This document shows positions 1 through 55,810 of a stretch of 55,810 bases of DNA, piece by piece (the first letter of the stretch is position 1; each line of letters begins with the position of its first letter). The stretch is from positions 1 through 55,810 of IMG/VR virus record IMGVR_UViG_3300020395_000012; one strand, given 5' to 3'. Under the pieces are notes generated by a model, which worked only from the letters and a program-made list of their open reading frames with translations, ran no database searches and had not been told where the DNA came from. A program made the position numbers and the translations under genes. The DNA is from a virus.

Positions 1-2552
1 TCACTATCAAACAATACTGCCTTATCAAAGAATCCACCACCATCTACTCTTAATGCACCATAGTCAGAACTCTGTATCTCGTACAAGTCTGTAGCATTGT
101 TTAGTGCAATGTTAGGTTCATCAGTAGATTCAAAATGAACTAAAGATCCAACATTTAATGTACCTTCAAGATCTGTATTACCATTATCTGTATCAACTGT
201 AAACTTGTCTGCAGCTGCAGCAGTTTGAATTTTAAAGAACTTGTTATCTGCCTTGATAGTAGTAGCATCAGATACTGTTAAAGTACCTGCTATAGCAGTG
301 TTACCAGATGCTGCTGTGATATTAAACTTGTTACTATTAACATCAACGTTACCTGTAACAGCAAGAACACCTGCCATTGTTAGGTTACCAGATGTAGTTA
401 CTGCAGTAATTTTAGCGTTATTACTACCATCCTTAAGTATGAAATTCTTAGAAGCACCTTTAATTACTACTTCATCAGTAAAGAGTGATGTGCCTGTGAC
501 ACCTAAGTTAGTATCGATATCTACTGAACCACCGATATTGACACTACCACCGATACCAGCACCACCTGCGACCACTAAGTCACCAGTAGTATTAGTTGTA
601 GATGCTGTACCAGTTGTAAGTTTTAAGTTACCAGCGATGATCCCTGCATCTGTTCCAGAGAATACCTCTGCGGTATTTGTGGCATTGTAGAGGAACGTGA
701 ATGATCCTGCATGTCCTCCAAGATCGTTGGCCGAATCGTCGTAACCAAAGAATCCAACTCTTGCTTGAGAGTCGTAATATCTGAACTCAACACCTCTGTC
801 TTTGTTATCGTCTGTTGAAGGAGCAGTGTCACCACCAAGAGTGATAATAGGATCATCCAGAGTAGTAACTGCTGAGTTAATTGTTGTAGTCGTTCCATCA
901 ACTTGCAAGTCCCCCATTATCTGAACTTTACCACTTGTTGCTCTGTCATCACCAGGATCAAGGATCATAGTGGCAGAAGAGGAAGCGATATAGTCCCCTT
1001 GGAAATATGTGTCTTCTACTTGTACTTTACCAGCAGAATCTGATGCAGTGATTGTAACAGCATTCTCTGCAGTTACTATAACACTACTATTACCAGAACC
1101 AGAGTTAGATGCTGATACAGTTAAAGATCTTGCAGAAGTTGAGTTCTGTGTAGTTGTGAAGGTAAGATTACCATCACCAGTCTTGTTTAGAGTTTGTGCA
1201 ACCCCTCCGTCGAGGGTAATGTCTGCATCACTGAAATAGGATCTGACGTTGACATCAATCTCTCCAGCACCACCATCACCCGTATTATTTGCGCCAAACA
1301 GTAAATTACCACTTGTATCATTAATCTTGACATAGTTAAGTTTATTGAATCCACGATATCCTGTAGTAGCAGTTAATTCTTGGTCGAGGTCGAAGTCCTC
1401 TTTCGCGTTGCCGTCAGCAAAGGAAATTCTACTGTTTTGTAATTGATTATTGTCAATAGAACCAAGAGACATAGTAACGTGACCTGCTGCAGATACGTCA
1501 AAGTCTTCCTGATCAAAGGACGCGAGTCCTTTTTGTGGTGTTGCACTCGCACCAAGATACTCCCACGATCCCGCATCGCTAGCATCAGAATGAGTAGGTG
1601 CCCCAGCTCCTGCTGCAATACCTGCAATGGCCTGATAAAGTTTCGATGCATTAGTGATTTGATCACCACGGGAATAGGTCGTTCCTGCATTATATGCTGC
1701 TGCTAATGTTCCTTGTGTAGCAGTCGCAATCGGAATTGTCGCTGCTGCAGTTATTCTACCATAAGTATCAACGCTATATTGCCCTGCGTTAACAGTTTCT
1801 GATCCAGCAACAGAAGTAGTACTTGCTGTATTGTAATCAGCAGCAGTTACAGCAGTTGCAACTAAATCAATAGTTGGGTTACCATTAAGACCAGCACCTT
1901 CATTAACTTGAATTCTTTGTGCAGTACCAGTAATAGTTCTGGTTTGCATATTACCAGCACTGGTTCTGGAAATCATACCAGTAGTGGTAAGACCAGCAAT
2001 AGAAACAAGATCTAAATCATATGGTTGTGCAGATGAACCTTCTACTGTTCCATTAAGGTTATAATCTGCTAACGTTGAAGGAGTTGAAGCATTTTTAATT
2101 CTACCCTGAGCATCTACAGTAACCTTCGTATAGGTTGCGGAAGATTCAGCAGTACCATCATAATGTGGTAATGTTGATATAAGTTCTAGAGTTGTTACAA
2201 GGTTTAAGTTCTGAGAACCGTCAAATACACCAGAACCTTGAATGTCTCCTGATAATTGAATCTGACGAGTTGAAGCAAGTCTTGTGGAAGTTGAAGCATT
2301 ACCAATAAGAGTTGATGTAATAGTACCTGCAGCGAAGTTACCGTCTGCGTCTCTCTGTACTAAAGTATTTGCAGTATTAGATGTCGATTCAACTGGACGC
2401 TCGTACCTCAAAGAGTTCCACGCTGAAACGCCATCTCCAATTTTAAATCGTCCAGTATCTAATTCTATCCCTAATTCGCCTTGTGCTAATGTAGGGTTGG
2501 AGTTTGCCCATTCTTGGGCACCACCTCTTCTTAATTGAATTCTATTTGCCAT
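1..2552 (-). CDS. Tail fibre protein with Mtd-like N-terminal domain (3' end outside window)
   Basis: An open frame starts at the ATG at 2552 and stays open to the window edge (at least 850 codons), so the C-terminus is missing. The first ~50 residues (MANRIQLRRGGAQEWANSNP, then a GELGIELDTGRFKIGDG segment) match the pattern of the N-terminal domain of Bordetella phage major tropism determinant, which in many marine phages attaches a fibre to the virion. The rest is low-complexity Thr/Ser/Ala/Gly/Asn-rich sequence with short beta-type repeats, as expected for a trimeric fibre shaft. It follows a terminator and a CATAAATA late promoter, so it is probably its own late transcription unit. The role in host recognition is inferred from family; the receptor-binding tip is not visible. 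Confidence 0.85.
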   Translation of the reverse strand, partial: MANRIQLRRGGAQEWANSNPTLAQGELGIELDTGRFKIGDGVSAWNSLRYERPVESTSNTANTLVQRDADGNFAAGTITSTLIGNASTSTRLASTRQIQLSGDIQGSGVFDGSQNLNLVTTLELISTLPHYDGTAESSATYTKVTVDAQGRIKNASTPSTLADYNLNGTVEGSSAQPYDLDLVSIAGLTTTGMISRTSAGNMQTRTITGTAQRIQVNEGAGLNGNPTIDLVATAVTAADYNTASTTSVAGSETVNAGQYSVDTYGRITAAATIPIATATQGTLAAAYNAGTTYSRGDQITNASKLYQAIAGIAAGAGAPTHSDASDAGSWEYLGASATPQKGLASFDQEDFDVSAAGHVTMSLGSIDNNQLQNSRISFADGNAKEDFDLDQELTATTGYRGFNKLNYVKINDTSGNLLFGANNTGDGGAGEIDVNVRSYFSDADITLDGGVAQTLNKTGDGNLTFTTTQNSTSARSLTVSASNSGSGNSSVIVTAENAVTITASDSAGKVQVEDTYFQGDYIASSSATMILDPGDDRATSGKVQIMGDLQVDGTTTTINSAVTTLDDPIITLGGDTAPSTDDNKDRGVEFRYYDSQARVGFFGYDDSANDLGGHAGSFTFLYNATNTAEVFSGTDAGIIAGNLKLTTGTASTTNTTGDLVVAGGAGIGGSVNIGGSVDIDTNLGVTGTSLFTDEVVIKGASKNFILKDGSNNAKITAVTTSGNLTMAGVLAVTGNVDVNSNKFNITAASGNTAIAGTLTVSDATTIKADNKFFKIQTAAAADKFTVDTDNGNTDLEGTLNVGSLVHFESTDEPNIALNNATDLYEIQSSDYGALRVDGGGFFDKAVLFDS

Positions 2553-2589
2553 TTTATTAGGACAACTCTATGAGAACATGCTTCCAAGT

Positions 2590-2597
2590 TATTTATG
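2590..2597 (-). promoter_or_regulatory. T4-type late promoter for the tail fibre gene
   Basis: The minus strand reads CATAAATA 38 nt before the fibre ATG, one base from the T4 late consensus TATAAATA. It lies directly after the U-tract of the preceding terminator, so one operon ends and the next starts within about 20 nt. The same octamer precedes gp8. Confidence 0.65.
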
Positions 2598-2602
2598 TCA
2601 CT

Positions 2603-2626
2603 AAAAAAGGGGAACTAAGTTCCCCC
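2603..2626 (-). terminator. Rho-independent terminator after the small coiled-coil genes
   Basis: On the minus strand GGGGAACT and AGTTCCCC form a stem of about 7-8 bp followed by TTTTTT. It closes the transcript that includes gp8, the DUF4815 gene and the two small genes at 2631-3121. Confidence 0.85.
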
Positions 2627-2630
2627 TTGA

Positions 2631-2888
2631 TTATTCTTCAGTTGTTGTTCCAGGGGATGTATCTGTGTCGAGATTATCTACCGTTTCGGAACCTGGAGGA
2701 TTTTCATCATAATATTCCAAAGCTTCGATGGCACCTTGTAATTTGAGTGCTACGATTTCATTATCTTTAATTTTTTTTGAATACTCTTGATTTTCATTAA
2801 TCAAGGTTTGTAGTCTTTCCTTAAACTGTGCCAGCATTACAGGTTGCGTAACCTTTTCTACTGGTTGTTCAGGTGTGCTAGTCGTCAT
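2631..2888 (-). CDS. Small coiled-coil phage protein, function unknown
   Basis: This 85-aa acidic protein has a central helical segment (about residues 18-60, heptad-like LAQFKERLQTLINENQEYSK) likely to form a coiled coil, and an acidic Pro/Thr-rich tail. It starts 2 nt after the preceding 76-aa gene and is followed by a terminator, so it is the last gene of the operon. Its place behind a baseplate/fibre gene and its coiled coil suggest an assembly helper or small virion component, but this is inference. Confidence 0.75.
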   Translation of the reverse strand: MTTSTPEQPVEKVTQPVMLAQFKERLQTLINENQEYSKKIKDNEIVALKLQGAIEALEYYDENPPGSETVDNLDTDTSPGTTTEE

Positions 2889-2890
2889 AA

Positions 2891-3121
2891 TTAAGTCCTT
2901 TCTTTGTTAGCTAACTGGAGTAAGAGGGCTTTAATCTCACTCATCTCTGATTTTAACTCAGAAACCTCATTTTGTAAAGAGCCAAAATCTTTTTCTTTAC
3001 GTTGCTCAGCCCTATATCCTTTCATGTACTGATTATACACTGACGTATCAGAACAGTTTATAGAACCTGAGTTCTCATCTCGGAACCATTTATCATGGTC
3101 CTTAACTGGAATTTGACTCAT
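2891..3121 (-). CDS. Small coiled-coil phage protein, function unknown
   Basis: This 76-aa protein has a polar N-terminal half (HDKWFRDENSG near residues 9-19) and a C-terminal coiled coil (about residues 45-72). Its start overlaps the stop of the upstream 2,405-aa gene as TAATG, indicating translational coupling. A small coiled-coil partner directly after a giant structural gene could be a chaperone or connector; no family function is recognised. Confidence 0.75.
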   Translation of the reverse strand: MSQIPVKDHDKWFRDENSGSINCSDTSVYNQYMKGYRAEQRKEKDFGSLQNEVSELKSEMSEIKALLLQLANKERT

Positions 3122-6100
3122 TATACTGCGAGTGCGATTGCCCTAAGATCTTTAATGATTGGAACGTATGCTTGATTTGATGATACGAACAATATCTTAA
3201 TCTGATACTGATCGAAGTTCAAACCAGAAGCTTCATATTCATAATCATAATATATCTTCCTATCTGTAGTTGCTGGTATAGTAGCACCTGTAGTTGGGAA
3301 GTAAGAGAAACCATAGGTATCAATGGAACTTGATGAACCAACAGGTCTCACCCTATATAGAACCTTAATTGTTGTGTTTGGTGGACGGTATCCCGCAAAC
3401 ATAAGTTTAATAGATCCAGATGGATTAGCAAGGTTTGCAACACGTGTAATGTATACAGCATCATGCTCATCACCTACTGATTTCAGTGCACTATCAGTAG
3501 CAGTTGGACTATTAATTCTATTTGTTACTAAGATAGCAGATAGTCTATCTGTATCAATAACAGGTGAAATATTAGGTTCTAAACTCTTTAACTGAAGATC
3601 CATTCTGAATGACTTAGCACCACTCAATTCAGAAGATTCATTAATCTCTGAACATATAAGTGCAGGAGCAGCAAATTGATTATCTTCACTTAATATAATA
3701 TCACTAAAGACTCCATCATTTGCAAATGATGCTTCAGTAACTGAAGAACCATCACCAATAGATGTTCCACTAATAACATTGGCTCTTGCAGTAATCTCAG
3801 TCTGTGGAAGCAACATCCTTTCGATCTGCGGAACTAATGTCTCATATTGAATGTTTTGAGTAGCAAATATATTAGAACCACCTGCTCTAATACCTAATCT
3901 TCCGATAGATGTAGTTACTAATTCATAACTATCTAACGTTGGATTCTGTATAGCAGTATGGATTTTATTAATTTCTGTTAGAGGAATACCATCAAGGTTA
4001 TAGCATTTAACTACAGATTCATCTACATGAGATACTCCTGTAGTACCATTCAATCCTCTCTCATGAACAGTAATAGTTTTATTATCATTACTAATAGCAC
4101 TGTAAGACATAATTTCATTATCAATCATAATGTATCCCACATTGGTTGAACCAATAGCAACACCATTAATAACCTTATGGAAAGCACTGGCATCATTAAC
4201 AGCAATACTTGTGTCAGATGCAGAAATAGCAGCAGTTAAATACGTATCTGATACTTCAGAAATAACTCCACTAAGAGTAACATTGTTAGATGTTGAATGC
4301 ATACAATGATTACTATGAGATATCCTAATCTTCCTATTTGCAGCAGCAAATGTAGGTGTTGATTGAGGATATGCATCTTGAATTGTTGGAGTACCACCTG
4401 CAGTGGCATCACCACTATAAGTAATCGATGCAACTGTTGCAGTTACAGAGGATAGTCCACCTGTAATTGTTTCAGAAGTTGCAGTGAAATTAGTAGAAAC
4501 ATACTTCAATGTTAGTGTGTTTGTACCTGAAACCCAAGTAACAACTTCAGCAGTAGGAGCAGCAGAAGTACTACCTGTAATTGTTTCACCCACTGTAAAG
4601 TCTCCAGAAGCACCTGAGACGACCATAGTAGCAAGTGTCTTAGACGATACAAGTCTGTTAGTAATAACACCACCTGTAGCGGATCCTTGAGCGAATGTAC
4701 CACTGATGTCATCAACAGTCAGTAGAGCAGCACCACCAGCACCAGTAGTAATCTTTCTAATTGTACCTTCAGCAAGTGTAGTCTTCTGATAAACTCTTGA
4801 TCCAACTGTATATGTTAATGCAGTATTCATTAACAAATCAATGGATGGTACTACTGTTTCAATAGCATCATTTCTAAGATTCAATACTCCACCGTTACCG
4901 ATATCTAATTTAGCATTGTTTAAAACAACAGTAGATGTTCCTGTAGTGGTAAAGTCTGCTCTATTAATAGCAAACTTTAAATCTTCAAACTGGTCTGCAG
5001 TCCAAGTAGATGCGTTCTGTGACTTGAATAGAACACCAGCATAAGGTTGATCAGATATAGTTCTGTCACCCGTAATATCAAGTTCTCCCATCCTTGAAAT
5101 CCAAACCTGATATTCATTAGAGTCAGACAATAGAACAAAACAATGTTCAATAGACTGAGGGATATAAACAGGAGCTTGGAATGTAAATTTAGTTGCAACT
5201 GAACCAGTTTCAGATATCTGAATATTTGTTGGTTCTATAGTTACGTCAGAGAATGGTAATATACTCTTTGTAGGATAACCATTTTCCATTGTTCTAATTT
5301 GCATAGAAACTGGAATGTTAGTATCCTTAGTATTAAAGTATACATCAACAGATGTCAAGAATACTCCACCCTTCTCATCCAAAATAAAGGATTGAGCAAG
5401 AGGGTCATACCAACCAATCTGTCTTGTTTCTGTTCTTGTAGTACGAACTGTTACGGTTTCACTTACAGTATCACGTACGACTTCAGCATTTCTTACAGCA
5501 AGAATATTCTCACGTACTCTATTCAAAGTACCATTTGATTCATATTCTGCTTCAGCAGAAGAAGCAACAACTCCTCCTACACGTGAATCTACATCAGATG
5601 TAGTAAATCTTAATGTTCTTGTACCAGTTCTCCAACGAGGATTAGTATCTACTCCTGGTCTTGGTATGAAGAACGATGCTTTCATCTTACCGAATCTGTC
5701 GCTGATCAATCTACGATCTTTAACGACTGCCTTAGCACCAGAGGTTCCCTCTAGTACCTCACCTACTTGCATATTACCGTAGTATTGTCCTACTGCCTGT
5801 TTAGCAAGTGCATCAGTATCAATGTTCAAATATTCTGTAGTAGAAGCATAAGAACTTGGGAGTGTAGAATCATCATAAGGACTAAACTGATAGAAGTCAT
5901 TAGGATTAGCAACCTTAAACTTCAATCCACTTGTTAATCCTGTTACGGTCTCACCAACAACAAATGGTGTTGAGTTAGTTCTTGTATCAACTGTAGGATC
6001 TTTAATAAGTTCTATCAGTTTTGGAGAAACATAAACATCAACCTTTCTACCATCAAAGAATGTATAGAATTGTGTTCTTGGTTTCAAACGTGCAATATCT

Positions 6101-9100
6101 ACTTCTAAATTTCTGGAACGAATCCAAGGAATAACAGTACTGGAAACAACACTATCACCCATAGAAGTACGTTCAATTCTTGGGATAACACGAGTTCTAA
6201 TACCACTTCTTGTTTGTATTCTATTACTTTCAATAGTTTCAACTCTGTTAATACGACGCATACCACGACCACCCCATACCTGAGGATGAGGTGAACGTCC
6301 TCTATCTTCTTCTAACCAATGTCGGTTATGAACAGTTCTTCCACTAATAGTAGTATCAGCACTCCAAACAGTTCTCCATGCTCTCCACTGAACAGGAGCA
6401 AAACCATTTTGGTCAACATTTAATTCAGAAGCAGTTGCTTCAAAATCACCTTCAATCTGCTGTACTCTAGCTGGTAGTCTCTCTGTATCTACCCAGTCAT
6501 CAGAAGATGGTAATAATGTAACACGTCCAATATAAGTGAACACGTTAAATGGGTTTACGTTCTCTACTCTTGAAGCATAAGGTTGATCAATAACTTTCTT
6601 CTCAACATAAGGAAGAGTTATTATCGGACCTGTCTGCTGATAGTTTGTAGATAATGTTGTATTAATTTGAAGAGGAATATTAGTTGTATAGTGACCTGGA
6701 CGGCACTCACCTTCTTGGAAATCTACAGAAGCAGCAAAATCTTCATGGTCTGTAGCAGACTTTCCATGATCAGAGAAGTCATCTACAATGAAACCATTCT
6801 TAAGACGATCCTTACCAGAAGAATCAAGAACTTTAGTATTAAATGTATCAGTCTCAAGCATGTTGAGTGAAGTATAATATTCAACCTGATCTAATCTACG
6901 CTCAAGTTGACCAATATCCTTCATGGTATATCTCTTATGGTCTGAACGTACTATTGCAGCATCTAACTCAGGATCAAATCCATATGGTTTATGATTAATA
7001 ACAGCAAGTAGCATACCATCAACTAAATCATCTGGTTCCTGAGGAGCTTCTTCAGACTTACCTTTAATGATCTGGAATTCACCATCTGGAGTAATAAAGC
7101 ATTTATCAACTCTTGGTAGATACCAATCAAAGTCAGCACGGAAACTACTATTCAACTTAGGAATATCAAAGATAGTAGCAATAGGACTTCCACCTGTAGT
7201 GAATACTCTTGATTTGAAATCAAATGTAGAACAGTTTACATAACCAGGAGATGCTACTGTACCAGTTCCACTAAAGAGATTCTTAGCACCTGGACGGAAA
7301 TCTAAGTAATCTGCTAAGAACTTGAATTGATAGAAAGGAATATCTGCATATGGAGTATCTAAGTATGACTGACCACCAAAGTAATCACCAGTTGCAGAGT
7401 GTGTATAATAATCGAGAACAATTTTTAACTTTCTAATAGGAGTTGAAACACCTTTCTTACGAACAATCTTAGATATGTCATACATGAATCCAGTTTGTCC
7501 AACTTCAAGGAAATAATTATCAGTTACAACCTTAGAACCTGCGACAATAGATCCTGCACTATCATTGATGATTGCTGAAATTGCTGTACCACTACTATTA
7601 ACACCAGTAATACTTTCACCAGCAACAAAACTACCTTCAATATAAACCAAACTTAATGTTAAACTACCTGAAGCAAAGTCAACAACTTTTGCTCTTGCTT
7701 TAGATGTTTTACCTGTAACAATACTTCCTGTTGCAAAGAATGTAGGTTCTACAAGAACTACAGAAGGAATAACAGGATCATTATTATCATTAGATTCATA
7801 TACAGCATGAAGTCTATAAGCATCAACAAGTCCTAATGAAAGATCTCTATCCTGAATTCTTGTACCATAAAGATTAGAATATGTTAAACCATAATTCTGT
7901 TTGTCAAGATCTGCAGTAGTTTTATTAACTTTAAGAACAACCATCTGCTGACCAGATTTAGTCTTTCTTGCAGTAACGTTCTTAGAAATTGTTGCTGTTA
8001 CTTTAATAGATGTTATATTTGTTAGATTTACAATCTGAATAGTAGTTCTATCAGCAGAAGTAAATGTTGTATAACCTACGTTACCACTATTTGTAGTATC
8101 AATTAATATCTGATCACCTACAGGATGAGTAGAGTTTGTACCTGCAAGAACTGTAAATGTATAATTTTCATCTGTAATAGATTCAAACTGTTCATTTGCT
8201 GGTAGAGTAATAGATACTGAATTTGATGCTACAGTCTGAGCATCGAATGTTCTTCTAACAACAGATGATTCATCAGAGATACTCTTAATATACTTCTTAG
8301 GCATTTCACTAAGAAGATCAGCATTCTGAACATCATTTAATTTTCCTCTATATCTAACAAGTGTTGTATAAGTACCTGCTGAAGGAGCAGCTGCACCAGC
8401 ACCAGGAGTTACATTAACTGTTTGATTTAGATAATTGAATATAGCAGGTATACCAGTACCAGCAAGGTTTGATATAGTTACATAATCAACATCAACATAC
8501 TGAGTTGCATTAAAGTAAATTCTATCACCAGGACGTAAGTCAAGTGCAAAGTTAGAGTTTAAACCCGTAATCTTTTCAGAACCACCAGTAGCATCATAGG
8601 TGAATGTATCACCTTCTAATCTAATAATATCTTCTAATATAAGGTCAGCAGTAAATTCTGTAGCAGAAGTACTTTCATCTTTAGCAACAAACTGACGAGT
8701 ATCAGAATACTTATACTCATGGAAATTAGCAATAGTATCTAAATTCTGCCCATCAAGAGTAAGCATTTCACCCTTTTCAAATGTTCCTTCTACTTGATAA
8801 AGAAGTAAATCTGTAGAGTTTGTAGTAGCATTAACAATATATCCTCTAGCTCCAGTATTAGCACCAACTAATAATGAACCCTGTGAAATAGTCTCTGTAC
8901 TTGATAGAGTCATCACAGTGAACATTTGAACATCAAAGATGTTTAATTTATATTGATCGTCTGCAGTACCAAACGTAGTGTCTGGATCTGCCATATGTTC
9001 AAATGCAGCAGTACGAGCATATCCTATAAGTTGTCCCTGTGCATCACCAGCAGTTACACTAAAGTTATCACGTAATTCTAAAGTCTGATATGAATTAGCA

Positions 9101-10338
9101 ACAGTAGATCCAGATAGGTTTAAGAAACCATATACGTTACTAACTTTAGACCAATTACCCATTTCAAATGGGATAATAACGTTCTGTGCTGACTTTGTAT
9201 CTCTTGGTTTTGCTAAGTCAACATAAGTTGGTGATAATGTTTTAACTCTATATCCTTTAACATATGCTGCACCTGCTCCAAATTCTACTGCATACTTAGT
9301 TTCCGAAGCTGTATCGCCCTGTGCTGTAGTACCACCAATATCATAAACACCATTGTTAAACCCATCATCAAGGTTCTCTCTAAGGTTGATAGCAAAGTCT
9401 TTTACAACATAATCACCAGACTCTTCATAAGTTCTGATAGCAAGAGACTTTTCTAACTCATCATATGCACTACGATCTAAAAGTTTCTCAACTTTACTTG
9501 CGTTAATTCTTAATAGCTCAATGAAGTTCTTATCAGCATCATCTGTAAGAAGTTTCTTAATAAGCTTGGTTGTTATTCTGAACCTGTGAGAACCAGGAGC
9601 AGCATAATTAGATGTTCCTGCAGCGTTATCATTGAGGCTAAGGTCATCTTCTGGGGTAATGATGGATTCTTGTATGTCAAGTCCAACTCTATAGGAGGGG
9701 TTACTTCCATATTGATCAAGGAGAATATATTGATAAGGTACGTCTACAAAGAAACCTCTGATATAGTATACACCAGTTTGCACGTATGCAACAGATCCAA
9801 TTTGTAGAGCTGCGGTTGGAAGAAGTTGAGCAAATGGAGACCCAATTTCAATCAGTGTAGTACCAAACGTAATGGCAGACGTGGTAACTAACTGTTCATT
9901 ATTTGAAAATGTCTTTTGAGTATTTGCTGTACCACCAGACTCAGTATACTTAACATAAAGGGTAATATAACCTTTCTCTGAATCGGTAGATGAAATACTA
10001 TATAATACTTTTGCTTTAACTCCTGAAGTCAAACCAGTAATAATTTTACCAGTTAACTGAGAACGATACAATTCAATATCAGCACCCAAGAATGACTCTT
10101 GAAGCATGATACAATCAACGTTCAGGTCATATCCTATCTGACCAGGAATAACCATCGCACCATCTTTAAATAAGTGCGAACCAATATTTTCAACCTGATT
10201 CTGTTGAATCGATTGTAGTGTTGTAAGTTCCCTTGCCTGTATCGGGAAGCCAGGTCTAAAAAGTACTCGATAAAAGTTCTTACTCTTATCAAAGTCGTCG
10301 TAATACGGGGTTACATTTAAGTTAGTATTTTGTGCCAT
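3121..10338 (-). CDS. DUF4815-type virion structural protein, probably baseplate/tail fibre
   Basis: This 2,405-aa protein begins with NVTPYYDDFDKSKNFYRVLF and a PGFPIQARELTTLQSIQQNQ segment, the hallmark N-terminus of the DUF4815 structural proteins of T4-like marine phages. The middle contains several beta-type modules built on a G-E-x-I/V-T-G-x-x-S-G-A motif (for example near residues 490-540, 930-990 and 1490-1530 and in the last 900 residues). The last ~100 residues (YEYEASGLNFDQYQIKI and the AYVPIIKDLRAIALAV end) resemble the usual C-terminus of this family. It starts 4 nt after gp8. Family members are virion proteins; attachment to the baseplate periphery, by analogy with T4 gp9/gp10, is inferred from position. 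It is longer than most relatives I know. Confidence 0.85.
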   Translation of the reverse strand: MAQNTNLNVTPYYDDFDKSKNFYRVLFRPGFPIQARELTTLQSIQQNQVENIGSHLFKDGAMVIPGQIGYDLNVDCIMLQESFLGADIELYRSQLTGKIITGLTSGVKAKVLYSISSTDSEKGYITLYVKYTESGGTANTQKTFSNNEQLVTTSAITFGTTLIEIGSPFAQLLPTAALQIGSVAYVQTGVYYIRGFFVDVPYQYILLDQYGSNPSYRVGLDIQESIITPEDDLSLNDNAAGTSNYAAPGSHRFRITTKLIKKLLTDDADKNFIELLRINASKVEKLLDRSAYDELEKSLAIRTYEESGDYVVKDFAINLRENLDDGFNNGVYDIGGTTAQGDTASETKYAVEFGAGAAYVKGYRVKTLSPTYVDLAKPRDTKSAQNVIIPFEMGNWSKVSNVYGFLNLSGSTVANSYQTLELRDNFSVTAGDAQGQLIGYARTAAFEHMADPDTTFGTADDQYKLNIFDVQMFTVMTLSSTETISQGSLLVGANTGARGYIVNATTNSTDLLLYQVEGTFEKGEMLTLDGQNLDTIANFHEYKYSDTRQFVAKDESTSATEFTADLILEDIIRLEGDTFTYDATGGSEKITGLNSNFALDLRPGDRIYFNATQYVDVDYVTISNLAGTGIPAIFNYLNQTVNVTPGAGAAAPSAGTYTTLVRYRGKLNDVQNADLLSEMPKKYIKSISDESSVVRRTFDAQTVASNSVSITLPANEQFESITDENYTFTVLAGTNSTHPVGDQILIDTTNSGNVGYTTFTSADRTTIQIVNLTNITSIKVTATISKNVTARKTKSGQQMVVLKVNKTTADLDKQNYGLTYSNLYGTRIQDRDLSLGLVDAYRLHAVYESNDNNDPVIPSVVLVEPTFFATGSIVTGKTSKARAKVVDFASGSLTLSLVYIEGSFVAGESITGVNSSGTAISAIINDSAGSIVAGSKVVTDNYFLEVGQTGFMYDISKIVRKKGVSTPIRKLKIVLDYYTHSATGDYFGGQSYLDTPYADIPFYQFKFLADYLDFRPGAKNLFSGTGTVASPGYVNCSTFDFKSRVFTTGGSPIATIFDIPKLNSSFRADFDWYLPRVDKCFITPDGEFQIIKGKSEEAPQEPDDLVDGMLLAVINHKPYGFDPELDAAIVRSDHKRYTMKDIGQLERRLDQVEYYTSLNMLETDTFNTKVLDSSGKDRLKNGFIVDDFSDHGKSATDHEDFAASVDFQEGECRPGHYTTNIPLQINTTLSTNYQQTGPIITLPYVEKKVIDQPYASRVENVNPFNVFTYIGRVTLLPSSDDWVDTERLPARVQQIEGDFEATASELNVDQNGFAPVQWRAWRTVWSADTTISGRTVHNRHWLEEDRGRSPHPQVWGGRGMRRINRVETIESNRIQTRSGIRTRVIPRIERTSMGDSVVSSTVIPWIRSRNLEVDIARLKPRTQFYTFFDGRKVDVYVSPKLIELIKDPTVDTRTNSTPFVVGETVTGLTSGLKFKVANPNDFYQFSPYDDSTLPSSYASTTEYLNIDTDALAKQAVGQYYGNMQVGEVLEGTSGAKAVVKDRRLISDRFGKMKASFFIPRPGVDTNPRWRTGTRTLRFTTSDVDSRVGGVVASSAEAEYESNGTLNRVRENILAVRNAEVVRDTVSETVTVRTTRTETRQIGWYDPLAQSFILDEKGGVFLTSVDVYFNTKDTNIPVSMQIRTMENGYPTKSILPFSDVTIEPTNIQISETGSVATKFTFQAPVYIPQSIEHCFVLLSDSNEYQVWISRMGELDITGDRTISDQPYAGVLFKSQNASTWTADQFEDLKFAINRADFTTTGTSTVVLNNAKLDIGNGGVLNLRNDAIETVVPSIDLLMNTALTYTVGSRVYQKTTLAEGTIRKITTGAGGAALLTVDDISGTFAQGSATGGVITNRLVSSKTLATMVVSGASGDFTVGETITGSTSAAPTAEVVTWVSGTNTLTLKYVSTNFTATSETITGGLSSVTATVASITYSGDATAGGTPTIQDAYPQSTPTFAAANRKIRISHSNHCMHSTSNNVTLSGVISEVSDTYLTAAISASDTSIAVNDASAFHKVINGVAIGSTNVGYIMIDNEIMSYSAISNDNKTITVHERGLNGTTGVSHVDESVVKCYNLDGIPLTEINKIHTAIQNPTLDSYELVTTSIGRLGIRAGGSNIFATQNIQYETLVPQIERMLLPQTEITARANVISGTSIGDGSSVTEASFANDGVFSDIILSEDNQFAAPALICSEINESSELSGAKSFRMDLQLKSLEPNISPVIDTDRLSAILVTNRINSPTATDSALKSVGDEHDAVYITRVANLANPSGSIKLMFAGYRPPNTTIKVLYRVRPVGSSSSIDTYGFSYFPTTGATIPATTDRKIYYDYEYEASGLNFDQYQIKILFVSSNQAYVPIIKDLRAIALAV

Positions 10339-10342
10339 TCGT

Positions 10343-11875
10343 TTAGAACTCGATTACGATTTTAATGTCTTCTACTTGGTCGTTTGCACGACTAATGGAT
10401 CTCCTATTATCTATGTAAACAACCTGACCGCTATTTGATTCGATCTCAGGTTTTGCATATCCATTATTAAATTTCATACCCAAGTCATACTCTGTGTTGT
10501 TAATAGTTCTTGAAGAAGAATTAGGAACAGCAGGGAAGTTAACATCAGGAGCACCAGCAGCACCAGAAGTAGCACCACTAATAACATTAGAACCATCGAA
10601 TTCATTCTGTGTACCAGTAACTTCAGGGAAGATACCGTCTACAGCATTCTGATAGTATTTCAAAAGCTTTGTAGTTGCGTTCCATGATATAACACGAGCA
10701 CGAGCAGTAACGTTAGTACCACCAACAACTCTTGTTTGTGTTATGATTTCATCAGGAACATAGTTACCTTGGAAGGTAGGAGCAAATATAACTGCCTTAC
10801 AAGCAGAAACTGTTAGGTCTGATATAAGTTCAGCAGTACCATACTTAAGTGGGTTTGTAATTAACCCAATTCTTCTGTAGTCATTATCTACAGGGAAGTC
10901 ACCTGCACCCTCATCATATGAGAGTTTAGCATTAATCATTGTTCGGAAAGCACCGACTTCAACAACTGAATCATATCCATGTCCATTTGGAGGAGGAATG
11001 ATTACATCAACTTGTCCACCAGTACCAGTACCGATACCAGTTATGTTGTCTACACTGATTTTACCGAATGTATATCCAGTACCACCAGATGTTACAGTTG
11101 CAGAGATGATTTTACCACCATCAACGACAATACTAACGCGACCTCCAGTACCATCACCATTAATAGCGACGTTATCGTACGTTCCATTGTTGTATCCTGC
11201 TCCAGCAGCGTTAATTACTACAGTATCAACTTCTCCAGAAACAGCATTCGTCTTTACGGCTGCGTTAGTGAAGACGGGCATATAATCATTAGAGAAGAAT
11301 TTAAGGACGGAAGCAACGGGGATGGTGTACATATACTTCCAACGATATCCATCACCAGTAGTGACAATGGAAGTAGAAGTACCAGTAGGCTCAACTGTAG
11401 AAGGTTTACCATTAGGATCAGACGGTGAAGTGCCATTATAGATGCACTTATATACCTGATACTGAGAGTTTACAACATAAAAGTCAGAGTCATATAGTTT
11501 AGTAGCACCTGAGGCAGCAGTTTTACTTGGAGAATAGTCATGACGATACATGTCATAGGTGAAACCTAATCCACCAGTAGTTTGTTCTGGGGAAACCCAG
11601 TCAATTCTACGAACAACCTGTACGGTATCAGAAGCAAGGACTCTCTTCAAAGATACCATATCATCATAAGAACCCGAAAATTCGGAGAATGAATCTACTG
11701 CCTGTGGAGGCGAGTTTTCATTATCCCAAGATTGCGGTCTTCCGATAAACAGATACACCCTATCACGATTGGCACCAGCAGCCGTATCGGATTGAGTCGC
11801 ATCTGGACCTTCAAGTGCCTTAATGAATTTTTGCGCTGAAAAAATTCTAAATTGATCTGTTAATAGAGCTGCCAT
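10343..11875 (-). CDS. gp8: Baseplate wedge protein gp8
   Basis: This 510-aa protein carries T4 gp8 landmarks: a YLFIGRPQSWDNENSPP stretch near residues 42-58 (T4: ITFGRSEPWSSNEN), VRRIDW near residue 100 (T4: PRRDW), GDGYRWKYMYTIP near residue 173, GLITNPL near residue 325, and a C-terminal IDNRRSI...NDQVEDIKIVIEF matching T4 YMENRPP...DQTEEINILFTF. T4 gp8 is 334 aa; the extra length is largely a middle insertion with Gly-rich GYNNG/GGTGYTF repeats and an ATARARVISW module. gp8 dimers sit in the baseplate wedge with gp7 and gp10. A CATAAATA late promoter precedes it. Confidence 0.93.
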   Translation of the reverse strand: MAALLTDQFRIFSAQKFIKALEGPDATQSDTAAGANRDRVYLFIGRPQSWDNENSPPQAVDSFSEFSGSYDDMVSLKRVLASDTVQVVRRIDWVSPEQTTGGLGFTYDMYRHDYSPSKTAASGATKLYDSDFYVVNSQYQVYKCIYNGTSPSDPNGKPSTVEPTGTSTSIVTTGDGYRWKYMYTIPVASVLKFFSNDYMPVFTNAAVKTNAVSGEVDTVVINAAGAGYNNGTYDNVAINGDGTGGRVSIVVDGGKIISATVTSGGTGYTFGKISVDNITGIGTGTGGQVDVIIPPPNGHGYDSVVEVGAFRTMINAKLSYDEGAGDFPVDNDYRRIGLITNPLKYGTAELISDLTVSACKAVIFAPTFQGNYVPDEIITQTRVVGGTNVTARARVISWNATTKLLKYYQNAVDGIFPEVTGTQNEFDGSNVISGATSGAAGAPDVNFPAVPNSSSRTINNTEYDLGMKFNNGYAKPEIESNSGQVVYIDNRRSISRANDQVEDIKIVIEF

Positions 11876-11901
11876 GTCCTAGTGACTATTGTCCTCTTGT
11901 T

Positions 11902-11909
11902 TATTTATG
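11902..11909 (-). promoter_or_regulatory. T4-type late promoter for gp8
   Basis: CATAAATA on the minus strand, 27 nt upstream of the gp8 ATG and immediately after the stop of the 1,420-aa gene. The octamer and spacing match the promoter before the tail fibre gene. Confidence 0.65.
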
Positions 11910-11913
11910 ATGG

Positions 11914-14900
11914 TTACGAACGAACAGTTGTCTGATATTCAATTCGTTTGATTCTATATGATGCTCCAGCATTACCATTAATCTTTTCTCCACCCAAAAC
12001 TGCTTGTGCTATAGCACCATTTGGAGTTGAAGCAAACTTACCATCAGAGATATTATTAGATGCATCTGTGAAAAGAATGAATGGATGGGTCTTGTATGAG
12101 TTATCGATTGATTGCGTATACCCATACCCACCATTAATAATATTGATAGAAGCAACTTGGTCTGCTGCAGTTGTCATATTGACGGTTGCAGTTGCTTGTA
12201 TATCTCCTAATGCACCACCCCAGTTAATAGTCTCACTATTTCTACTTTCGGTAGCAGGAGAAGTCGGACCCTGAATCTCTAATAATGGAGTAGCACTATA
12301 GTTCTGTCCAGCATCCTGAATAACAAAGTCAATGATTGATGAATCATGAGAGAATTCATAAAGATAACCAGCAATACCAACATTAATATTGCCTGTATTA
12401 TATGGAACAATATCCTTAAGTGTAAGAATACCATTTGAAGGATCCCATGATACACATGTTCCTCTAACTCCAGAAATAGCACCAGTTACTAGTTCATCAA
12501 CACCGAAGTTCTGACCATTATTGTCTGTACTCAATTCAACATATATCTTAACAAGTGCTGTATGGTCTACACCATCACTTAGACCACCTGCACCTGTAAT
12601 AGTTGCATACTTAAATGGTATATCTGCGTCTTTAATATTGTCTCCAACTTGGAAGAGAGTAGTATTTTGACCACCAAGGGTTTCTTCAATACCATATAAT
12701 GATGTATGAATACCACCATCAAGACTAATTTGATTGAGGAAATCTGTACCTGTATTTACCAGATCAGGAATACCATCTCCAACTGGTGGACCTGCAGGTA
12801 TAAGATCTTGGAATGCTTTATCTTGTAAAGTTGAAATAGGAACTGTTAAAGTTGTAATTACACTTCCAGTAGAATCAACAACTACGTGAGGATTAAATCC
12901 TGATGGAGCACTATCTGCAACACCAGCATCAAATTGTACAATAGCATCCTCAGTAGAAGGAAGACCACCATCAATAAATGCTAATTCATCAATTTCAAAT
13001 GTAACTAATAGTGCTCTTGAAACTGGATCCCAATCATATACTTTAGCAACTTTATTACTAGAGTTTTCAACCTTTCTAATAACTCTGTCACCAACATTAA
13101 ACTTATAATTTGAACTACCATCTGCATTATTCTGTCCAGCATCAAGAACAATACGCTGATCATAGTTAAAGTTTACACCTCTTGTTAAACCTGAGAACTT
13201 ACCAGCAGATTTAGAAGTATAAGAAATAGTTTCTGTATCTACAATAATCTTACCTGAACCTGGATATGCGTCTGTAGAATCAACAAACACATCTGAATCA
13301 GATGCACCAAGTTTTTTAACTAATCCAGTTAAGTAGATTGCAGAAGAGTTAAATGCCTGTCTTGCTCTTGACTTACGCTTAAGATTAACAAGTTTAGTGA
13401 ATATTATATTTGGTGAAGATGTATATCCAGTACCAGGTTCAATAACATTAATACCAGTTATAGCACCTTGACTAATAGTTGCCTCTGCCTTAGCACCTAA
13501 TCCTCCTCCACCAGTAATTAAAATATATGGTGCCTCTTGATAGTATTCACCAGAATTTACAACACTAATTGATGTAACCTTACCAAGTTTATCAATAGTA
13601 GCTGCACCTTCAGCACCTTGTCCACCACCACCTTCAAATATAAGAGTTGGTGGAGTTGCATAATCTCTACCAGTATTGTTTAGTGATAAACCAGTAACTG
13701 TTTGTACAACTGGACTACCAGTTGCACCAGTTCCACCACCACCTAAAATTCTTGCAGTAGCAGCACCAAAATAATTATCACCCTTTTGGGTCATCTTAAT
13801 ATAAGAAAGTTGACCAGGATTATCTGTACTTAATACAATCTCACCCTCAGCACCTTCTGGGAATACTGATGGCATTTGTGGTACTGAACTGCCTTCAAAT
13901 ATAGGAGCACCATAGAATTTTAAACCAATAGCATAAGGATATACAGGATTACCTGAACCATCCTCTGTCATAAAGTAAGCATAAGTTCCATTTGGATACT
14001 CAGGAGTTACAGCAAACTTACCATTATACTCATCAAGAGTACCAACACCAGAAGCCCAAATATAATCTTGTGTTAAATCTCCAAGAATATAACCACCCTG
14101 AACAGTTCTTAATCCTAAATTAGATGTTGAATATCCAAAAACATATAGAGCAGGAGGAGCATCTACAGGAACTGTCCACCTCATCTCTCTGGTAGTTGCC
14201 AACTGGAAACCACTTATATAATTTGTATATGTTACTTCAGAACCATTAATATAATACTTAATTCCTTGACCTGTATAAAGATATGATGTATCTCCTAAAT
14301 CGCTTGGATTACCAGTAGAGTGCCAACCATTTTCTGTAGTAGAGAGTAATAGATGGTTTACACTTGGTTGATCATCATTACTTGAATCATTCTGTTGGAA
14401 GACATAAGTCTTTCCTCGTTTAAAATCTAAGAAGTTTGGTCTTGCACCATCAAATAAGAATTGTCCACCTGATACTGTAACAGCATAAGTGACTGTTGTT
14501 GCAGTAGTTACTTCAGGACGAGCACCTGGAAGTTCTGCAGTAGTTCTTAATCTATATCCAGATACCTCTCTAGCAACAGTACCAGAAGAATTATATCCCC
14601 AAGGTCCATAAATTGGATATCCATCATAGGACATACCCAATATCTTAGAGTGACCATCTACATGCCTTCCATAATCAGGACCAGTAGCAAAGAAGTTTCT
14701 AACATAATAATCATTAGCTGGTGTATGAGACTCAACAGTAGGATCCAGAATCATATAACCTTCATCACCTTCATGCCCAGACATATATCGATGATTTTTA
14801 CAATAATAATAAATTTTATTAGTCTCATCCGCATTCATTAAGAATAGCGGTTGTAACTCAGTTTCATAATCTACAGCAGGTGCTGCACTTGAACCTGTAC

Positions 14901-16176
14901 TATTGTAATATAATGCTCCATTATTCAATAAACCATCTTGTGTAGTACTGAATTGCATTGGATGTCCATCAGTATGATGTGATCCAGGAGAGTTAGTAGG
15001 ATCTGATTGATCCCATATAATTAAATAATTTCTTTGAACTTTAATATTTTCTGGAGAGAAATAATATTGACCTGGAACAAATGCACCAAATTCTGCAGCA
15101 TCAGCACCAAAATCAATATAAAATATTCCGTTAACAAAGTTATATGGAACAGCATTAACTGTAAATGAGAATCCTGTAGACCCTAAGAACTTATCATTTT
15201 CAGCAAAATCTCCACTTGTTTCTCTTAAATATATTCTTGTTACTTGATTTGTATTATCTCTTACTACCTTAGCAATAGTACCCTGAGCATTACCACCAAT
15301 TTCATCTACAACTCTTCCAACTTCTACATTACCTAAAGTCTCATCAACTTGATTAACTGTCAGCATTATATTATCAAATTCTACCTTAATCTTCCAAACA
15401 AATTGTTGTATATCACCCCATCCAAATACTCCATTCGTTAAAGCAAATTGATCAATAGTTTTACTTGATTGGTAATATTGAATATTACTATCAGTAATGG
15501 TATCATAAGTATCTGTATTTTTTATATAATCATACTTAACAGTATCAATAGAAAATCCTACTGGAGCATTACTAATAGAACCCCATTCTGGAGTGTGTAG
15601 TAATCCACCATTTGCTAATACACCAGTTACCTTATTTGTCTGTTCTTCTCTTGCTGCAGGATTAGGTACGTCTTTACCACCCCTGTAAATAAATGTTTGA
15701 TTGAAATTTCTATCAACTAAAGGACCACCACCAGGAACTCTTTCTGCTGCAATTGGAGTTGGTCTTGGATGATTATCCGATGTAATAGTAAGTCTGTCTG
15801 TCTTCTTATTATCACTATTAAGAGTAAAAACTCCAGCAGTAGGAGAGTTTGGATGAGTCTGCCAAATTCTATTAACATCAAAAGATGTTACAACATTAGG
15901 AGTTTCATCCTGAGGAACAATTTGTAATCTTAAAGGATCATATCCTCTACCTCGATTTAAAACCCTAACATGAATAATCTGACCTGAGTCATCATCAATA
16001 ATAGGATATAATAATGCTTCAACATCTGGTGTACCACATCCCTGTATAGTCAAACGAGGAGGATCATCCGATGTATAAAGACTACCACCGTTAACTACTT
16101 TGACCGCACGAACTCCAAATATTTCATCAAAAATAGGTTCAATGACGGCACCAGAACCAGGAACTGTTCTTGCCAT
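11914..16176 (-). CDS. Large virion protein with cupredoxin-like, YHYH and GGxGYT repeat domains
   Basis: This 1,420-aa protein begins with beta-type repeats (GGSLYTSDDPPRLTI, GRGYDPLRLQIV). Around residues 385-470 it has a cupredoxin-like segment with GHPMQF and YYYCKNHRYMSG, a His...Cys-x2-His-x2-Met set. A YHYH-type motif (SYDGYPIYGPWGYN) follows near residue 520. Residues ~840-940 hold repeated GGGG...GYxxxP modules. Such modules are common in marine T4-like phage tail proteins. It starts 5 nt after the 407-aa gene, with which it is probably co-translated. The position between the gp7-like gene and gp8 suggests a baseplate-associated fibre. Metal binding is inferred from residues only. 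Confidence 0.8.
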   Translation of the reverse strand: MARTVPGSGAVIEPIFDEIFGVRAVKVVNGGSLYTSDDPPRLTIQGCGTPDVEALLYPIIDDDSGQIIHVRVLNRGRGYDPLRLQIVPQDETPNVVTSFDVNRIWQTHPNSPTAGVFTLNSDNKKTDRLTITSDNHPRPTPIAAERVPGGGPLVDRNFNQTFIYRGGKDVPNPAAREEQTNKVTGVLANGGLLHTPEWGSISNAPVGFSIDTVKYDYIKNTDTYDTITDSNIQYYQSSKTIDQFALTNGVFGWGDIQQFVWKIKVEFDNIMLTVNQVDETLGNVEVGRVVDEIGGNAQGTIAKVVRDNTNQVTRIYLRETSGDFAENDKFLGSTGFSFTVNAVPYNFVNGIFYIDFGADAAEFGAFVPGQYYFSPENIKVQRNYLIIWDQSDPTNSPGSHHTDGHPMQFSTTQDGLLNNGALYYNSTGSSAAPAVDYETELQPLFLMNADETNKIYYYCKNHRYMSGHEGDEGYMILDPTVESHTPANDYYVRNFFATGPDYGRHVDGHSKILGMSYDGYPIYGPWGYNSSGTVAREVSGYRLRTTAELPGARPEVTTATTVTYAVTVSGGQFLFDGARPNFLDFKRGKTYVFQQNDSSNDDQPSVNHLLLSTTENGWHSTGNPSDLGDTSYLYTGQGIKYYINGSEVTYTNYISGFQLATTREMRWTVPVDAPPALYVFGYSTSNLGLRTVQGGYILGDLTQDYIWASGVGTLDEYNGKFAVTPEYPNGTYAYFMTEDGSGNPVYPYAIGLKFYGAPIFEGSSVPQMPSVFPEGAEGEIVLSTDNPGQLSYIKMTQKGDNYFGAATARILGGGGTGATGSPVVQTVTGLSLNNTGRDYATPPTLIFEGGGGQGAEGAATIDKLGKVTSISVVNSGEYYQEAPYILITGGGGLGAKAEATISQGAITGINVIEPGTGYTSSPNIIFTKLVNLKRKSRARQAFNSSAIYLTGLVKKLGASDSDVFVDSTDAYPGSGKIIVDTETISYTSKSAGKFSGLTRGVNFNYDQRIVLDAGQNNADGSSNYKFNVGDRVIRKVENSSNKVAKVYDWDPVSRALLVTFEIDELAFIDGGLPSTEDAIVQFDAGVADSAPSGFNPHVVVDSTGSVITTLTVPISTLQDKAFQDLIPAGPPVGDGIPDLVNTGTDFLNQISLDGGIHTSLYGIEETLGGQNTTLFQVGDNIKDADIPFKYATITGAGGLSDGVDHTALVKIYVELSTDNNGQNFGVDELVTGAISGVRGTCVSWDPSNGILTLKDIVPYNTGNINVGIAGYLYEFSHDSSIIDFVIQDAGQNYSATPLLEIQGPTSPATESRNSETINWGGALGDIQATATVNMTTAADQVASINIINGGYGYTQSIDNSYKTHPFILFTDASNNISDGKFASTPNGAIAQAVLGGEKINGNAGASYRIKRIEYQTTVRS

Positions 16177-16181
16177 TTATA

Positions 16182-17405
16182 TTATGCTACGTTGATTGTG
16201 CCATTCATGGCAGCGTGTAATGTACATTGATAATAAAGTGTTGCAGGAGCATCCATTGGTACAGTCCAATAGAGCACTGTTGTTCCACTACCACTTTGTC
16301 CAGTAGTATAAGGAGTACCAGCTAAACCTTGAGTACTCTGAATCCTAAAGGGGTGACCACCACCTTGGATTGAGTTATCAAATGCATAGGTAAATCCTTT
16401 ATACACAGTGAAAGTAGGATCATTTACAACCCCACTAAATCCTGGTCCAGAAACTGTATAATCTCCAGTTCCTACTGCATTCAACTCAAACCAAATAAGT
16501 GGACTTCTATTAGGTTTCCAAACAGAACCATCATAAAATACTGAATCTCCTTGAGTAATACCAGCAATATCAGTGTCAGTTAGAGCAGCAAATGTTGTTG
16601 TTAAAGTTCCAGAGAAATCAACTGTTACCGTATCTCCAGCAACAGATGTAGTGATATTAGTACCACCAGCAATAGTCAATGTATCTGTTTGAGTATTTGC
16701 TGTTGTGTTACCAGTATCTCCAGCAACAGTAGCAAATAAATTAATAGATGCAATACCAGATGCATCATCACCAGGTTTCCACTTACTTGCTGTAGAATCC
16801 CATTTCAAAACTTGGTTATTAGTAGGAGCAACCGTAGTAGTATCAACGTCTACTAAATCATTAGCACCTGAATATTGTGTTAAAAGTTTTGCTTTTGTAT
16901 TACCTACACCACCAGCAGTGATATTAATATTAACATATGGATTATCATCACCACTTACAGTATAAAAAATTCCTCTATAATCTGCTTCAGCAGGAGCAAC
17001 ACCTGTACTTGCATACTCATTCTTATACTTTAGTTTAGTCGGGAAATCGATGTCTCCAGTCGTACCATTAAAACTATTAGTGATACCCCCAACACCGAGA
17101 GTAAGGTTGCCTGTTCCGTTGGTAGCGATATTAATGTTTCCATTAGACGAGGATATGATAGAACTTCCATTTACGTCTAAATTAGCAGTTAAGTTTGTAT
17201 AATCTGAAGGTAAGAATGTTGACCCATTATAGCGCAAAACTTGTCCAGTCGCAGGGTTAGTGGTATTAACAGTTAATGTTGTACCATTACCTAACGCAGC
17301 ATAGACTTCATCGAAATTGTCGTTAATCTTGTCTCCACCTGCTCGAAGGGTATCACCCGTATTATCGTTAGCATTCGTTCCAAGACTTAATGATTGTTTA
17401 GCCAT
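16182..17405 (-). CDS. Virion structural protein with C-terminal cupredoxin-like domain
   Basis: This 407-aa protein starts with SLGTNANDNTGDTLRAGGDK, a short N-terminal module seen in marine phage fibre proteins. The middle is low-complexity Thr/Asn/Gly-rich shaft-like sequence. The last ~90 residues look like a cupredoxin fold: VYKGFTYAFDNS, GHPFRIQSTQG (His near residue 350), WTVPMDAPATLYYQC and TLHAAMNGTI, giving a His/Cys/His/Met set with C-x2-H-x2-M spacing. This ending is frequent in marine phage fibres and is not evidence of electron transfer. A perfect TATAAATA promoter lies just upstream. Confidence 0.8.
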   Translation of the reverse strand: MAKQSLSLGTNANDNTGDTLRAGGDKINDNFDEVYAALGNGTTLTVNTTNPATGQVLRYNGSTFLPSDYTNLTANLDVNGSSIISSSNGNINIATNGTGNLTLGVGGITNSFNGTTGDIDFPTKLKYKNEYASTGVAPAEADYRGIFYTVSGDDNPYVNINITAGGVGNTKAKLLTQYSGANDLVDVDTTTVAPTNNQVLKWDSTASKWKPGDDASGIASINLFATVAGDTGNTTANTQTDTLTIAGGTNITTSVAGDTVTVDFSGTLTTTFAALTDTDIAGITQGDSVFYDGSVWKPNRSPLIWFELNAVGTGDYTVSGPGFSGVVNDPTFTVYKGFTYAFDNSIQGGGHPFRIQSTQGLAGTPYTTGQSGSGTTVLYWTVPMDAPATLYYQCTLHAAMNGTINVA

Positions 17406-17425
17406 TACTCGCTACAATTTTTAGT

Positions 17426-17433
17426 TATTTATA
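17426..17433 (-). promoter_or_regulatory. T4-type late promoter (perfect TATAAATA)
   Basis: The minus strand reads TATAAATA, the exact T4 late consensus, 20 nt before the ATG of the 407-aa gene. It overlaps the stop codon of the giant gene, so the two fibre genes and possibly the genes after them can be transcribed independently of the 24-kb gene upstream. Confidence 0.8.
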
Positions 17434-20400
17434 AAGGTGTCTCAGGGTCAACTGGTTCTTCACCATATAGACTTAGATCAGGAGCAGTCCAATCATCAGG
17501 AACTGATGTTTCAACTGCGATAGTTGGATTCGCATATCCAGATCCAGGATTACTAACTTCAACACCACCAACTCCAACAAGAGCTCGTATAGCACCCTCA
17601 AATCCAGATATAGAGTCAATTCTTACAGTTGGTCTGGTAGTATATCCAGATCCACCTGAGGTAACTTGTACATCCTTAAGTGTGCCAGAAGTTAGATTTG
17701 CGTTTGCAATCGCACCTGAACCAAATACAGATCCAAGATAATCGAAGGTAATTAGTGAGTTAGAGGATTCAATAACAGCAACTTCTCTATCTGAAGTCTC
17801 ACCTTGGATGTCAATAAAGTCACCAGGTTCGACTGGAGGTACAACCTCAGCAGCGTCAACGTCTGCTTCAGAACCAACGTAGGAGAATGCAACGAATGTT
17901 GATCCCACACGAGGAATTTCAGAGAATAGAATTCTTGAACCAACAATCTCAAATCCAATTCCAGGTTCCTGTATAACACCATTCAGTGAAACGATGATGT
18001 TATTTTCTGGACGTATGGTAGAAGATTGTACACCCTCAGTTAGCGTTAGTGAGTAGAATACGTCATTACGCTTGAGGTTAAATGACTGACGTAAGGAGTC
18101 GAACTCGAATGAAATATCATCCAACTGTCTCAACTTACCTACGTAGAATCCTGTGAATGATGCTCCTAAATCTGGTGCCTCTTGGAATTGAATCTCATCA
18201 GAGAACGCTGTATATGCGTTAGATGCACCTGGAGGTTGTAGAATACCATTAATGAATACAAGTAGATGTCCTGCAGGATCTGGTAGATATGGAGTACCAT
18301 TTTGCTGAGTTAACTTGAAGTTTGTAGTAGTTCCATCAAATCCCTTGAATGAACGCTTAACACGTGCCTTGAGACTTACTATATCTTCAATAACTGAAGC
18401 ATATCCGTCTGGACCTTTAATAGAATCCTTAGGATCAAAGGTACCTTTGATACTTGAAAGATAAAGTCTTCTATTAACACCAACTGTTCTAATGTCCTGA
18501 ACAACTGCAGCTGCAGCACCAGCAGTAGTAACCTTAGTGTTAATACTTGCGTAACCAACTGGGTTAGATAAACCAGCACCATAGTCACCTACAACATCAC
18601 CGTTAGTAATGGTTCCTTGATACTCTTGCATATAGATGAAACTATTATCAAGATCAACTGCAGTAATAATACCGTAAGTATTCTGGTCTTGTATACCAGA
18701 TACAACCTTATAAAGTCTGTTACCAACAGTGAAGTTGTTAAGACCACTAAGGACTGTAACACCAAGTCTTATGTAACCATTAGATGCGATTCTTGCACCA
18801 ACACCTATATCAAGTCCAGCATACTTGACAACATCAAGATACTGTCTGGAAGATTCAGGATAAACAACAGCAGTAGTTTCAAATGTACCTGTAAGAGTTG
18901 CGGTATCAACTGTTAGAGTACCACCAGTATTATCTAATGTAGCAGCCTCTCTTCTAAGGAATCCAGTAGGAGTTGCGGTAGCACCTGAAGTATATCCCTT
19001 AAATGGAACATTATCTTCAAATTCACCCTTAAGGTCGATAACATGAATTCTACTTTCTATAGCACTAATCTGAGCAGTTGTGGAGTTTTCAGCACCAACA
19101 ACATTATCAGTGATAGCCCAAGGTCCAGCAGTTACCTTAACATCAAGATACTTGTAGTTGGCATCTGACCAGAAACCATATACAACACCAGTGATTGAAG
19201 GTGCACCTTGCTTGGCAACAGTCTCACCCATAGTGTAAGGACCATCAGTGATATCACCATCAATTCTAAATCTTTGGAACACCTGTACGATCTTACCTTC
19301 ATTTAAGGTAAGATTTTCAAGTTCACCGTATGTGTTACTTAATAAACCATACATGTAATCAGCATTCTGTATACCACCACCAACACCTTGAGGAATTGAT
19401 CTTGTTCCATATGTCTTAGTTGGTAGAGAAACACCATTTACACTAATGTAATTAGTATAAGATGAATCAACAGTTAATTGCTGACGAATAATATCGAGAC
19501 AGTATCTAACTATAGCACTTGCTGAATCTGCATCATACCATGCAGCAGCTTCATCATAGAATGCTTTATAGAAACCAGAATTAGGTGATGGAGAAGTTAG
19601 ACCATTATTAAGTGCCTGAGACATATAAGTCTCCATCAAATCTAAAGCATAATTCTTAATATTATACTCAGCGTCAGAATAGAAGATCTTAGCATCTTGA
19701 GATTGATATGGATCTAAGGCATTCTTATTGAGTTTAGCACCCCAGACATAAAGTCCATCACTATTATTACCAGCGTATGTTTGAGCACCAGAGGCATTCT
19801 TAACATAAACTTGTGCTCTCATTTCTGCGAAACCGAAGGAGAATGTTAGAGTAATATATGCTCTATACCATCCATCTCCAAGAGGTACAACACCGTATGC
19901 ATCACCAGTTACACCATTTTGAGGTGTGAATAATGTTCCAACTACACCTGTGTCAAGTGCAACATCAAAGAATGCATTCTGAACAGCAGCAGTGCCATAG
20001 TTCAGTGATAACATTACACGAGCGTTATCATATTCACCCTTCTTAAGGAAGACGGAATATGTGTATTGCTGTGTAGGAGATGTTCCAGAAGCACCTTCGT
20101 CAAATCTTTGATTGTTTGCGTCCCACTTGATAGTATCATCATCAAATGTATCATAAGCAGATAGATTATAAACTCTATGAATTGTATGATCTGCGTTAGT
20201 AGAAGAAGCAATTAATTTATCAGCAGTTAATGTTCCATCAGGAGCAAGTAGAGCATCATCAGTAAATGAAACCTCAGTACCAGTCCAATTAATTGAGAAT
20301 TGCTCTGGGTTAGTGAGTAGGTTAGTACCAGCAAGTTGACCACTTACATTAGAAGTGATAAGTCTTGCACTACCAAGTGTCTTAACATTAGAAACACTAT

Positions 20401-23400
20401 CGTACCACTTGTAACTATTACCAATACCAGCAGGATCAATAGTTGCAGTTGCACCAGAATCGTTACCTGTTAATACATCATAATCCTTCCATTCTGTACC
20501 AGTAACAGTACTGCATACGAAGAATTCTGTATCGATATTATATTCACGAACTATTGCAGTACCACCACCATCAGATGTAACTGTTTCACCAACTTTAAAG
20601 TTACCAGTTATATCACCAATAGCAATATTACGAGCAACTGAATTCTTAGTCATATCAGTTGTGATAATATCATGAACGGTATCATCTACAAGTTGATCAA
20701 TGAATGTATTATAAGTCCAAGCACCAGCACCAAACTGTGAATTAACTAGAGTTGTAATCTCCTCTTTATAGTAATTTCTGTTGTAAAGTAAGTTCTTAGC
20801 AGCACCCCGTCCCTCCATCTTAGCAGGAGCAAGAATATCAACTGCTAAATCAGTTAATTCTTCTAATCTACGAACTACATCTTCAATTGCTACTGGAGAT
20901 AAAGAATCTGTATAAGGAGCTTCATCTGTATGTTGAGCAACATATTGTTGAGCAGTTGAAGTTCCATTAAGAGCAACTAAACGATTTCTAAGTGCATGCT
21001 CACCAATAATCTTAATTTGTTCAATACCATAAACTGTTGCTAATAGTTCAGTTTCAACATGATTTAAGTTTCCTGCGGAAGTTAAGTAGTATTCCATAGC
21101 AGCAACGGTACTATTATTACCACCTGTCTGAAGGTCAGAAATAATACCAAGAATGATTAACTTAATATCTCTTTGACACTTACCTTCACCTAAAGCACCC
21201 TCTGGATAAGTATGTGCATTATAGTTTACACTGTTAAGTACATAAGTGAACTCAGCAGTTATTAATCCTGTAATCTCCTCTGCAATATATTTTCTATTGA
21301 AGTAAAGTCTATCAGCAGCGATAGCATAATCATTATCTGTAGGAGCAATAATATCATTAACAGATGTAACTAAAGTATCGATAGCAGACTTAACGTTTGC
21401 ACATCCACCACCATCTTGAGTAATACCCCAATCACCAACAATAATATCATCAGTATTATCATAAGTTAAATCACCAGTAATTGCTTGCTTCATGTAATGA
21501 GCAAGACGATTATGTGCATAAACTGACTGGAATACTTGTAATCTGATGTGTAATAGAACATCATTAGTACCAAGATAGAACTTACCAACATTAGTACTAT
21601 TCAAGTTACCACCATCTTCAATATCTTTACAGAACTCTTCAAGGAGTAATGTTAAGTCAGTCTTACATTGTAAAGTACCATCTTGAGTACCACCTACGTT
21701 ACGAGGCATTTCAAGTACAAGATCTGGATATAATGTAAGCATATCGTGAGATGTCTTATCTACGATAGGTCCAGTATTTGCACGAATTAATGCAGCAGCA
21801 TCTCTAAATCTGTTGCGTGTAGTCTCATCAATTTGATTAGTAACAATGATATCATTAGTAGCATCATGATAAGAAATTGGGAATGGAACCTCATAGTATG
21901 CACTAACTTTACCACCAAGGAAATCATGCTTAGGAGTTAACTTAGTAACAGTTGCAAGATGATCTACAGCAGGTGATAGATTTGCTTGAGTGACAGTATC
22001 AACCAAGATATCCATCAAGTTATCAATAGTTGTGTATACATCAGTACAATCTGCCCAACTGTAATCTAATACTGAAACAGCATTATTTGCAATAGAAACT
22101 AACTGATGAGTATTCTTAACTTTCTTAACAGCACCATACTTAGCAGAAACAAATGTATGTGCAGACTGTGGTAAGAAGGCTACAGCGTTAGTTGTAGCAC
22201 TTACGAATGTATGAGTGTAATCTCCACCAGAACTAATTACTGCTCTCTTGATTCCATTAGCAGTTGCAGACTGGAATGCATGAGACATAACGTTAGTTGA
22301 TGGTACTGCATCAAGAACCTGAACGTCAAATGTATTTGTAGTAACTCCAGAAATAGTAACCCACTTACCACTAACAGGATCACTCTTTCTTGGATAAGTC
22401 TTAGTTACAGTATTACCATCAAGAGCACAAGTAAATGATAGTGAATTATCAGCGATCTTGACTTTCTCACCGTTAACGAATCCATGATTAGCAACTGTGA
22501 TTGTCATAACACCTGTAGTTGGGTTATATGCAGCATTAGTTGCTGTAAAGTCGCTATTAGCACTAACGAATGTGTGAGCAGTTGTGTTAGAAGATGTACC
22601 AACATTAACTGTAATTGTGTTACCTGTTACAGCAGTAATGTTAACAGCATCGTTGTATGCTGGATCATCAGCAGATGCACCACCCTGACCGTTTGCACGA
22701 GGATAAGTATGGTTAGAACCATGACTATCTTGAGCACAAGTAAAGGTTAATGAATTATTAGCAATTCTTATTGATGTACCAACTGTAAGATTATGGTCAC
22801 CAATTGTTAGAACTAATAAACCAGAAGCAGGAGTAAAGCTTGCAGCAGATACTTCATGACCGATAATAGGTGAAGAACCAACATTAACTGTAATTACACC
22901 AGTCTTTCTTCTAAGTCCCTTTGTAGCAAATGACTTGAATGTATGAGTTGTTGTATCAGAAGAAATACCAAAGTTAACATCAAATGTATTAGTTGCAACG
23001 TTGGATATTTGCATCCACTTATTCTGATAAGGATCAGTTGCTCTTGGATATGAATGATCTGTTTGATTTCCATCTAAAGAACATGTCATAGTTAAAGCAT
23101 TATCAACAATCATTACCCAATCACCGTTAGACCATCCATGATTAGCAAGAGTGATTGTTGCAGCACCTGTTGCTGGAGTGTATGAAACGTTAGTTGGTGT
23201 ATGATGTGTATGTCCTACATGCTTAACAGGAATAGACTTAAGATTACCATAAGGATCTGTTGAACGAGGATAAGTCTTATTAGAAGATCCTCCATCCATT
23301 GTGCAATTAAATGTTAATCCATTATTTGCAACTGTAATACTTGATCCAACACTGATACCATGACCACTACCAATAGTTAGAGTCATATCACCAGTATAAG

Positions 23401-26400
23401 CATCATAAGTTGCTGCAGAAGGTGTAAATGTCTGGTTAGTACCAGCAGGATTTACATTAACTGTAATTGTTCCAGTTTGTCTCTTAACACCACCAGAAGT
23501 AGCAGATACAAATGTATGAGCAGTTATGTTAGAAGAAATACCAACATTAACTTCAAATGTATCAGCAGTGATAGCAAAGATATCCAACCATCTATTATAA
23601 GTTGGATCAGTTACTCTTGGATAAGCATGGTTAGAACCATTACTGTCTTGAGCACAAGTAAAGGTTATTGCATCAGCATCAAACTTAACTCTATCACCAG
23701 CAACTAATCCATGTGAAGCAGATGTAATTCTTAAAATACCAGTTGTAGGTTCATAGTTAGCAGTTGAAGGAGTAAGACTTGAAGTACCAACAGAAGCAAC
23801 AGGTATCGCTTTTGCAGAGAACTCATCTTTATTAGTACGAGGATAAGTCTTATTAGCTTGATTGTTATCCATTGCACAAGTGAATGTCAATGAATTATCA
23901 TCAATAGTAATACTATCATCGTCTGTTATATCATGTGATCCAATAGTTAATACTAAGTTACCAGTAGCAGGATCATATGTTGCAGCAGTTGGAGTATATG
24001 GTTGATCAATAGTATCACCAAGAGACTTACCAATATCAACAGTAAATGTATTTGTTGTTGCCTTTCTTACTCTTAGAGCAGAAGTATAAGCAGGATCTGT
24101 GACACGAGGATATGCATGATCTGTTCTCTTACCATCGATATGACATCTGAAGGTTAATGAACCAGCATCAAGTTTAATTGCATCACCCATCTTATGAATA
24201 CCATTTGCCTTAGCAGATACAAATGTATGGGTATAGTCACCACCAGTACTTACTACAGATCTGGTAATACATCCAGTAGTAGCAGATACAAATGCGTGTG
24301 TTGTAGTATTAGTTGGGGATGTTCCTTGTAGAACATTGATAGTAAATGTATTTGTTGTTACAGCAGTAATTGGAACAAATCTGTTACTAATTGGGTCTGT
24401 AGATCTTGGATAAGCATGGTTTGTTGCATTACTATCCTCAGCACAAGTGAATGTTACTCCACCATCAGCAATCTTAATATGCTCTCCAACCTTGAATCCA
24501 TGATTATTAACAGTCAATACCATGTTACCAGTGGATGCTGTATATGAAACAGTTGATGGAGTATAAGTGTTATTTGCGTCTATAAATGTATGATCGTAGT
24601 TACCACCAACAATTAGACCACCAGTCTTAGCAGATACAAATGCGTGTGTTGTAGTATTAGAAGAAGTATTAACATTCAGGGTAATAGTTCCATCCTGAAC
24701 CTTGATACCATTAGATGTAGCACTTACATAAGTGTGTGCAAAATCACCAAATCCAGTAATACCAACATTAACATCAAATGTGTTAGTTGTGGAAGCAACA
24801 ATAGGAGTCCATTGGTTAGCAACTGGGTCGGTAGCACGAGGATAAGTATGGTTTGTTGCATTACTATCTCTTGTGCAAGTAAAGGTTAATGAATCAGCAT
24901 CAAACTTAACTTGACTATTTGCCTTCATAACACCATTAGTTGTGGCAGATATGAACGCATGAGTTGATTGATCATTTGCAACACCAATATTAACATCGAA
25001 TGTATTGGTTGTTACATTTTGAACAGTCAACCACTTGAGGTATGAAGGATCAGTAGCACGAGGATATGAATGTTGTGATTCATGATTATCCTTATTGCAA
25101 CTGAATGTTAAAGCACCTTCTTTAATTAAAATTCTATCTCCATTAGTATATCCATGACTTGATTTTGTCAAAGTCAGAACACCTGTTGCTGGTACATATA
25201 CAGCACCAGTTGGTGTAATCTCTGAAGCAGCAGTCAAACCATGACCATTGCTAGTGATTTGTAGAACACCTGTAGTAGGAGCATAAGTTGCACCTGTAGC
25301 AGTCTTATTGGAAGTACCAACAGCAGAGATCTCGATAGGAGCGTCATATGCTCTATCTCTCTTTTGCTTGATGCAGTTTGTAACAGCAGATACAAATGCA
25401 TGAGTAGAAGTATTAGTAGAAGGTATAGTCTGTAATACTTGTACTGTAAATGTGTTTGTAGTTACAGCAGAAACTTTCAACCACTTACCGCTAACTGGAT
25501 CAGTTGATCTTGGGTAAGTATGGTTAGTTTGGTTATTATCTAACTGACATGTAAATGTAAGTGAATTATCATCTATCTTAATCCAATCACCAACTCTAAC
25601 ACCGTGAGAGTTAACTGTGAATACTAAGAGACCTGTTGTACCACTATATGTCGCAGTAGATGGTGTGAACTCATCTATAAATGGTCTTGGATAAGAGTGG
25701 TTAGATGCATTGCTATCTTCAGCACATGTGAATGTTAATGCTCTATCAACTAATCTAACTGTTTGACCAACGTTTAAATTATGTGTTCCAACTGTCAATA
25801 CTAAGTTACCATTTGCAGGAGTATATGCTGCATTGGTCATATCATGCTTCACAGTAGGTGACTTACCTACATCAATACTAATAGATCCATCTTGCTTAAC
25901 GATACCATTAGGATATGCAGACTTAAATGTATGAGCAGACTTATCTGGAGATACACCAACATTAACAGTAAATGTCTTATCTGTTAGAGAATTAATTCTC
26001 AACCATCTTCTATAGAATGGATCTGTAGATCTTGGATAAGCATGATCAGTAGCGTTATTATCTTTCTCACATGTAAATGTTAGAGACTTCTCAGCAATTC
26101 TGATCTTATCACCAACAGAATAACCGTGCTTATCAGATAGAACACTGTTATTTCTTGCACTTACGAATGTATGAGTATAGTCACCACCAGTTGTCACAAC
26201 TGCTCTTGTTACACAGTTAGCAGCAGCAGAAACGAAACTATGAGTTGTAGTATTTGTTGAAGGTACTACATCAAGAACTTGGATAGTGAATGTATTTGTA
26301 GTTACTGATTGAATATCAATAAACTTACCGCTAATTGGGTCAGTAGTTCTTGGATAGGTATGATTAGTAGCATTGTTATCCTTACCACATGTAAATGTTA

Positions 26401-29400
26401 ATGAGTTGTCAGCAATCTTAATCTTCTGTCCAGCTAACATTCCATGACCTGCAACAGTAAATGCTAATAAACCGTTAGTTGGGTTGTAAGTAACAGAAGT
26501 TGGAGTTAATGTTCCTGCTTTTGGTACAAATGTATGAGTACCAGCAGTTGCATCATTAGCAGTTCCAACATTGACTGTAATTGATGTTGAGGTTACAGCA
26601 GTAATTGTTGTTGCAGCATCATATACAGGGTCAGTAGTACGAGGATATTTGTGCTCAGTAGCATTACTATCCTTAGTACATGTGAATGTTAAGGATGCAG
26701 GTTCAAATCTAACAGATGTACCAACAGTCAAACTATGACTACCGATAGTCATAACCATATCACCTGTAGTAGGAGTATAGGTGACTGCTGATGGGTTAAA
26801 GGATACTAAAGGTGATGCACCAACATTAACATCAAATGTATTAGTTGTTACATTTGCAATGTTTATAAAGTCACCACTTAGAGGATCAGATGATCTTGGA
26901 TAAGGGTGAAGAGTAGCATTATCATCCATATCACAAGTAAATGTGATTGCACCATCTTCAATCTTAACCTTATCACCAAGAACCATTCCATGATTAGGAA
27001 CAGTTAATGTCATTATACCTGTTCTTGCAACATATGAAGCAAGTGTAGGAGTAAGGTTAGTACCAGAAGTAATTGTTAAATCGCCTGTTGTAGGAGTATA
27101 ACTTGCATTAGTTGCTGTACTATGAACTCCATCACTTACAATCTCAACTGAATCATTATAGATTGGATCTGTTGTTCTTGGATAAGTCTTATACTCAGTA
27201 GTACCACCCATAGAGCACAAATACTTCAGAGAGTTATTTGCAATCTTAACATTGGTTCCTACTTCTAAACTATGATCTCCAATACCTAACTTCAACCAAC
27301 CCGTCTCAGGATCATAAGTAGAGGATGTTGGAGTGAAACTCTTAATTGGTGATGGACCAACATTAACATTAAATGTATTAGTTGTTACACCAGAGACTTC
27401 TAAGTATCCAGAACTTGCTTCGTCGGATATTCTGGGATAGGTGTGTTCAGACCTATCTTGGTCCATACTACACGTAAAAGTGAGTGAGTCATCAACAAGT
27501 TTGATTCTATCGCCATTTGAAAGTCCATGACTATTGCTCGTAATAGTTAATACACCAGTATTCGCTACGTATGCTGCATTAGACGCTGTAAGAGACGAGG
27601 CACCATTAATACCATGAGAAGACTTGGTTAATGTTAATTCACCTGTTGCAGGGTCATATACTGCTGATGTAGGAGTAATGGAAGTAAGTGAATTTGTTGT
27701 GGAATCAGTGATAGTAGTATCAGTTGTCTGAGTTAAACCATGATCACCTTGAACTTCCCAAAGAGTGTTGGTTCCAATGTACTGAACCATTTCCTGAGTC
27801 TTCTTAAATGCCCAAAGACTTTCAGTAACTTCACTCTTAATTTCTTTTAATTGGATAGGATTAGCAGTTCTATCAACATAGAATGCAGATGCATCCCAGA
27901 TATGACTGTTACTACCGTTGCGAATATCATCTACAACACTCTTCAATACATCAACAATATCATCAGCACAGTTAATAGATCCACCCTTAACAGTGAAGTT
28001 AGGGAATCTCTTCTTCATTAACCATACAACTTCTTGAGCAATAAAGTCTAAGTTTGCAAGTACTAAATCGCCAGCGTTGATATATCTCTGAGTATTCTTA
28101 TTAAATCCATTGTTGGCAATACCAACATTAACAGTAAGAGTTGTCCCTGAAACCGCAGTGATAGCAAGGGTTGTGTCGTATGCAGGGTCAGTTACTCTTG
28201 GATATGTATGAGAGGTTTGATGATTATCCTTAGAACAAGTGAAGGATAACTTATTAGCACCAATCTTAAGAGTATCACTTGTTGTGAAACTATGAGAACC
28301 AATAGTTAATACCAAGTCTCCTGTATTAGGATCATATGTTGCATCAGTTACATCCTTCTGTACACTATTAGCAGTTATTGTAATAGCATTAACTGCAGTA
28401 CTACCATTATAGATGTGCTTACCAGCAACATCTCTTACAGTTGCAAGAATAGCATCATTATTGAAGAATTCTCCTTCAGTAAATCCTTCTACACCAGACC
28501 AATCATCAATATAATTAACACCATCATTACCATCACAGTGTAATAGTAGTTTTGTATTAGCATCACCTTGGAATATACCAGCAACAGGAGTAAATGCACC
28601 AGTATAACGGTTAGTTGTAGAAACTCTTACCTCATCAACATGACCAACAAATCCATTAGCACCATTCCAATCAGCACCAATTCTTATTGGTTTAGCAACA
28701 TAGGTTGTACTGTCAGTACCAGTTCCAGCTTCAACACCATTAATGTAGATCTTACCAGTTGTGCTGGACTTAACATATGCAATATGAGTCCATGTATTAG
28801 CAGAAATCGTTGTTGCACCTGAAGTTACAAGATCAGAATTATTAACATTTACACGAACTTGACCTGCCTCTAAGTATAATCTGAAGGCAACTTCATTAGC
28901 ACTACTTGCTCTTGTATCGAATATATCAGCAGTACCACTTACTGAAGCAGTAGCAGGACGGATATACATCTCAATAGTAAATGCACCAGATCCAAATGCT
29001 ATTTCATCAGTAGATGCATTAACAATATAATCAGCAGCAGCAAATTCTAAAGATGCTGTTCCAAACTTCTTCTGTGCGGTATCGATAGCAGCAGCATTTT
29101 CAAAGGTAAAGTCAAAGTAATCTTCACCATTTGCTTTACATCTACCAATCTTACCAAGATAAACAATATTACGTGCTTGATTAAATCCAATAACTTCAGC
29201 TTTAGTATCTCTGGTTCTAATTACTTGTCCAGTATTAAAGAATCCATCACCAATTCTATTAGTGAAACTTAATTTTCTAACTCTTCCATCTTCTCCAGCA
29301 ATAAAATCACCATTACTATTACCATATTCAATCTTATAATTACGGATATTCTCATTTTCTACAAGAGTTCCTACTGCATTATCATAAGGAATAGTATAGT

Positions 29401-32400
29401 TATTGATACGCTCATTAGAAGGGAATTTAGAATCAAATGCAGTAGCATTGTCTGTAAAGTCAACAATACTAATCTGAGACTTAGAAATATCGTCTAATAC
29501 AACGTTTGGATAAGTCTGAGAGGTAATTCTGTTGAATAGTAGACCAAAGAATGATGAACCTTCAGATATATTAACTTGACCAATAAATTCATTAGTTGTA
29601 GGATCTTGATATGCTGCAGTTGCAGTAACAGTAGCAACAACACCAGATGATGCACCAAGAATAACATCATTTAATTGAATATCAAATAAACCAGGAGTTG
29701 ATTGATAAGTACCAGCAGTCTTACTTAGGGTTAATGTATTAGTAACGCTAATGTCTGTACCGTAAATTGGAGTATTCTCTTGTACAGATTGAGCAGTAGT
29801 ACCAAGTTGTCCTCTGGTAACACCTATAGTTGTAGATGATGATCCATCAGTAATACTATCAACTCTGAATATTTCAGAACCAAACTGATAATTCTTAGTA
29901 GCAGTAAATGTTCCAGCTGGAACAGGACCAGGATCGCCAGTTAGAGGAACTACTTCAAATGATACAGTAGAAAGACCAATAGTATAACGAACCTTAGCTA
30001 CTGGTGTTTCAGCACCAGATTCAAGGTTAATTTGTTCAACCTTTGCAGTATCTCCAGTTAAGTTAGTGATCTGCTCACCAAATGTGAATAGACCAATATT
30101 TGATACAGCAGTATTTGTTGCTAAGTTAGCAGAGAATCCAGTAGCACTAACAGTACATAATTCACCAACAATAAAGGTTCCTTCAATAATATAACCATTA
30201 ATTGTAGTACCAACAACTGTTGTTACAGTTAACTTTGCACCAGATGATATACCAGTTAATACGTTACCTAATGATGGGTAAATACCACTCTGATTAGTAA
30301 ATGTAAGTGCAACAGTAGACTTCTGAGAAATTGTTATGTTTGCATACTTAACACTTGCTGGAGGTTGTGGTGGTTCGGAGAATACAATAGAGTCTTGCTG
30401 AATACTAAATGAAGTCTTAGGATTCTGTACAACACCATTCAATACAATCATTAACTGGTTTGCGTTTGCAACAACATTACCACCATCAACAGTTAGAGGG
30501 AATGAGATTCTCTCACCGTCAAATAAGTTAGAAATATCATCGACACGTTGTACAACAGAGGTCAAAATGTTCTCTGAAGATGTCAGTCTCTTCTGCCTGA
30601 ATAGAACTTCAGTATTATTGAAGTCAGAGTAAATTGGTTCAACAAGAGCAAAGTTTTGAATATTAGGAACGATTGATTCCTGAGCAAGTTCAACAGACTT
30701 AGTTAACTGGAAGAATGTCTCTTTGTTAGGAACAAATCCATACTCATTAAGGTTTAATTCACCAAATACTTTAAATGATGCAGGGTGAACGTTCTTAATA
30801 AGGATCTCTTTCCAATCGCTGATAGAAACAGCAGATTTAACAGCATAAGAGAAGTCCTGATAGTAGTAAGAGTCTTGAATCTTTTGAATAATTTCGGAAG
30901 GTTTACCAACATCATCGATAAACTGACCTGTTGTTTTGGTAATAGAACCAATTTCAAGAACACCTTTAGCGATCTTCAGATCACTGATAGTACCTGAAGA
31001 CTTAGAAATAACACCAGTAACTTTTTCATTTTCTGTAAATGAACCAGTGTAATCAACAATCTTAAGAATTCGAGGTCCAACCTGCCAACCAGAGTTAGTA
31101 GAAACATAACCTTGAGCAGTAGCATTTTCAAGTGAATCACCTTGATATATCAATTCTCCTTCTAAGAAAGTAGAAGTGATAACGTTAGCAGTAGCAGCAC
31201 CACCAAATGATTCAGTTAATACACTTTGACGACCTTCACCAGCGTTAACGAAGGAAAGAGCATCACCAAGAGCAGCGTTAGATGCAGTAATAGCAAGTTT
31301 TAACTGATCTGGTTCCAATGAGTTTGCTGTACCAGCAATAGCAAAGTAAGTAGTAGAAGCATTTAATCTACCAGTTGCACCAGCAGCAAGTGGGAAATCA
31401 GCACCATCTCCAGTATCAGTTACAGTAACTGTTACTTCAGAACCATTTACAATACCATGAGGATAAGCAAATTGAAGTAATCCTAAGTCAAGGTTTACAA
31501 CATAGTTGAATGAAGACTTAAGATTAATAGTTGGTGTAGATGAATAACCAGCACCAGGATCTTTAACAAAGATTTGATCTAATCGACCATTCTTGATAGT
31601 TGCTTCAGCAACAGCACCAGTACCACCACCACCTGTAATTACAACAGCAGGAGGTAAGGAATAACCAGAACCTGGGTCAGTAACTGTAATACTTGAAAGT
31701 ATACTTGTAGATGTTAACTGAGCGTTAATCGGGAAGGTAATCTCAGGACGTAAAGTATAGTCATGAGGATAATCATATCCAAAGTTATTATTCTTAAGTT
31801 TCTTGATTTTTCCGACATTTGTACCCTTAGTAAAGATAGATGCCCCTGTACCAGCAGAAGGAATAACAACTACTAATTCAGCACCAGATCCAGTTAAACC
31901 AGATCCAAGAATACCTGAAATTGAGTTAATATCAATAGTTGCAGTAGTATATCCTTTACCTGGATCAATAACATCAACTTTTTGAATTTGACCTGGTATA
32001 GTAGTACCTTCATCATCAGTGCCATCAGCAACAGTAATAGAAACTAATCCACCTTCTCCATCACCAGCAATAGGTACGTTATTGTATTCTCCAACAGCAT
32101 ATTCAGTACCTGGAGCATTAATTTGAACTCTTTCAATCTTTCTTGTTGATACAATACCTGTAACAACTGGTAATTTAGTATAGAATCCACCAGAGTTAAC
32201 AATACGGATATTATTAATAGAACCAACAGCTTTTAGTGAACTTGTACTATAACTTGTCCTACTTACATCTGCAGAACCTTCTGGCTCATTTTGTAGAGGG
32301 AATTTGAATATATCAGGTCCAGTAGTAATAGTCTGACCAGCAGTAGAACTAATTTGGAATGTACCCTTATATGGAGAATCTACAACATCTAAGTAACTAC

Positions 32401-35400
32401 CAGGAATTACAGGAGAATCATCCCCAGTTCTTGATGGGTCAAAGTAATATGAAATATTTGTAACAACGCTTTGATCAACTTTCAGTTTAACTGTAGGTGT
32501 AGGTTGTCCTTGACCAGTTACACCAGGAGTACCAATTCTTTCAATAGAGTTGAATGAATATTCCAACTTATAAAGGTTATCCTTAGCAAATGATAGGTTA
32601 CCCCCAACCAATGAAGAGTGACTTAGGTCAAACAGATACTGGTGACCATAATACATCTTCAACACAGGAGACTTAACAAATATACTAACATTACCAGGAG
32701 TGCTTGTCTCAGGATCAGTTATTGCTGCTTGAGGTAATTTGTAAGTAAATTCAAGTGAACTTACAACAGTATCAACAGGGAATGCACCATCATACTCATC
32801 ATATACAACACCACCAGAAGTACGTTCTGGGTTACCATCAATATAAAGCATTTCACCTGCATTGAGGTAATGCTTAGTAGCAGTAATTACATAAACTTCA
32901 TCACTATTAGCAACTGCAGTTACCTGAAGAATCTTAGTAAGGTTTGCAACTAAAGTAATCTTTAGAACACCAGTTAAATTAACTATTGTTGCTTGAGAAT
33001 AATCAGCATTATAAGAAATATCACCTGAATTGATTGTAACAACAGATCCAACAATATATGGTGAAGAACCAGAAACTTCATCAATTCTTATAGAGTAATC
33101 TGCATCAGCATATGGTTTGAATGTTGCAAATGTGTGTAGATTATTAGCTCCACCAACTTCTAAAGGATAACTTGAAAGAGGAATGATAAAGGTTCCAGGA
33201 GTTTGATTAACAACTTGTGCAAAAGTATATCCTATTATCTCATTAATATCATTAGGAATTGGTCCAACAATGTTATAAGTAGACTGCTCACTAAACTGAA
33301 CTGTGCTTAATTGACCAGTATTAAGATCATCTGACCAAAGATTATTATTAACAGCAACATATATCTTATTGTTATCATTATCAACTCTAATGATATAACC
33401 GCTATTTTTAAATGTAGATCCTGTATAAAGTTGTAATTTAGCACCAACTGTGAAATTAAATGCCTGATTAACAGTAAGAATCTGAATATTATCAATCTTA
33501 ACAGTATCAGTAACTTTAAAGTAATATCTGTCTTTAACTACAGCAGATACCTTAAGTTTCTGTGAACCTGGAGAAGGAACAGTAGCAGTTCTTGAACCCC
33601 AAATATCCTGAGTATAAGTTAGAGTCTCAGTATCTTGAGACATCGTAGTTGTTGTATCGTCAAAGTCAAGAGTCTGTAAACCTGCATCACCTAAACTATA
33701 TCCAGTAGCAGAAACAGTTATAGCAGAACCAGTAACAGGAGTTACAGCAGTTCTAACAAATCCTAATTTAGTATTAGTTCTTTCACTATAAGTTCCAATT
33801 CTTCCAGATTCAGCATTCTTATCAACCTTAATACCCCAACCAACATAATCAATATTATCATAACGATTCAAGTAAGAAGTAAACCATGCATCATCTACCC
33901 AATCAAATGTCTGACTATAACTTGCAGTTGGAGGTAATGTTACAACATCAGTAGGAACTGTAGGAGTTACAAATCTATTCCTTAATTTAATGTTATCAAT
34001 GTAGAATTGACCCTGCTTAGATTGAGCAAAATCAGTTGCTCCACTACCAAAACCAATTTGGTTACCAAAGTATATGTTTTTAGTACCAAGAGCAGTATTT
34101 GATAATGTACCAGTAATAACTGCAATACCATTAATATATGCCTTGAACTCATTACCATTCTTAGTTAATGCTACAAACTGCCAAGAGTTATCAGCATACA
34201 TGTTGGTCTGAGATGATGACTGACCAGAACCGCTTATAAGTTGTGTTGTGTTATTAGTAATTACTAATTGTAACTCTCCACTACCATTATCATAACCTAA
34301 CCATAGACCACCAGTAGCATCTCTTGCTCCACCAATACCACATAAGGTTTGAGCACCTTGAGATAAAGTCTGTGATTCACTACCATTCTTATAGATCATG
34401 AACTCTAAAGTCCAATCACCAGCAAGAGTCTCTTTTAATGTAGTACCTGGAACACTTAAGTAAGAATTAACCCAAGTAGAATTAGAACCTGCAGGATTAT
34501 AACCATAGATCTTAGCAAGGTTACCTGTATAGGTTATTGCATTAGTAGCACCAACAGATGTTAAAACATGATGACCTGTTATATCAACTTGCTCATTATT
34601 AGCAAAATCGTAGATAAATTCATTTCTATTCCACTGAGTTTGACCAAATACATGAACATCACCTGATTCATCAACATCAAGTGCATGTGCAGTTACACCC
34701 TCAATATTATTAATATTGAAATTATTAGTTGTATGATTCTTAATCTTACCATCATAACCAATCTTAACTGTATCTACAGTTGTTTGAGTATTTGTATTAT
34801 TCTTTCTTGTAAATGCAACGTTTAAATCACCAAATAAATCAATTTCAGATGAAGTTGTTACATGAACTTCTCTACCTGGAGCAAGATAACGATAATTCCA
34901 GATTAAAGTACCATCAGTAGAATTAACCTTACCAACCCAGAAACTATCTCTAGTTGTATCATCACTCTTCATTCTGCAAGAAGCAGTAAGATAAATTTCC
35001 TTAAATTCATCAATACAAAGTGTAGAATCTAAGAATGAGTAAGTTGCATTACTAAATTCCTTAATCCATTGAATTTCAATAACACTTGTACCAATAGTTG
35101 CTTTACCTACACACTGATTAATATCCTGAGCAGTGTCTGTTGCTGATACTTCCATCGTGAAGTATACATCAGTACCATCAATGATTAAATCAGTAATTTT
35201 CTCATTTCCAGTAGCAGAAGCTAACTTTCTCTTAACTGAGAAATTACCAGTAGTATCAATAGATGCAATAAATGCATCAAAAGGTGCAGCAGAGTTAGTA
35301 TTAGTATAACCACCAATAATATAACGAGTATCTGAATATTTCTGAATTGCAGTTACATTATCAGAACGAGTTGCACCAGATATACCAGCATATGCTTTTT

Positions 35401-38400
35401 GGAAACTTAATGTTGCACTAAGTCCATTTTCTGCCTGAACATACTTACAAAGAATGATATCAGGGTTATATGCATCGAGTAGAGAACTATTGGGTTTATT
35501 ATTACCAACTACCCAAATATTATCTCCATCTACATACAATCTCTCAAATTCTACGTATTTTAGACCAGCTGTACTCTCTAAAGTTTTTTGCCACTCTTTA
35601 ACACCTGTAGCAGATAACTTCGCTACAAATCCTACTGTATTACCATCAGCATCTAAAGTTTTACCACAAGTGAATACTTCTTTCTTAATATTAACCTTAC
35701 AGTCATTAATCTTGACATAATTATTATTTTCAATCTTAGAAACATAATAATCAGCCTTCTTGTATATCTGAGGATGACTTAAAATAACACGAGGATTGGT
35801 AGTATACCCAGATCCAGAGTTAGTAATGTTAACAGTATCAATAGCACCAACAGAACTAACAACCGCTTGTAAAGCACCTTGGGTTCCGTCGCCATCGATG
35901 ATAATTGTTGGAGGAATTTCTTCATTATATCCAGATCCTGTCTGACTAATGACTATTTGCTCAATACCCTTGAATTGACGAACTTTAAATGTTTTGTTCG
36001 TGTTATCCATGATAGGTGTATAATCAATAAACACACTATCGCCAGCTATCAAGTTATGAGGTACATCTGTCTTTAATGTACCGTAGTTACTTCCACTTAC
36101 ATTCTCAAAACCATAAGTTGAAACTGACTCACCTTTAATACGTGAAACACGAGCAGATACACCATCTCCATCAGTATCTGTATTATCAAATACCAGTCTA
36201 TCATTGACCTGATAGTTAATACCTGGGTTTTCAACTGTAAATCCAGTTACAGAAGCATCTTCAAACTTAGTAATAGTCTCAACTTCAATATCAACCTTGG
36301 AGTCAAACTTAACTGTAGGGAAGTAATCGAATAGTTGTAATGGTGCTTCTTCAAACAACTGAGTAGGATTAGCAGTCTCCTCAGCATCAATTACACCATC
36401 TCTATTAACGTCTTCTGGATCGAATAAGAGGATTTCTCCTGCTTCAGTAGTCAATGCATTAGTAGAAGCATTTGGAGTCCTTGTAACGTCAATATCAACG
36501 TTCTCATAAGGGTCTCTGTAACGTACAACACCTGCAGGAATGTTCTGTTGTGTTGCAGCATCAACAAGGTTCCATTTATCAACAACTGAGTTGAAACTTG
36601 GACCTAAAACATAAGGGAATACTGGGTTACCATCTTCTGTAGAATCAATAGTAACAAAATAACAATATCTACCATCAGTAAAGTCTGGTGTCTTACAGAA
36701 ACGACCATTATACTGATCTAAATCACCTAAACCGAAGACATACTCATAATCTTCAACAAAGTTACCAGCAGCTTCTGAATTTAGTAAAGGACCAGCAGTT
36801 CTTGCTGGATATGGGTTAGTTGTTGCATCATAAACTAAATTTGTCTTCAATCTATAAGAAGTATTCAGTTTTGTAATAGAAGATGCTTGGTTAGTTGGGT
36901 CAGAGAAACCATAAGGACCATAAATTGGGTTACCATCAAACGCCCATCCAATGATAGGTGAGTGATTTAATTGAGTTTCTTGCTCCTTAATATTACCACT
37001 AGCATTTTCAAATAAGTTATCACCAAGAATATATCTTAATTTCTGAGGGTTGGATAAGTGAGCATACTCACCACCATATTGGTTATTAAATCCTTCAAAT
37101 ACAGTACCTTTAGCAGAGTCAAATGTTGATGTTGCTTGAAGGTTATAAGTCCATTGGAATACATTAGGTGTAAATGTAGCACCTTGACCAACAGATGTTA
37201 GGTTAATAATCGTAGTACCTTGAACATAGTTAATACCCTTATTAACAATAGTGATACCAGTAACTCTACCAGCATTTTCACCATCAGTATCAATAGTAGC
37301 ACGAGCAACAGCACCAAATCCAGCACCCTGAACAGAAACTTCAGGTGCGGTAGTATATCCAGATCCAGCAGAAATAATAGCGATAGAAATGATTCTACCA
37401 TTAGTTACAATTGCCTGAGCAACTGCACCACTACCAGAACTTAGTGTGACAGCAGGATTTGAAGTGTATGAAGCACCACCATCTGTTATAGCAATACTTT
37501 GAATTGGACCACGAACAGATGCAGTACCTTCAGCACCAGTTCCTCCACCACCAACAATAGTAATTGAAGGCTGGGAAGTATATCCAGAACCACCTTGGTT
37601 GATCAGTATACTAGATACAACACCTTTAGTGATAATAGCAGTAGCTGCTGCTCCTGCTCCGCCACCACCTACAATAGAGACCAAAGGTGAGGAAGTATAC
37701 CCAGAACCCCCTGCAGTGACTGTGACTTCAGAGATAGAACCATCAACAGTTACATTTGCAGTTGCACCTGAACCGCTACCACCAGAAATAGTAATAGTTG
37801 GAGGTGAAGCAGCATCATATCCAGCACCAGCATTAGTGATGTTAATTCCAGTTATAGCACCGAAAGTTTTACTTAATTTTGACTTATATGCCCATATTGA
37901 TACACCATTAACCCAAGTACCAACAGGACCAGAATCAATAGTATTCTTAGTCGAAATTGTAGTAGGTACTTTAGGAAATCTGTTTAATTTACGTTGGTTT
38001 CCTGGAAGAAGAGCAGATCCTGGGAAAGGACCAATCTTATAGTTAGGAATACCTGTAGAAGCAACGTAAGTATGAGTAGTATCGAAGAATGAGTTTTGTA
38101 CGTTAGTAGTATAAGAACCAATAGCATTTAAAACTGCACTATTATCTGACTTACCTTTATTAAGGTCAACAGATACAAGAATATTACCTTGAGGTATTAC
38201 AGTAGCAGGTTGGGGAAGTTGATACTGGAAAGTATACTCGGAATCCCTTGATGTGACTAAGAAAGTTCCGTTATAGATTATTGGGTTAGCACCATATACA
38301 GTTACCTGATCTCCAACTAATAATCCATGAGGATTAGCACAAGTAAGAGTTGCAGATTGGTCATTAACACCACCAAATGTTACAGTATTAACTGATATTA

Positions 38401-41245
38401 ATTTTTTAACGTTATACAACCAAGTTGTAAGATCTGAAGTCGTACCAGTACCACCTAACTTAGAAACTGTTAATTTATCTCCAGGTAAGTAGTAAGATCC
38501 AGTATCTGTTAGATTAGTTTGCTGTGCATCAACAATACCAACAACATTCATTACAACTTCTTGTAATGTACCCTTATTCAGGTAAACTTTGAAGTTTGAA
38601 GTAACTTGTGTAGCAGAATCCCAATCTTCAACAACACCATTTACAGAACGAGTACATTCGATAAACTGGTTAAGTGATTTTTCCTTATATTGTACAACTT
38701 CTGTCGTAGTACCCGAACCAATAACAAACTCACCGTTCCTTTCTGGCCAACCAATGGTAGAGTCAACCGTAATAATAGAGTCGGTTGCACTCAATGGTTC
38801 AGCAAGTTTTGTCTTATATGGAACAGTAAATGAACCAGTAATAGTCTCTTCAGACAATACAAGTTCAAAAATTTCTACTTCAGACGTTTTAATTGAAATA
38901 TAATTTTCTACAAGAGCACTCGCTGCTTTAATATTAGGGTCTGATATATCCTCTTCTTGTACTAATAAAGCATCTTTAATATCAACAGAATTACCAGAAA
39001 CCTTAGTAGCACGAAGAATAGTATCAATAGACCAAGTAGCATCAGATGGTTTGATAATCTGATCTTTTGGATAAGATATACTTACAGTTTCACCATAAAG
39101 TAACTTAAAGAGATAAGCAATACTAAAAGATGTACCCTTTGAAGAGTAGAAATCTTTAATAGTTTTAATTGCTGTACGAACGTCAATTTTCTTATAATCG
39201 AGTTCAGGTACATCAGGAAGGAACTGTTCTGTATATTTGTCTAAAAGTCTCTTTATAAACAGTTGGTCTAAGCACTTAACTGGAGTATTAACAGTAGCTG
39301 CAGCAGCAGTAGTTGCACTAGAGAAAACTGCATTACCATCTTCTGTATATGAAGTAATTCCTGAAGCAGCACGAGCACATCCTTCAAATTGTGCTTTAGT
39401 GTATTCTTTTCCTTCCTGTGTTACAGTAAAACCAGTAATTTCCTTTAAACCAATCTCAGCAGATGCTTCTGCAGCAGGTGGAGTCTGAATAACGATAGTT
39501 GGAGGTGCAGCAGCAGTATAACCAGTTCCAAATGCAGTTATATTAATATCAGTGATTCTACCATTGAATATTGCAGCAACAGCAGTTGCTCCAGTACCAC
39601 CTATTGAATTTCCTTGTGCATCTACTCTTCCATCAACAATGTATACAGATGGAATATCCTCATATCCGCTACCACCATCTAAAAGTTCAATATTAATTAC
39701 ACGACCATCACCGTCAACAGACGTTTGAAGTATTTGAGCACCAACTGGATCAACAATAGCAACCCTTGGAACTGTTGTATATCCTTGCCCTGCATTTAAT
39801 ACAGTAATTGAAGCAAGAGTACCGTCTGCAGCAAGGTTTGCACGTAATGATGCTTTAATAGGGTTAGTTCCTGTTGGTTCATCGACATATATGACTGGGG
39901 CAGTAGTATAACCAAATCCTACATTAGTAATGGTTGGAGCAGCTGCAAAAGAACCATTAGTAATGGTTGGAGGATCAATTGTAGCACCTCCAGGCTGTCT
40001 AAATGTTAATCTTGGTGTAAATGTATATCCACTACCTGAATTAAGTATTTCAAGTCCACTTACAGCACCATTAGTAACAGTTGCTTTAAGTTTTGCCTGT
40101 GTTGCACCTGGTTTAGTTGGTGATTGTACTTGAACTACTGGTGGGTTAGTGTCACTATAACCTTTACCACCATCTAATAGAGAAACTGATTTAACACCAT
40201 TAACTAATGCATTAGCTGAAGCACCACTACCTAATACAGAACTAATAGTTACTTTAGGAGGATACTCAAATCTATATTCTGATCCATTAGTATCAGTCTC
40301 AATGCTGGTAAGAGTACCAGTATCACTAATACGTGCATATCCAATAGCACCAGCTCCAAATGAAGGTACAGGTGCCTCAATAGCATATAATGATAAGAAT
40401 CTACCGTTTAAAGGGGCAGTTAAGAATATAAATTGATCTCCATCTATGAAGAAATCAACTTTAGGAACTAAAAGTCTATTATCATAAATTGCAATAACAT
40501 ATTCATCTACAATAGGTTCATACCTTTCAGCATTCTTTGTAATAGTAAATTGTCTCTTAGATTCACCAAAAGAATTAGATAAATTATCTATTGCTACAAT
40601 TGGGTTTTCAATAAAACCACTTAAGAAATTAATATATGTCTGATCTGATCCATCTGAAGGAGTTCTTGTTCTTGGAGCCTCATTAAAGACGATATTAGTA
40701 CCATTAATGGTATAATCAACAACAGGAACTAAAATTTTACCATAAACACTTACAATTAAGTGTTGTGGTGTTATAGGAGCAATAGGACTGTCTTGAGATG
40801 TTAAAGGAAACTGCGTTGTTGTTCCATCAAATGATAAAAGAGGACTTGCAAGACCTGTCCACTTAAGTTTTACCTGATCATATGAAATACCTGGACTTAA
40901 TGCAATATTAGGTGCAGAAGTCGTCTTTTCATAGTAAATTATCTCATCACCAATTAATACAGATCCATTATTATCAAGAAATTTATCAACACTCTCTACA
41001 ACAATAGTATTATTCGTCGAATTTATTGCTTCTACAACTTTAGTCGAACCATCAAGTATCCCAATATCTAACTTATCAATATCAAGATATTGAAGGAAGT
41101 TATTGAGTATATTTTGACCTAATCCTGTTTTCTCTTGAGATCTATAATAATACTGTATAAACCTATTAAATAGGGGATATTCAGACTCCAGAAAATCGGG
41201 AGTCTGACTCCTTATAGCTTGAGAAACCTTATTAATATTGCTCAT
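17429..41245 (-). CDS. Giant 7,938-aa baseplate/fibre protein in gp7 position
   Basis: One uninterrupted frame of 23.8 kb lies between gp6 and the gp8 group, where T4-like phages encode baseplate wedge gp7. The N-terminus (SNINKVSQAIRSQTPDFLES, then YPLFNRFIQYYYRSQEKTG) resembles gp7-position proteins of cyanophages. Domains seen, with rough residues: GGxGYT repeats 320-600 and 1140-1350; a YHYH motif (GWAFDGNPIYGPYG) ~1430; propeller-like repeats ~1850-2215; LamG-like domains ~2280-2420 and ~4045-4230; 19 copies of a C-x3-D-x4-H-x-YPR module ~4290-6385, interrupted by a helical insert ~4380-4500; helical segments ~6385-6880; a carbohydrate-binding-like module ~6980-7170; and a GGSGYTTRP C-terminus. 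It starts 4 nt after gp6. A wedge-anchored, multi-lectin host-contact protein is inferred. No frameshift is apparent. Confidence 0.88.
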   Translation of the reverse strand: MSNINKVSQAIRSQTPDFLESEYPLFNRFIQYYYRSQEKTGLGQNILNNFLQYLDIDKLDIGILDGSTKVVEAINSTNNTIVVESVDKFLDNNGSVLIGDEIIYYEKTTSAPNIALSPGISYDQVKLKWTGLASPLLSFDGTTTQFPLTSQDSPIAPITPQHLIVSVYGKILVPVVDYTINGTNIVFNEAPRTRTPSDGSDQTYINFLSGFIENPIVAIDNLSNSFGESKRQFTITKNAERYEPIVDEYVIAIYDNRLLVPKVDFFIDGDQFIFLTAPLNGRFLSLYAIEAPVPSFGAGAIGYARISDTGTLTSIETDTNGSEYRFEYPPKVTISSVLGSGASANALVNGVKSVSLLDGGKGYSDTNPPVVQVQSPTKPGATQAKLKATVTNGAVSGLEILNSGSGYTFTPRLTFRQPGGATIDPPTITNGSFAAAPTITNVGFGYTTAPVIYVDEPTGTNPIKASLRANLAADGTLASITVLNAGQGYTTVPRVAIVDPVGAQILQTSVDGDGRVINIELLDGGSGYEDIPSVYIVDGRVDAQGNSIGGTGATAVAAIFNGRITDINITAFGTGYTAAAPPTIVIQTPPAAEASAEIGLKEITGFTVTQEGKEYTKAQFEGCARAASGITSYTEDGNAVFSSATTAAAATVNTPVKCLDQLFIKRLLDKYTEQFLPDVPELDYKKIDVRTAIKTIKDFYSSKGTSFSIAYLFKLLYGETVSISYPKDQIIKPSDATWSIDTILRATKVSGNSVDIKDALLVQEEDISDPNIKAASALVENYISIKTSEVEIFELVLSEETITGSFTVPYKTKLAEPLSATDSIITVDSTIGWPERNGEFVIGSGTTTEVVQYKEKSLNQFIECTRSVNGVVEDWDSATQVTSNFKVYLNKGTLQEVVMNVVGIVDAQQTNLTDTGSYYLPGDKLTVSKLGGTGTTSDLTTWLYNVKKLISVNTVTFGGVNDQSATLTCANPHGLLVGDQVTVYGANPIIYNGTFLVTSRDSEYTFQYQLPQPATVIPQGNILVSVDLNKGKSDNSAVLNAIGSYTTNVQNSFFDTTHTYVASTGIPNYKIGPFPGSALLPGNQRKLNRFPKVPTTISTKNTIDSGPVGTWVNGVSIWAYKSKLSKTFGAITGINITNAGAGYDAASPPTITISGGSGSGATANVTVDGSISEVTVTAGGSGYTSSPLVSIVGGGGAGAAATAIITKGVVSSILINQGGSGYTSQPSITIVGGGGTGAEGTASVRGPIQSIAITDGGASYTSNPAVTLSSGSGAVAQAIVTNGRIISIAIISAGSGYTTAPEVSVQGAGFGAVARATIDTDGENAGRVTGITIVNKGINYVQGTTIINLTSVGQGATFTPNVFQWTYNLQATSTFDSAKGTVFEGFNNQYGGEYAHLSNPQKLRYILGDNLFENASGNIKEQETQLNHSPIIGWAFDGNPIYGPYGFSDPTNQASSITKLNTSYRLKTNLVYDATTNPYPARTAGPLLNSEAAGNFVEDYEYVFGLGDLDQYNGRFCKTPDFTDGRYCYFVTIDSTEDGNPVFPYVLGPSFNSVVDKWNLVDAATQQNIPAGVVRYRDPYENVDIDVTRTPNASTNALTTEAGEILLFDPEDVNRDGVIDAEETANPTQLFEEAPLQLFDYFPTVKFDSKVDIEVETITKFEDASVTGFTVENPGINYQVNDRLVFDNTDTDGDGVSARVSRIKGESVSTYGFENVSGSNYGTLKTDVPHNLIAGDSVFIDYTPIMDNTNKTFKVRQFKGIEQIVISQTGSGYNEEIPPTIIIDGDGTQGALQAVVSSVGAIDTVNITNSGSGYTTNPRVILSHPQIYKKADYYVSKIENNNYVKINDCKVNIKKEVFTCGKTLDADGNTVGFVAKLSATGVKEWQKTLESTAGLKYVEFERLYVDGDNIWVVGNNKPNSSLLDAYNPDIILCKYVQAENGLSATLSFQKAYAGISGATRSDNVTAIQKYSDTRYIIGGYTNTNSAAPFDAFIASIDTTGNFSVKRKLASATGNEKITDLIIDGTDVYFTMEVSATDTAQDINQCVGKATIGTSVIEIQWIKEFSNATYSFLDSTLCIDEFKEIYLTASCRMKSDDTTRDSFWVGKVNSTDGTLIWNYRYLAPGREVHVTTSSEIDLFGDLNVAFTRKNNTNTQTTVDTVKIGYDGKIKNHTTNNFNINNIEGVTAHALDVDESGDVHVFGQTQWNRNEFIYDFANNEQVDITGHHVLTSVGATNAITYTGNLAKIYGYNPAGSNSTWVNSYLSVPGTTLKETLAGDWTLEFMIYKNGSESQTLSQGAQTLCGIGGARDATGGLWLGYDNGSGELQLVITNNTTQLISGSGQSSSQTNMYADNSWQFVALTKNGNEFKAYINGIAVITGTLSNTALGTKNIYFGNQIGFGSGATDFAQSKQGQFYIDNIKLRNRFVTPTVPTDVVTLPPTASYSQTFDWVDDAWFTSYLNRYDNIDYVGWGIKVDKNAESGRIGTYSERTNTKLGFVRTAVTPVTGSAITVSATGYSLGDAGLQTLDFDDTTTTMSQDTETLTYTQDIWGSRTATVPSPGSQKLKVSAVVKDRYYFKVTDTVKIDNIQILTVNQAFNFTVGAKLQLYTGSTFKNSGYIIRVDNDNNKIYVAVNNNLWSDDLNTGQLSTVQFSEQSTYNIVGPIPNDINEIIGYTFAQVVNQTPGTFIIPLSSYPLEVGGANNLHTFATFKPYADADYSIRIDEVSGSSPYIVGSVVTINSGDISYNADYSQATIVNLTGVLKITLVANLTKILQVTAVANSDEVYVITATKHYLNAGEMLYIDGNPERTSGGVVYDEYDGAFPVDTVVSSLEFTYKLPQAAITDPETSTPGNVSIFVKSPVLKMYYGHQYLFDLSHSSLVGGNLSFAKDNLYKLEYSFNSIERIGTPGVTGQGQPTPTVKLKVDQSVVTNISYYFDPSRTGDDSPVIPGSYLDVVDSPYKGTFQISSTAGQTITTGPDIFKFPLQNEPEGSADVSRTSYSTSSLKAVGSINNIRIVNSGGFYTKLPVVTGIVSTRKIERVQINAPGTEYAVGEYNNVPIAGDGEGGLVSITVADGTDDEGTTIPGQIQKVDVIDPGKGYTTATIDINSISGILGSGLTGSGAELVVVIPSAGTGASIFTKGTNVGKIKKLKNNNFGYDYPHDYTLRPEITFPINAQLTSTSILSSITVTDPGSGYSLPPAVVITGGGGTGAVAEATIKNGRLDQIFVKDPGAGYSSTPTINLKSSFNYVVNLDLGLLQFAYPHGIVNGSEVTVTVTDTGDGADFPLAAGATGRLNASTTYFAIAGTANSLEPDQLKLAITASNAALGDALSFVNAGEGRQSVLTESFGGAATANVITSTFLEGELIYQGDSLENATAQGYVSTNSGWQVGPRILKIVDYTGSFTENEKVTGVISKSSGTISDLKIAKGVLEIGSITKTTGQFIDDVGKPSEIIQKIQDSYYYQDFSYAVKSAVSISDWKEILIKNVHPASFKVFGELNLNEYGFVPNKETFFQLTKSVELAQESIVPNIQNFALVEPIYSDFNNTEVLFRQKRLTSSENILTSVVQRVDDISNLFDGERISFPLTVDGGNVVANANQLMIVLNGVVQNPKTSFSIQQDSIVFSEPPQPPASVKYANITISQKSTVALTFTNQSGIYPSLGNVLTGISSGAKLTVTTVVGTTINGYIIEGTFIVGELCTVSATGFSANLATNTAVSNIGLFTFGEQITNLTGDTAKVEQINLESGAETPVAKVRYTIGLSTVSFEVVPLTGDPGPVPAGTFTATKNYQFGSEIFRVDSITDGSSSTTIGVTRGQLGTTAQSVQENTPIYGTDISVTNTLTLSKTAGTYQSTPGLFDIQLNDVILGASSGVVATVTATAAYQDPTTNEFIGQVNISEGSSFFGLLFNRITSQTYPNVVLDDISKSQISIVDFTDNATAFDSKFPSNERINNYTIPYDNAVGTLVENENIRNYKIEYGNSNGDFIAGEDGRVRKLSFTNRIGDGFFNTGQVIRTRDTKAEVIGFNQARNIVYLGKIGRCKANGEDYFDFTFENAAAIDTAQKKFGTASLEFAAADYIVNASTDEIAFGSGAFTIEMYIRPATASVSGTADIFDTRASSANEVAFRLYLEAGQVRVNVNNSDLVTSGATTISANTWTHIAYVKSSTTGKIYINGVEAGTGTDSTTYVAKPIRIGADWNGANGFVGHVDEVRVSTTNRYTGAFTPVAGIFQGDANTKLLLHCDGNDGVNYIDDWSGVEGFTEGEFFNNDAILATVRDVAGKHIYNGSTAVNAITITANSVQKDVTDATYDPNTGDLVLTIGSHSFTTSDTLKIGANKLSFTCSKDNHQTSHTYPRVTDPAYDTTLAITAVSGTTLTVNVGIANNGFNKNTQRYINAGDLVLANLDFIAQEVVWLMKKRFPNFTVKGGSINCADDIVDVLKSVVDDIRNGSNSHIWDASAFYVDRTANPIQLKEIKSEVTESLWAFKKTQEMVQYIGTNTLWEVQGDHGLTQTTDTTITDSTTNSLTSITPTSAVYDPATGELTLTKSSHGINGASSLTASNAAYVANTGVLTITSNSHGLSNGDRIKLVDDSLTFTCSMDQDRSEHTYPRISDEASSGYLEVSGVTTNTFNVNVGPSPIKSFTPTSSTYDPETGWLKLGIGDHSLEVGTNVKIANNSLKYLCSMGGTTEYKTYPRTTDPIYNDSVEIVSDGVHSTATNASYTPTTGDLTITSGTNLTPTLASYVARTGIMTLTVPNHGMVLGDKVKIEDGAITFTCDMDDNATLHPYPRSSDPLSGDFINIANVTTNTFDVNVGASPLVSFNPSAVTYTPTTGDMVMTIGSHSLTVGTSVRFEPASLTFTCTKDSNATEHKYPRTTDPVYDAATTITAVTSTSITVNVGTANDATAGTHTFVPKAGTLTPTSVTYNPTNGLLAFTVAGHGMLAGQKIKIADNSLTFTCGKDNNATNHTYPRTTDPISGKFIDIQSVTTNTFTIQVLDVVPSTNTTTHSFVSAAANCVTRAVVTTGGDYTHTFVSARNNSVLSDKHGYSVGDKIRIAEKSLTFTCEKDNNATDHAYPRSTDPFYRRWLRINSLTDKTFTVNVGVSPDKSAHTFKSAYPNGIVKQDGSISIDVGKSPTVKHDMTNAAYTPANGNLVLTVGTHNLNVGQTVRLVDRALTFTCAEDSNASNHSYPRPFIDEFTPSTATYSGTTGLLVFTVNSHGVRVGDWIKIDDNSLTFTCQLDNNQTNHTYPRSTDPVSGKWLKVSAVTTNTFTVQVLQTIPSTNTSTHAFVSAVTNCIKQKRDRAYDAPIEISAVGTSNKTATGATYAPTTGVLQITSNGHGLTAASEITPTGAVYVPATGVLTLTKSSHGYTNGDRILIKEGALTFSCNKDNHESQHSYPRATDPSYLKWLTVQNVTTNTFDVNIGVANDQSTHAFISATTNGVMKANSQVKFDADSLTFTCTRDSNATNHTYPRATDPVANQWTPIVASTTNTFDVNVGITGFGDFAHTYVSATSNGIKVQDGTITLNVNTSSNTTTHAFVSAKTGGLIVGGNYDHTFIDANNTYTPSTVSYTASTGNMVLTVNNHGFKVGEHIKIADGGVTFTCAEDSNATNHAYPRSTDPISNRFVPITAVTTNTFTINVLQGTSPTNTTTHAFVSATTGCITRSVVSTGGDYTHTFVSAKANGIHKMGDAIKLDAGSLTFRCHIDGKRTDHAYPRVTDPAYTSALRVRKATTNTFTVDIGKSLGDTIDQPYTPTAATYDPATGNLVLTIGSHDITDDDSITIDDNSLTFTCAMDNNQANKTYPRTNKDEFSAKAIPVASVGTSSLTPSTANYEPTTGILRITSASHGLVAGDRVKFDADAITFTCAQDSNGSNHAYPRVTDPTYNRWLDIFAITADTFEVNVGISSNITAHTFVSATSGGVKRQTGTITVNVNPAGTNQTFTPSAATYDAYTGDMTLTIGSGHGISVGSSITVANNGLTFNCTMDGGSSNKTYPRSTDPYGNLKSIPVKHVGHTHHTPTNVSYTPATGAATITLANHGWSNGDWVMIVDNALTMTCSLDGNQTDHSYPRATDPYQNKWMQISNVATNTFDVNFGISSDTTTHTFKSFATKGLRRKTGVITVNVGSSPIIGHEVSAASFTPASGLLVLTIGDHNLTVGTSIRIANNSLTFTCAQDSHGSNHTYPRANGQGGASADDPAYNDAVNITAVTGNTITVNVGTSSNTTAHTFVSANSDFTATNAAYNPTTGVMTITVANHGFVNGEKVKIADNSLSFTCALDGNTVTKTYPRKSDPVSGKWVTISGVTTNTFDVQVLDAVPSTNVMSHAFQSATANGIKRAVISSGGDYTHTFVSATTNAVAFLPQSAHTFVSAKYGAVKKVKNTHQLVSIANNAVSVLDYSWADCTDVYTTIDNLMDILVDTVTQANLSPAVDHLATVTKLTPKHDFLGGKVSAYYEVPFPISYHDATNDIIVTNQIDETTRNRFRDAAALIRANTGPIVDKTSHDMLTLYPDLVLEMPRNVGGTQDGTLQCKTDLTLLLEEFCKDIEDGGNLNSTNVGKFYLGTNDVLLHIRLQVFQSVYAHNRLAHYMKQAITGDLTYDNTDDIIVGDWGITQDGGGCANVKSAIDTLVTSVNDIIAPTDNDYAIAADRLYFNRKYIAEEITGLITAEFTYVLNSVNYNAHTYPEGALGEGKCQRDIKLIILGIISDLQTGGNNSTVAAMEYYLTSAGNLNHVETELLATVYGIEQIKIIGEHALRNRLVALNGTSTAQQYVAQHTDEAPYTDSLSPVAIEDVVRRLEELTDLAVDILAPAKMEGRGAAKNLLYNRNYYKEEITTLVNSQFGAGAWTYNTFIDQLVDDTVHDIITTDMTKNSVARNIAIGDITGNFKVGETVTSDGGGTAIVREYNIDTEFFVCSTVTGTEWKDYDVLTGNDSGATATIDPAGIGNSYKWYDSVSNVKTLGSARLITSNVSGQLAGTNLLTNPEQFSINWTGTEVSFTDDALLAPDGTLTADKLIASSTNADHTIHRVYNLSAYDTFDDDTIKWDANNQRFDEGASGTSPTQQYTYSVFLKKGEYDNARVMLSLNYGTAAVQNAFFDVALDTGVVGTLFTPQNGVTGDAYGVVPLGDGWYRAYITLTFSFGFAEMRAQVYVKNASGAQTYAGNNSDGLYVWGAKLNKNALDPYQSQDAKIFYSDAEYNIKNYALDLMETYMSQALNNGLTSPSPNSGFYKAFYDEAAAWYDADSASAIVRYCLDIIRQQLTVDSSYTNYISVNGVSLPTKTYGTRSIPQGVGGGIQNADYMYGLLSNTYGELENLTLNEGKIVQVFQRFRIDGDITDGPYTMGETVAKQGAPSITGVVYGFWSDANYKYLDVKVTAGPWAITDNVVGAENSTTAQISAIESRIHVIDLKGEFEDNVPFKGYTSGATATPTGFLRREAATLDNTGGTLTVDTATLTGTFETTAVVYPESSRQYLDVVKYAGLDIGVGARIASNGYIRLGVTVLSGLNNFTVGNRLYKVVSGIQDQNTYGIITAVDLDNSFIYMQEYQGTITNGDVVGDYGAGLSNPVGYASINTKVTTAGAAAAVVQDIRTVGVNRRLYLSSIKGTFDPKDSIKGPDGYASVIEDIVSLKARVKRSFKGFDGTTTNFKLTQQNGTPYLPDPAGHLLVFINGILQPPGASNAYTAFSDEIQFQEAPDLGASFTGFYVGKLRQLDDISFEFDSLRQSFNLKRNDVFYSLTLTEGVQSSTIRPENNIIVSLNGVIQEPGIGFEIVGSRILFSEIPRVGSTFVAFSYVGSEADVDAAEVVPPVEPGDFIDIQGETSDREVAVIESSNSLITFDYLGSVFGSGAIANANLTSGTLKDVQVTSGGSGYTTRPTVRIDSISGFEGAIRALVGVGGVEVSNPGSGYANPTIAVETSVPDDWTAPDLSLYGEEPVDPETPL
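22090..28390 (-). repeat. 19-copy C-D-H-YPR protein repeat inside the giant gene
   Basis: I count 19 copies of a module with consensus SLTFTC-x3-D-x-N-x2-x-H-x-YPR-x-TDP, usually followed by ITxVTTNTFxVNVG and THxFVSAxxNG and preceded by YxPxTGxLxLTxxxHGxxxGxxVKI. The first copy (~28100-28390) is set apart by a helical insert; the other 18 run from about 27700 to 22100. Some copies are also very similar in DNA, for example 22700-22760 against 23620-23680. Copies 6, 9, 12 and 19 share an extra VLxxxPSTNTxTHxFVSA block, three of them followed by a GGDYTHTFVSA segment, giving a higher-order period. Confidence 0.9.
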
Positions 41246-41249
41246 CTAA

Positions 41250-43280
41250 TTAGAAACAACTATCTGTATTCGTTGTGCCAGTGTTTGTCAGGTTCGGAAC
41301 TTCAACCGTAGTTGGAGTCTGATTGAAAACTGTTGGTGTCAAACTATTTAGAGGTATAGTACCAGGTGGAGTTGTTCCAATTGGAGAAACCGTAACCTCA
41401 GGATTCACAATATTAATAACAGTTCCTGGTGTAGATGCTGGAATGGTAGAATTGTTTGAAGGTATAAAGAGCACGGGGATTTGTAAATCTATTGGTAAGA
41501 GAGTAGTATCAATCACCGTTCCTACACCAGTAACAGTATCAGTTAACGTTAAGTTAGTGATAGAAGGTACATTAGCACCAGCACCTATTATATTAACTGC
41601 TCCGAAGCATATTTCGCCTGTAGCATAGTTAACTGATCCAGCACTATCATTCGTATATACTTTCTTATTACCAGTGTTATAGAAGGTTCTTAACTTACCA
41701 AATCCATCGTCTTCAAATTGCTGATCGATACCTGGTCTATCAGCAGTCCTAAAGGTTCCTGATAATACGACAGGTTCCTTCTTACAAGAGTCACTAGCAC
41801 CACTATTACTTGGAGCACTATCATATAATTGACCACCAGTTGAAACACAATACGTGTTTGTTGAGTTAGTACCTGGTTTGATATACTTCAGAATTGTAGT
41901 TTGTAGTGAAACGTCACTTATACACTTGTCGGAAAGCACAATTGCCTTCTCAAAGTTCTGACTTCTAAAGGTAGAGTTAAAGTTATTAATCTGTGTCTGA
42001 GAAGCCCAATTAGTGATAGCATCATTAATATGGGTTTTTATATCAGATGTACTAGAACCGCAACCAGTATCATACTGTGCAAAGATCTTATTGTAGATAT
42101 AGATCTGATCTGGATCAACGACAACAGGGTCAATTGATGCCATAGCGTATTTTCTTAAATCTGCTGCTACTTCTTTCTTAGTTTGGTCATTAAGTAATGA
42201 TCCAGTCTTAGTTTTGATTGCAACGAAAACTTTACCGTAAATTGGAGGATTTAAAGCATCTCCACCATATGCAACAACGGAATCAGCATTAGAATAAACT
42301 TTTTTAGTAATAACAGCATAATCTTGTGCTGTTACTGCTCTATACTGTGCAGAGTAGTATCTTGGAGCATTATATTTAATAGATTCAGGTGATTCTGCAA
42401 CAGATCCCAGTTGTGACCTGTCTTTTGTTGTAAGATCTACTGAATTTGGTCCATAAGCAACTCCTAAATTATCCCTCATAGTACCAACGAAGGAGAATCC
42501 AGTTACCTCATTTGCTTCAATACCAGAAGTTACAAGATACTCAAGATCAACAACCTCACCATCTTTTAGTGCTCTACCAGCAGTATCATCACCAAACCTT
42601 ATCTCATACCTCATATCCTCGCCTTCAGAGAGGAAATAAACCCTTGTGGTAGCAGTTAGGTTGGTAACAGTATCAACCTTGTTATAGAGGTCAGAAGCAG
42701 TCGCAGACTCGTTTGCTTTTACCCTTACAGTTAAAGTATCAATATCAGCGTCTTCAGAAGGAACTTTATAATTTTGAGTTGCAAAAGTATTAACAACGTA
42801 GTTAAATCTGACAATAGTTCCTTCACGAATCATCAAATTGTCAAATTCGGCAAGTCCAGTGGTAGTATTAACAACTACAGTAGTATCTTGAAGAATATTC
42901 CAAATAAAATTACCACCAGTAGCAACTGCACCCTTAGATAGAGTTATACTACTTGGATATGCACCATTTGTCTTAACAGTCTGTACTTCAAGTTTAAGAC
43001 ATGCTTTTGATGAAGCAATTGACTTAGGAACATAATTTAACAGTTTAGCAATATTAACAATATTGTCTCTAACAGTGGCAGAAGGCAAAAATGCCTCATT
43101 CATTGCCATATTAGCATTAAATGCGGTATAATATGTGTTATACGCTAAAGTATCAATCAAATACGTCAGAGCAGAACCTTCAAAGTCATAATCAGTGAAC
43201 TCTGATCTGGTTCTAAGATAAGACTTAATCGATGCTTTTACATCATCAAAATCTAATGCTGTTAAATTATTCGGTTGCAT
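41250..43280 (-). CDS. gp6: Baseplate wedge protein gp6
   Basis: This 676-aa protein (T4 gp6 is 660 aa) has the family N-terminus: LTALDFDDVKASIKSYLRTR, FTDYDFEGSALTYLIDTLAY and NTYYTAFNANMAMNEAFLP, followed by NIVNIAKLLNYVPKS. gp6 dimers form the continuous ring linking wedges in the T4 baseplate. The last ~70 residues are Pro/Thr-rich (VSPIGTTPPGTIPLN) and look like an unstructured extension. The start overlaps the gp25 stop by one base, and the giant gene begins 4 nt after its stop, so the three are probably co-translated. Confidence 0.95.
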   Translation of the reverse strand: MQPNNLTALDFDDVKASIKSYLRTRSEFTDYDFEGSALTYLIDTLAYNTYYTAFNANMAMNEAFLPSATVRDNIVNIAKLLNYVPKSIASSKACLKLEVQTVKTNGAYPSSITLSKGAVATGGNFIWNILQDTTVVVNTTTGLAEFDNLMIREGTIVRFNYVVNTFATQNYKVPSEDADIDTLTVRVKANESATASDLYNKVDTVTNLTATTRVYFLSEGEDMRYEIRFGDDTAGRALKDGEVVDLEYLVTSGIEANEVTGFSFVGTMRDNLGVAYGPNSVDLTTKDRSQLGSVAESPESIKYNAPRYYSAQYRAVTAQDYAVITKKVYSNADSVVAYGGDALNPPIYGKVFVAIKTKTGSLLNDQTKKEVAADLRKYAMASIDPVVVDPDQIYIYNKIFAQYDTGCGSSTSDIKTHINDAITNWASQTQINNFNSTFRSQNFEKAIVLSDKCISDVSLQTTILKYIKPGTNSTNTYCVSTGGQLYDSAPSNSGASDSCKKEPVVLSGTFRTADRPGIDQQFEDDGFGKLRTFYNTGNKKVYTNDSAGSVNYATGEICFGAVNIIGAGANVPSITNLTLTDTVTGVGTVIDTTLLPIDLQIPVLFIPSNNSTIPASTPGTVINIVNPEVTVSPIGTTPPGTIPLNSLTPTVFNQTPTTVEVPNLTNTGTTNTDSCF

Positions 43281-43699
43281 TATTCAGGTCTCTTTAAGAC
43301 AAAGGAAATATTCTCAACAACGGGTTGCCCAACAATTTGGTATTCAACATCTATTCCAATAGCATTATCATCCCAAATAGGTTGTACGGATACTTCCGTG
43401 AGGGCAACTCTAGGTTCATACTGATTAATAGTATTTATGACTTCTTCTTGGATTTGATCAGCCACAAAGGGATCTAATGGTTCAAATAGTAATGTATATA
43501 CATTAGATCCAATTAAAGGTTGGAAAGGTTTCTCTCCAGGAGTAGTTAATATTAAATTCTTTATTGATTGTTTAATTGCATTATCATTCTTTACCACATT
43601 AACATCATCCGTGAAAGGATTTTTTCCCATCATCACGGCAATATCCTTAAAAGCACGAGACCTTTTCTGTTCGTTCCTTCCAATCTTCTTTAATGCCAT
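43280..43699 (-). CDS. gp25: Baseplate wedge protein gp25 (lysozyme-like fold)
   Basis: This 139-aa protein is close to T4 gp25 (132 aa) in length and carries the GEKPFQPLIGSNVYTLLFEP signature near residues 55-74 and EPRVALTEVSV near residue 94. gp25 belongs to the gpW/gp25 family, conserved in contractile injection machines, where it nucleates sheath attachment at the baseplate. The ATG overlaps the stop of the SET-domain gene as TAATG, and gp6 follows with a one-base overlap, the usual cyanophage gp25-gp6 pairing. Confidence 0.95.
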   Translation of the reverse strand: MALKKIGRNEQKRSRAFKDIAVMMGKNPFTDDVNVVKNDNAIKQSIKNLILTTPGEKPFQPLIGSNVYTLLFEPLDPFVADQIQEEVINTINQYEPRVALTEVSVQPIWDDNAIGIDVEYQIVGQPVVENISFVLKRPE

Positions 43700-43983
43700 T
43701 ATACCTTATAGAATGTATAGTTCAAAAACAATTCTTCCATAGGACCAATTGGTTTTATAACCTTTACATAATATTTATCGTCTACTTGGTATTTTTCGCA
43801 ATTAGGGAAGTTTGAATGATTCAAAAATCCTCCTAATGGTGTCCGAAATATTTCTTCACCTCTAATAAGGTGAGATAGACCCAATTCAGTTCCAACTTTA
43901 AGACTATTCCTTGAGAATATGCCTTGACCAGCAATAGGGCTGTTTGAAATAAACAACCCCTCTGGTAATGCCCTGTAAGTCAC
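43699..43983 (-). CDS. Minimal SET-domain protein (putative lysine methyltransferase)
   Basis: This 94-aa protein contains three core SET motifs in order: AGQGIFS (residues ~18-24, SAM-binding GxG), FLNHSNFPNCE (~54-64, the NHxxxPN signature) and EELFLNYTF (~83-91, the ELxxxY motif with a catalytic-type Tyr). Normal SET domains need about 110-130 residues plus flanking regions; here the region between the first two motifs is very short and there is no post-SET cysteine cluster. Family enzymes transfer methyl groups from SAM to protein lysines; the substrate is unknown. It lies between ho1 and gp25, with a CTAAATA motif just upstream. Confidence 0.75.
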   Translation of the reverse strand: MTYRALPEGLFISNSPIAGQGIFSRNSLKVGTELGLSHLIRGEEIFRTPLGGFLNHSNFPNCEKYQVDDKYYVKVIKPIGPMEELFLNYTFYKV

Positions 43984-44005
43984 ATTAACATATTATAGCT
44001 GGAAC

Positions 44006-44012
44006 TATTTAG
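44006..44012 (-). promoter_or_regulatory. Late-type promoter motif CTAAATA before the SET/gp25 genes
   Basis: CTAAATA on the minus strand, 22 nt upstream of the SET-domain ATG in the short gap after ho1. This heptamer is the variant late promoter reported for marine T4-like cyanophages. A second copy (44643-44649) lies inside the 46-aa gene, 51 nt before the ho1 ATG. Neither has been tested. Confidence 0.5.
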
Positions 44013-44591
44013 TTACGAATATGACTGCTCATACGCTTTTTGCTTTTTTAGTGCCTCTTGATGCACTCCCCACATTTCTTTAAAGAGTAATGTAGCAAAT
44101 TCATAAGCAGTTTCCACTTCACGTTGCATATCATCCTTTAATCTTCCACGGATCTTTGTTATCAATTCACCAGGATTATTAAATTCAAACATTTTACCAG
44201 ATCCAGGTACTCTTGCCTTTAACTGCTGACCACCCATAAGGTCTCCCATATGCCTTGTATAGCAGTGTGCCCAGACTCGTTCTGGTTCATGCCTTAATCC
44301 ATCTAAGTACGCTCTATAAGCGTATACAGAGTCCAATACGGCAGGAGGTTCTGATTCCTTCCATAACTCATCAAAATCCTCTTGTATCTGTGGTGCTCTT
44401 AAGAGATCTTCAAAACCTTTTAAAACACCTCCTTGTACTCCAATTTCCTCTAATGTCTGATATATGAGGTAAAGTTGGTACAAATAAGTTGCGTATGTCT
44501 CATGAGGACAACGACCACTGAATAAAATGCCAACAAAGGGTTGACTCTCTGCTTGTTTATGATGTTGTTGTGTTAATTCTTTTAAACTCAT
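44013..44591 (-). CDS. ho1: Heme oxygenase (biliverdin-forming)
   Basis: This 192-aa protein is a cyanophage-type heme oxygenase. It has the proximal-His region LTQQHHKQAESQPF (His11 aligns with the haem-ligating His of cyanobacterial HO1) and the distal-helix signature YTRHMGDLMGGQQL near residues 111-124 (cyanobacterial YTRYLGDLSGGQ). The enzyme opens haem to biliverdin IX-alpha with ferredoxin as reductant, the first step toward phycobilins; phage ho1 usually works with a phage bilin reductase (pebS or pcyA), which is not in this window. It is shorter than host HO1 (~240 aa). Its ATG overlaps the stop of the 46-aa gene (TAATG), so it is embedded in the late structural operon. Confidence 0.93.
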   Translation of the reverse strand: MSLKELTQQHHKQAESQPFVGILFSGRCPHETYATYLYQLYLIYQTLEEIGVQGGVLKGFEDLLRAPQIQEDFDELWKESEPPAVLDSVYAYRAYLDGLRHEPERVWAHCYTRHMGDLMGGQQLKARVPGSGKMFEFNNPGELITKIRGRLKDDMQREVETAYEFATLLFKEMWGVHQEALKKQKAYEQSYS

Positions 44592-44731
44592 TATCCTTGT
44601 CCTCTTGTGCGTTTTTTCGCATGATTGCGACTAGTAGCGGAATATTTAGTGTGTTTTCCATTCCCTTGACGGGTTTTCTTAGGTTTTGCCTCCACAAAAG
44701 TGTCGGGATTCCAATTTATTGATTTTGCCAT
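44591..44731 (-). CDS. 46-aa basic conserved phage protein
   Basis: The frame from ATG 44731 encodes a 46-residue protein starting MAKSINWNPDTFVEAKPKKT and ending in a strongly basic tail (NHAKKRTRGQG). The stop overlaps the ho1 ATG as TAATG and the start lies 8 nt after the PAAR-like gene, so spacing supports a real gene. Composition (about a third Lys/Arg/His, no hydrophobic core) suggests a nucleic-acid-binding or intrinsically disordered peptide. I believe similar peptides occur in other cyanophages, but no function is known to me. Confidence 0.75.
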   Translation of the reverse strand: MAKSINWNPDTFVEAKPKKTRQGNGKHTKYSATSRNHAKKRTRGQG

Positions 44732-44739
44732 AATTTAGG

Positions 44740-45288
44740 TTATTTTCCTACGTATACATTTGGACTAGCTGTTGCGACTAACGATGTGCATGGAAATGCA
44801 ACCGTTGTATCACCTAAAGGATCACTCATTCTACCTAAACGTAATGTTTGAACAAACACTGTTGCGGTAGTGGCGAATAGTTTACGAGCATGACCTACTG
44901 CTGCTTCTCTACCACCTGCAGTACCTACAGTACAATGCCATGCTGGTGTACTTACAGTACAAAAGCATTTAAAACCTACGGAAGTAGTTGTATGTTGTAC
45001 TGGAGTAGGATGGGGAATAAGCAAATCTTGGTCACAGATAGGCATTTTACCATTAATTATCACAGTACGCAAGTACGGACCAGCAGGTGTTTGAGAATGA
45101 GGTGGCCATATAGTAGTTGCATTCATTGCTGCAACTGGTTTTGGCACCACTTGAGGTGCTAAAGATGGGTGTGGACAAGGACTAAGTGTACCACCACCTA
45201 AACCTGGATGGTGTGATGATCCGCATCCTACTCCATGTCCACTATCAACTCCCATATAGAGAGCTGCTCCTAAAGGTGATCCTGCCAT
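44740..45288 (-). CDS. PAAR-like baseplate spike-tip protein
   Basis: This 182-aa protein is rich in Gly, Pro, Cys and His, with PAAR-like elements: an N-terminal Gly/His/Cys cluster (GVDSGHGVGCGSSHHPG), VIINGKMPICDQDLLIPH near residues 71-88 and LGRMSDPLGD near residues 150-159. PAAR proteins bind a metal ion at the needle point of contractile injection systems (T4 gp5.4). It is about twice the length of a single PAAR domain, so it may contain an extension or a degenerate second copy. It lies between the 801-aa virion protein and the gp25/gp6 wedge genes, consistent with a central spike role. The family call is moderate because the motifs are divergent. Confidence 0.6.
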   Translation of the reverse strand: MAGSPLGAALYMGVDSGHGVGCGSSHHPGLGGGTLSPCPHPSLAPQVVPKPVAAMNATTIWPPHSQTPAGPYLRTVIINGKMPICDQDLLIPHPTPVQHTTTSVGFKCFCTVSTPAWHCTVGTAGGREAAVGHARKLFATTATVFVQTLRLGRMSDPLGDTTVAFPCTSLVATASPNVYVGK

Positions 45289-45290
45289 AA

Positions 45291-47696
45291 TTACTGACTA
45301 TAAGGGTTACCGTATGCTGCTGTAGCATCTGCGACTTGTCGTGCAGATGCACTCAAGTCATTATACATGGGAAATGTGCCTGAACAAGACCATGCTTTAC
45401 AACCAGATCCCATAAGACTTGACATAGTATATGTAGTATTGTATGTCACACCAGTATCAGGATCCGTAGTTGAACCTCCAGTTCCAGGAGCAGGGGCAGT
45501 ACAACTAAAGTGAGTACATCCCGCAGTTACGGGAGTAGATGCTAATGTTACGTTAATTGTTGTTTTTCTTGTTGGATCTGGTCTATATTGACGGAGCATG
45601 TACTTTGTATACTCTGAAGCATGCGGAAGTTGACTTGTTGCACCTTGAACAGTCTCTACATACATCTCTTTACGCACATCATACTCAATCGCATTCTCTT
45701 GTGAGATATCATCTACGTCTTTTACACGCTGAGCTATATCTTCTTGCCTTGCAATTTCCCATTCATCCTTATATTTTCTATCAATATCAATGTCATTAAG
45801 GTACTGTAAGTCATATTGGACTTTAGTTTCCTCTTTATATTTGTCTGTAGCCGCTTTTGTGTACTTTTGTTGCGGTAATTTACTAACTCTATTACGATTA
45901 GGGTCTTCTTTTACCCTAAATGTCTCATCTGGTATCGTATAATCTTGTCTTTCGGGTGTTAAATCAATAGTATTTGATATATCTGTTCTATTTTCACCAG
46001 AAACACCAAAATCTGTGCCATATTCATCAATGGCATCCATTACTAATGTAGAATCTTCTTTATGTACTGTATTTCCAGCCTCATTAAAGATTGTAATAGA
46101 TTCTCTCTTCTCATCATTGATGACTGCGAACTGTGGAAGGTTCTCTGTACTGTATCCAGACCCTCCATCTTCCACTTTTATTGCCGTAAGTACACCATTT
46201 GTAAATTCTGCCTTAACTTTTGCTTGTCTTCCTGAGTCAATCAATGGTGGTGTAACAATTAATTCTGGCTCTCTTCCTTGTATATTTTGAGCAAGCCACC
46301 CAGATCCTCCATCTACGATAGAAACGCCAGAAAGTACTCCATTTGTTAAATTTGGGGTGATTTTTGGTTGTTTTAGGGTCGAAAATATGTTTGGAGCGTT
46401 TTTATCTACGTCTGCGGTGCAATATTGGATACTTTTGTTCAAAAATTCGTATTTTCCGACTAAAATTGCCCTTTCTGCTATACCTTTACCCGCTTTTGCG
46501 GTAATTACGTGATTTCTTGAGCTAGTATACTGTGTATCCTTCGCAAAATCGCTACCATTTCCATCTAAGTAAATTATATGATATGGGAAGTTATCTAAGT
46601 CAGTAGTGAACACTCTATTGATAGTATGACCGTTAATTGTGTCTCCTGCTCTTAAAACGTCAAAACCTGTCTGTCCTTCAGTTGCCTGATACGGACCAAC
46701 ACCAGTAATCTTCAATGTTACCTGTAAAGTAGTAGTCGTATTGTCATAATGAGTTACTAAGTACTGTAAATTGAACGTATCATTGACAGCATAACCAGTT
46801 CCAGGATTCAAAACCTCTGTTGGTTCCCATTTTGTGCCTGTAAAGACAGTAGAACTACCAGAATCGTCAAAAATAGGGTAAATATTGAATTTTATACGTA
46901 ATCCAGTCTTATTATTACCTGTATCGTTGATTTCAAAGACCTGAAAGTCGTTAAATGACTCGTCTCCACTAACCCAAGGGTTTTGGGTCGATGAATAGAT
47001 TATACCAGAGACTTCATCTTGATTCCAAGCGTCAGTATAAGTGGTTCCGTCGGCAGAGAGGCTGAAATCAGTGAGTCCATTAGGTATCGTGGTGGATAAA
47101 GAGTCGTATGAGAACGCTAATTTATTCTTATCACTCCCAAACCCGAATAATGTGGGGTGGGGGCAGTCTGAATCTCCAGTTAGGTCATCGTCTCCCTCTA
47201 CGGTATAAGATAATGTGGTGCTCGCGGGGGTGCACGTAAATCCAGTACAAGGATGACACTCAGAAGATGATGTCATACTTCCATCATCACCAGTGGTTAC
47301 CTCGTCTTCGATATAAAAACAAGGACTACCTATGATGCCCTGTTTGTCGCTTGTATCATATAAGTATGAAAACCATGTATCAGAGAACCCATAATCAAAG
47401 GATAACTCACCAGGATACCAATCATATGCTAATATACATTCACCATCCTCAGGATCTGCTCTCCATAGTTTTCCACAGTTAGACGCATTCTGTATCTGAG
47501 GAGATCCGCTTGAGTTACAAATCTGAGTGGAAGGGTACATTACTACGCTACCTTCCCTTCCAGGTATGTTGTAACTACCATTAGTTCGGATTACATTCAG
47601 AGGATACTCAGTAAATTCTATACTTACACCAGCACCTGTACCAGGCTGAAAGTAATAACATGAAGTAGTACCTCTATTACCAGGTTTACAACCCAT
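45291..47696 (-). CDS. Cysteine-rich 801-aa virion protein, possible hub/spike component
   Basis: No T4 homologue is recognised. The N-terminal ~170 residues are rich in Cys, Tyr, Trp and Gly (MGCKPGNRGTTSCYYFQPG, SSECHPCTGFTCTPASTT). Residues ~455-525 hold two GGSGW/GGSGY repeats of the kind in neighbouring fibre proteins. Residues ~590-690 are charged and helical (DKYKEETKVQYDLQYLND), and the C-terminus again has paired cysteines (AGCTHFSC, GCKAWSC). It starts inside the end of the 104-aa gene (11-nt overlap) and ends 2 nt before the PAAR-like gene. Position suggests a hub or spike-associated protein; this is inference. Confidence 0.75.
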   Translation of the reverse strand: MGCKPGNRGTTSCYYFQPGTGAGVSIEFTEYPLNVIRTNGSYNIPGREGSVVMYPSTQICNSSGSPQIQNASNCGKLWRADPEDGECILAYDWYPGELSFDYGFSDTWFSYLYDTSDKQGIIGSPCFYIEDEVTTGDDGSMTSSSECHPCTGFTCTPASTTLSYTVEGDDDLTGDSDCPHPTLFGFGSDKNKLAFSYDSLSTTIPNGLTDFSLSADGTTYTDAWNQDEVSGIIYSSTQNPWVSGDESFNDFQVFEINDTGNNKTGLRIKFNIYPIFDDSGSSTVFTGTKWEPTEVLNPGTGYAVNDTFNLQYLVTHYDNTTTTLQVTLKITGVGPYQATEGQTGFDVLRAGDTINGHTINRVFTTDLDNFPYHIIYLDGNGSDFAKDTQYTSSRNHVITAKAGKGIAERAILVGKYEFLNKSIQYCTADVDKNAPNIFSTLKQPKITPNLTNGVLSGVSIVDGGSGWLAQNIQGREPELIVTPPLIDSGRQAKVKAEFTNGVLTAIKVEDGGSGYSTENLPQFAVINDEKRESITIFNEAGNTVHKEDSTLVMDAIDEYGTDFGVSGENRTDISNTIDLTPERQDYTIPDETFRVKEDPNRNRVSKLPQQKYTKAATDKYKEETKVQYDLQYLNDIDIDRKYKDEWEIARQEDIAQRVKDVDDISQENAIEYDVRKEMYVETVQGATSQLPHASEYTKYMLRQYRPDPTRKTTINVTLASTPVTAGCTHFSCTAPAPGTGGSTTDPDTGVTYNTTYTMSSLMGSGCKAWSCSGTFPMYNDLSASARQVADATAAYGNPYSQ

Positions 47697-48000
47697 TTAT
47701 CTTTTCCTCTAAAGCAGTAAGTCTTTTACCATGATCTGTAGAAGGTGCCTTATGTGCCATTGCTTCTAATTTCTCTATCCTACGATATATTTCATCGTAG
47801 TTCTGTTTAATATTTAGATACTCCTCATACCCTTTAGGCTTGTACAAAACCTTATCTGGGGTAGGTATTGCCTCAGTGTACTTTACTAACTCTGCAAGAC
47901 GCTCTGAGAGACCTTTGATGCACTCATTGATAATCTCATGTGCTTCATTATTGTCTTCCCAAGGGTTATACTCAGTAATGTTCTGATTAGGATCACTCAT
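47686..48000 (-). CDS. Small helical phage protein, function unknown
   Basis: This 104-aa protein has an N-terminal NITEYNPWEDNNEAHEIINE segment and two helical stretches, the last (YDEIYRRIEKLEAMAHKA, then RLTALEEKINGL) likely coiled coil. Its start overlaps the end of the AbrB-like gene by 8 nt and its end overlaps the 801-aa gene by 11 nt, so it belongs to the virion operon. A small coiled-coil assembly factor or baseplate accessory is plausible; no family is recognised. Confidence 0.8.
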   Translation of the reverse strand: MSDPNQNITEYNPWEDNNEAHEIINECIKGLSERLAELVKYTEAIPTPDKVLYKPKGYEEYLNIKQNYDEIYRRIEKLEAMAHKAPSTDHGKRLTALEEKINGL

Positions 48001-48157
48001 CTGTCTTTTTAAAGGTCAATGTATCATCATTTATTAGTTCATAATCTAATTCATCACCAACTCTCCAACCTAATTCTTCTATTAAGGTATCTGGTATAGT
48101 AATGACTGTTTCTCCGAATTCATTTTCCTCAAGAGAAACGGTAAATCTGTGTGACAT
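47993..48157 (-). CDS. 54-aa AbrB/SpoVT-like protein
   Basis: The frame from ATG 48157 encodes MSHRFTVSLEENEFGETVIT followed by IPDTLIEELGWRVGDELDYE and a short beta end. The pattern 'T-I-P-x-x-L-x-x-E-L-G-W-x-x-G-D-x-L' matches the swapped-hairpin AbrB/MazE fold, which binds DNA as a dimer. At 54 aa it is essentially one domain with no toxin-binding tail. It starts 3 nt after the 71-aa gene and overlaps the next by 8 nt. A small transcription regulator of late or host genes, or an orphan antitoxin, is possible; no toxin partner is visible. Confidence 0.7.
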   Translation of the reverse strand: MSHRFTVSLEENEFGETVITIPDTLIEELGWRVGDELDYELINDDTLTFKKTDE

Positions 48158-48160
48158 ATC

Positions 48161-48376
48161 TCATAGGCGATTAACTTGACTGTTTCGCTTGGGATGCGTG
48201 TTACACCAGTTCTCCCATGCTTTTACAACGTCTTTAACATCATTTATAATACCAGCACTTACACAATAGTCAGCACACTCGTACATACGAGGATCTAAGT
48301 ACCCTTCGCTCCTGAGCAATTGCTCTAAGATCCATGTGCGATTGTCTTGTCTGTCTTGGCGAAACTCTGGTGGCAT
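48161..48376 (-). CDS. 71-aa conserved phage protein, function unknown
   Basis: The sequence includes RTWILEQLLRSEGYLDPRMY and ADYCVSAGIINDVKDVVKAW, a compact helical protein of a kind I associate with cyanophages, with no known function. A GAGGTAA ribosome-binding site lies just before the ATG and a TATAAATT late-promoter-like motif 28 nt upstream. It is the first gene of the block that continues into the virion genes, so it probably marks the start of a late operon. Confidence 0.8.
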   Translation of the reverse strand: MPPEFRQDRQDNRTWILEQLLRSEGYLDPRMYECADYCVSAGIINDVKDVVKAWENWCNTHPKRNSQVNRL

Positions 48377-48403
48377 TTTTTACCTCGGAAAAATTTTTAA
48401 AAT

Positions 48404-48411
48404 AATTTATA
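48404..48411 (-). promoter_or_regulatory. Probable late promoter (TATAAATT) at the head of the virion block
   Basis: The minus strand reads TATAAATT, one base from the T4 late consensus, 27 nt before the ATG of the 71-aa gene. Location at the junction between small accessory genes and virion genes fits a late promoter. The mismatch at the last base lowers confidence. Confidence 0.45.
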
Positions 48412-48547
48412 TATCAATAGCGTTTGGGAACCTTTGTAGGTTAGGGTCTCTATCTTTTTTAATATAAGGGGCGGGATAGGGCCGGATCAACGGGCGAGAT
48501 CCCTTGGTATAACTGTCATCTCGACTGTTTTCTTTATACTTAGTGAG
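48407..48547 (-). other. GC-rich open frame of 46 codons without a start codon
   Basis: Between the terminator at 48581 and the 71-aa gene (about 240 bases with no normal gene) one minus frame is open from an in-frame TAA at 48548-48550 to a TAA at 48407. It reads LTKYKENSRDDSYTKGSRPL then IRPYPAPYIKKDRDPNLQRF and PNAIDI. It has no ATG or GTG; the only TTG is codon 20. The core (CGC, CCG, CGG, CCC, GCC codons) is much richer in GC than its surroundings. The peptide looks protein-like, so it may be a gene remnant or the tail of a gene whose start was lost, but chance cannot be excluded. A GGATC/GATCC inverted repeat lies in the same GC-rich core. Confidence 0.35.
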
Positions 48548-48580
48548 TTAATTAACTGTCTTGTGTGTTACATAGGCAAT

Positions 48581-48608
48581 AAAAAAGGGAGTGCTTGTTA
48601 ACACTCCC
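48581..48608 (-). terminator. Rho-independent terminator closing the small-gene block
   Basis: On the minus strand GGGAGTG and CACTCCC form a 7-bp stem with loop TTAACAAG, followed by TTTTTT. It lies 10 nt after the 76-aa gene and separates accessory from virion genes. The loop contains a -35-like TTAACA, but I see no convincing -10 at the right distance. Confidence 0.9.
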
Positions 48609-48617
48609 ATTCTAACA

Positions 48618-48848
48618 TTATGCTGCTAAATTGTCAAGAACTGTCTGGGAGACTTCAGAGACATTGTTAACACCTTGCAACCACTTATTAATGTGCCTAG
48701 ATGTTGTTTTGCTCCAAAATCTTTCAGTTCTAACATAACCTTTGCTTGGCAAATATGCTGCAACTGGTGTTCTATAACTGAAGAAGATTTGTGTTCCGTC
48801 GTTGATAGAAACCTCTGTCTGATTTGCTGCAATGGGTGTTAGTTTCAT
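48618..48848 (-). CDS. 76-aa conserved phage protein (DUF8033-like), function unknown
   Basis: The protein contains DGTQIFFSYRTPVAAYLPSK near residues 17-36 and KTTSRHINKWLQG near 47-59, a beta-rich small domain I recognise as widespread in cyanophages and resembling DUF8033, with no assigned function. It has its own sigma-70-type promoter (48881-48909) and a terminator directly after it, so it is a single-gene unit, suggesting early or middle expression at high level. Confidence 0.8.
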   Translation of the reverse strand: MKLTPIAANQTEVSINDGTQIFFSYRTPVAAYLPSKGYVRTERFWSKTTSRHINKWLQGVNNVSEVSQTVLDNLAA

Positions 48849-48880
48849 AAGGATTAATCCCCTGATTGATTTATATTAAT

Positions 48881-48909
48881 ATAATACATGATTTCCATGT
48901 ACTTATCAA
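48881..48909 (-). promoter_or_regulatory. Sigma-70-type promoter for the 76-aa gene
   Basis: On the minus strand TTGATA (48909-48904), 17 nt, then TATTAT (48886-48881). The predicted start leaves a leader of about 26 nt before the ATG at 48848. It lies in the 126-nt gap after the 66-aa gene, where I see nothing else coding. Confidence 0.75.
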
Positions 48910-48974
48910 CAACCCTTGTGCCACTTTGTTGACTGTCACACCTTATGTGTTACTTAGTGGCATTACAGTTTGTG

Positions 48975-49175
48975 TTACTTACCCTGTGCATTTGTGTCCT
49001 TAATTGTTAGATACCATCCAATCGATTTGATATAATCAAAGCAAGAATGTTTAGGCAATTGTTTATACCTATCTCCCCTACGGTTTCTAACACCGTCCAT
49101 GTACAATTCTAAGTCAGTAACTGAATAGAATGTCCCATGTAATTTGCCGTCTTCGTCTTCAATTAGATACTGCAT
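48975..49175 (-). CDS. 66-aa protein, function unknown
   Basis: The protein starts MQYLIEDEDGKLHGTFYSVT and contains GDRYKQLPKHSCFDYIKSIG. No family is recognised. The leader begins at a consensus promoter (49210-49239), and the gap before the next gene suggests a single-gene unit. The ribosome-binding site (AAGAAAG) is weak. Confidence 0.7.
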   Translation of the reverse strand: MQYLIEDEDGKLHGTFYSVTDLELYMDGVRNRRGDRYKQLPKHSCFDYIKSIGWYLTIKDTNAQGK

Positions 49176-49209
49176 CTTTCTTAGGGTTTGTGTTAACCTC
49201 TACAGGGTT

Positions 49210-49239
49210 ATTATACCATAATTTGTTATAATCTGTCAA
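49210..49239 (-). promoter_or_regulatory. Consensus sigma-70 promoter with extended -10
   Basis: On the minus strand TTGACA (49239-49234), 18 nt, then TATAAT (49215-49210), preceded by TGG (TGnTATAAT extended -10). Both hexamers are perfect, making it the strongest host-type promoter in the window, expected to be read by unmodified host polymerase early in infection. Confidence 0.88.
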
Positions 49240-49297
49240 GAATGTGTGAGTTCTTCGATATTACTTGACAGTCGGTAATCTGCATGCTAAGACTACA

Positions 49298-49318
49298 TTT
49301 TCCACAGAGATTTCCACA
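49298..49318 (+). other. Tandem DnaA-box-like sites
   Basis: TTTTCCACA (49298-49306) and ATTTCCACA (49310-49318) are repeated 12 bp apart in the 177-base non-coding gap 49176-49352. TTTTCCACA matches the form of DnaA box reported for cyanobacteria. It could be an origin or regulatory element, or a chance AT-rich repeat. Apart from the promoter nearby, the gap holds nothing else I can name. Confidence 0.35.
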
Positions 49319-49352
49319 GGTATTGTTAACACATATAGGTTTAAATTAACAT

Positions 49353-49529
49353 TTAATTGTTTTCAACATTTTCTGCGGAGTTTTCCCCAAGGGTGTTAAT
49401 AACTCTCCAATATTTGTGTTTTCTAATATACTCCCATTGCATAATGATTAACTCCTTAAGTGTTATAAACACATAGTTAATCTGTTCTCCGTAGGTAACA
49501 CTTTGTTTGTTGTTATTTGTCTCTGTCAT
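49353..49529 (-). CDS. 58-aa hypothetical protein
   Basis: I take ATG 49529 as start (MTETNNNKQSVTYGEQINYV); a TTG three codons earlier has an AAGGA site at short spacing and is an alternative. The C-terminal half is aromatic and basic (MQWEYIRKHKYWRVIN). It overlaps the upstream gene by 17 nt. No family is recognised. Confidence 0.55.
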   Translation of the reverse strand: MTETNNNKQSVTYGEQINYVFITLKELIIMQWEYIRKHKYWRVINTLGENSAENVENN

Positions 49530-49713
49530 GGTAAACAATGTCCTTCCAATATGTTCTGTAAATTAATAAATTAGTCTCCTTATATCCATGCATACTGTTA
49601 CTATCTGGTCTACGATTTAAACTCATAGTTATATACTTATCACCTATAAAGTTAACATGTCCAGTATCATTTTGATAGGTAATCTTCTCTCCTTTAATAA
49701 ACTTTTCATTCAT
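49513..49713 (-). CDS. 66-aa hypothetical, small beta-barrel-like protein
   Basis: The protein begins MNEKFIKGEKITYQNDTGHV followed by NFIGDKYITMSLNRRPDSN. The GxKITYQNxTGxVxFIGDxYI pattern suggests a small SH3/KOW-like beta barrel of a type common in phages, with no known role. No clear ribosome-binding site is present. It is followed by an overlapping 58-aa gene. Confidence 0.65.
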   Translation of the reverse strand: MNEKFIKGEKITYQNDTGHVNFIGDKYITMSLNRRPDSNSMHGYKETNLLIYRTYWKDIVYHDRDK

Positions 49714-49738
49714 GTAATTAGGGGGGAGTTAATAACAT

Positions 49739-49888
49739 TTATATCTCAATAGTTGGAGTTGATTTGTGATACCTAAATGAATAACATGGTAGGTATTCTT
49801 CACAATCAAGGTCGTATAATTGTACGTCCTTTGTTAACTCTTCCTCTGGCAAGTTTTGTAACTCTGATAGTAAATCAAGGTAGGTCAT
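49739..49888 (-). CDS. 49-aa protein paralogous to the 75-aa gene at 53419
   Basis: I choose internal ATG 49888, giving MTYLDLLSELQNLPEEELTK, because it aligns with the start of the 75-aa protein at 53419-53646 (MNYRELRQHIEGLSDAELDS). Both continue with a V-x-x-x-D segment, a Pro-x-x-SF block and a P-x-I-end. The frame itself extends to ATG 49972, one base after the stop of the preceding gene, so a 77-aa form (extra MHPLLIPISLYTHAWDSLSS) remains possible. No function known. Confidence 0.6.
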   Translation of the reverse strand: MTYLDLLSELQNLPEEELTKDVQLYDLDCEEYLPCYSFRYHKSTPTIEI

Positions 49889-49973
49889 TTTGGTTCGGTT
49901 GTTGTTAATTTCGGATGATAAACTGTCCCATGCATGTGTATACAAACTAATGGGAATTAACAGGGGGTGCATG

Positions 49974-50126
49974 TTAAGAACTGTCTGTAATTTGATTTAG
50001 ATAATCATTTAGTTTGAGATATGTGACCTTAAAAGTATCACTATCTGTGAGTTCACGTTGTTGTAACAAATAGATTAAATCTTCTGTTTGAGTAACATTT
50101 AAGTCAAGATGTGGACGTAGTTTCAT
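49974..50126 (-). CDS. 50-aa hypothetical protein
   Basis: ATG 50126 opens MKLRPHLDLNVTQTEDLIYL followed by LQQRELTDSDTFKVTYLKLN and a short end, a small helical protein. The start lies 2 nt after the stop of the 64-aa gene. Tight packing and clean amphipathic character support a real gene, but no family is recognised. Confidence 0.6.
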   Translation of the reverse strand: MKLRPHLDLNVTQTEDLIYLLQQRELTDSDTFKVTYLKLNDYLNQITDSS

Positions 50127-50128
50127 TG

Positions 50129-50323
50129 TTAGTCTTGCCAGTAAGTTTGCTCTACTAAAATGTTAGTTTCTAACTCAAATACCTCAGGTGAGATACCTTC
50201 TTCCCTTGCTAATGCTTCCAGGAAAATGTTAGTAACTGACTCTAATTCATCTTCAGTTAGATAATCATAGATGTCAATCTTTCTATGATTCTGTTCAAAT
50301 TCGTAGTCTGCTTTTAGTGACAT
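50129..50323 (-). CDS. 64-aa acidic hypothetical protein
   Basis: The protein reads MSLKADYEFEQNHRKIDIYD, then YLTEDELESVTNIFLEALAR, an acidic helical protein. The start overlaps the end of the 55-aa gene by 10 nt. No function recognised. Small acidic phage proteins of this kind often inhibit or redirect host factors, but nothing here identifies a target. Confidence 0.65.
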   Translation of the reverse strand: MSLKADYEFEQNHRKIDIYDYLTEDELESVTNIFLEALAREEGISPEVFELETNILVEQTYWQD

Positions 50324-50481
50324 AGTGCCTCGAATCGTTTGTAAGTTTCTTTCTCTATTGATTCAGAATTCAATTCTGATTCTGATACATAGATGCCGTA
50401 ATCTGCTAAGTTCTTGATACTTTCTGCTACGATTTCATCATAAATGTTTTCAAGAATCTCTTCGTTATGTATACATGACAT
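50314..50481 (-). CDS. 55-aa acidic hypothetical protein
   Basis: ATG 50481 is preceded by an AAAGGAGG ribosome-binding site, supporting this start. The sequence MSCIHNEEILENIYDEIVAE continues as an acidic, mostly helical protein with two cysteines. It begins 2 nt after the 76-aa gene and overlaps the next gene by 10 nt. No family recognised. Confidence 0.65.
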   Translation of the reverse strand: MSCIHNEEILENIYDEIVAESIKNLADYGIYVSESELNSESIEKETYKRFEALCH

Positions 50482-50483
50482 AA

Positions 50484-50714
50484 TTAAATACCTCCTTTGA
50501 ATGTTAATGAGTTTGAGTAATTGTTTTTATTGATTATACATGACTGGTGTATATTAAAGAGAGTTTCATAATTAACTCCCTCCCAATCTTGCCACTCTGA
50601 TACATAATCAGCATTGTCAAAATCACCAGTTCCGTCTACATATTGTGGGCAACTTCTGAAGTCATTGTTATCATCAACCCAGAATAATCGCCCGAATGAT
50701 TCACTATGAAACAT
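50484..50714 (-). CDS. 76-aa hypothetical protein
   Basis: An AGGAGG site sits 8 nt before ATG 50714. The protein has GRLFWVDDNNDFRSCPQYVD then DYVSEWQDWEGVNYETLFNI, an acidic, aromatic-rich domain with one Cys after the DDNNDF motif. I believe related short proteins occur in cyanophages, without a function. It is separated by 2 nt from the neighbour upstream. Confidence 0.7.
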   Translation of the reverse strand: MFHSESFGRLFWVDDNNDFRSCPQYVDGTGDFDNADYVSEWQDWEGVNYETLFNIHQSCIINKNNYSNSLTFKGGI

Positions 50715-50716
50715 GA

Positions 50717-50956
50717 TTAATCCTCCTGATTTGTTTTATGCCAACCGTTGACAGTTTCTATGAAATAGTCAAGACGATTAACGTTTAATTCTTCATCATC
50801 AAATTCAATCTTAGCACATCCAGTAACACCCCACTCCTCTAATTCTTCTGTGAATTCTTTCCAATTAGAGCAGCAACATGCCATATTCTGAAAGTTATCA
50901 ACCTCTAAGATTCTGTTGATAATTGTTTCTGTTTTGTCTAAAATTGCAGTGGTCAT
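50717..50956 (-). CDS. 79-aa protein with CCC motif, function unknown
   Basis: I choose ATG 50956 (MTTAILDKTETIINRILEVD) because a perfect GGAGG lies 9 nt upstream; the longer frame to 51034 would overlap the real upstream gene. The sequence has NMACCCSNWKEFTEELEEWG near residues 24-43, three adjacent cysteines that might bind metal, then an acidic beta/helix end. No known family. Confidence 0.7.
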   Translation of the reverse strand: MTTAILDKTETIINRILEVDNFQNMACCCSNWKEFTEELEEWGVTGCAKIEFDDEELNVNRLDYFIETVNGWHKTNQED

Positions 50957-50981
50957 AGTTAGTTTCCTCCAAAGAATAGGG

Positions 50982-51137
50982 TTAATAGTTTTTAATCGTA
51001 CGCCAAGGAGTATCATGGTGTTGTGATAACTCAACTGCTACGATTTCACCAGTTTTGTTGAAATAATCGTTTGCAATTTCAACTGCTTTGTCATAACTTT
51101 TGACGAACTGATTAGGTGCGGTAAATACAATATACAT
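50982..51137 (-). CDS. 51-aa hypothetical protein
   Basis: ATG 51137 overlaps the stop of the 84-aa gene by one base and has GGAGG about 11 nt upstream. The protein, MYIVFTAPNQFVKSYDKAVE followed by IANDYFNKTGEIVAVELSQH, has an alternating beta-alpha-beta pattern typical of a small compact fold. No family recognised. Confidence 0.65.
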   Translation of the reverse strand: MYIVFTAPNQFVKSYDKAVEIANDYFNKTGEIVAVELSQHHDTPWRTIKNY

Positions 51138-51391
51138 TATACACTTGCCTCCGCATTGTTTACATATTGTGCGGGAAGTGTACGATTCTCAGTAATAGTG
51201 TAGAGACCTGAATCGTTCTTGCTTATTATATCATTTCCAACTGCGTAATCGTTCATCAAAACTTTATACATTGTCTTACCATAGTTTGTTACAACTTTTA
51301 GGTTAAGATCGGGGATTAACTTGTTAGTTAACCAAGATTTTGTAGGGTAGTAATCAATAACCATTGCCCCACAGTTAGATTGAATTCGCAT
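51137..51391 (-). CDS. 84-aa hypothetical protein
   Basis: The protein starts MRIQSNCGAMVIDYYPTKSW with an AAAGGA site upstream, and is predicted beta-rich (DLNLKVVTNYGKTMYKVLMN). It is the first gene after a sigma-70-type promoter at 51419-51446. No function recognised. Confidence 0.65.
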   Translation of the reverse strand: MRIQSNCGAMVIDYYPTKSWLTNKLIPDLNLKVVTNYGKTMYKVLMNDYAVGNDIISKNDSGLYTITENRTLPAQYVNNAEASV

Positions 51392-51418
51392 GAGTGAAAA
51401 TCCTTTGTTTACTCTTAT

Positions 51419-51446
51419 ATAATAACCGATTTTGAGGCACTTTCAA
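51419..51446 (-). promoter_or_regulatory. Sigma-70-type promoter before the 84-aa gene
   Basis: On the minus strand TTGAAA (51446-51441), 16 nt, then TATTAT (51424-51419). The predicted start leaves a short leader carrying AAAGGA before the ATG at 51391. It would drive the genes from 51391 downward. Confidence 0.6.
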
Positions 51447-51453
51447 CATTTTG

Positions 51454-51477
51454 TGTGCCACTAATCTAATTGGCACA
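51454..51477. repeat. 7-bp perfect inverted repeat at a gene end
   Basis: TGTGCCA and TGGCACA flank a 10-nt spacer and span the stop codon of the 56-aa cysteine-rich gene. A third copy of the GTGCC arm lies just downstream (near 51436-51440), so alternative hairpins are possible. There is no U-tract, so it may be a weak terminator or an RNA-processing or stability hairpin. Confidence 0.5.
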
Positions 51478-51636
51478 GTATATCTCCCATTCTGATTTGT
51501 TTATACTTTGTCTGCAACATTGACACGTTAATGCACTCCAACTGAAGTGAAATACTCGTGCTTCGTTGTTACATAGTGGGCATACTATTTGTTTGCCGTT
51601 AACACCTGCTCTGGTGTATCTGTTGACATTAGTCAT
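51466..51636 (-). CDS. 56-aa zinc-ribbon-like protein
   Basis: ATG 51636 follows a strong AGGGAGG site. The protein is MTNVNRYTRAGVNGKQIVCP then LCNNEARVFHFSWSALTCQC and CRQSINKSEW. Two CxxC knuckles (CPLC ~19-22 and CQCC ~38-41, spaced by 15 residues) form a typical zinc-ribbon pattern. Such micro-proteins can bind nucleic acid or an RNA-polymerase partner; the target is unknown. It overlaps the previous gene by 8 nt. Confidence 0.7.
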   Translation of the reverse strand: MTNVNRYTRAGVNGKQIVCPLCNNEARVFHFSWSALTCQCCRQSINKSEWEIYCAN

Positions 51637-51829
51637 TAATTAACCTCCCTAATCTGGTGAATGATTTGTTTAAACAAGGGACATATAATACTCCATCATC
51701 TTTTAACATAGTGAGTGTATTCATAAACCACTCGTTGTTAACTATGTGCTGTGCTATTGTTAAATTAGTGAAGTAAGTTTGACTCCAATTTGAAAAGAAT
51801 GGTGAGTCAGAATAGGTTAACTGTTTCAT
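51629..51829 (-). CDS. 66-aa hypothetical protein
   Basis: The protein starts MKQLTYSDSPFFSNWSQTYF and ends DGVLYVPCLNKSFTRLGRLI-ND, with a helical middle (IAQHIVNNEWFMNTLTML). An AGGATAA site precedes the ATG, which overlaps the previous stop by 4 nt (ATGA). No function recognised. Confidence 0.7.
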   Translation of the reverse strand: MKQLTYSDSPFFSNWSQTYFTNLTIAQHIVNNEWFMNTLTMLKDDGVLYVPCLNKSFTRLGRLIND

Positions 51830-51996
51830 AAGTTATCCTGTGCAATATCCCACAGTTCGATATAACTTTTCAACCATAATCTCTGGTCTTCAGTTATTCT
51901 TTGTGAATACAAAATGTCATCTGCTGATTGTAACTCAAGAGAGTGCAATTTGCAGTAGTCACATAATACTTCTGTGAGTAAATCAAGTGTGTTCAT
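51826..51996 (-). CDS. 56-aa helical hypothetical protein
   Basis: ATG 51996 has an AGGAGGAG site and overlaps the previous stop as TAATG. The protein MNTLDLLTEVLCDYCKLHSL then ELQSADDILYSQRITEDQRL is almost entirely helical and acidic. The CDYC pair could be a redox or metal pair. No family recognised. Confidence 0.65.
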   Translation of the reverse strand: MNTLDLLTEVLCDYCKLHSLELQSADDILYSQRITEDQRLWLKSYIELWDIAQDNL

Positions 51997-52205
51997 TAAT
52001 ACTCCTCCTGAGCAATAAATGGGGTAATGTTATCAACTTCAACATTATATCCTACAACCTCAGCATTAACATGCTCACCTAATTCGTCATCATAATATGA
52101 TAAATTAGAGTTCAAATATACCTGTATTTCTTCACATAAATGCACAGGATTTGGTGCATCATTGTCTTCACATACTATGCGAAATGTGTAGTTAATTGTT
52201 TTCAT
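51996..52205 (-). CDS. 69-aa hypothetical protein
   Basis: I choose ATG 52205 (MKTINYTFRIVCEDNDAPNP), which overlaps the previous stop as ATGA; a GTG three codons upstream is less likely. The middle (EEIQVYLNSNLSYYDDELGE) and VVGYNVEVDNI suggest a small alpha/beta fold. The following gene begins in its stop codon (TAATG). No function known. Confidence 0.65.
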   Translation of the reverse strand: MKTINYTFRIVCEDNDAPNPVHLCEEIQVYLNSNLSYYDDELGEHVNAEVVGYNVEVDNITPFIAQEEY

Positions 52206-52390
52206 TTTGCACACCCATCTTCGTCAAGTTCTCTAACATCATTGATGTCCCATTCTGATACATACTCATCAATTATCTCGAAAGAGTTAATATTAGCATG
52301 TGCTAATTCTCTTGCTTCATCCTCATTTTGTGCATCAACTTCGATTGTGAAGTAGTTAATCTCTGCACATTCTATTAGAAATGATTTCAT
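52202..52390 (-). CDS. 62-aa conserved-type cyanophage protein
   Basis: The protein MKSFLIECAEINYFTIEVDA continues with QNEDEARELAHANINSFEII, the familiar cyanophage small-protein pattern of a beta strand, 'EVDAxxEDEAR' helix and acidic tail. No function is known. A GGAGG site lies just upstream, and the start overlaps the end of the 64-aa gene as ATGA. Confidence 0.75.
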   Translation of the reverse strand: MKSFLIECAEINYFTIEVDAQNEDEARELAHANINSFEIIDEYVSEWDINDVRELDEDGCAK

Positions 52391-52581
52391 TTTACCTCCG
52401 TAATTTGTGAAAGTTTGTTAATAATAGAGTAGGAATCTTCGTACTCTTCCTTATTGAATTCGTACATTTGTTGCTCAATACAATATACAATAAGGTTGTA
52501 TTCATTCTCAGTCAATGTTATTTTATCAGGGGTAATATCCTCTGTAATAATAACAGGCATTGAGGGATACTTACTGACCAT
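52387..52581 (-). CDS. 64-aa hypothetical protein
   Basis: The protein starts MVSKYPSMPVIITEDITPDK and has a helical middle (LTENEYNLIVYCIEQQMYEF). A GAGGTT site precedes the ATG, which overlaps the previous gene by 11 nt. No family recognised. Confidence 0.65.
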   Translation of the reverse strand: MVSKYPSMPVIITEDITPDKITLTENEYNLIVYCIEQQMYEFNKEEYEDSYSIINKLSQITEVK

Positions 52582-52723
52582 GATAACCTCTACCTTTAGT
52601 AAGATTTGTGCCTTTAGGTAATTTAATTACCACAGGTCTTTCATCACTAATTAAGAAGTAATACTTGATAATTGGTGATGGATTACATAACAATTCGTAT
52701 GTAGATTGAGAGAGTTGGTTCAT
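52571..52723 (-). CDS. 50-aa hypothetical protein
   Basis: I choose ATG 52723 (MNQLSQSTYELLCNPSPIIK). The frame extends upstream to a TTG at 52792 and contains further ATGs; that N-terminal part (MWMFAPIFSFLIM) is hydrophobic and could be a membrane segment if the longer form is made. The C-terminal half is basic (VIKLPKGTNLTKGRGYHGQ). No ribosome-binding site decides the start; function unknown. Confidence 0.5.
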   Translation of the reverse strand: MNQLSQSTYELLCNPSPIIKYYFLISDERPVVIKLPKGTNLTKGRGYHGQ

Positions 52724-52775
52724 AATTAAGAAAGAAAAAATCGGGGCGAACATCCACATGGTATGCATGCGGTTG

Positions 52776-53078
52776 TTACACTCCGAGGTCAATTAGCAAA
52801 TCTTTTAGATAAGTTTCTGCACAATCTTCAGCATCATAGATGTTATCAAATGTGCCGAGATCGAGTTGGTCACCGATTATGCAACCACTTGCATCATTGT
52901 AAATCATGGATCTAACTTCAAAACGGTCTCCACCGTAGTGATAGATTGCAAGGTTTGGATCTAAATCATTTTCTCTACGATATACATCAAAGATTGAGGT
53001 ACGGACTCCTTGAGTCCACTCGAAACCTAAGAAGTCATCACATAGATTAAGTGATTGTGAAAAGAGAGTTTTTGTCAT
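52776..53078 (-). CDS. 100-aa hypothetical protein
   Basis: This protein is MTKTLFSQSLNLCDDFLGFE... with a middle NLAIYHYGGDRFEVRSMIYN and an acidic helical end (NIYDAEDCAETYLKDLLIDL). It is the first gene after the terminator and promoter at 53134-53166 and has a ~50-nt leader beginning with a hairpin. No function recognised. Confidence 0.7.
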   Translation of the reverse strand: MTKTLFSQSLNLCDDFLGFEWTQGVRTSIFDVYRRENDLDPNLAIYHYGGDRFEVRSMIYNDASGCIIGDQLDLGTFDNIYDAEDCAETYLKDLLIDLGV

Positions 53079-53109
53079 AAGATTGAAATCGTTAAACTTG
53101 AATAAATCG

Positions 53110-53139
53110 GTGGTCTTTCCTGACCACTCTTATATAATA
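53110..53139 (-). promoter_or_regulatory. Promoter -10 and 5'-terminal hairpin before the 100-aa gene
   Basis: On the minus strand TATTAT (53139-53134) lies just after the terminator at 53143. Predicted transcription begins at about 53127, where a perfect 6-bp hairpin (GTGGTC, loop AGGAAA, GACCAC; 53127-53110) starts. The RNA would thus begin with a base-paired end, which usually protects mRNA from 5' decay. I see no good -35. Confidence 0.5.
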
Positions 53140-53142
53140 CAC

Positions 53143-53166
53143 GAAAATACCCCCAAATGGGGGTAT
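53143..53166 (-). terminator. Rho-independent terminator after the 68-aa gene
   Basis: ATACCCCC and GGGGGTAT form an 8-bp stem with loop ATTT, followed by a short T-run (TTTT) before CGTG. The T-run is shorter than in the other terminators. Confidence 0.75.
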
Positions 53167-53188
53167 AGTGTGCAACTTATCCAACTGT

Positions 53189-53395
53189 CTACTCTTTTTC
53201 TTCTGCTGCTGAGTCCCATGCGTCTGACATGAGATCCCAGTCATAGTTCTCTGGTTCTGTGTCTGTTGTATCAAATTCAAGGAAATAATAGTCCAAATTA
53301 ATACCATTTTTTGAGCATACTTCCATCACTTTCTTATATGCTTTTTTGGAAGTAAAGTCGATTGAGTGATACTCAGTTTCAACAGTAAATGCCAT
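53189..53395 (-). CDS. 68-aa hypothetical acidic protein
   Basis: MAFTVETEYHSIDFTSKKAY continues with KKVMEVCSKNGINLDYYFLE and ends in an acidic tail (DAWDSAAEEKE). The small alpha/beta N-terminal part and acidic end are typical of phage accessory proteins. No family recognised. It is the last gene before the terminator at 53143. Confidence 0.7.
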   Translation of the reverse strand: MAFTVETEYHSIDFTSKKAYKKVMEVCSKNGINLDYYFLEFDTTDTEPENYDWDLMSDAWDSAAEEKE

Positions 53396-53418
53396 TTAGT
53401 TAATGCAATTTGGGTGAG

Positions 53419-53646
53419 TTAAGTGTTATCGTCATGGACTTTTATACCGATTGTTTGTTGTATAAACATTGCATCTTTGTAGATCTCCATGTATACTAAT
53501 GGGGGATAATTGGGATCTACGTCAGCACAATGAAATGATTTTACAGGATGATATCTGTTATTAATATCATCAAATATGGTGACCTCTGAGTCTAACTCAG
53601 CATCACTTAATCCTTCAATGTGTTGACGTAATTCCCTGTAATTCAT
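53419..53646 (-). CDS. 75-aa protein, paralogue of 49739-49888
   Basis: MNYRELRQHIEGLSDAELDS then EVTIFDDINNRYHPVKSFHC. It shares pattern and start with the 49-aa protein at 49739, and with a small-protein family I believe is common in cyanophages ('MTYxELLxxLxxLxxEELxxxV'). The gene follows the 33-aa frame. No function is known. Confidence 0.7.
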   Translation of the reverse strand: MNYRELRQHIEGLSDAELDSEVTIFDDINNRYHPVKSFHCADVDPNYPPLVYMEIYKDAMFIQQTIGIKVHDDNT

Positions 53647-53669
53647 AGTGCTTAAGTAATACTTACTAT

Positions 53670-53771
53670 CTATGAATTAGCAATGTAGTCATCAATAACC
53701 GCAAGCAATTCTGCTGAGGTTTGTGCATCTTCAAGGAGTGCAAATAGAGCAACTTCGGGATTAAATGCCAT
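53670..53771 (-). CDS. 33-aa micro-protein
   Basis: ATG 53771 opens MAFNPEVALFALLEDAQTSA followed by ELLAVIDDYIANS, a single amphipathic helical hairpin. It fits the gap 53647-53837 between genes, and no other frame in that gap looks coding. No ribosome-binding site is seen, so it stays tentative. Confidence 0.5.
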   Translation of the reverse strand: MAFNPEVALFALLEDAQTSAELLAVIDDYIANS

Positions 53772-53837
53772 GATTAGATGTTTAATTAAGAGGGACAAAT
53801 TAAGCAGTTTAAAGTCATACTTAAGGACTATAATTGG

Positions 53838-54155
53838 TTATCTTAAGTATAGATAACCACCTGCCCAGTCTGCTCGTTGAATACACTCATTAAATGAATT
53901 ATCATCTAATAAGTTATACCTAACGTGACGTGCTGGTTTGTTATAACCTGCTGGTTTAAATACATCACCTGACTTAATGTCAACAAATGCATGTACACCA
54001 CCTTTAACTTCAACAATTTTATAGTATTTGCGTCCTTCTTTGATATCGAAGTTAACGCAATCTGCTGTTGAGTTAGTATTATAATCCTGCTGCAATCTCT
54101 GTACTAATCTATGAGTTCTCTCATAAACTTTAGTAACAAATGGTGCTTTAGGCAT
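53838..54155 (-). CDS. 105-aa conserved phage protein, function unknown
   Basis: This protein has VYERTHRLVQRLQQDYNTNS, a beta-rich middle (YYKIVEVKGGVHAFVDIKSG), DVFKPAGYNKPARHVRYNLL and ends ADWAGGYLYLR. The 'VHAFVDxKSGDVFKPAGYxKPARHVRYNL' block recurs in cyanophage small proteins as I remember them, without known role. An AAGGAG site precedes the ATG. A structured leader of ~106 nt lies directly upstream. Confidence 0.8.
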   Translation of the reverse strand: MPKAPFVTKVYERTHRLVQRLQQDYNTNSTADCVNFDIKEGRKYYKIVEVKGGVHAFVDIKSGDVFKPAGYNKPARHVRYNLLDDNSFNECIQRADWAGGYLYLR

Positions 54156-54175
54156 GTAATACTCCTTATAAAATG

Positions 54176-54281
54176 TGTATGGAAGAGGTTCGATTTAAAG
54201 ACTCTTTCCACCTGACCTATGCTAACTCGTTTACCGAGTCTAATTAAGATCAGGGATGGAGTCACCCTTGCCTTCCATACA
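54176..54281 (-). ncRNA. Structured 5' leader, candidate cis-regulatory RNA
   Basis: TGTATGGAAG (54176-54185) and CTTCCATACA (54272-54281) form a perfect 10-bp stem closing ~86 nt. On the minus-strand RNA, CUGAUC (54253-54248) pairs with GGUCAG (54217-54212) with one G-U wobble, enclosing ACUCG/CGAGU with a GUAAA loop. A second small hairpin (AGGG/CCCU) and a GACUC/GAGUC match that could form a pseudoknot are also visible. The promoter -10 lies 4 nt before the stem, so the RNA would start at the stem. No tRNA T- or D-arm is present. A riboswitch-like leader for the 105-aa gene is possible; the class is unknown to me. Confidence 0.55.
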
Positions 54282-54284
54282 TGT

Positions 54285-54312
54285 ATTATAGCAATAAAAA
54301 ACCCCCTGTAAA
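54285..54312 (-). promoter_or_regulatory. Promoter whose -35 is the loop of the preceding terminator
   Basis: On the minus strand TTTACA (54312-54307), 16 nt, TATAAT (54290-54285). The TTTACA is exactly the 6-nt loop of the terminator at 54295-54318. It drives the structured leader and the 105-aa gene. Confidence 0.8.
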
Positions 54313-54318
54313 GGGGGT
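54295..54318 (-). terminator. Rho-independent terminator after the 141-aa gene
   Basis: ACCCCC and GGGGGT form a 6-bp stem with loop TTTACA, followed by TTTTTT on the minus strand. It lies 22 nt after the 141-aa gene and overlaps the next promoter. Confidence 0.88.
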
Positions 54319-54340
54319 GTGTGTCAGTTTGTTGACTGTC

Positions 54341-54766
54341 CTAGTTAAATGCTCTGTTGTATGAGGTTTTGATATAGTTAACAACAGTTGATGAATTCTC
54401 AACAACTAATTGATAACCTTTAACCAAATCCTTCCCTAATTCTTGTATCTCATACTCATGAATTGCCCATCTGATTTTAACATCTTCAAGGTAATCTGCA
54501 CGAGATAGTTTAGGTGAATTAGGACGAACTTTAACAGGTTGTTCACCTTTTGCTTCCACTTTTTTGTTTAACTCATTCATAACAACTGTTGCTGTAGATG
54601 GAGTATTTAGTGGAGTAACCTTTTTAGTGGGAGTATCAAGAACTTCTTGAATTTCCTTAATCACTTTATCAACTTGTGCAGTTGATTTGGTTACTTTAGG
54701 TGAACTCTTACGAGTGCGAGTCTTACGAGGAGTTGTCTTCCTTGTTGTTGACTTAGCAACTGTCAT
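54341..54766 (-). CDS. Lys/Arg/Thr-rich protein with histone-like N-terminus
   Basis: I choose ATG 54766 (MTVAKSTTRKTTPRKTRTRK); the longer frame to 54814 would begin inside the promoter -10 region. The first ~30 residues are strongly basic and Thr/Ser-rich, as in histone H1-like or DNA-binding tails. The C-terminal ~50 residues (RWAIHEYEIQELGKDLVKGY and onward) are helical. It is 141 aa. DNA binding, packaging or interaction with nucleoid is plausible; a protein-modification target is another option. A terminator follows directly. Confidence 0.75.
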   Translation of the reverse strand: MTVAKSTTRKTTPRKTRTRKSSPKVTKSTAQVDKVIKEIQEVLDTPTKKVTPLNTPSTATVVMNELNKKVEAKGEQPVKVRPNSPKLSRADYLEDVKIRWAIHEYEIQELGKDLVKGYQLVVENSSTVVNYIKTSYNRAFN

Positions 54767-54794
54767 AAGTACGTTAATTCGTGTGTACCTCCAT

Positions 54795-54822
54795 ATTATA
54801 CATGAAAAAAGCACCCGATCAA
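54795..54822 (-). promoter_or_regulatory. Promoter whose -35 is the loop of the preceding terminator
   Basis: On the minus strand TTGATC (54822-54817), 16 nt, TATAAT (54800-54795). TTGATC is exactly the loop of the terminator at 54805-54829. A GGAGG follows the -10 about 24 nt before the ATG at 54766. Confidence 0.75.
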
Positions 54823-54829
54823 GGGTGCT
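54805..54829 (-). terminator. Rho-independent terminator after the 103-aa gene
   Basis: AGCACCC and GGGTGCT form a 7-bp stem with a 6-nt loop TTGATC, followed by TTTTTT. It lies 34 nt after the 103-aa gene and overlaps the next promoter. Confidence 0.9.
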
Positions 54830-54863
54830 TGTGACAGTTTCTTAACAGGTTGTAATAATGATG

Positions 54864-55175
54864 CTAACTTGCCAAAAATGCATTAACATTGTTATCACTA
54901 ACTAAATCCTCACAAAATTCTCTAAAACTCTCGTCATCTGCACCATCATAATCATAAACTTCTTGAAGAACTTCGTTGTCTGATTTATCATCAAGACCGT
55001 CTAATATGATGTCAAAGACTAACTGTTCTAAAGTTTTTGTGTCCATGTTATTAACAACTCTTTCAGCGTATGCCTCAGTAATGTTATTAAACTCTTGACG
55101 AGATAGTTTAACAAGTTTAAGGACGTTTTGTGATGCTGAAGTCATGTCGTTTGAACTCATTCTGTATGTACTCAT
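54864..55175 (-). CDS. 103-aa acidic hypothetical protein
   Basis: MSTYRMSSNDMTSASQNVLK continues with a helical middle (AERVVNNMDTKTLEQLVFDI) and an acidic end (DYDGADDESFREFCEDLVSD). Internal ATGs at codons 6 and 11 could also start translation; there is no clear ribosome-binding site. An 8-bp inverted repeat lies 6 nt before the ATG. I believe related proteins occur in cyanophages; function unknown. Confidence 0.65.
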   Translation of the reverse strand: MSTYRMSSNDMTSASQNVLKLVKLSRQEFNNITEAYAERVVNNMDTKTLEQLVFDIILDGLDDKSDNEVLQEVYDYDGADDESFREFCEDLVSDNNVNAFLAS

Positions 55176-55180
55176 TTAAT

Positions 55181-55207
55181 ATACCATTGATTGAATCCAA
55201 ATGGTAT
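55181..55207 (-). promoter_or_regulatory. 8-bp inverted repeat just upstream of the 103-aa start
   Basis: ATACCATT and AATGGTAT flank an 11-nt spacer, ending 6 nt before the ATG at 55175. A CATAAATA late-type motif overlaps its upstream arm (55204-55211). It could be an operator, or a hairpin that limits ribosome access; both are inference. Confidence 0.45.
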
Positions 55208-55213
55208 TTATGT

Positions 55214-55235
55214 GTGACACTAGGTATACTGTCAC
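55214..55235. repeat. 6-bp inverted repeat at the methyltransferase stop
   Basis: GTGACA and TGTCAC flank 10 nt and overlap the methyltransferase stop codon (55232). No U-tract follows, so it is not a standard terminator; a binding-site role is possible. Confidence 0.4.
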
Positions 55236-55810
55236 AGTAATTTACTTAAACTATCATTAGGTAATCTATCCTGTATTAAGTTACCATATTCCTCATGTAA
55301 TTCACACCCTAAGTAATACCTACCTAACTCTTTTGCAACCATAGCAGTAGTGCCACTACCCATAAATGGGTCAAGAATAATATCATTTTTCTCACTCCCT
55401 GCTAATATACAAGGTGTTATTAATTCAGGTGGAAATACAGCGAAGTGACTACCTTTATAGGGTCTATTTGTTACTTTCCATACACTACGTTTGTTTCTCT
55501 TATCATAGACCATTTTGCGTGGTCTTGTTAAACCTGAGAACTGATTATCTGTGTCCTTAGTGTTATCCATGTTGATAGGTTTGTTACCACCCCAACGTTC
55601 ACCTACTGCCTTCTCTTTAATACTTTCATGGTCATAATAGTAGTTCTTATTCTTACTTAAGAGGAACAAATACTCGTGTGATTTAGTACATCTATCCTTA
55701 ACACTTTCTGGCATTGGATTAGGTTTATGCCATATTATATCCTGACGTAGATACCAACCATCAGATCTTAGTGCAAATGCTAACATCCAAGGGATGCCAA
55801 TTAGATCCTT
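55232..55810 (-). CDS. DNA N6-adenine or N4-cytosine methyltransferase, C-terminal part
   Basis: The frame is open to the window edge, so the N-terminus is missing (192 residues visible). It shows IIWHKPNPMPESVKDR near residues 25-40, then SHEYLFLLSK, and the SAM-binding motif DPFMGSGTTA near residues 147-156 followed by YLGCEL. Motif I lying C-terminal to the WHKPNPMPE region is the permuted (beta-class) order; the catalytic DPPY motif should lie beyond the window. Phage members of this family methylate phage DNA, usually against restriction. Its target sequence cannot be read from the gene. Confidence 0.9.
   Translation of the reverse strand, partial: KDLIGIPWMLAFALRSDGWYLRQDIIWHKPNPMPESVKDRCTKSHEYLFLLSKNKNYYYDHESIKEKAVGERWGGNKPINMDNTKDTDNQFSGLTRPRKMVYDKRNKRSVWKVTNRPYKGSHFAVFPPELITPCILAGSEKNDIILDPFMGSGTTAMVAKELGRYYLGCELHEEYGNLIQDRLPNDSLSKLL

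Follow-up and report, generated by a model that had tools for sequence, protein, structure and literature searches.

In marine phages related to the fragment analysed here, a 24-bp palindrome stands at a fixed distance from a TATAAT-like -10 box, and where a co-directional gene ends upstream a terminator hairpin is often nested between the two. Comparison of several hundred sites establishes this geometry and its conservation, the optional character of the terminator, and the enrichment of hairpin loops that resemble a -35 box. Taken jointly, the features are likely to represent sigma70-type promoters of three parts, in which the palindrome would be bound by a putative activator and a terminator may be nested.

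The window (the whole stretch of viral DNA that was analysed, 55.8 kb) is a fragment whose genes lie almost all on the minus strand. Its predicted gene order, which runs through a DNA methyltransferase, small ORFs of no assigned function, baseplate wedge genes and a 7938-aa ORF, matches the dam-to-structural-genes region of the T4-like cyanophage P-SSM4. The 7938-aa ORF (17429-41245, minus strand) is unusually long, and corresponds in position to a very long virion structural gene, gp7-like, in P-SSM4. The nested terminator/promoter elements sit among the small genes of no assigned function.

Nested elements and their hairpin loops

Two of the elements, (i) and (ii), are both on the minus strand, in the same direction as the genes. 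Element (i), from 54317 to 54285, reads CCCCC-TTTACA-GGGGG, T6, ATTGC, TATAAT. Its terminator hairpin (54302-54317; RNA fold with flanks, -15.4 kcal/mol) contains a -35 hexamer (54312-54307) that consists of the loop plus the closing T-A pair; because the first T and last A of TTTACA are able to pair, the RNA loop is probably UUAC. The U-tract of the terminator (54296-54301) doubles as promoter spacer, and the -10 box (54285-54290) has TGC in front of it, as in an extended -10. The palindromic upstream element, TAGGACAGTCAACAAACTGACACA, occupies 54320-54343 (PWM score 27.8); 36 nt separate the T in its right half from the -10 box. Element (ii), from 54828 to 54795, is built in the same way (GCACCC-TTGATC-GGGTGC, T6, CATG, TATAAT). 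Here the loop of the hairpin (54811-54828) is itself the -35 hexamer (54822-54817), and is followed by the U-tract (54805-54810) and the -10 box (54795-54800); the palindrome, ACAACCTGTTAAGAAACTGTCACA, lies at 54830-54853 (PWM 22.8), again at 36 nt. The spacer between the loop hexamer and TATAAT is exactly 16 nt in both elements (54306-54291 in (i), 54816-54801 in (ii)).

A third fused element, TACCCCC-ATTT-GGGGGTA TTTTCGTG TATTAT, is found on the minus strand at 53165-53134, with the -10 box at 53139-53134 and a loop (ATTT) unlike a -35 box. Its palindrome, GTAGACAGTTGGATAAGTTGCACA, is at 53169-53192 (PWM 17.3; 36 nt). The first-pass annotation had described TTTACA and TTGATC loops, each 16 nt before TATAAT, and this proved accurate for the minus strand. 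It correctly placed a terminator within a promoter and found the two fused elements that it claimed; it overlooked the third, whose loop is not -35-like, as well as the palindromes upstream, 35-37 nt away from the -10 box. Downstream of promoter (i) is a 105-aa ORF (53838-54155, minus strand) with a Pfam match to DUF7717 (PF24835), a family whose function is not known, and downstream of promoter (ii) is an ORF (54341-54766, minus strand) with an N-terminus rich in lysine and threonine and without a Pfam family.

The fusion of terminator and promoter was assessed in loci that had been retrieved through protein homology or an unrelated leader motif, and never through the presence of a terminator. 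Among strict terminators from P-SSM4 and many uncultured marine phages, 75 of 134 have a -10-like hexamer 7-13 nt past the stem, where the -10 is a match to an E. coli-style sigma70 consensus and the host is cyanobacterial. Shuffled sequences averaged 22 (at most 34 in 300 shuffles), and control intervals further downstream gave 2-17, so the fusion is real and common. Matches of at least four of six positions to TTGACA, at a spacer of 15-19 nt, were supplied by the loop in 73 of 211 fused elements, against 35.4 expected when the loop letters were shuffled (maximum 48 in 200 shuffles); since related loci are not independent, separate events are fewer than these counts suggest. The matches peak sharply at a spacer of 16 nt, and 24 elements match at five or more positions. 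The commonest -35-like loops have a closing T-A pair around TTAC, TCAC, ACAC or ATAC (i.e., TTTACA, TTCACA, TACACA and TATACA).

In the majority of fused elements the loop, for instance ATTT, ATTA, TTCG or GAAA, does not match a -35 box. A loop that serves as -35 box is thus a genuine subclass and not the general rule. The initial proposal that the terminator and the next promoter use common DNA is supported, and -35-supplying loops are in excess; the equation of loop and -35 box holds as an enrichment and fails as a rule. In the apparent counterpart of element (ii) at locus L014, the loop is ATTTA; the hairpin and -10 box are kept, and the upstream element is degenerate or displaced. In P-SSM4, the hairpins at 40,536 and 43,413 are nested terminators whose loops are TTTACA and TACACA, respectively. 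In phage P-RSM6 the loop of a nested element is TACAC, but the -10 box, TAAAAT, is weak.

The palindrome and its distance from the -10 box

When the fused elements are aligned, a conserved block appears upstream of the hairpin; it begins immediately past the stop codon of the preceding gene or overlaps that codon. This block is the 24-bp palindrome TGTGNCASTT-N4-AASTGNCACA. The interval from the T of its right half to the start of the -10 box measures 35-37 nt in 94 of the 101 fused elements. The intervening parts vary individually, with standard deviations of 1.7 for the distance between palindrome and hairpin, 1.5 for the hairpin length and 0.7 for the linker to the -10 box, and yet their sum is 35-37 nt in 96.7% of fused elements. 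Permuting the parts among elements leaves 50.6% in this range (maximum 66.3% in 2000 permutations). The parts therefore compensate for one another in length, which suggests that selection acts on the distance between the palindrome and the -10 box. With the palindrome fixed at 35-37 nt, the hairpin loop lands on the -35 position by geometry.

An independent set of viral loci was picked by the palindrome only, requiring neither a -10 box nor a hairpin, and without use of the PWM, which had been trained on the fused elements. The arms are separated by 4 nt in 341 of 361 palindrome orientations (approximately 180 palindromes). At 36 and 37 nt there are 70 and 38 -10-like hexamers, respectively, as compared with about 2 at each other offset, and the 35-37 nt range as a whole yields 115 promoters in 76 loci. 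In these promoters, -35 matches of at least four of six positions peak at spacers of 16 nt (15/115) and 17 nt (25/115). When the palindrome occurs in bacterial genomes, -10 boxes do not accumulate at this distance (9 of 242 orientations among the matches listed, which include no marine Synechococcus or Prochlorococcus record); a host regulon, which was considered, gains no support among those matches.

Two further observations on palindromes were made in passing. In Nostoc-like genomes, cyanobacterial contigs (L223, L228, L294 and others) contain similar palindromes, TGTGACAGTT-N4-AACTGTCACA, without a -10 box at 36 nt; some of these have common flanks, and they are perhaps a different repeat or operator. 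Three IMG/VR loci (L375, L380 and L420) have clusters of the class palindrome itself, with copies about 58 and 115 bp apart, which may be operators in tandem or repeats.

All loci combined contain 413 distinct promoters with the palindrome and -10 box, of which 126 have a nested hairpin and T-tract and 287 do not, so that the terminator is an optional insert between the two. The window itself has three promoters of the plain type, all on the minus strand: at 55178-55236 (palindrome 55236-55213, -10 TATATT 55183-55178; PWM 23.7, 36 nt), at 51419-51477 (palindrome 51477-51454, -10 TATTAT 51424-51419; PWM 22.7, 36 nt) and at 48881-48940 (palindrome 48940-48917, -10 TATTAT 48886-48881; PWM 29.3, 37 nt). 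An upstream gene in the same direction is present for 101 of 117 promoters with a nested terminator, as compared with 141 of 267 without one, which is expected if the hairpin ends the upstream transcript. The two groups are otherwise alike in the position of the start codon, mostly within 40 nt of the -10 box (medians 31 and 32), and in the spacer of 16-17 nt at which -35 matches peak. Strong -35 boxes (at least five of six positions, spacer 16-17) occur in 27 of 126 promoters with a nested terminator and in a smaller share, 22 of 287, of those without. The class thus has the TATAAT-like -10 box of sigma70-type promoters throughout, and a TTGACA-like -35 box at 15-18 nt in a subset.

In several viral contigs (L395 and L400; for example L395:266-289), palindrome-class promoters are repeated, with a strong TTGAC -35 at a spacer of 17 nt and a TATCAT -10. 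Their transcript starts are near-identical (CATGTATGAAAAATCAAACCAC), like duplicated promoter-start cassettes.

A composite scan for the promoter gave 7 matches in the window, one of them the mirror image of a palindrome, against 0.0 expected. The cultured phages differ considerably: P-SSM4 has 12 matches (2.4 expected), S-PM2 has 8 within its first 50 kb (1.0 expected) and Syn9 has 4 (1.8 expected), while T4 has none within its first 50 kb. The Syn9 value indicates that the class is not universal in cyanomyoviruses. On inspection of the feature tables, the strong sites of P-SSM4 and S-PM2 stand mainly before small genes without known function, and not before virion genes.

A structured leader downstream of promoter (i)

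The predicted transcript of promoter (i) begins with a structured 5' leader (54177-54281, minus strand; fold z = -4.8 relative to shuffles) that has a conserved core at 54210-54255. The core, C-UUAAUUAG-stem-GYAAA-stem-UAGNAUA-G, is present in 74 IMG/VR stretches, and is composed of two helices, a GYAAA pentaloop and an invariant internal loop formed by UUAAUUAG and UAGNAUA. Across 41 distinct sequences the helices covary strongly (0.559, compared with 0.155 for shuffled alignments and at most 0.149 when the helices were slid), with 113 compensatory cells. Members are also found at L002, L005, L023, L055, L100, L124 and L142-L211, and the core stands before many unrelated genes. A search against Rfam gave no match above chance level, and a tRNA was considered and ruled out. 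The leader of promoter (i) is apparently a member of an undescribed, covarying RNA motif in the 5' leaders of marine phages. In several members the outer helix starts near the predicted transcript start, from which one might guess at a role in protecting the 5' end of the mRNA.

The core also occurs in a cultured Prochlorococcus phage, P-TIM68 (NC_028955, around 53775; L462), directly before AVU42_gp065, which offers a laboratory system for testing the leader RNA. Separately, positions 150300-150389 of P-RSM6 resemble the window leader by blastn.

Relation to known systems, and proposed mechanism

T4-like phages are said to contain a promoter-early stem-loop (PeSL), reportedly described by Arbiol et al. 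in 2010 and by Comeau et al. In the PeSL, as here, a terminator stem-loop and a sigma70-like promoter share one intergenic cassette among small variable genes. A single compact stem-loop/promoter element of this kind is formed by the 75 of 134 fused terminators, and by the three elements in the window. The internal order differs: the examples from T4 and RB49 have the whole promoter, including the -35 box, after the U-tract, and the -10 box approximately 40 nt past the stem (for RB49, stem, T-tract, and then TTGACA-N16-TATAAT); in the present elements the -10 box is 8-12 nt past the stem, the -35 is inside the hairpin, and the palindrome is on its far side, so that terminator and promoter are nested rather than in tandem. 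We regard the nested arrangement as a probable variant of the PeSL-type cassette, set apart by comparison with the T4 and RB49 examples. One S-PM2 site has its -10 box at 11400, directly after a stem-loop (11369-11391) listed in PMC4503421, where PeSLs are judged too sparse in that phage to explain gene acquisition. A stem-loop placed directly before a -10 box in this way may explain why few PeSLs were reported for S-PM2 (PMC4503421).

In having an activator-type upstream element, a TATAAT-like -10 and a weak -35, the class is similar to the middle promoters of T4, which combine a MotA box with an extended -10. Its upstream element, however, is a 24-bp palindrome centred near -53. The MotA box of T4 is located near -30 and is not palindromic. 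Cyanomyoviruses are without motA and asiA, and the review that records this describes the switching-on of early and middle genes in the marine members of this group as unclear (PMC2984593). As quoted in the same review, Weigele et al. (2007) proposed a putative middle promoter for P-SSM4 and Syn9, and not for S-PM2. That motif is likewise a non-T4 promoter motif of cyanomyoviruses; the palindrome class, which S-PM2 has and of which Syn9 shows few sites, is, judging by distribution, probably not the same motif. The palindrome class appears to be new, although an earlier description may exist in the literature.

We propose that these promoters have three fixed parts, namely a palindrome centred near -53, an often weak -35 and a TATAAT-like -10. 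A putative dimeric protein, of phage or host origin, would bind the palindrome and activate (or, less likely, repress) transcription, and together with the weak -35 would help the sigma70 RNA polymerase of the host to start at the -10 box. Where an upstream gene in the same direction ends, a terminator may be nested between palindrome and -10, the hairpin then straddling the -35 position, with the U-tract as part of the spacer, and presumably ending the upstream mRNA. As the palindrome and -10 box fix the place of the -35, and as the stems are GC-rich, the loop is the only spot for an AT-rich -35, into which selection could write a box such as TTTACA, TTCACA or TTGATC. A polymerase stopped at the U-tract would sit on the next promoter, and could block it briefly or feed it. 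In single-molecule experiments, bacterial RNA polymerase stays on the DNA after intrinsic termination, diffuses, and restarts at nearby promoters (PMC6978380). By analogy, a polymerase that releases its transcript at a nested terminator would be in a good position to start again at the promoter that follows. Extrusion of a cruciform, which would place an upstream TTGACA-like sequence 17 nt from the -10 box, was also considered; it was set aside, since the class consists largely of promoters that lack a hairpin.

The simplest alternative is compaction, in which a terminator and a host-type sigma70 promoter have been squeezed together, the match between loop and -35 is a functionless coincidence and the palindrome is incidental. 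The intergenic regions are indeed very short (median of 48 nt between the stop codon of the upstream gene and the -10 box), and many loops have no -35 match, but compaction leaves the distance from palindrome to -10 box, which is fixed despite the varying parts and even where the terminator is absent, and the excess of -35-like loops over shuffled loops without explanation, and we consider it unlikely. It is also quite improbable, and slightly more so, that the elements are mainly recombination sites for gene shuffling, with regulation secondary, as proposed for PeSLs. Such shuffling has been described in other T4-like phages, according to work cited in PMC4503421, and the same element does stand before many unrelated genes (the 451 ORFs downstream of class promoters fall into 155 clusters). 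Gene adjacency is nevertheless not consistently less conserved at junctions with nested terminators than elsewhere (0.21 vs 0.20-0.25 for other junctions at 60-90% identity), and recombination has no need of a fixed 36-nt geometry.

The palindrome might instead act as a hairpin (CCAGTT-N4-AACTGG) in the upstream transcript, where it would aid termination or protect the 3' end, rather than as a site in DNA. It can fold into a weak hairpin, and in many fused elements is located at or right after the upstream stop codon. We give this reading very little credence, as the palindrome is locked to the -10 box and neither to the stop codon nor to the terminator, a nested terminator is absent from 287 of the 413 sites, and for roughly half of these 287 no co-directional gene ends within 120 nt upstream. 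In addition, the RNA fold of element (ii) does not pair the palindrome as such.

Our preferred reading, of a three-part promoter with a putative activator, can be extended, and here we are tentative and hold the extension to be possible rather than probable: the promoters may form a widespread cyanophage class in which a putative dimeric regulator at about -53 replaces MotA, nested terminators recycle polymerase locally, and the loop acts as -35. By inspection, the genes common downstream of the class promoters, which include a helicase and function-unknown families, contain no obvious DNA-binding regulator. The occurrence of the palindrome-to-(-10) architecture in the cultured phages P-SSM4 and S-PM2 makes this a directly testable promoter class, and provides a route to its putative regulator. 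The nested terminator, in turn, would be a compact natural setting in which to study how the termination of one gene affects the initiation of the next.
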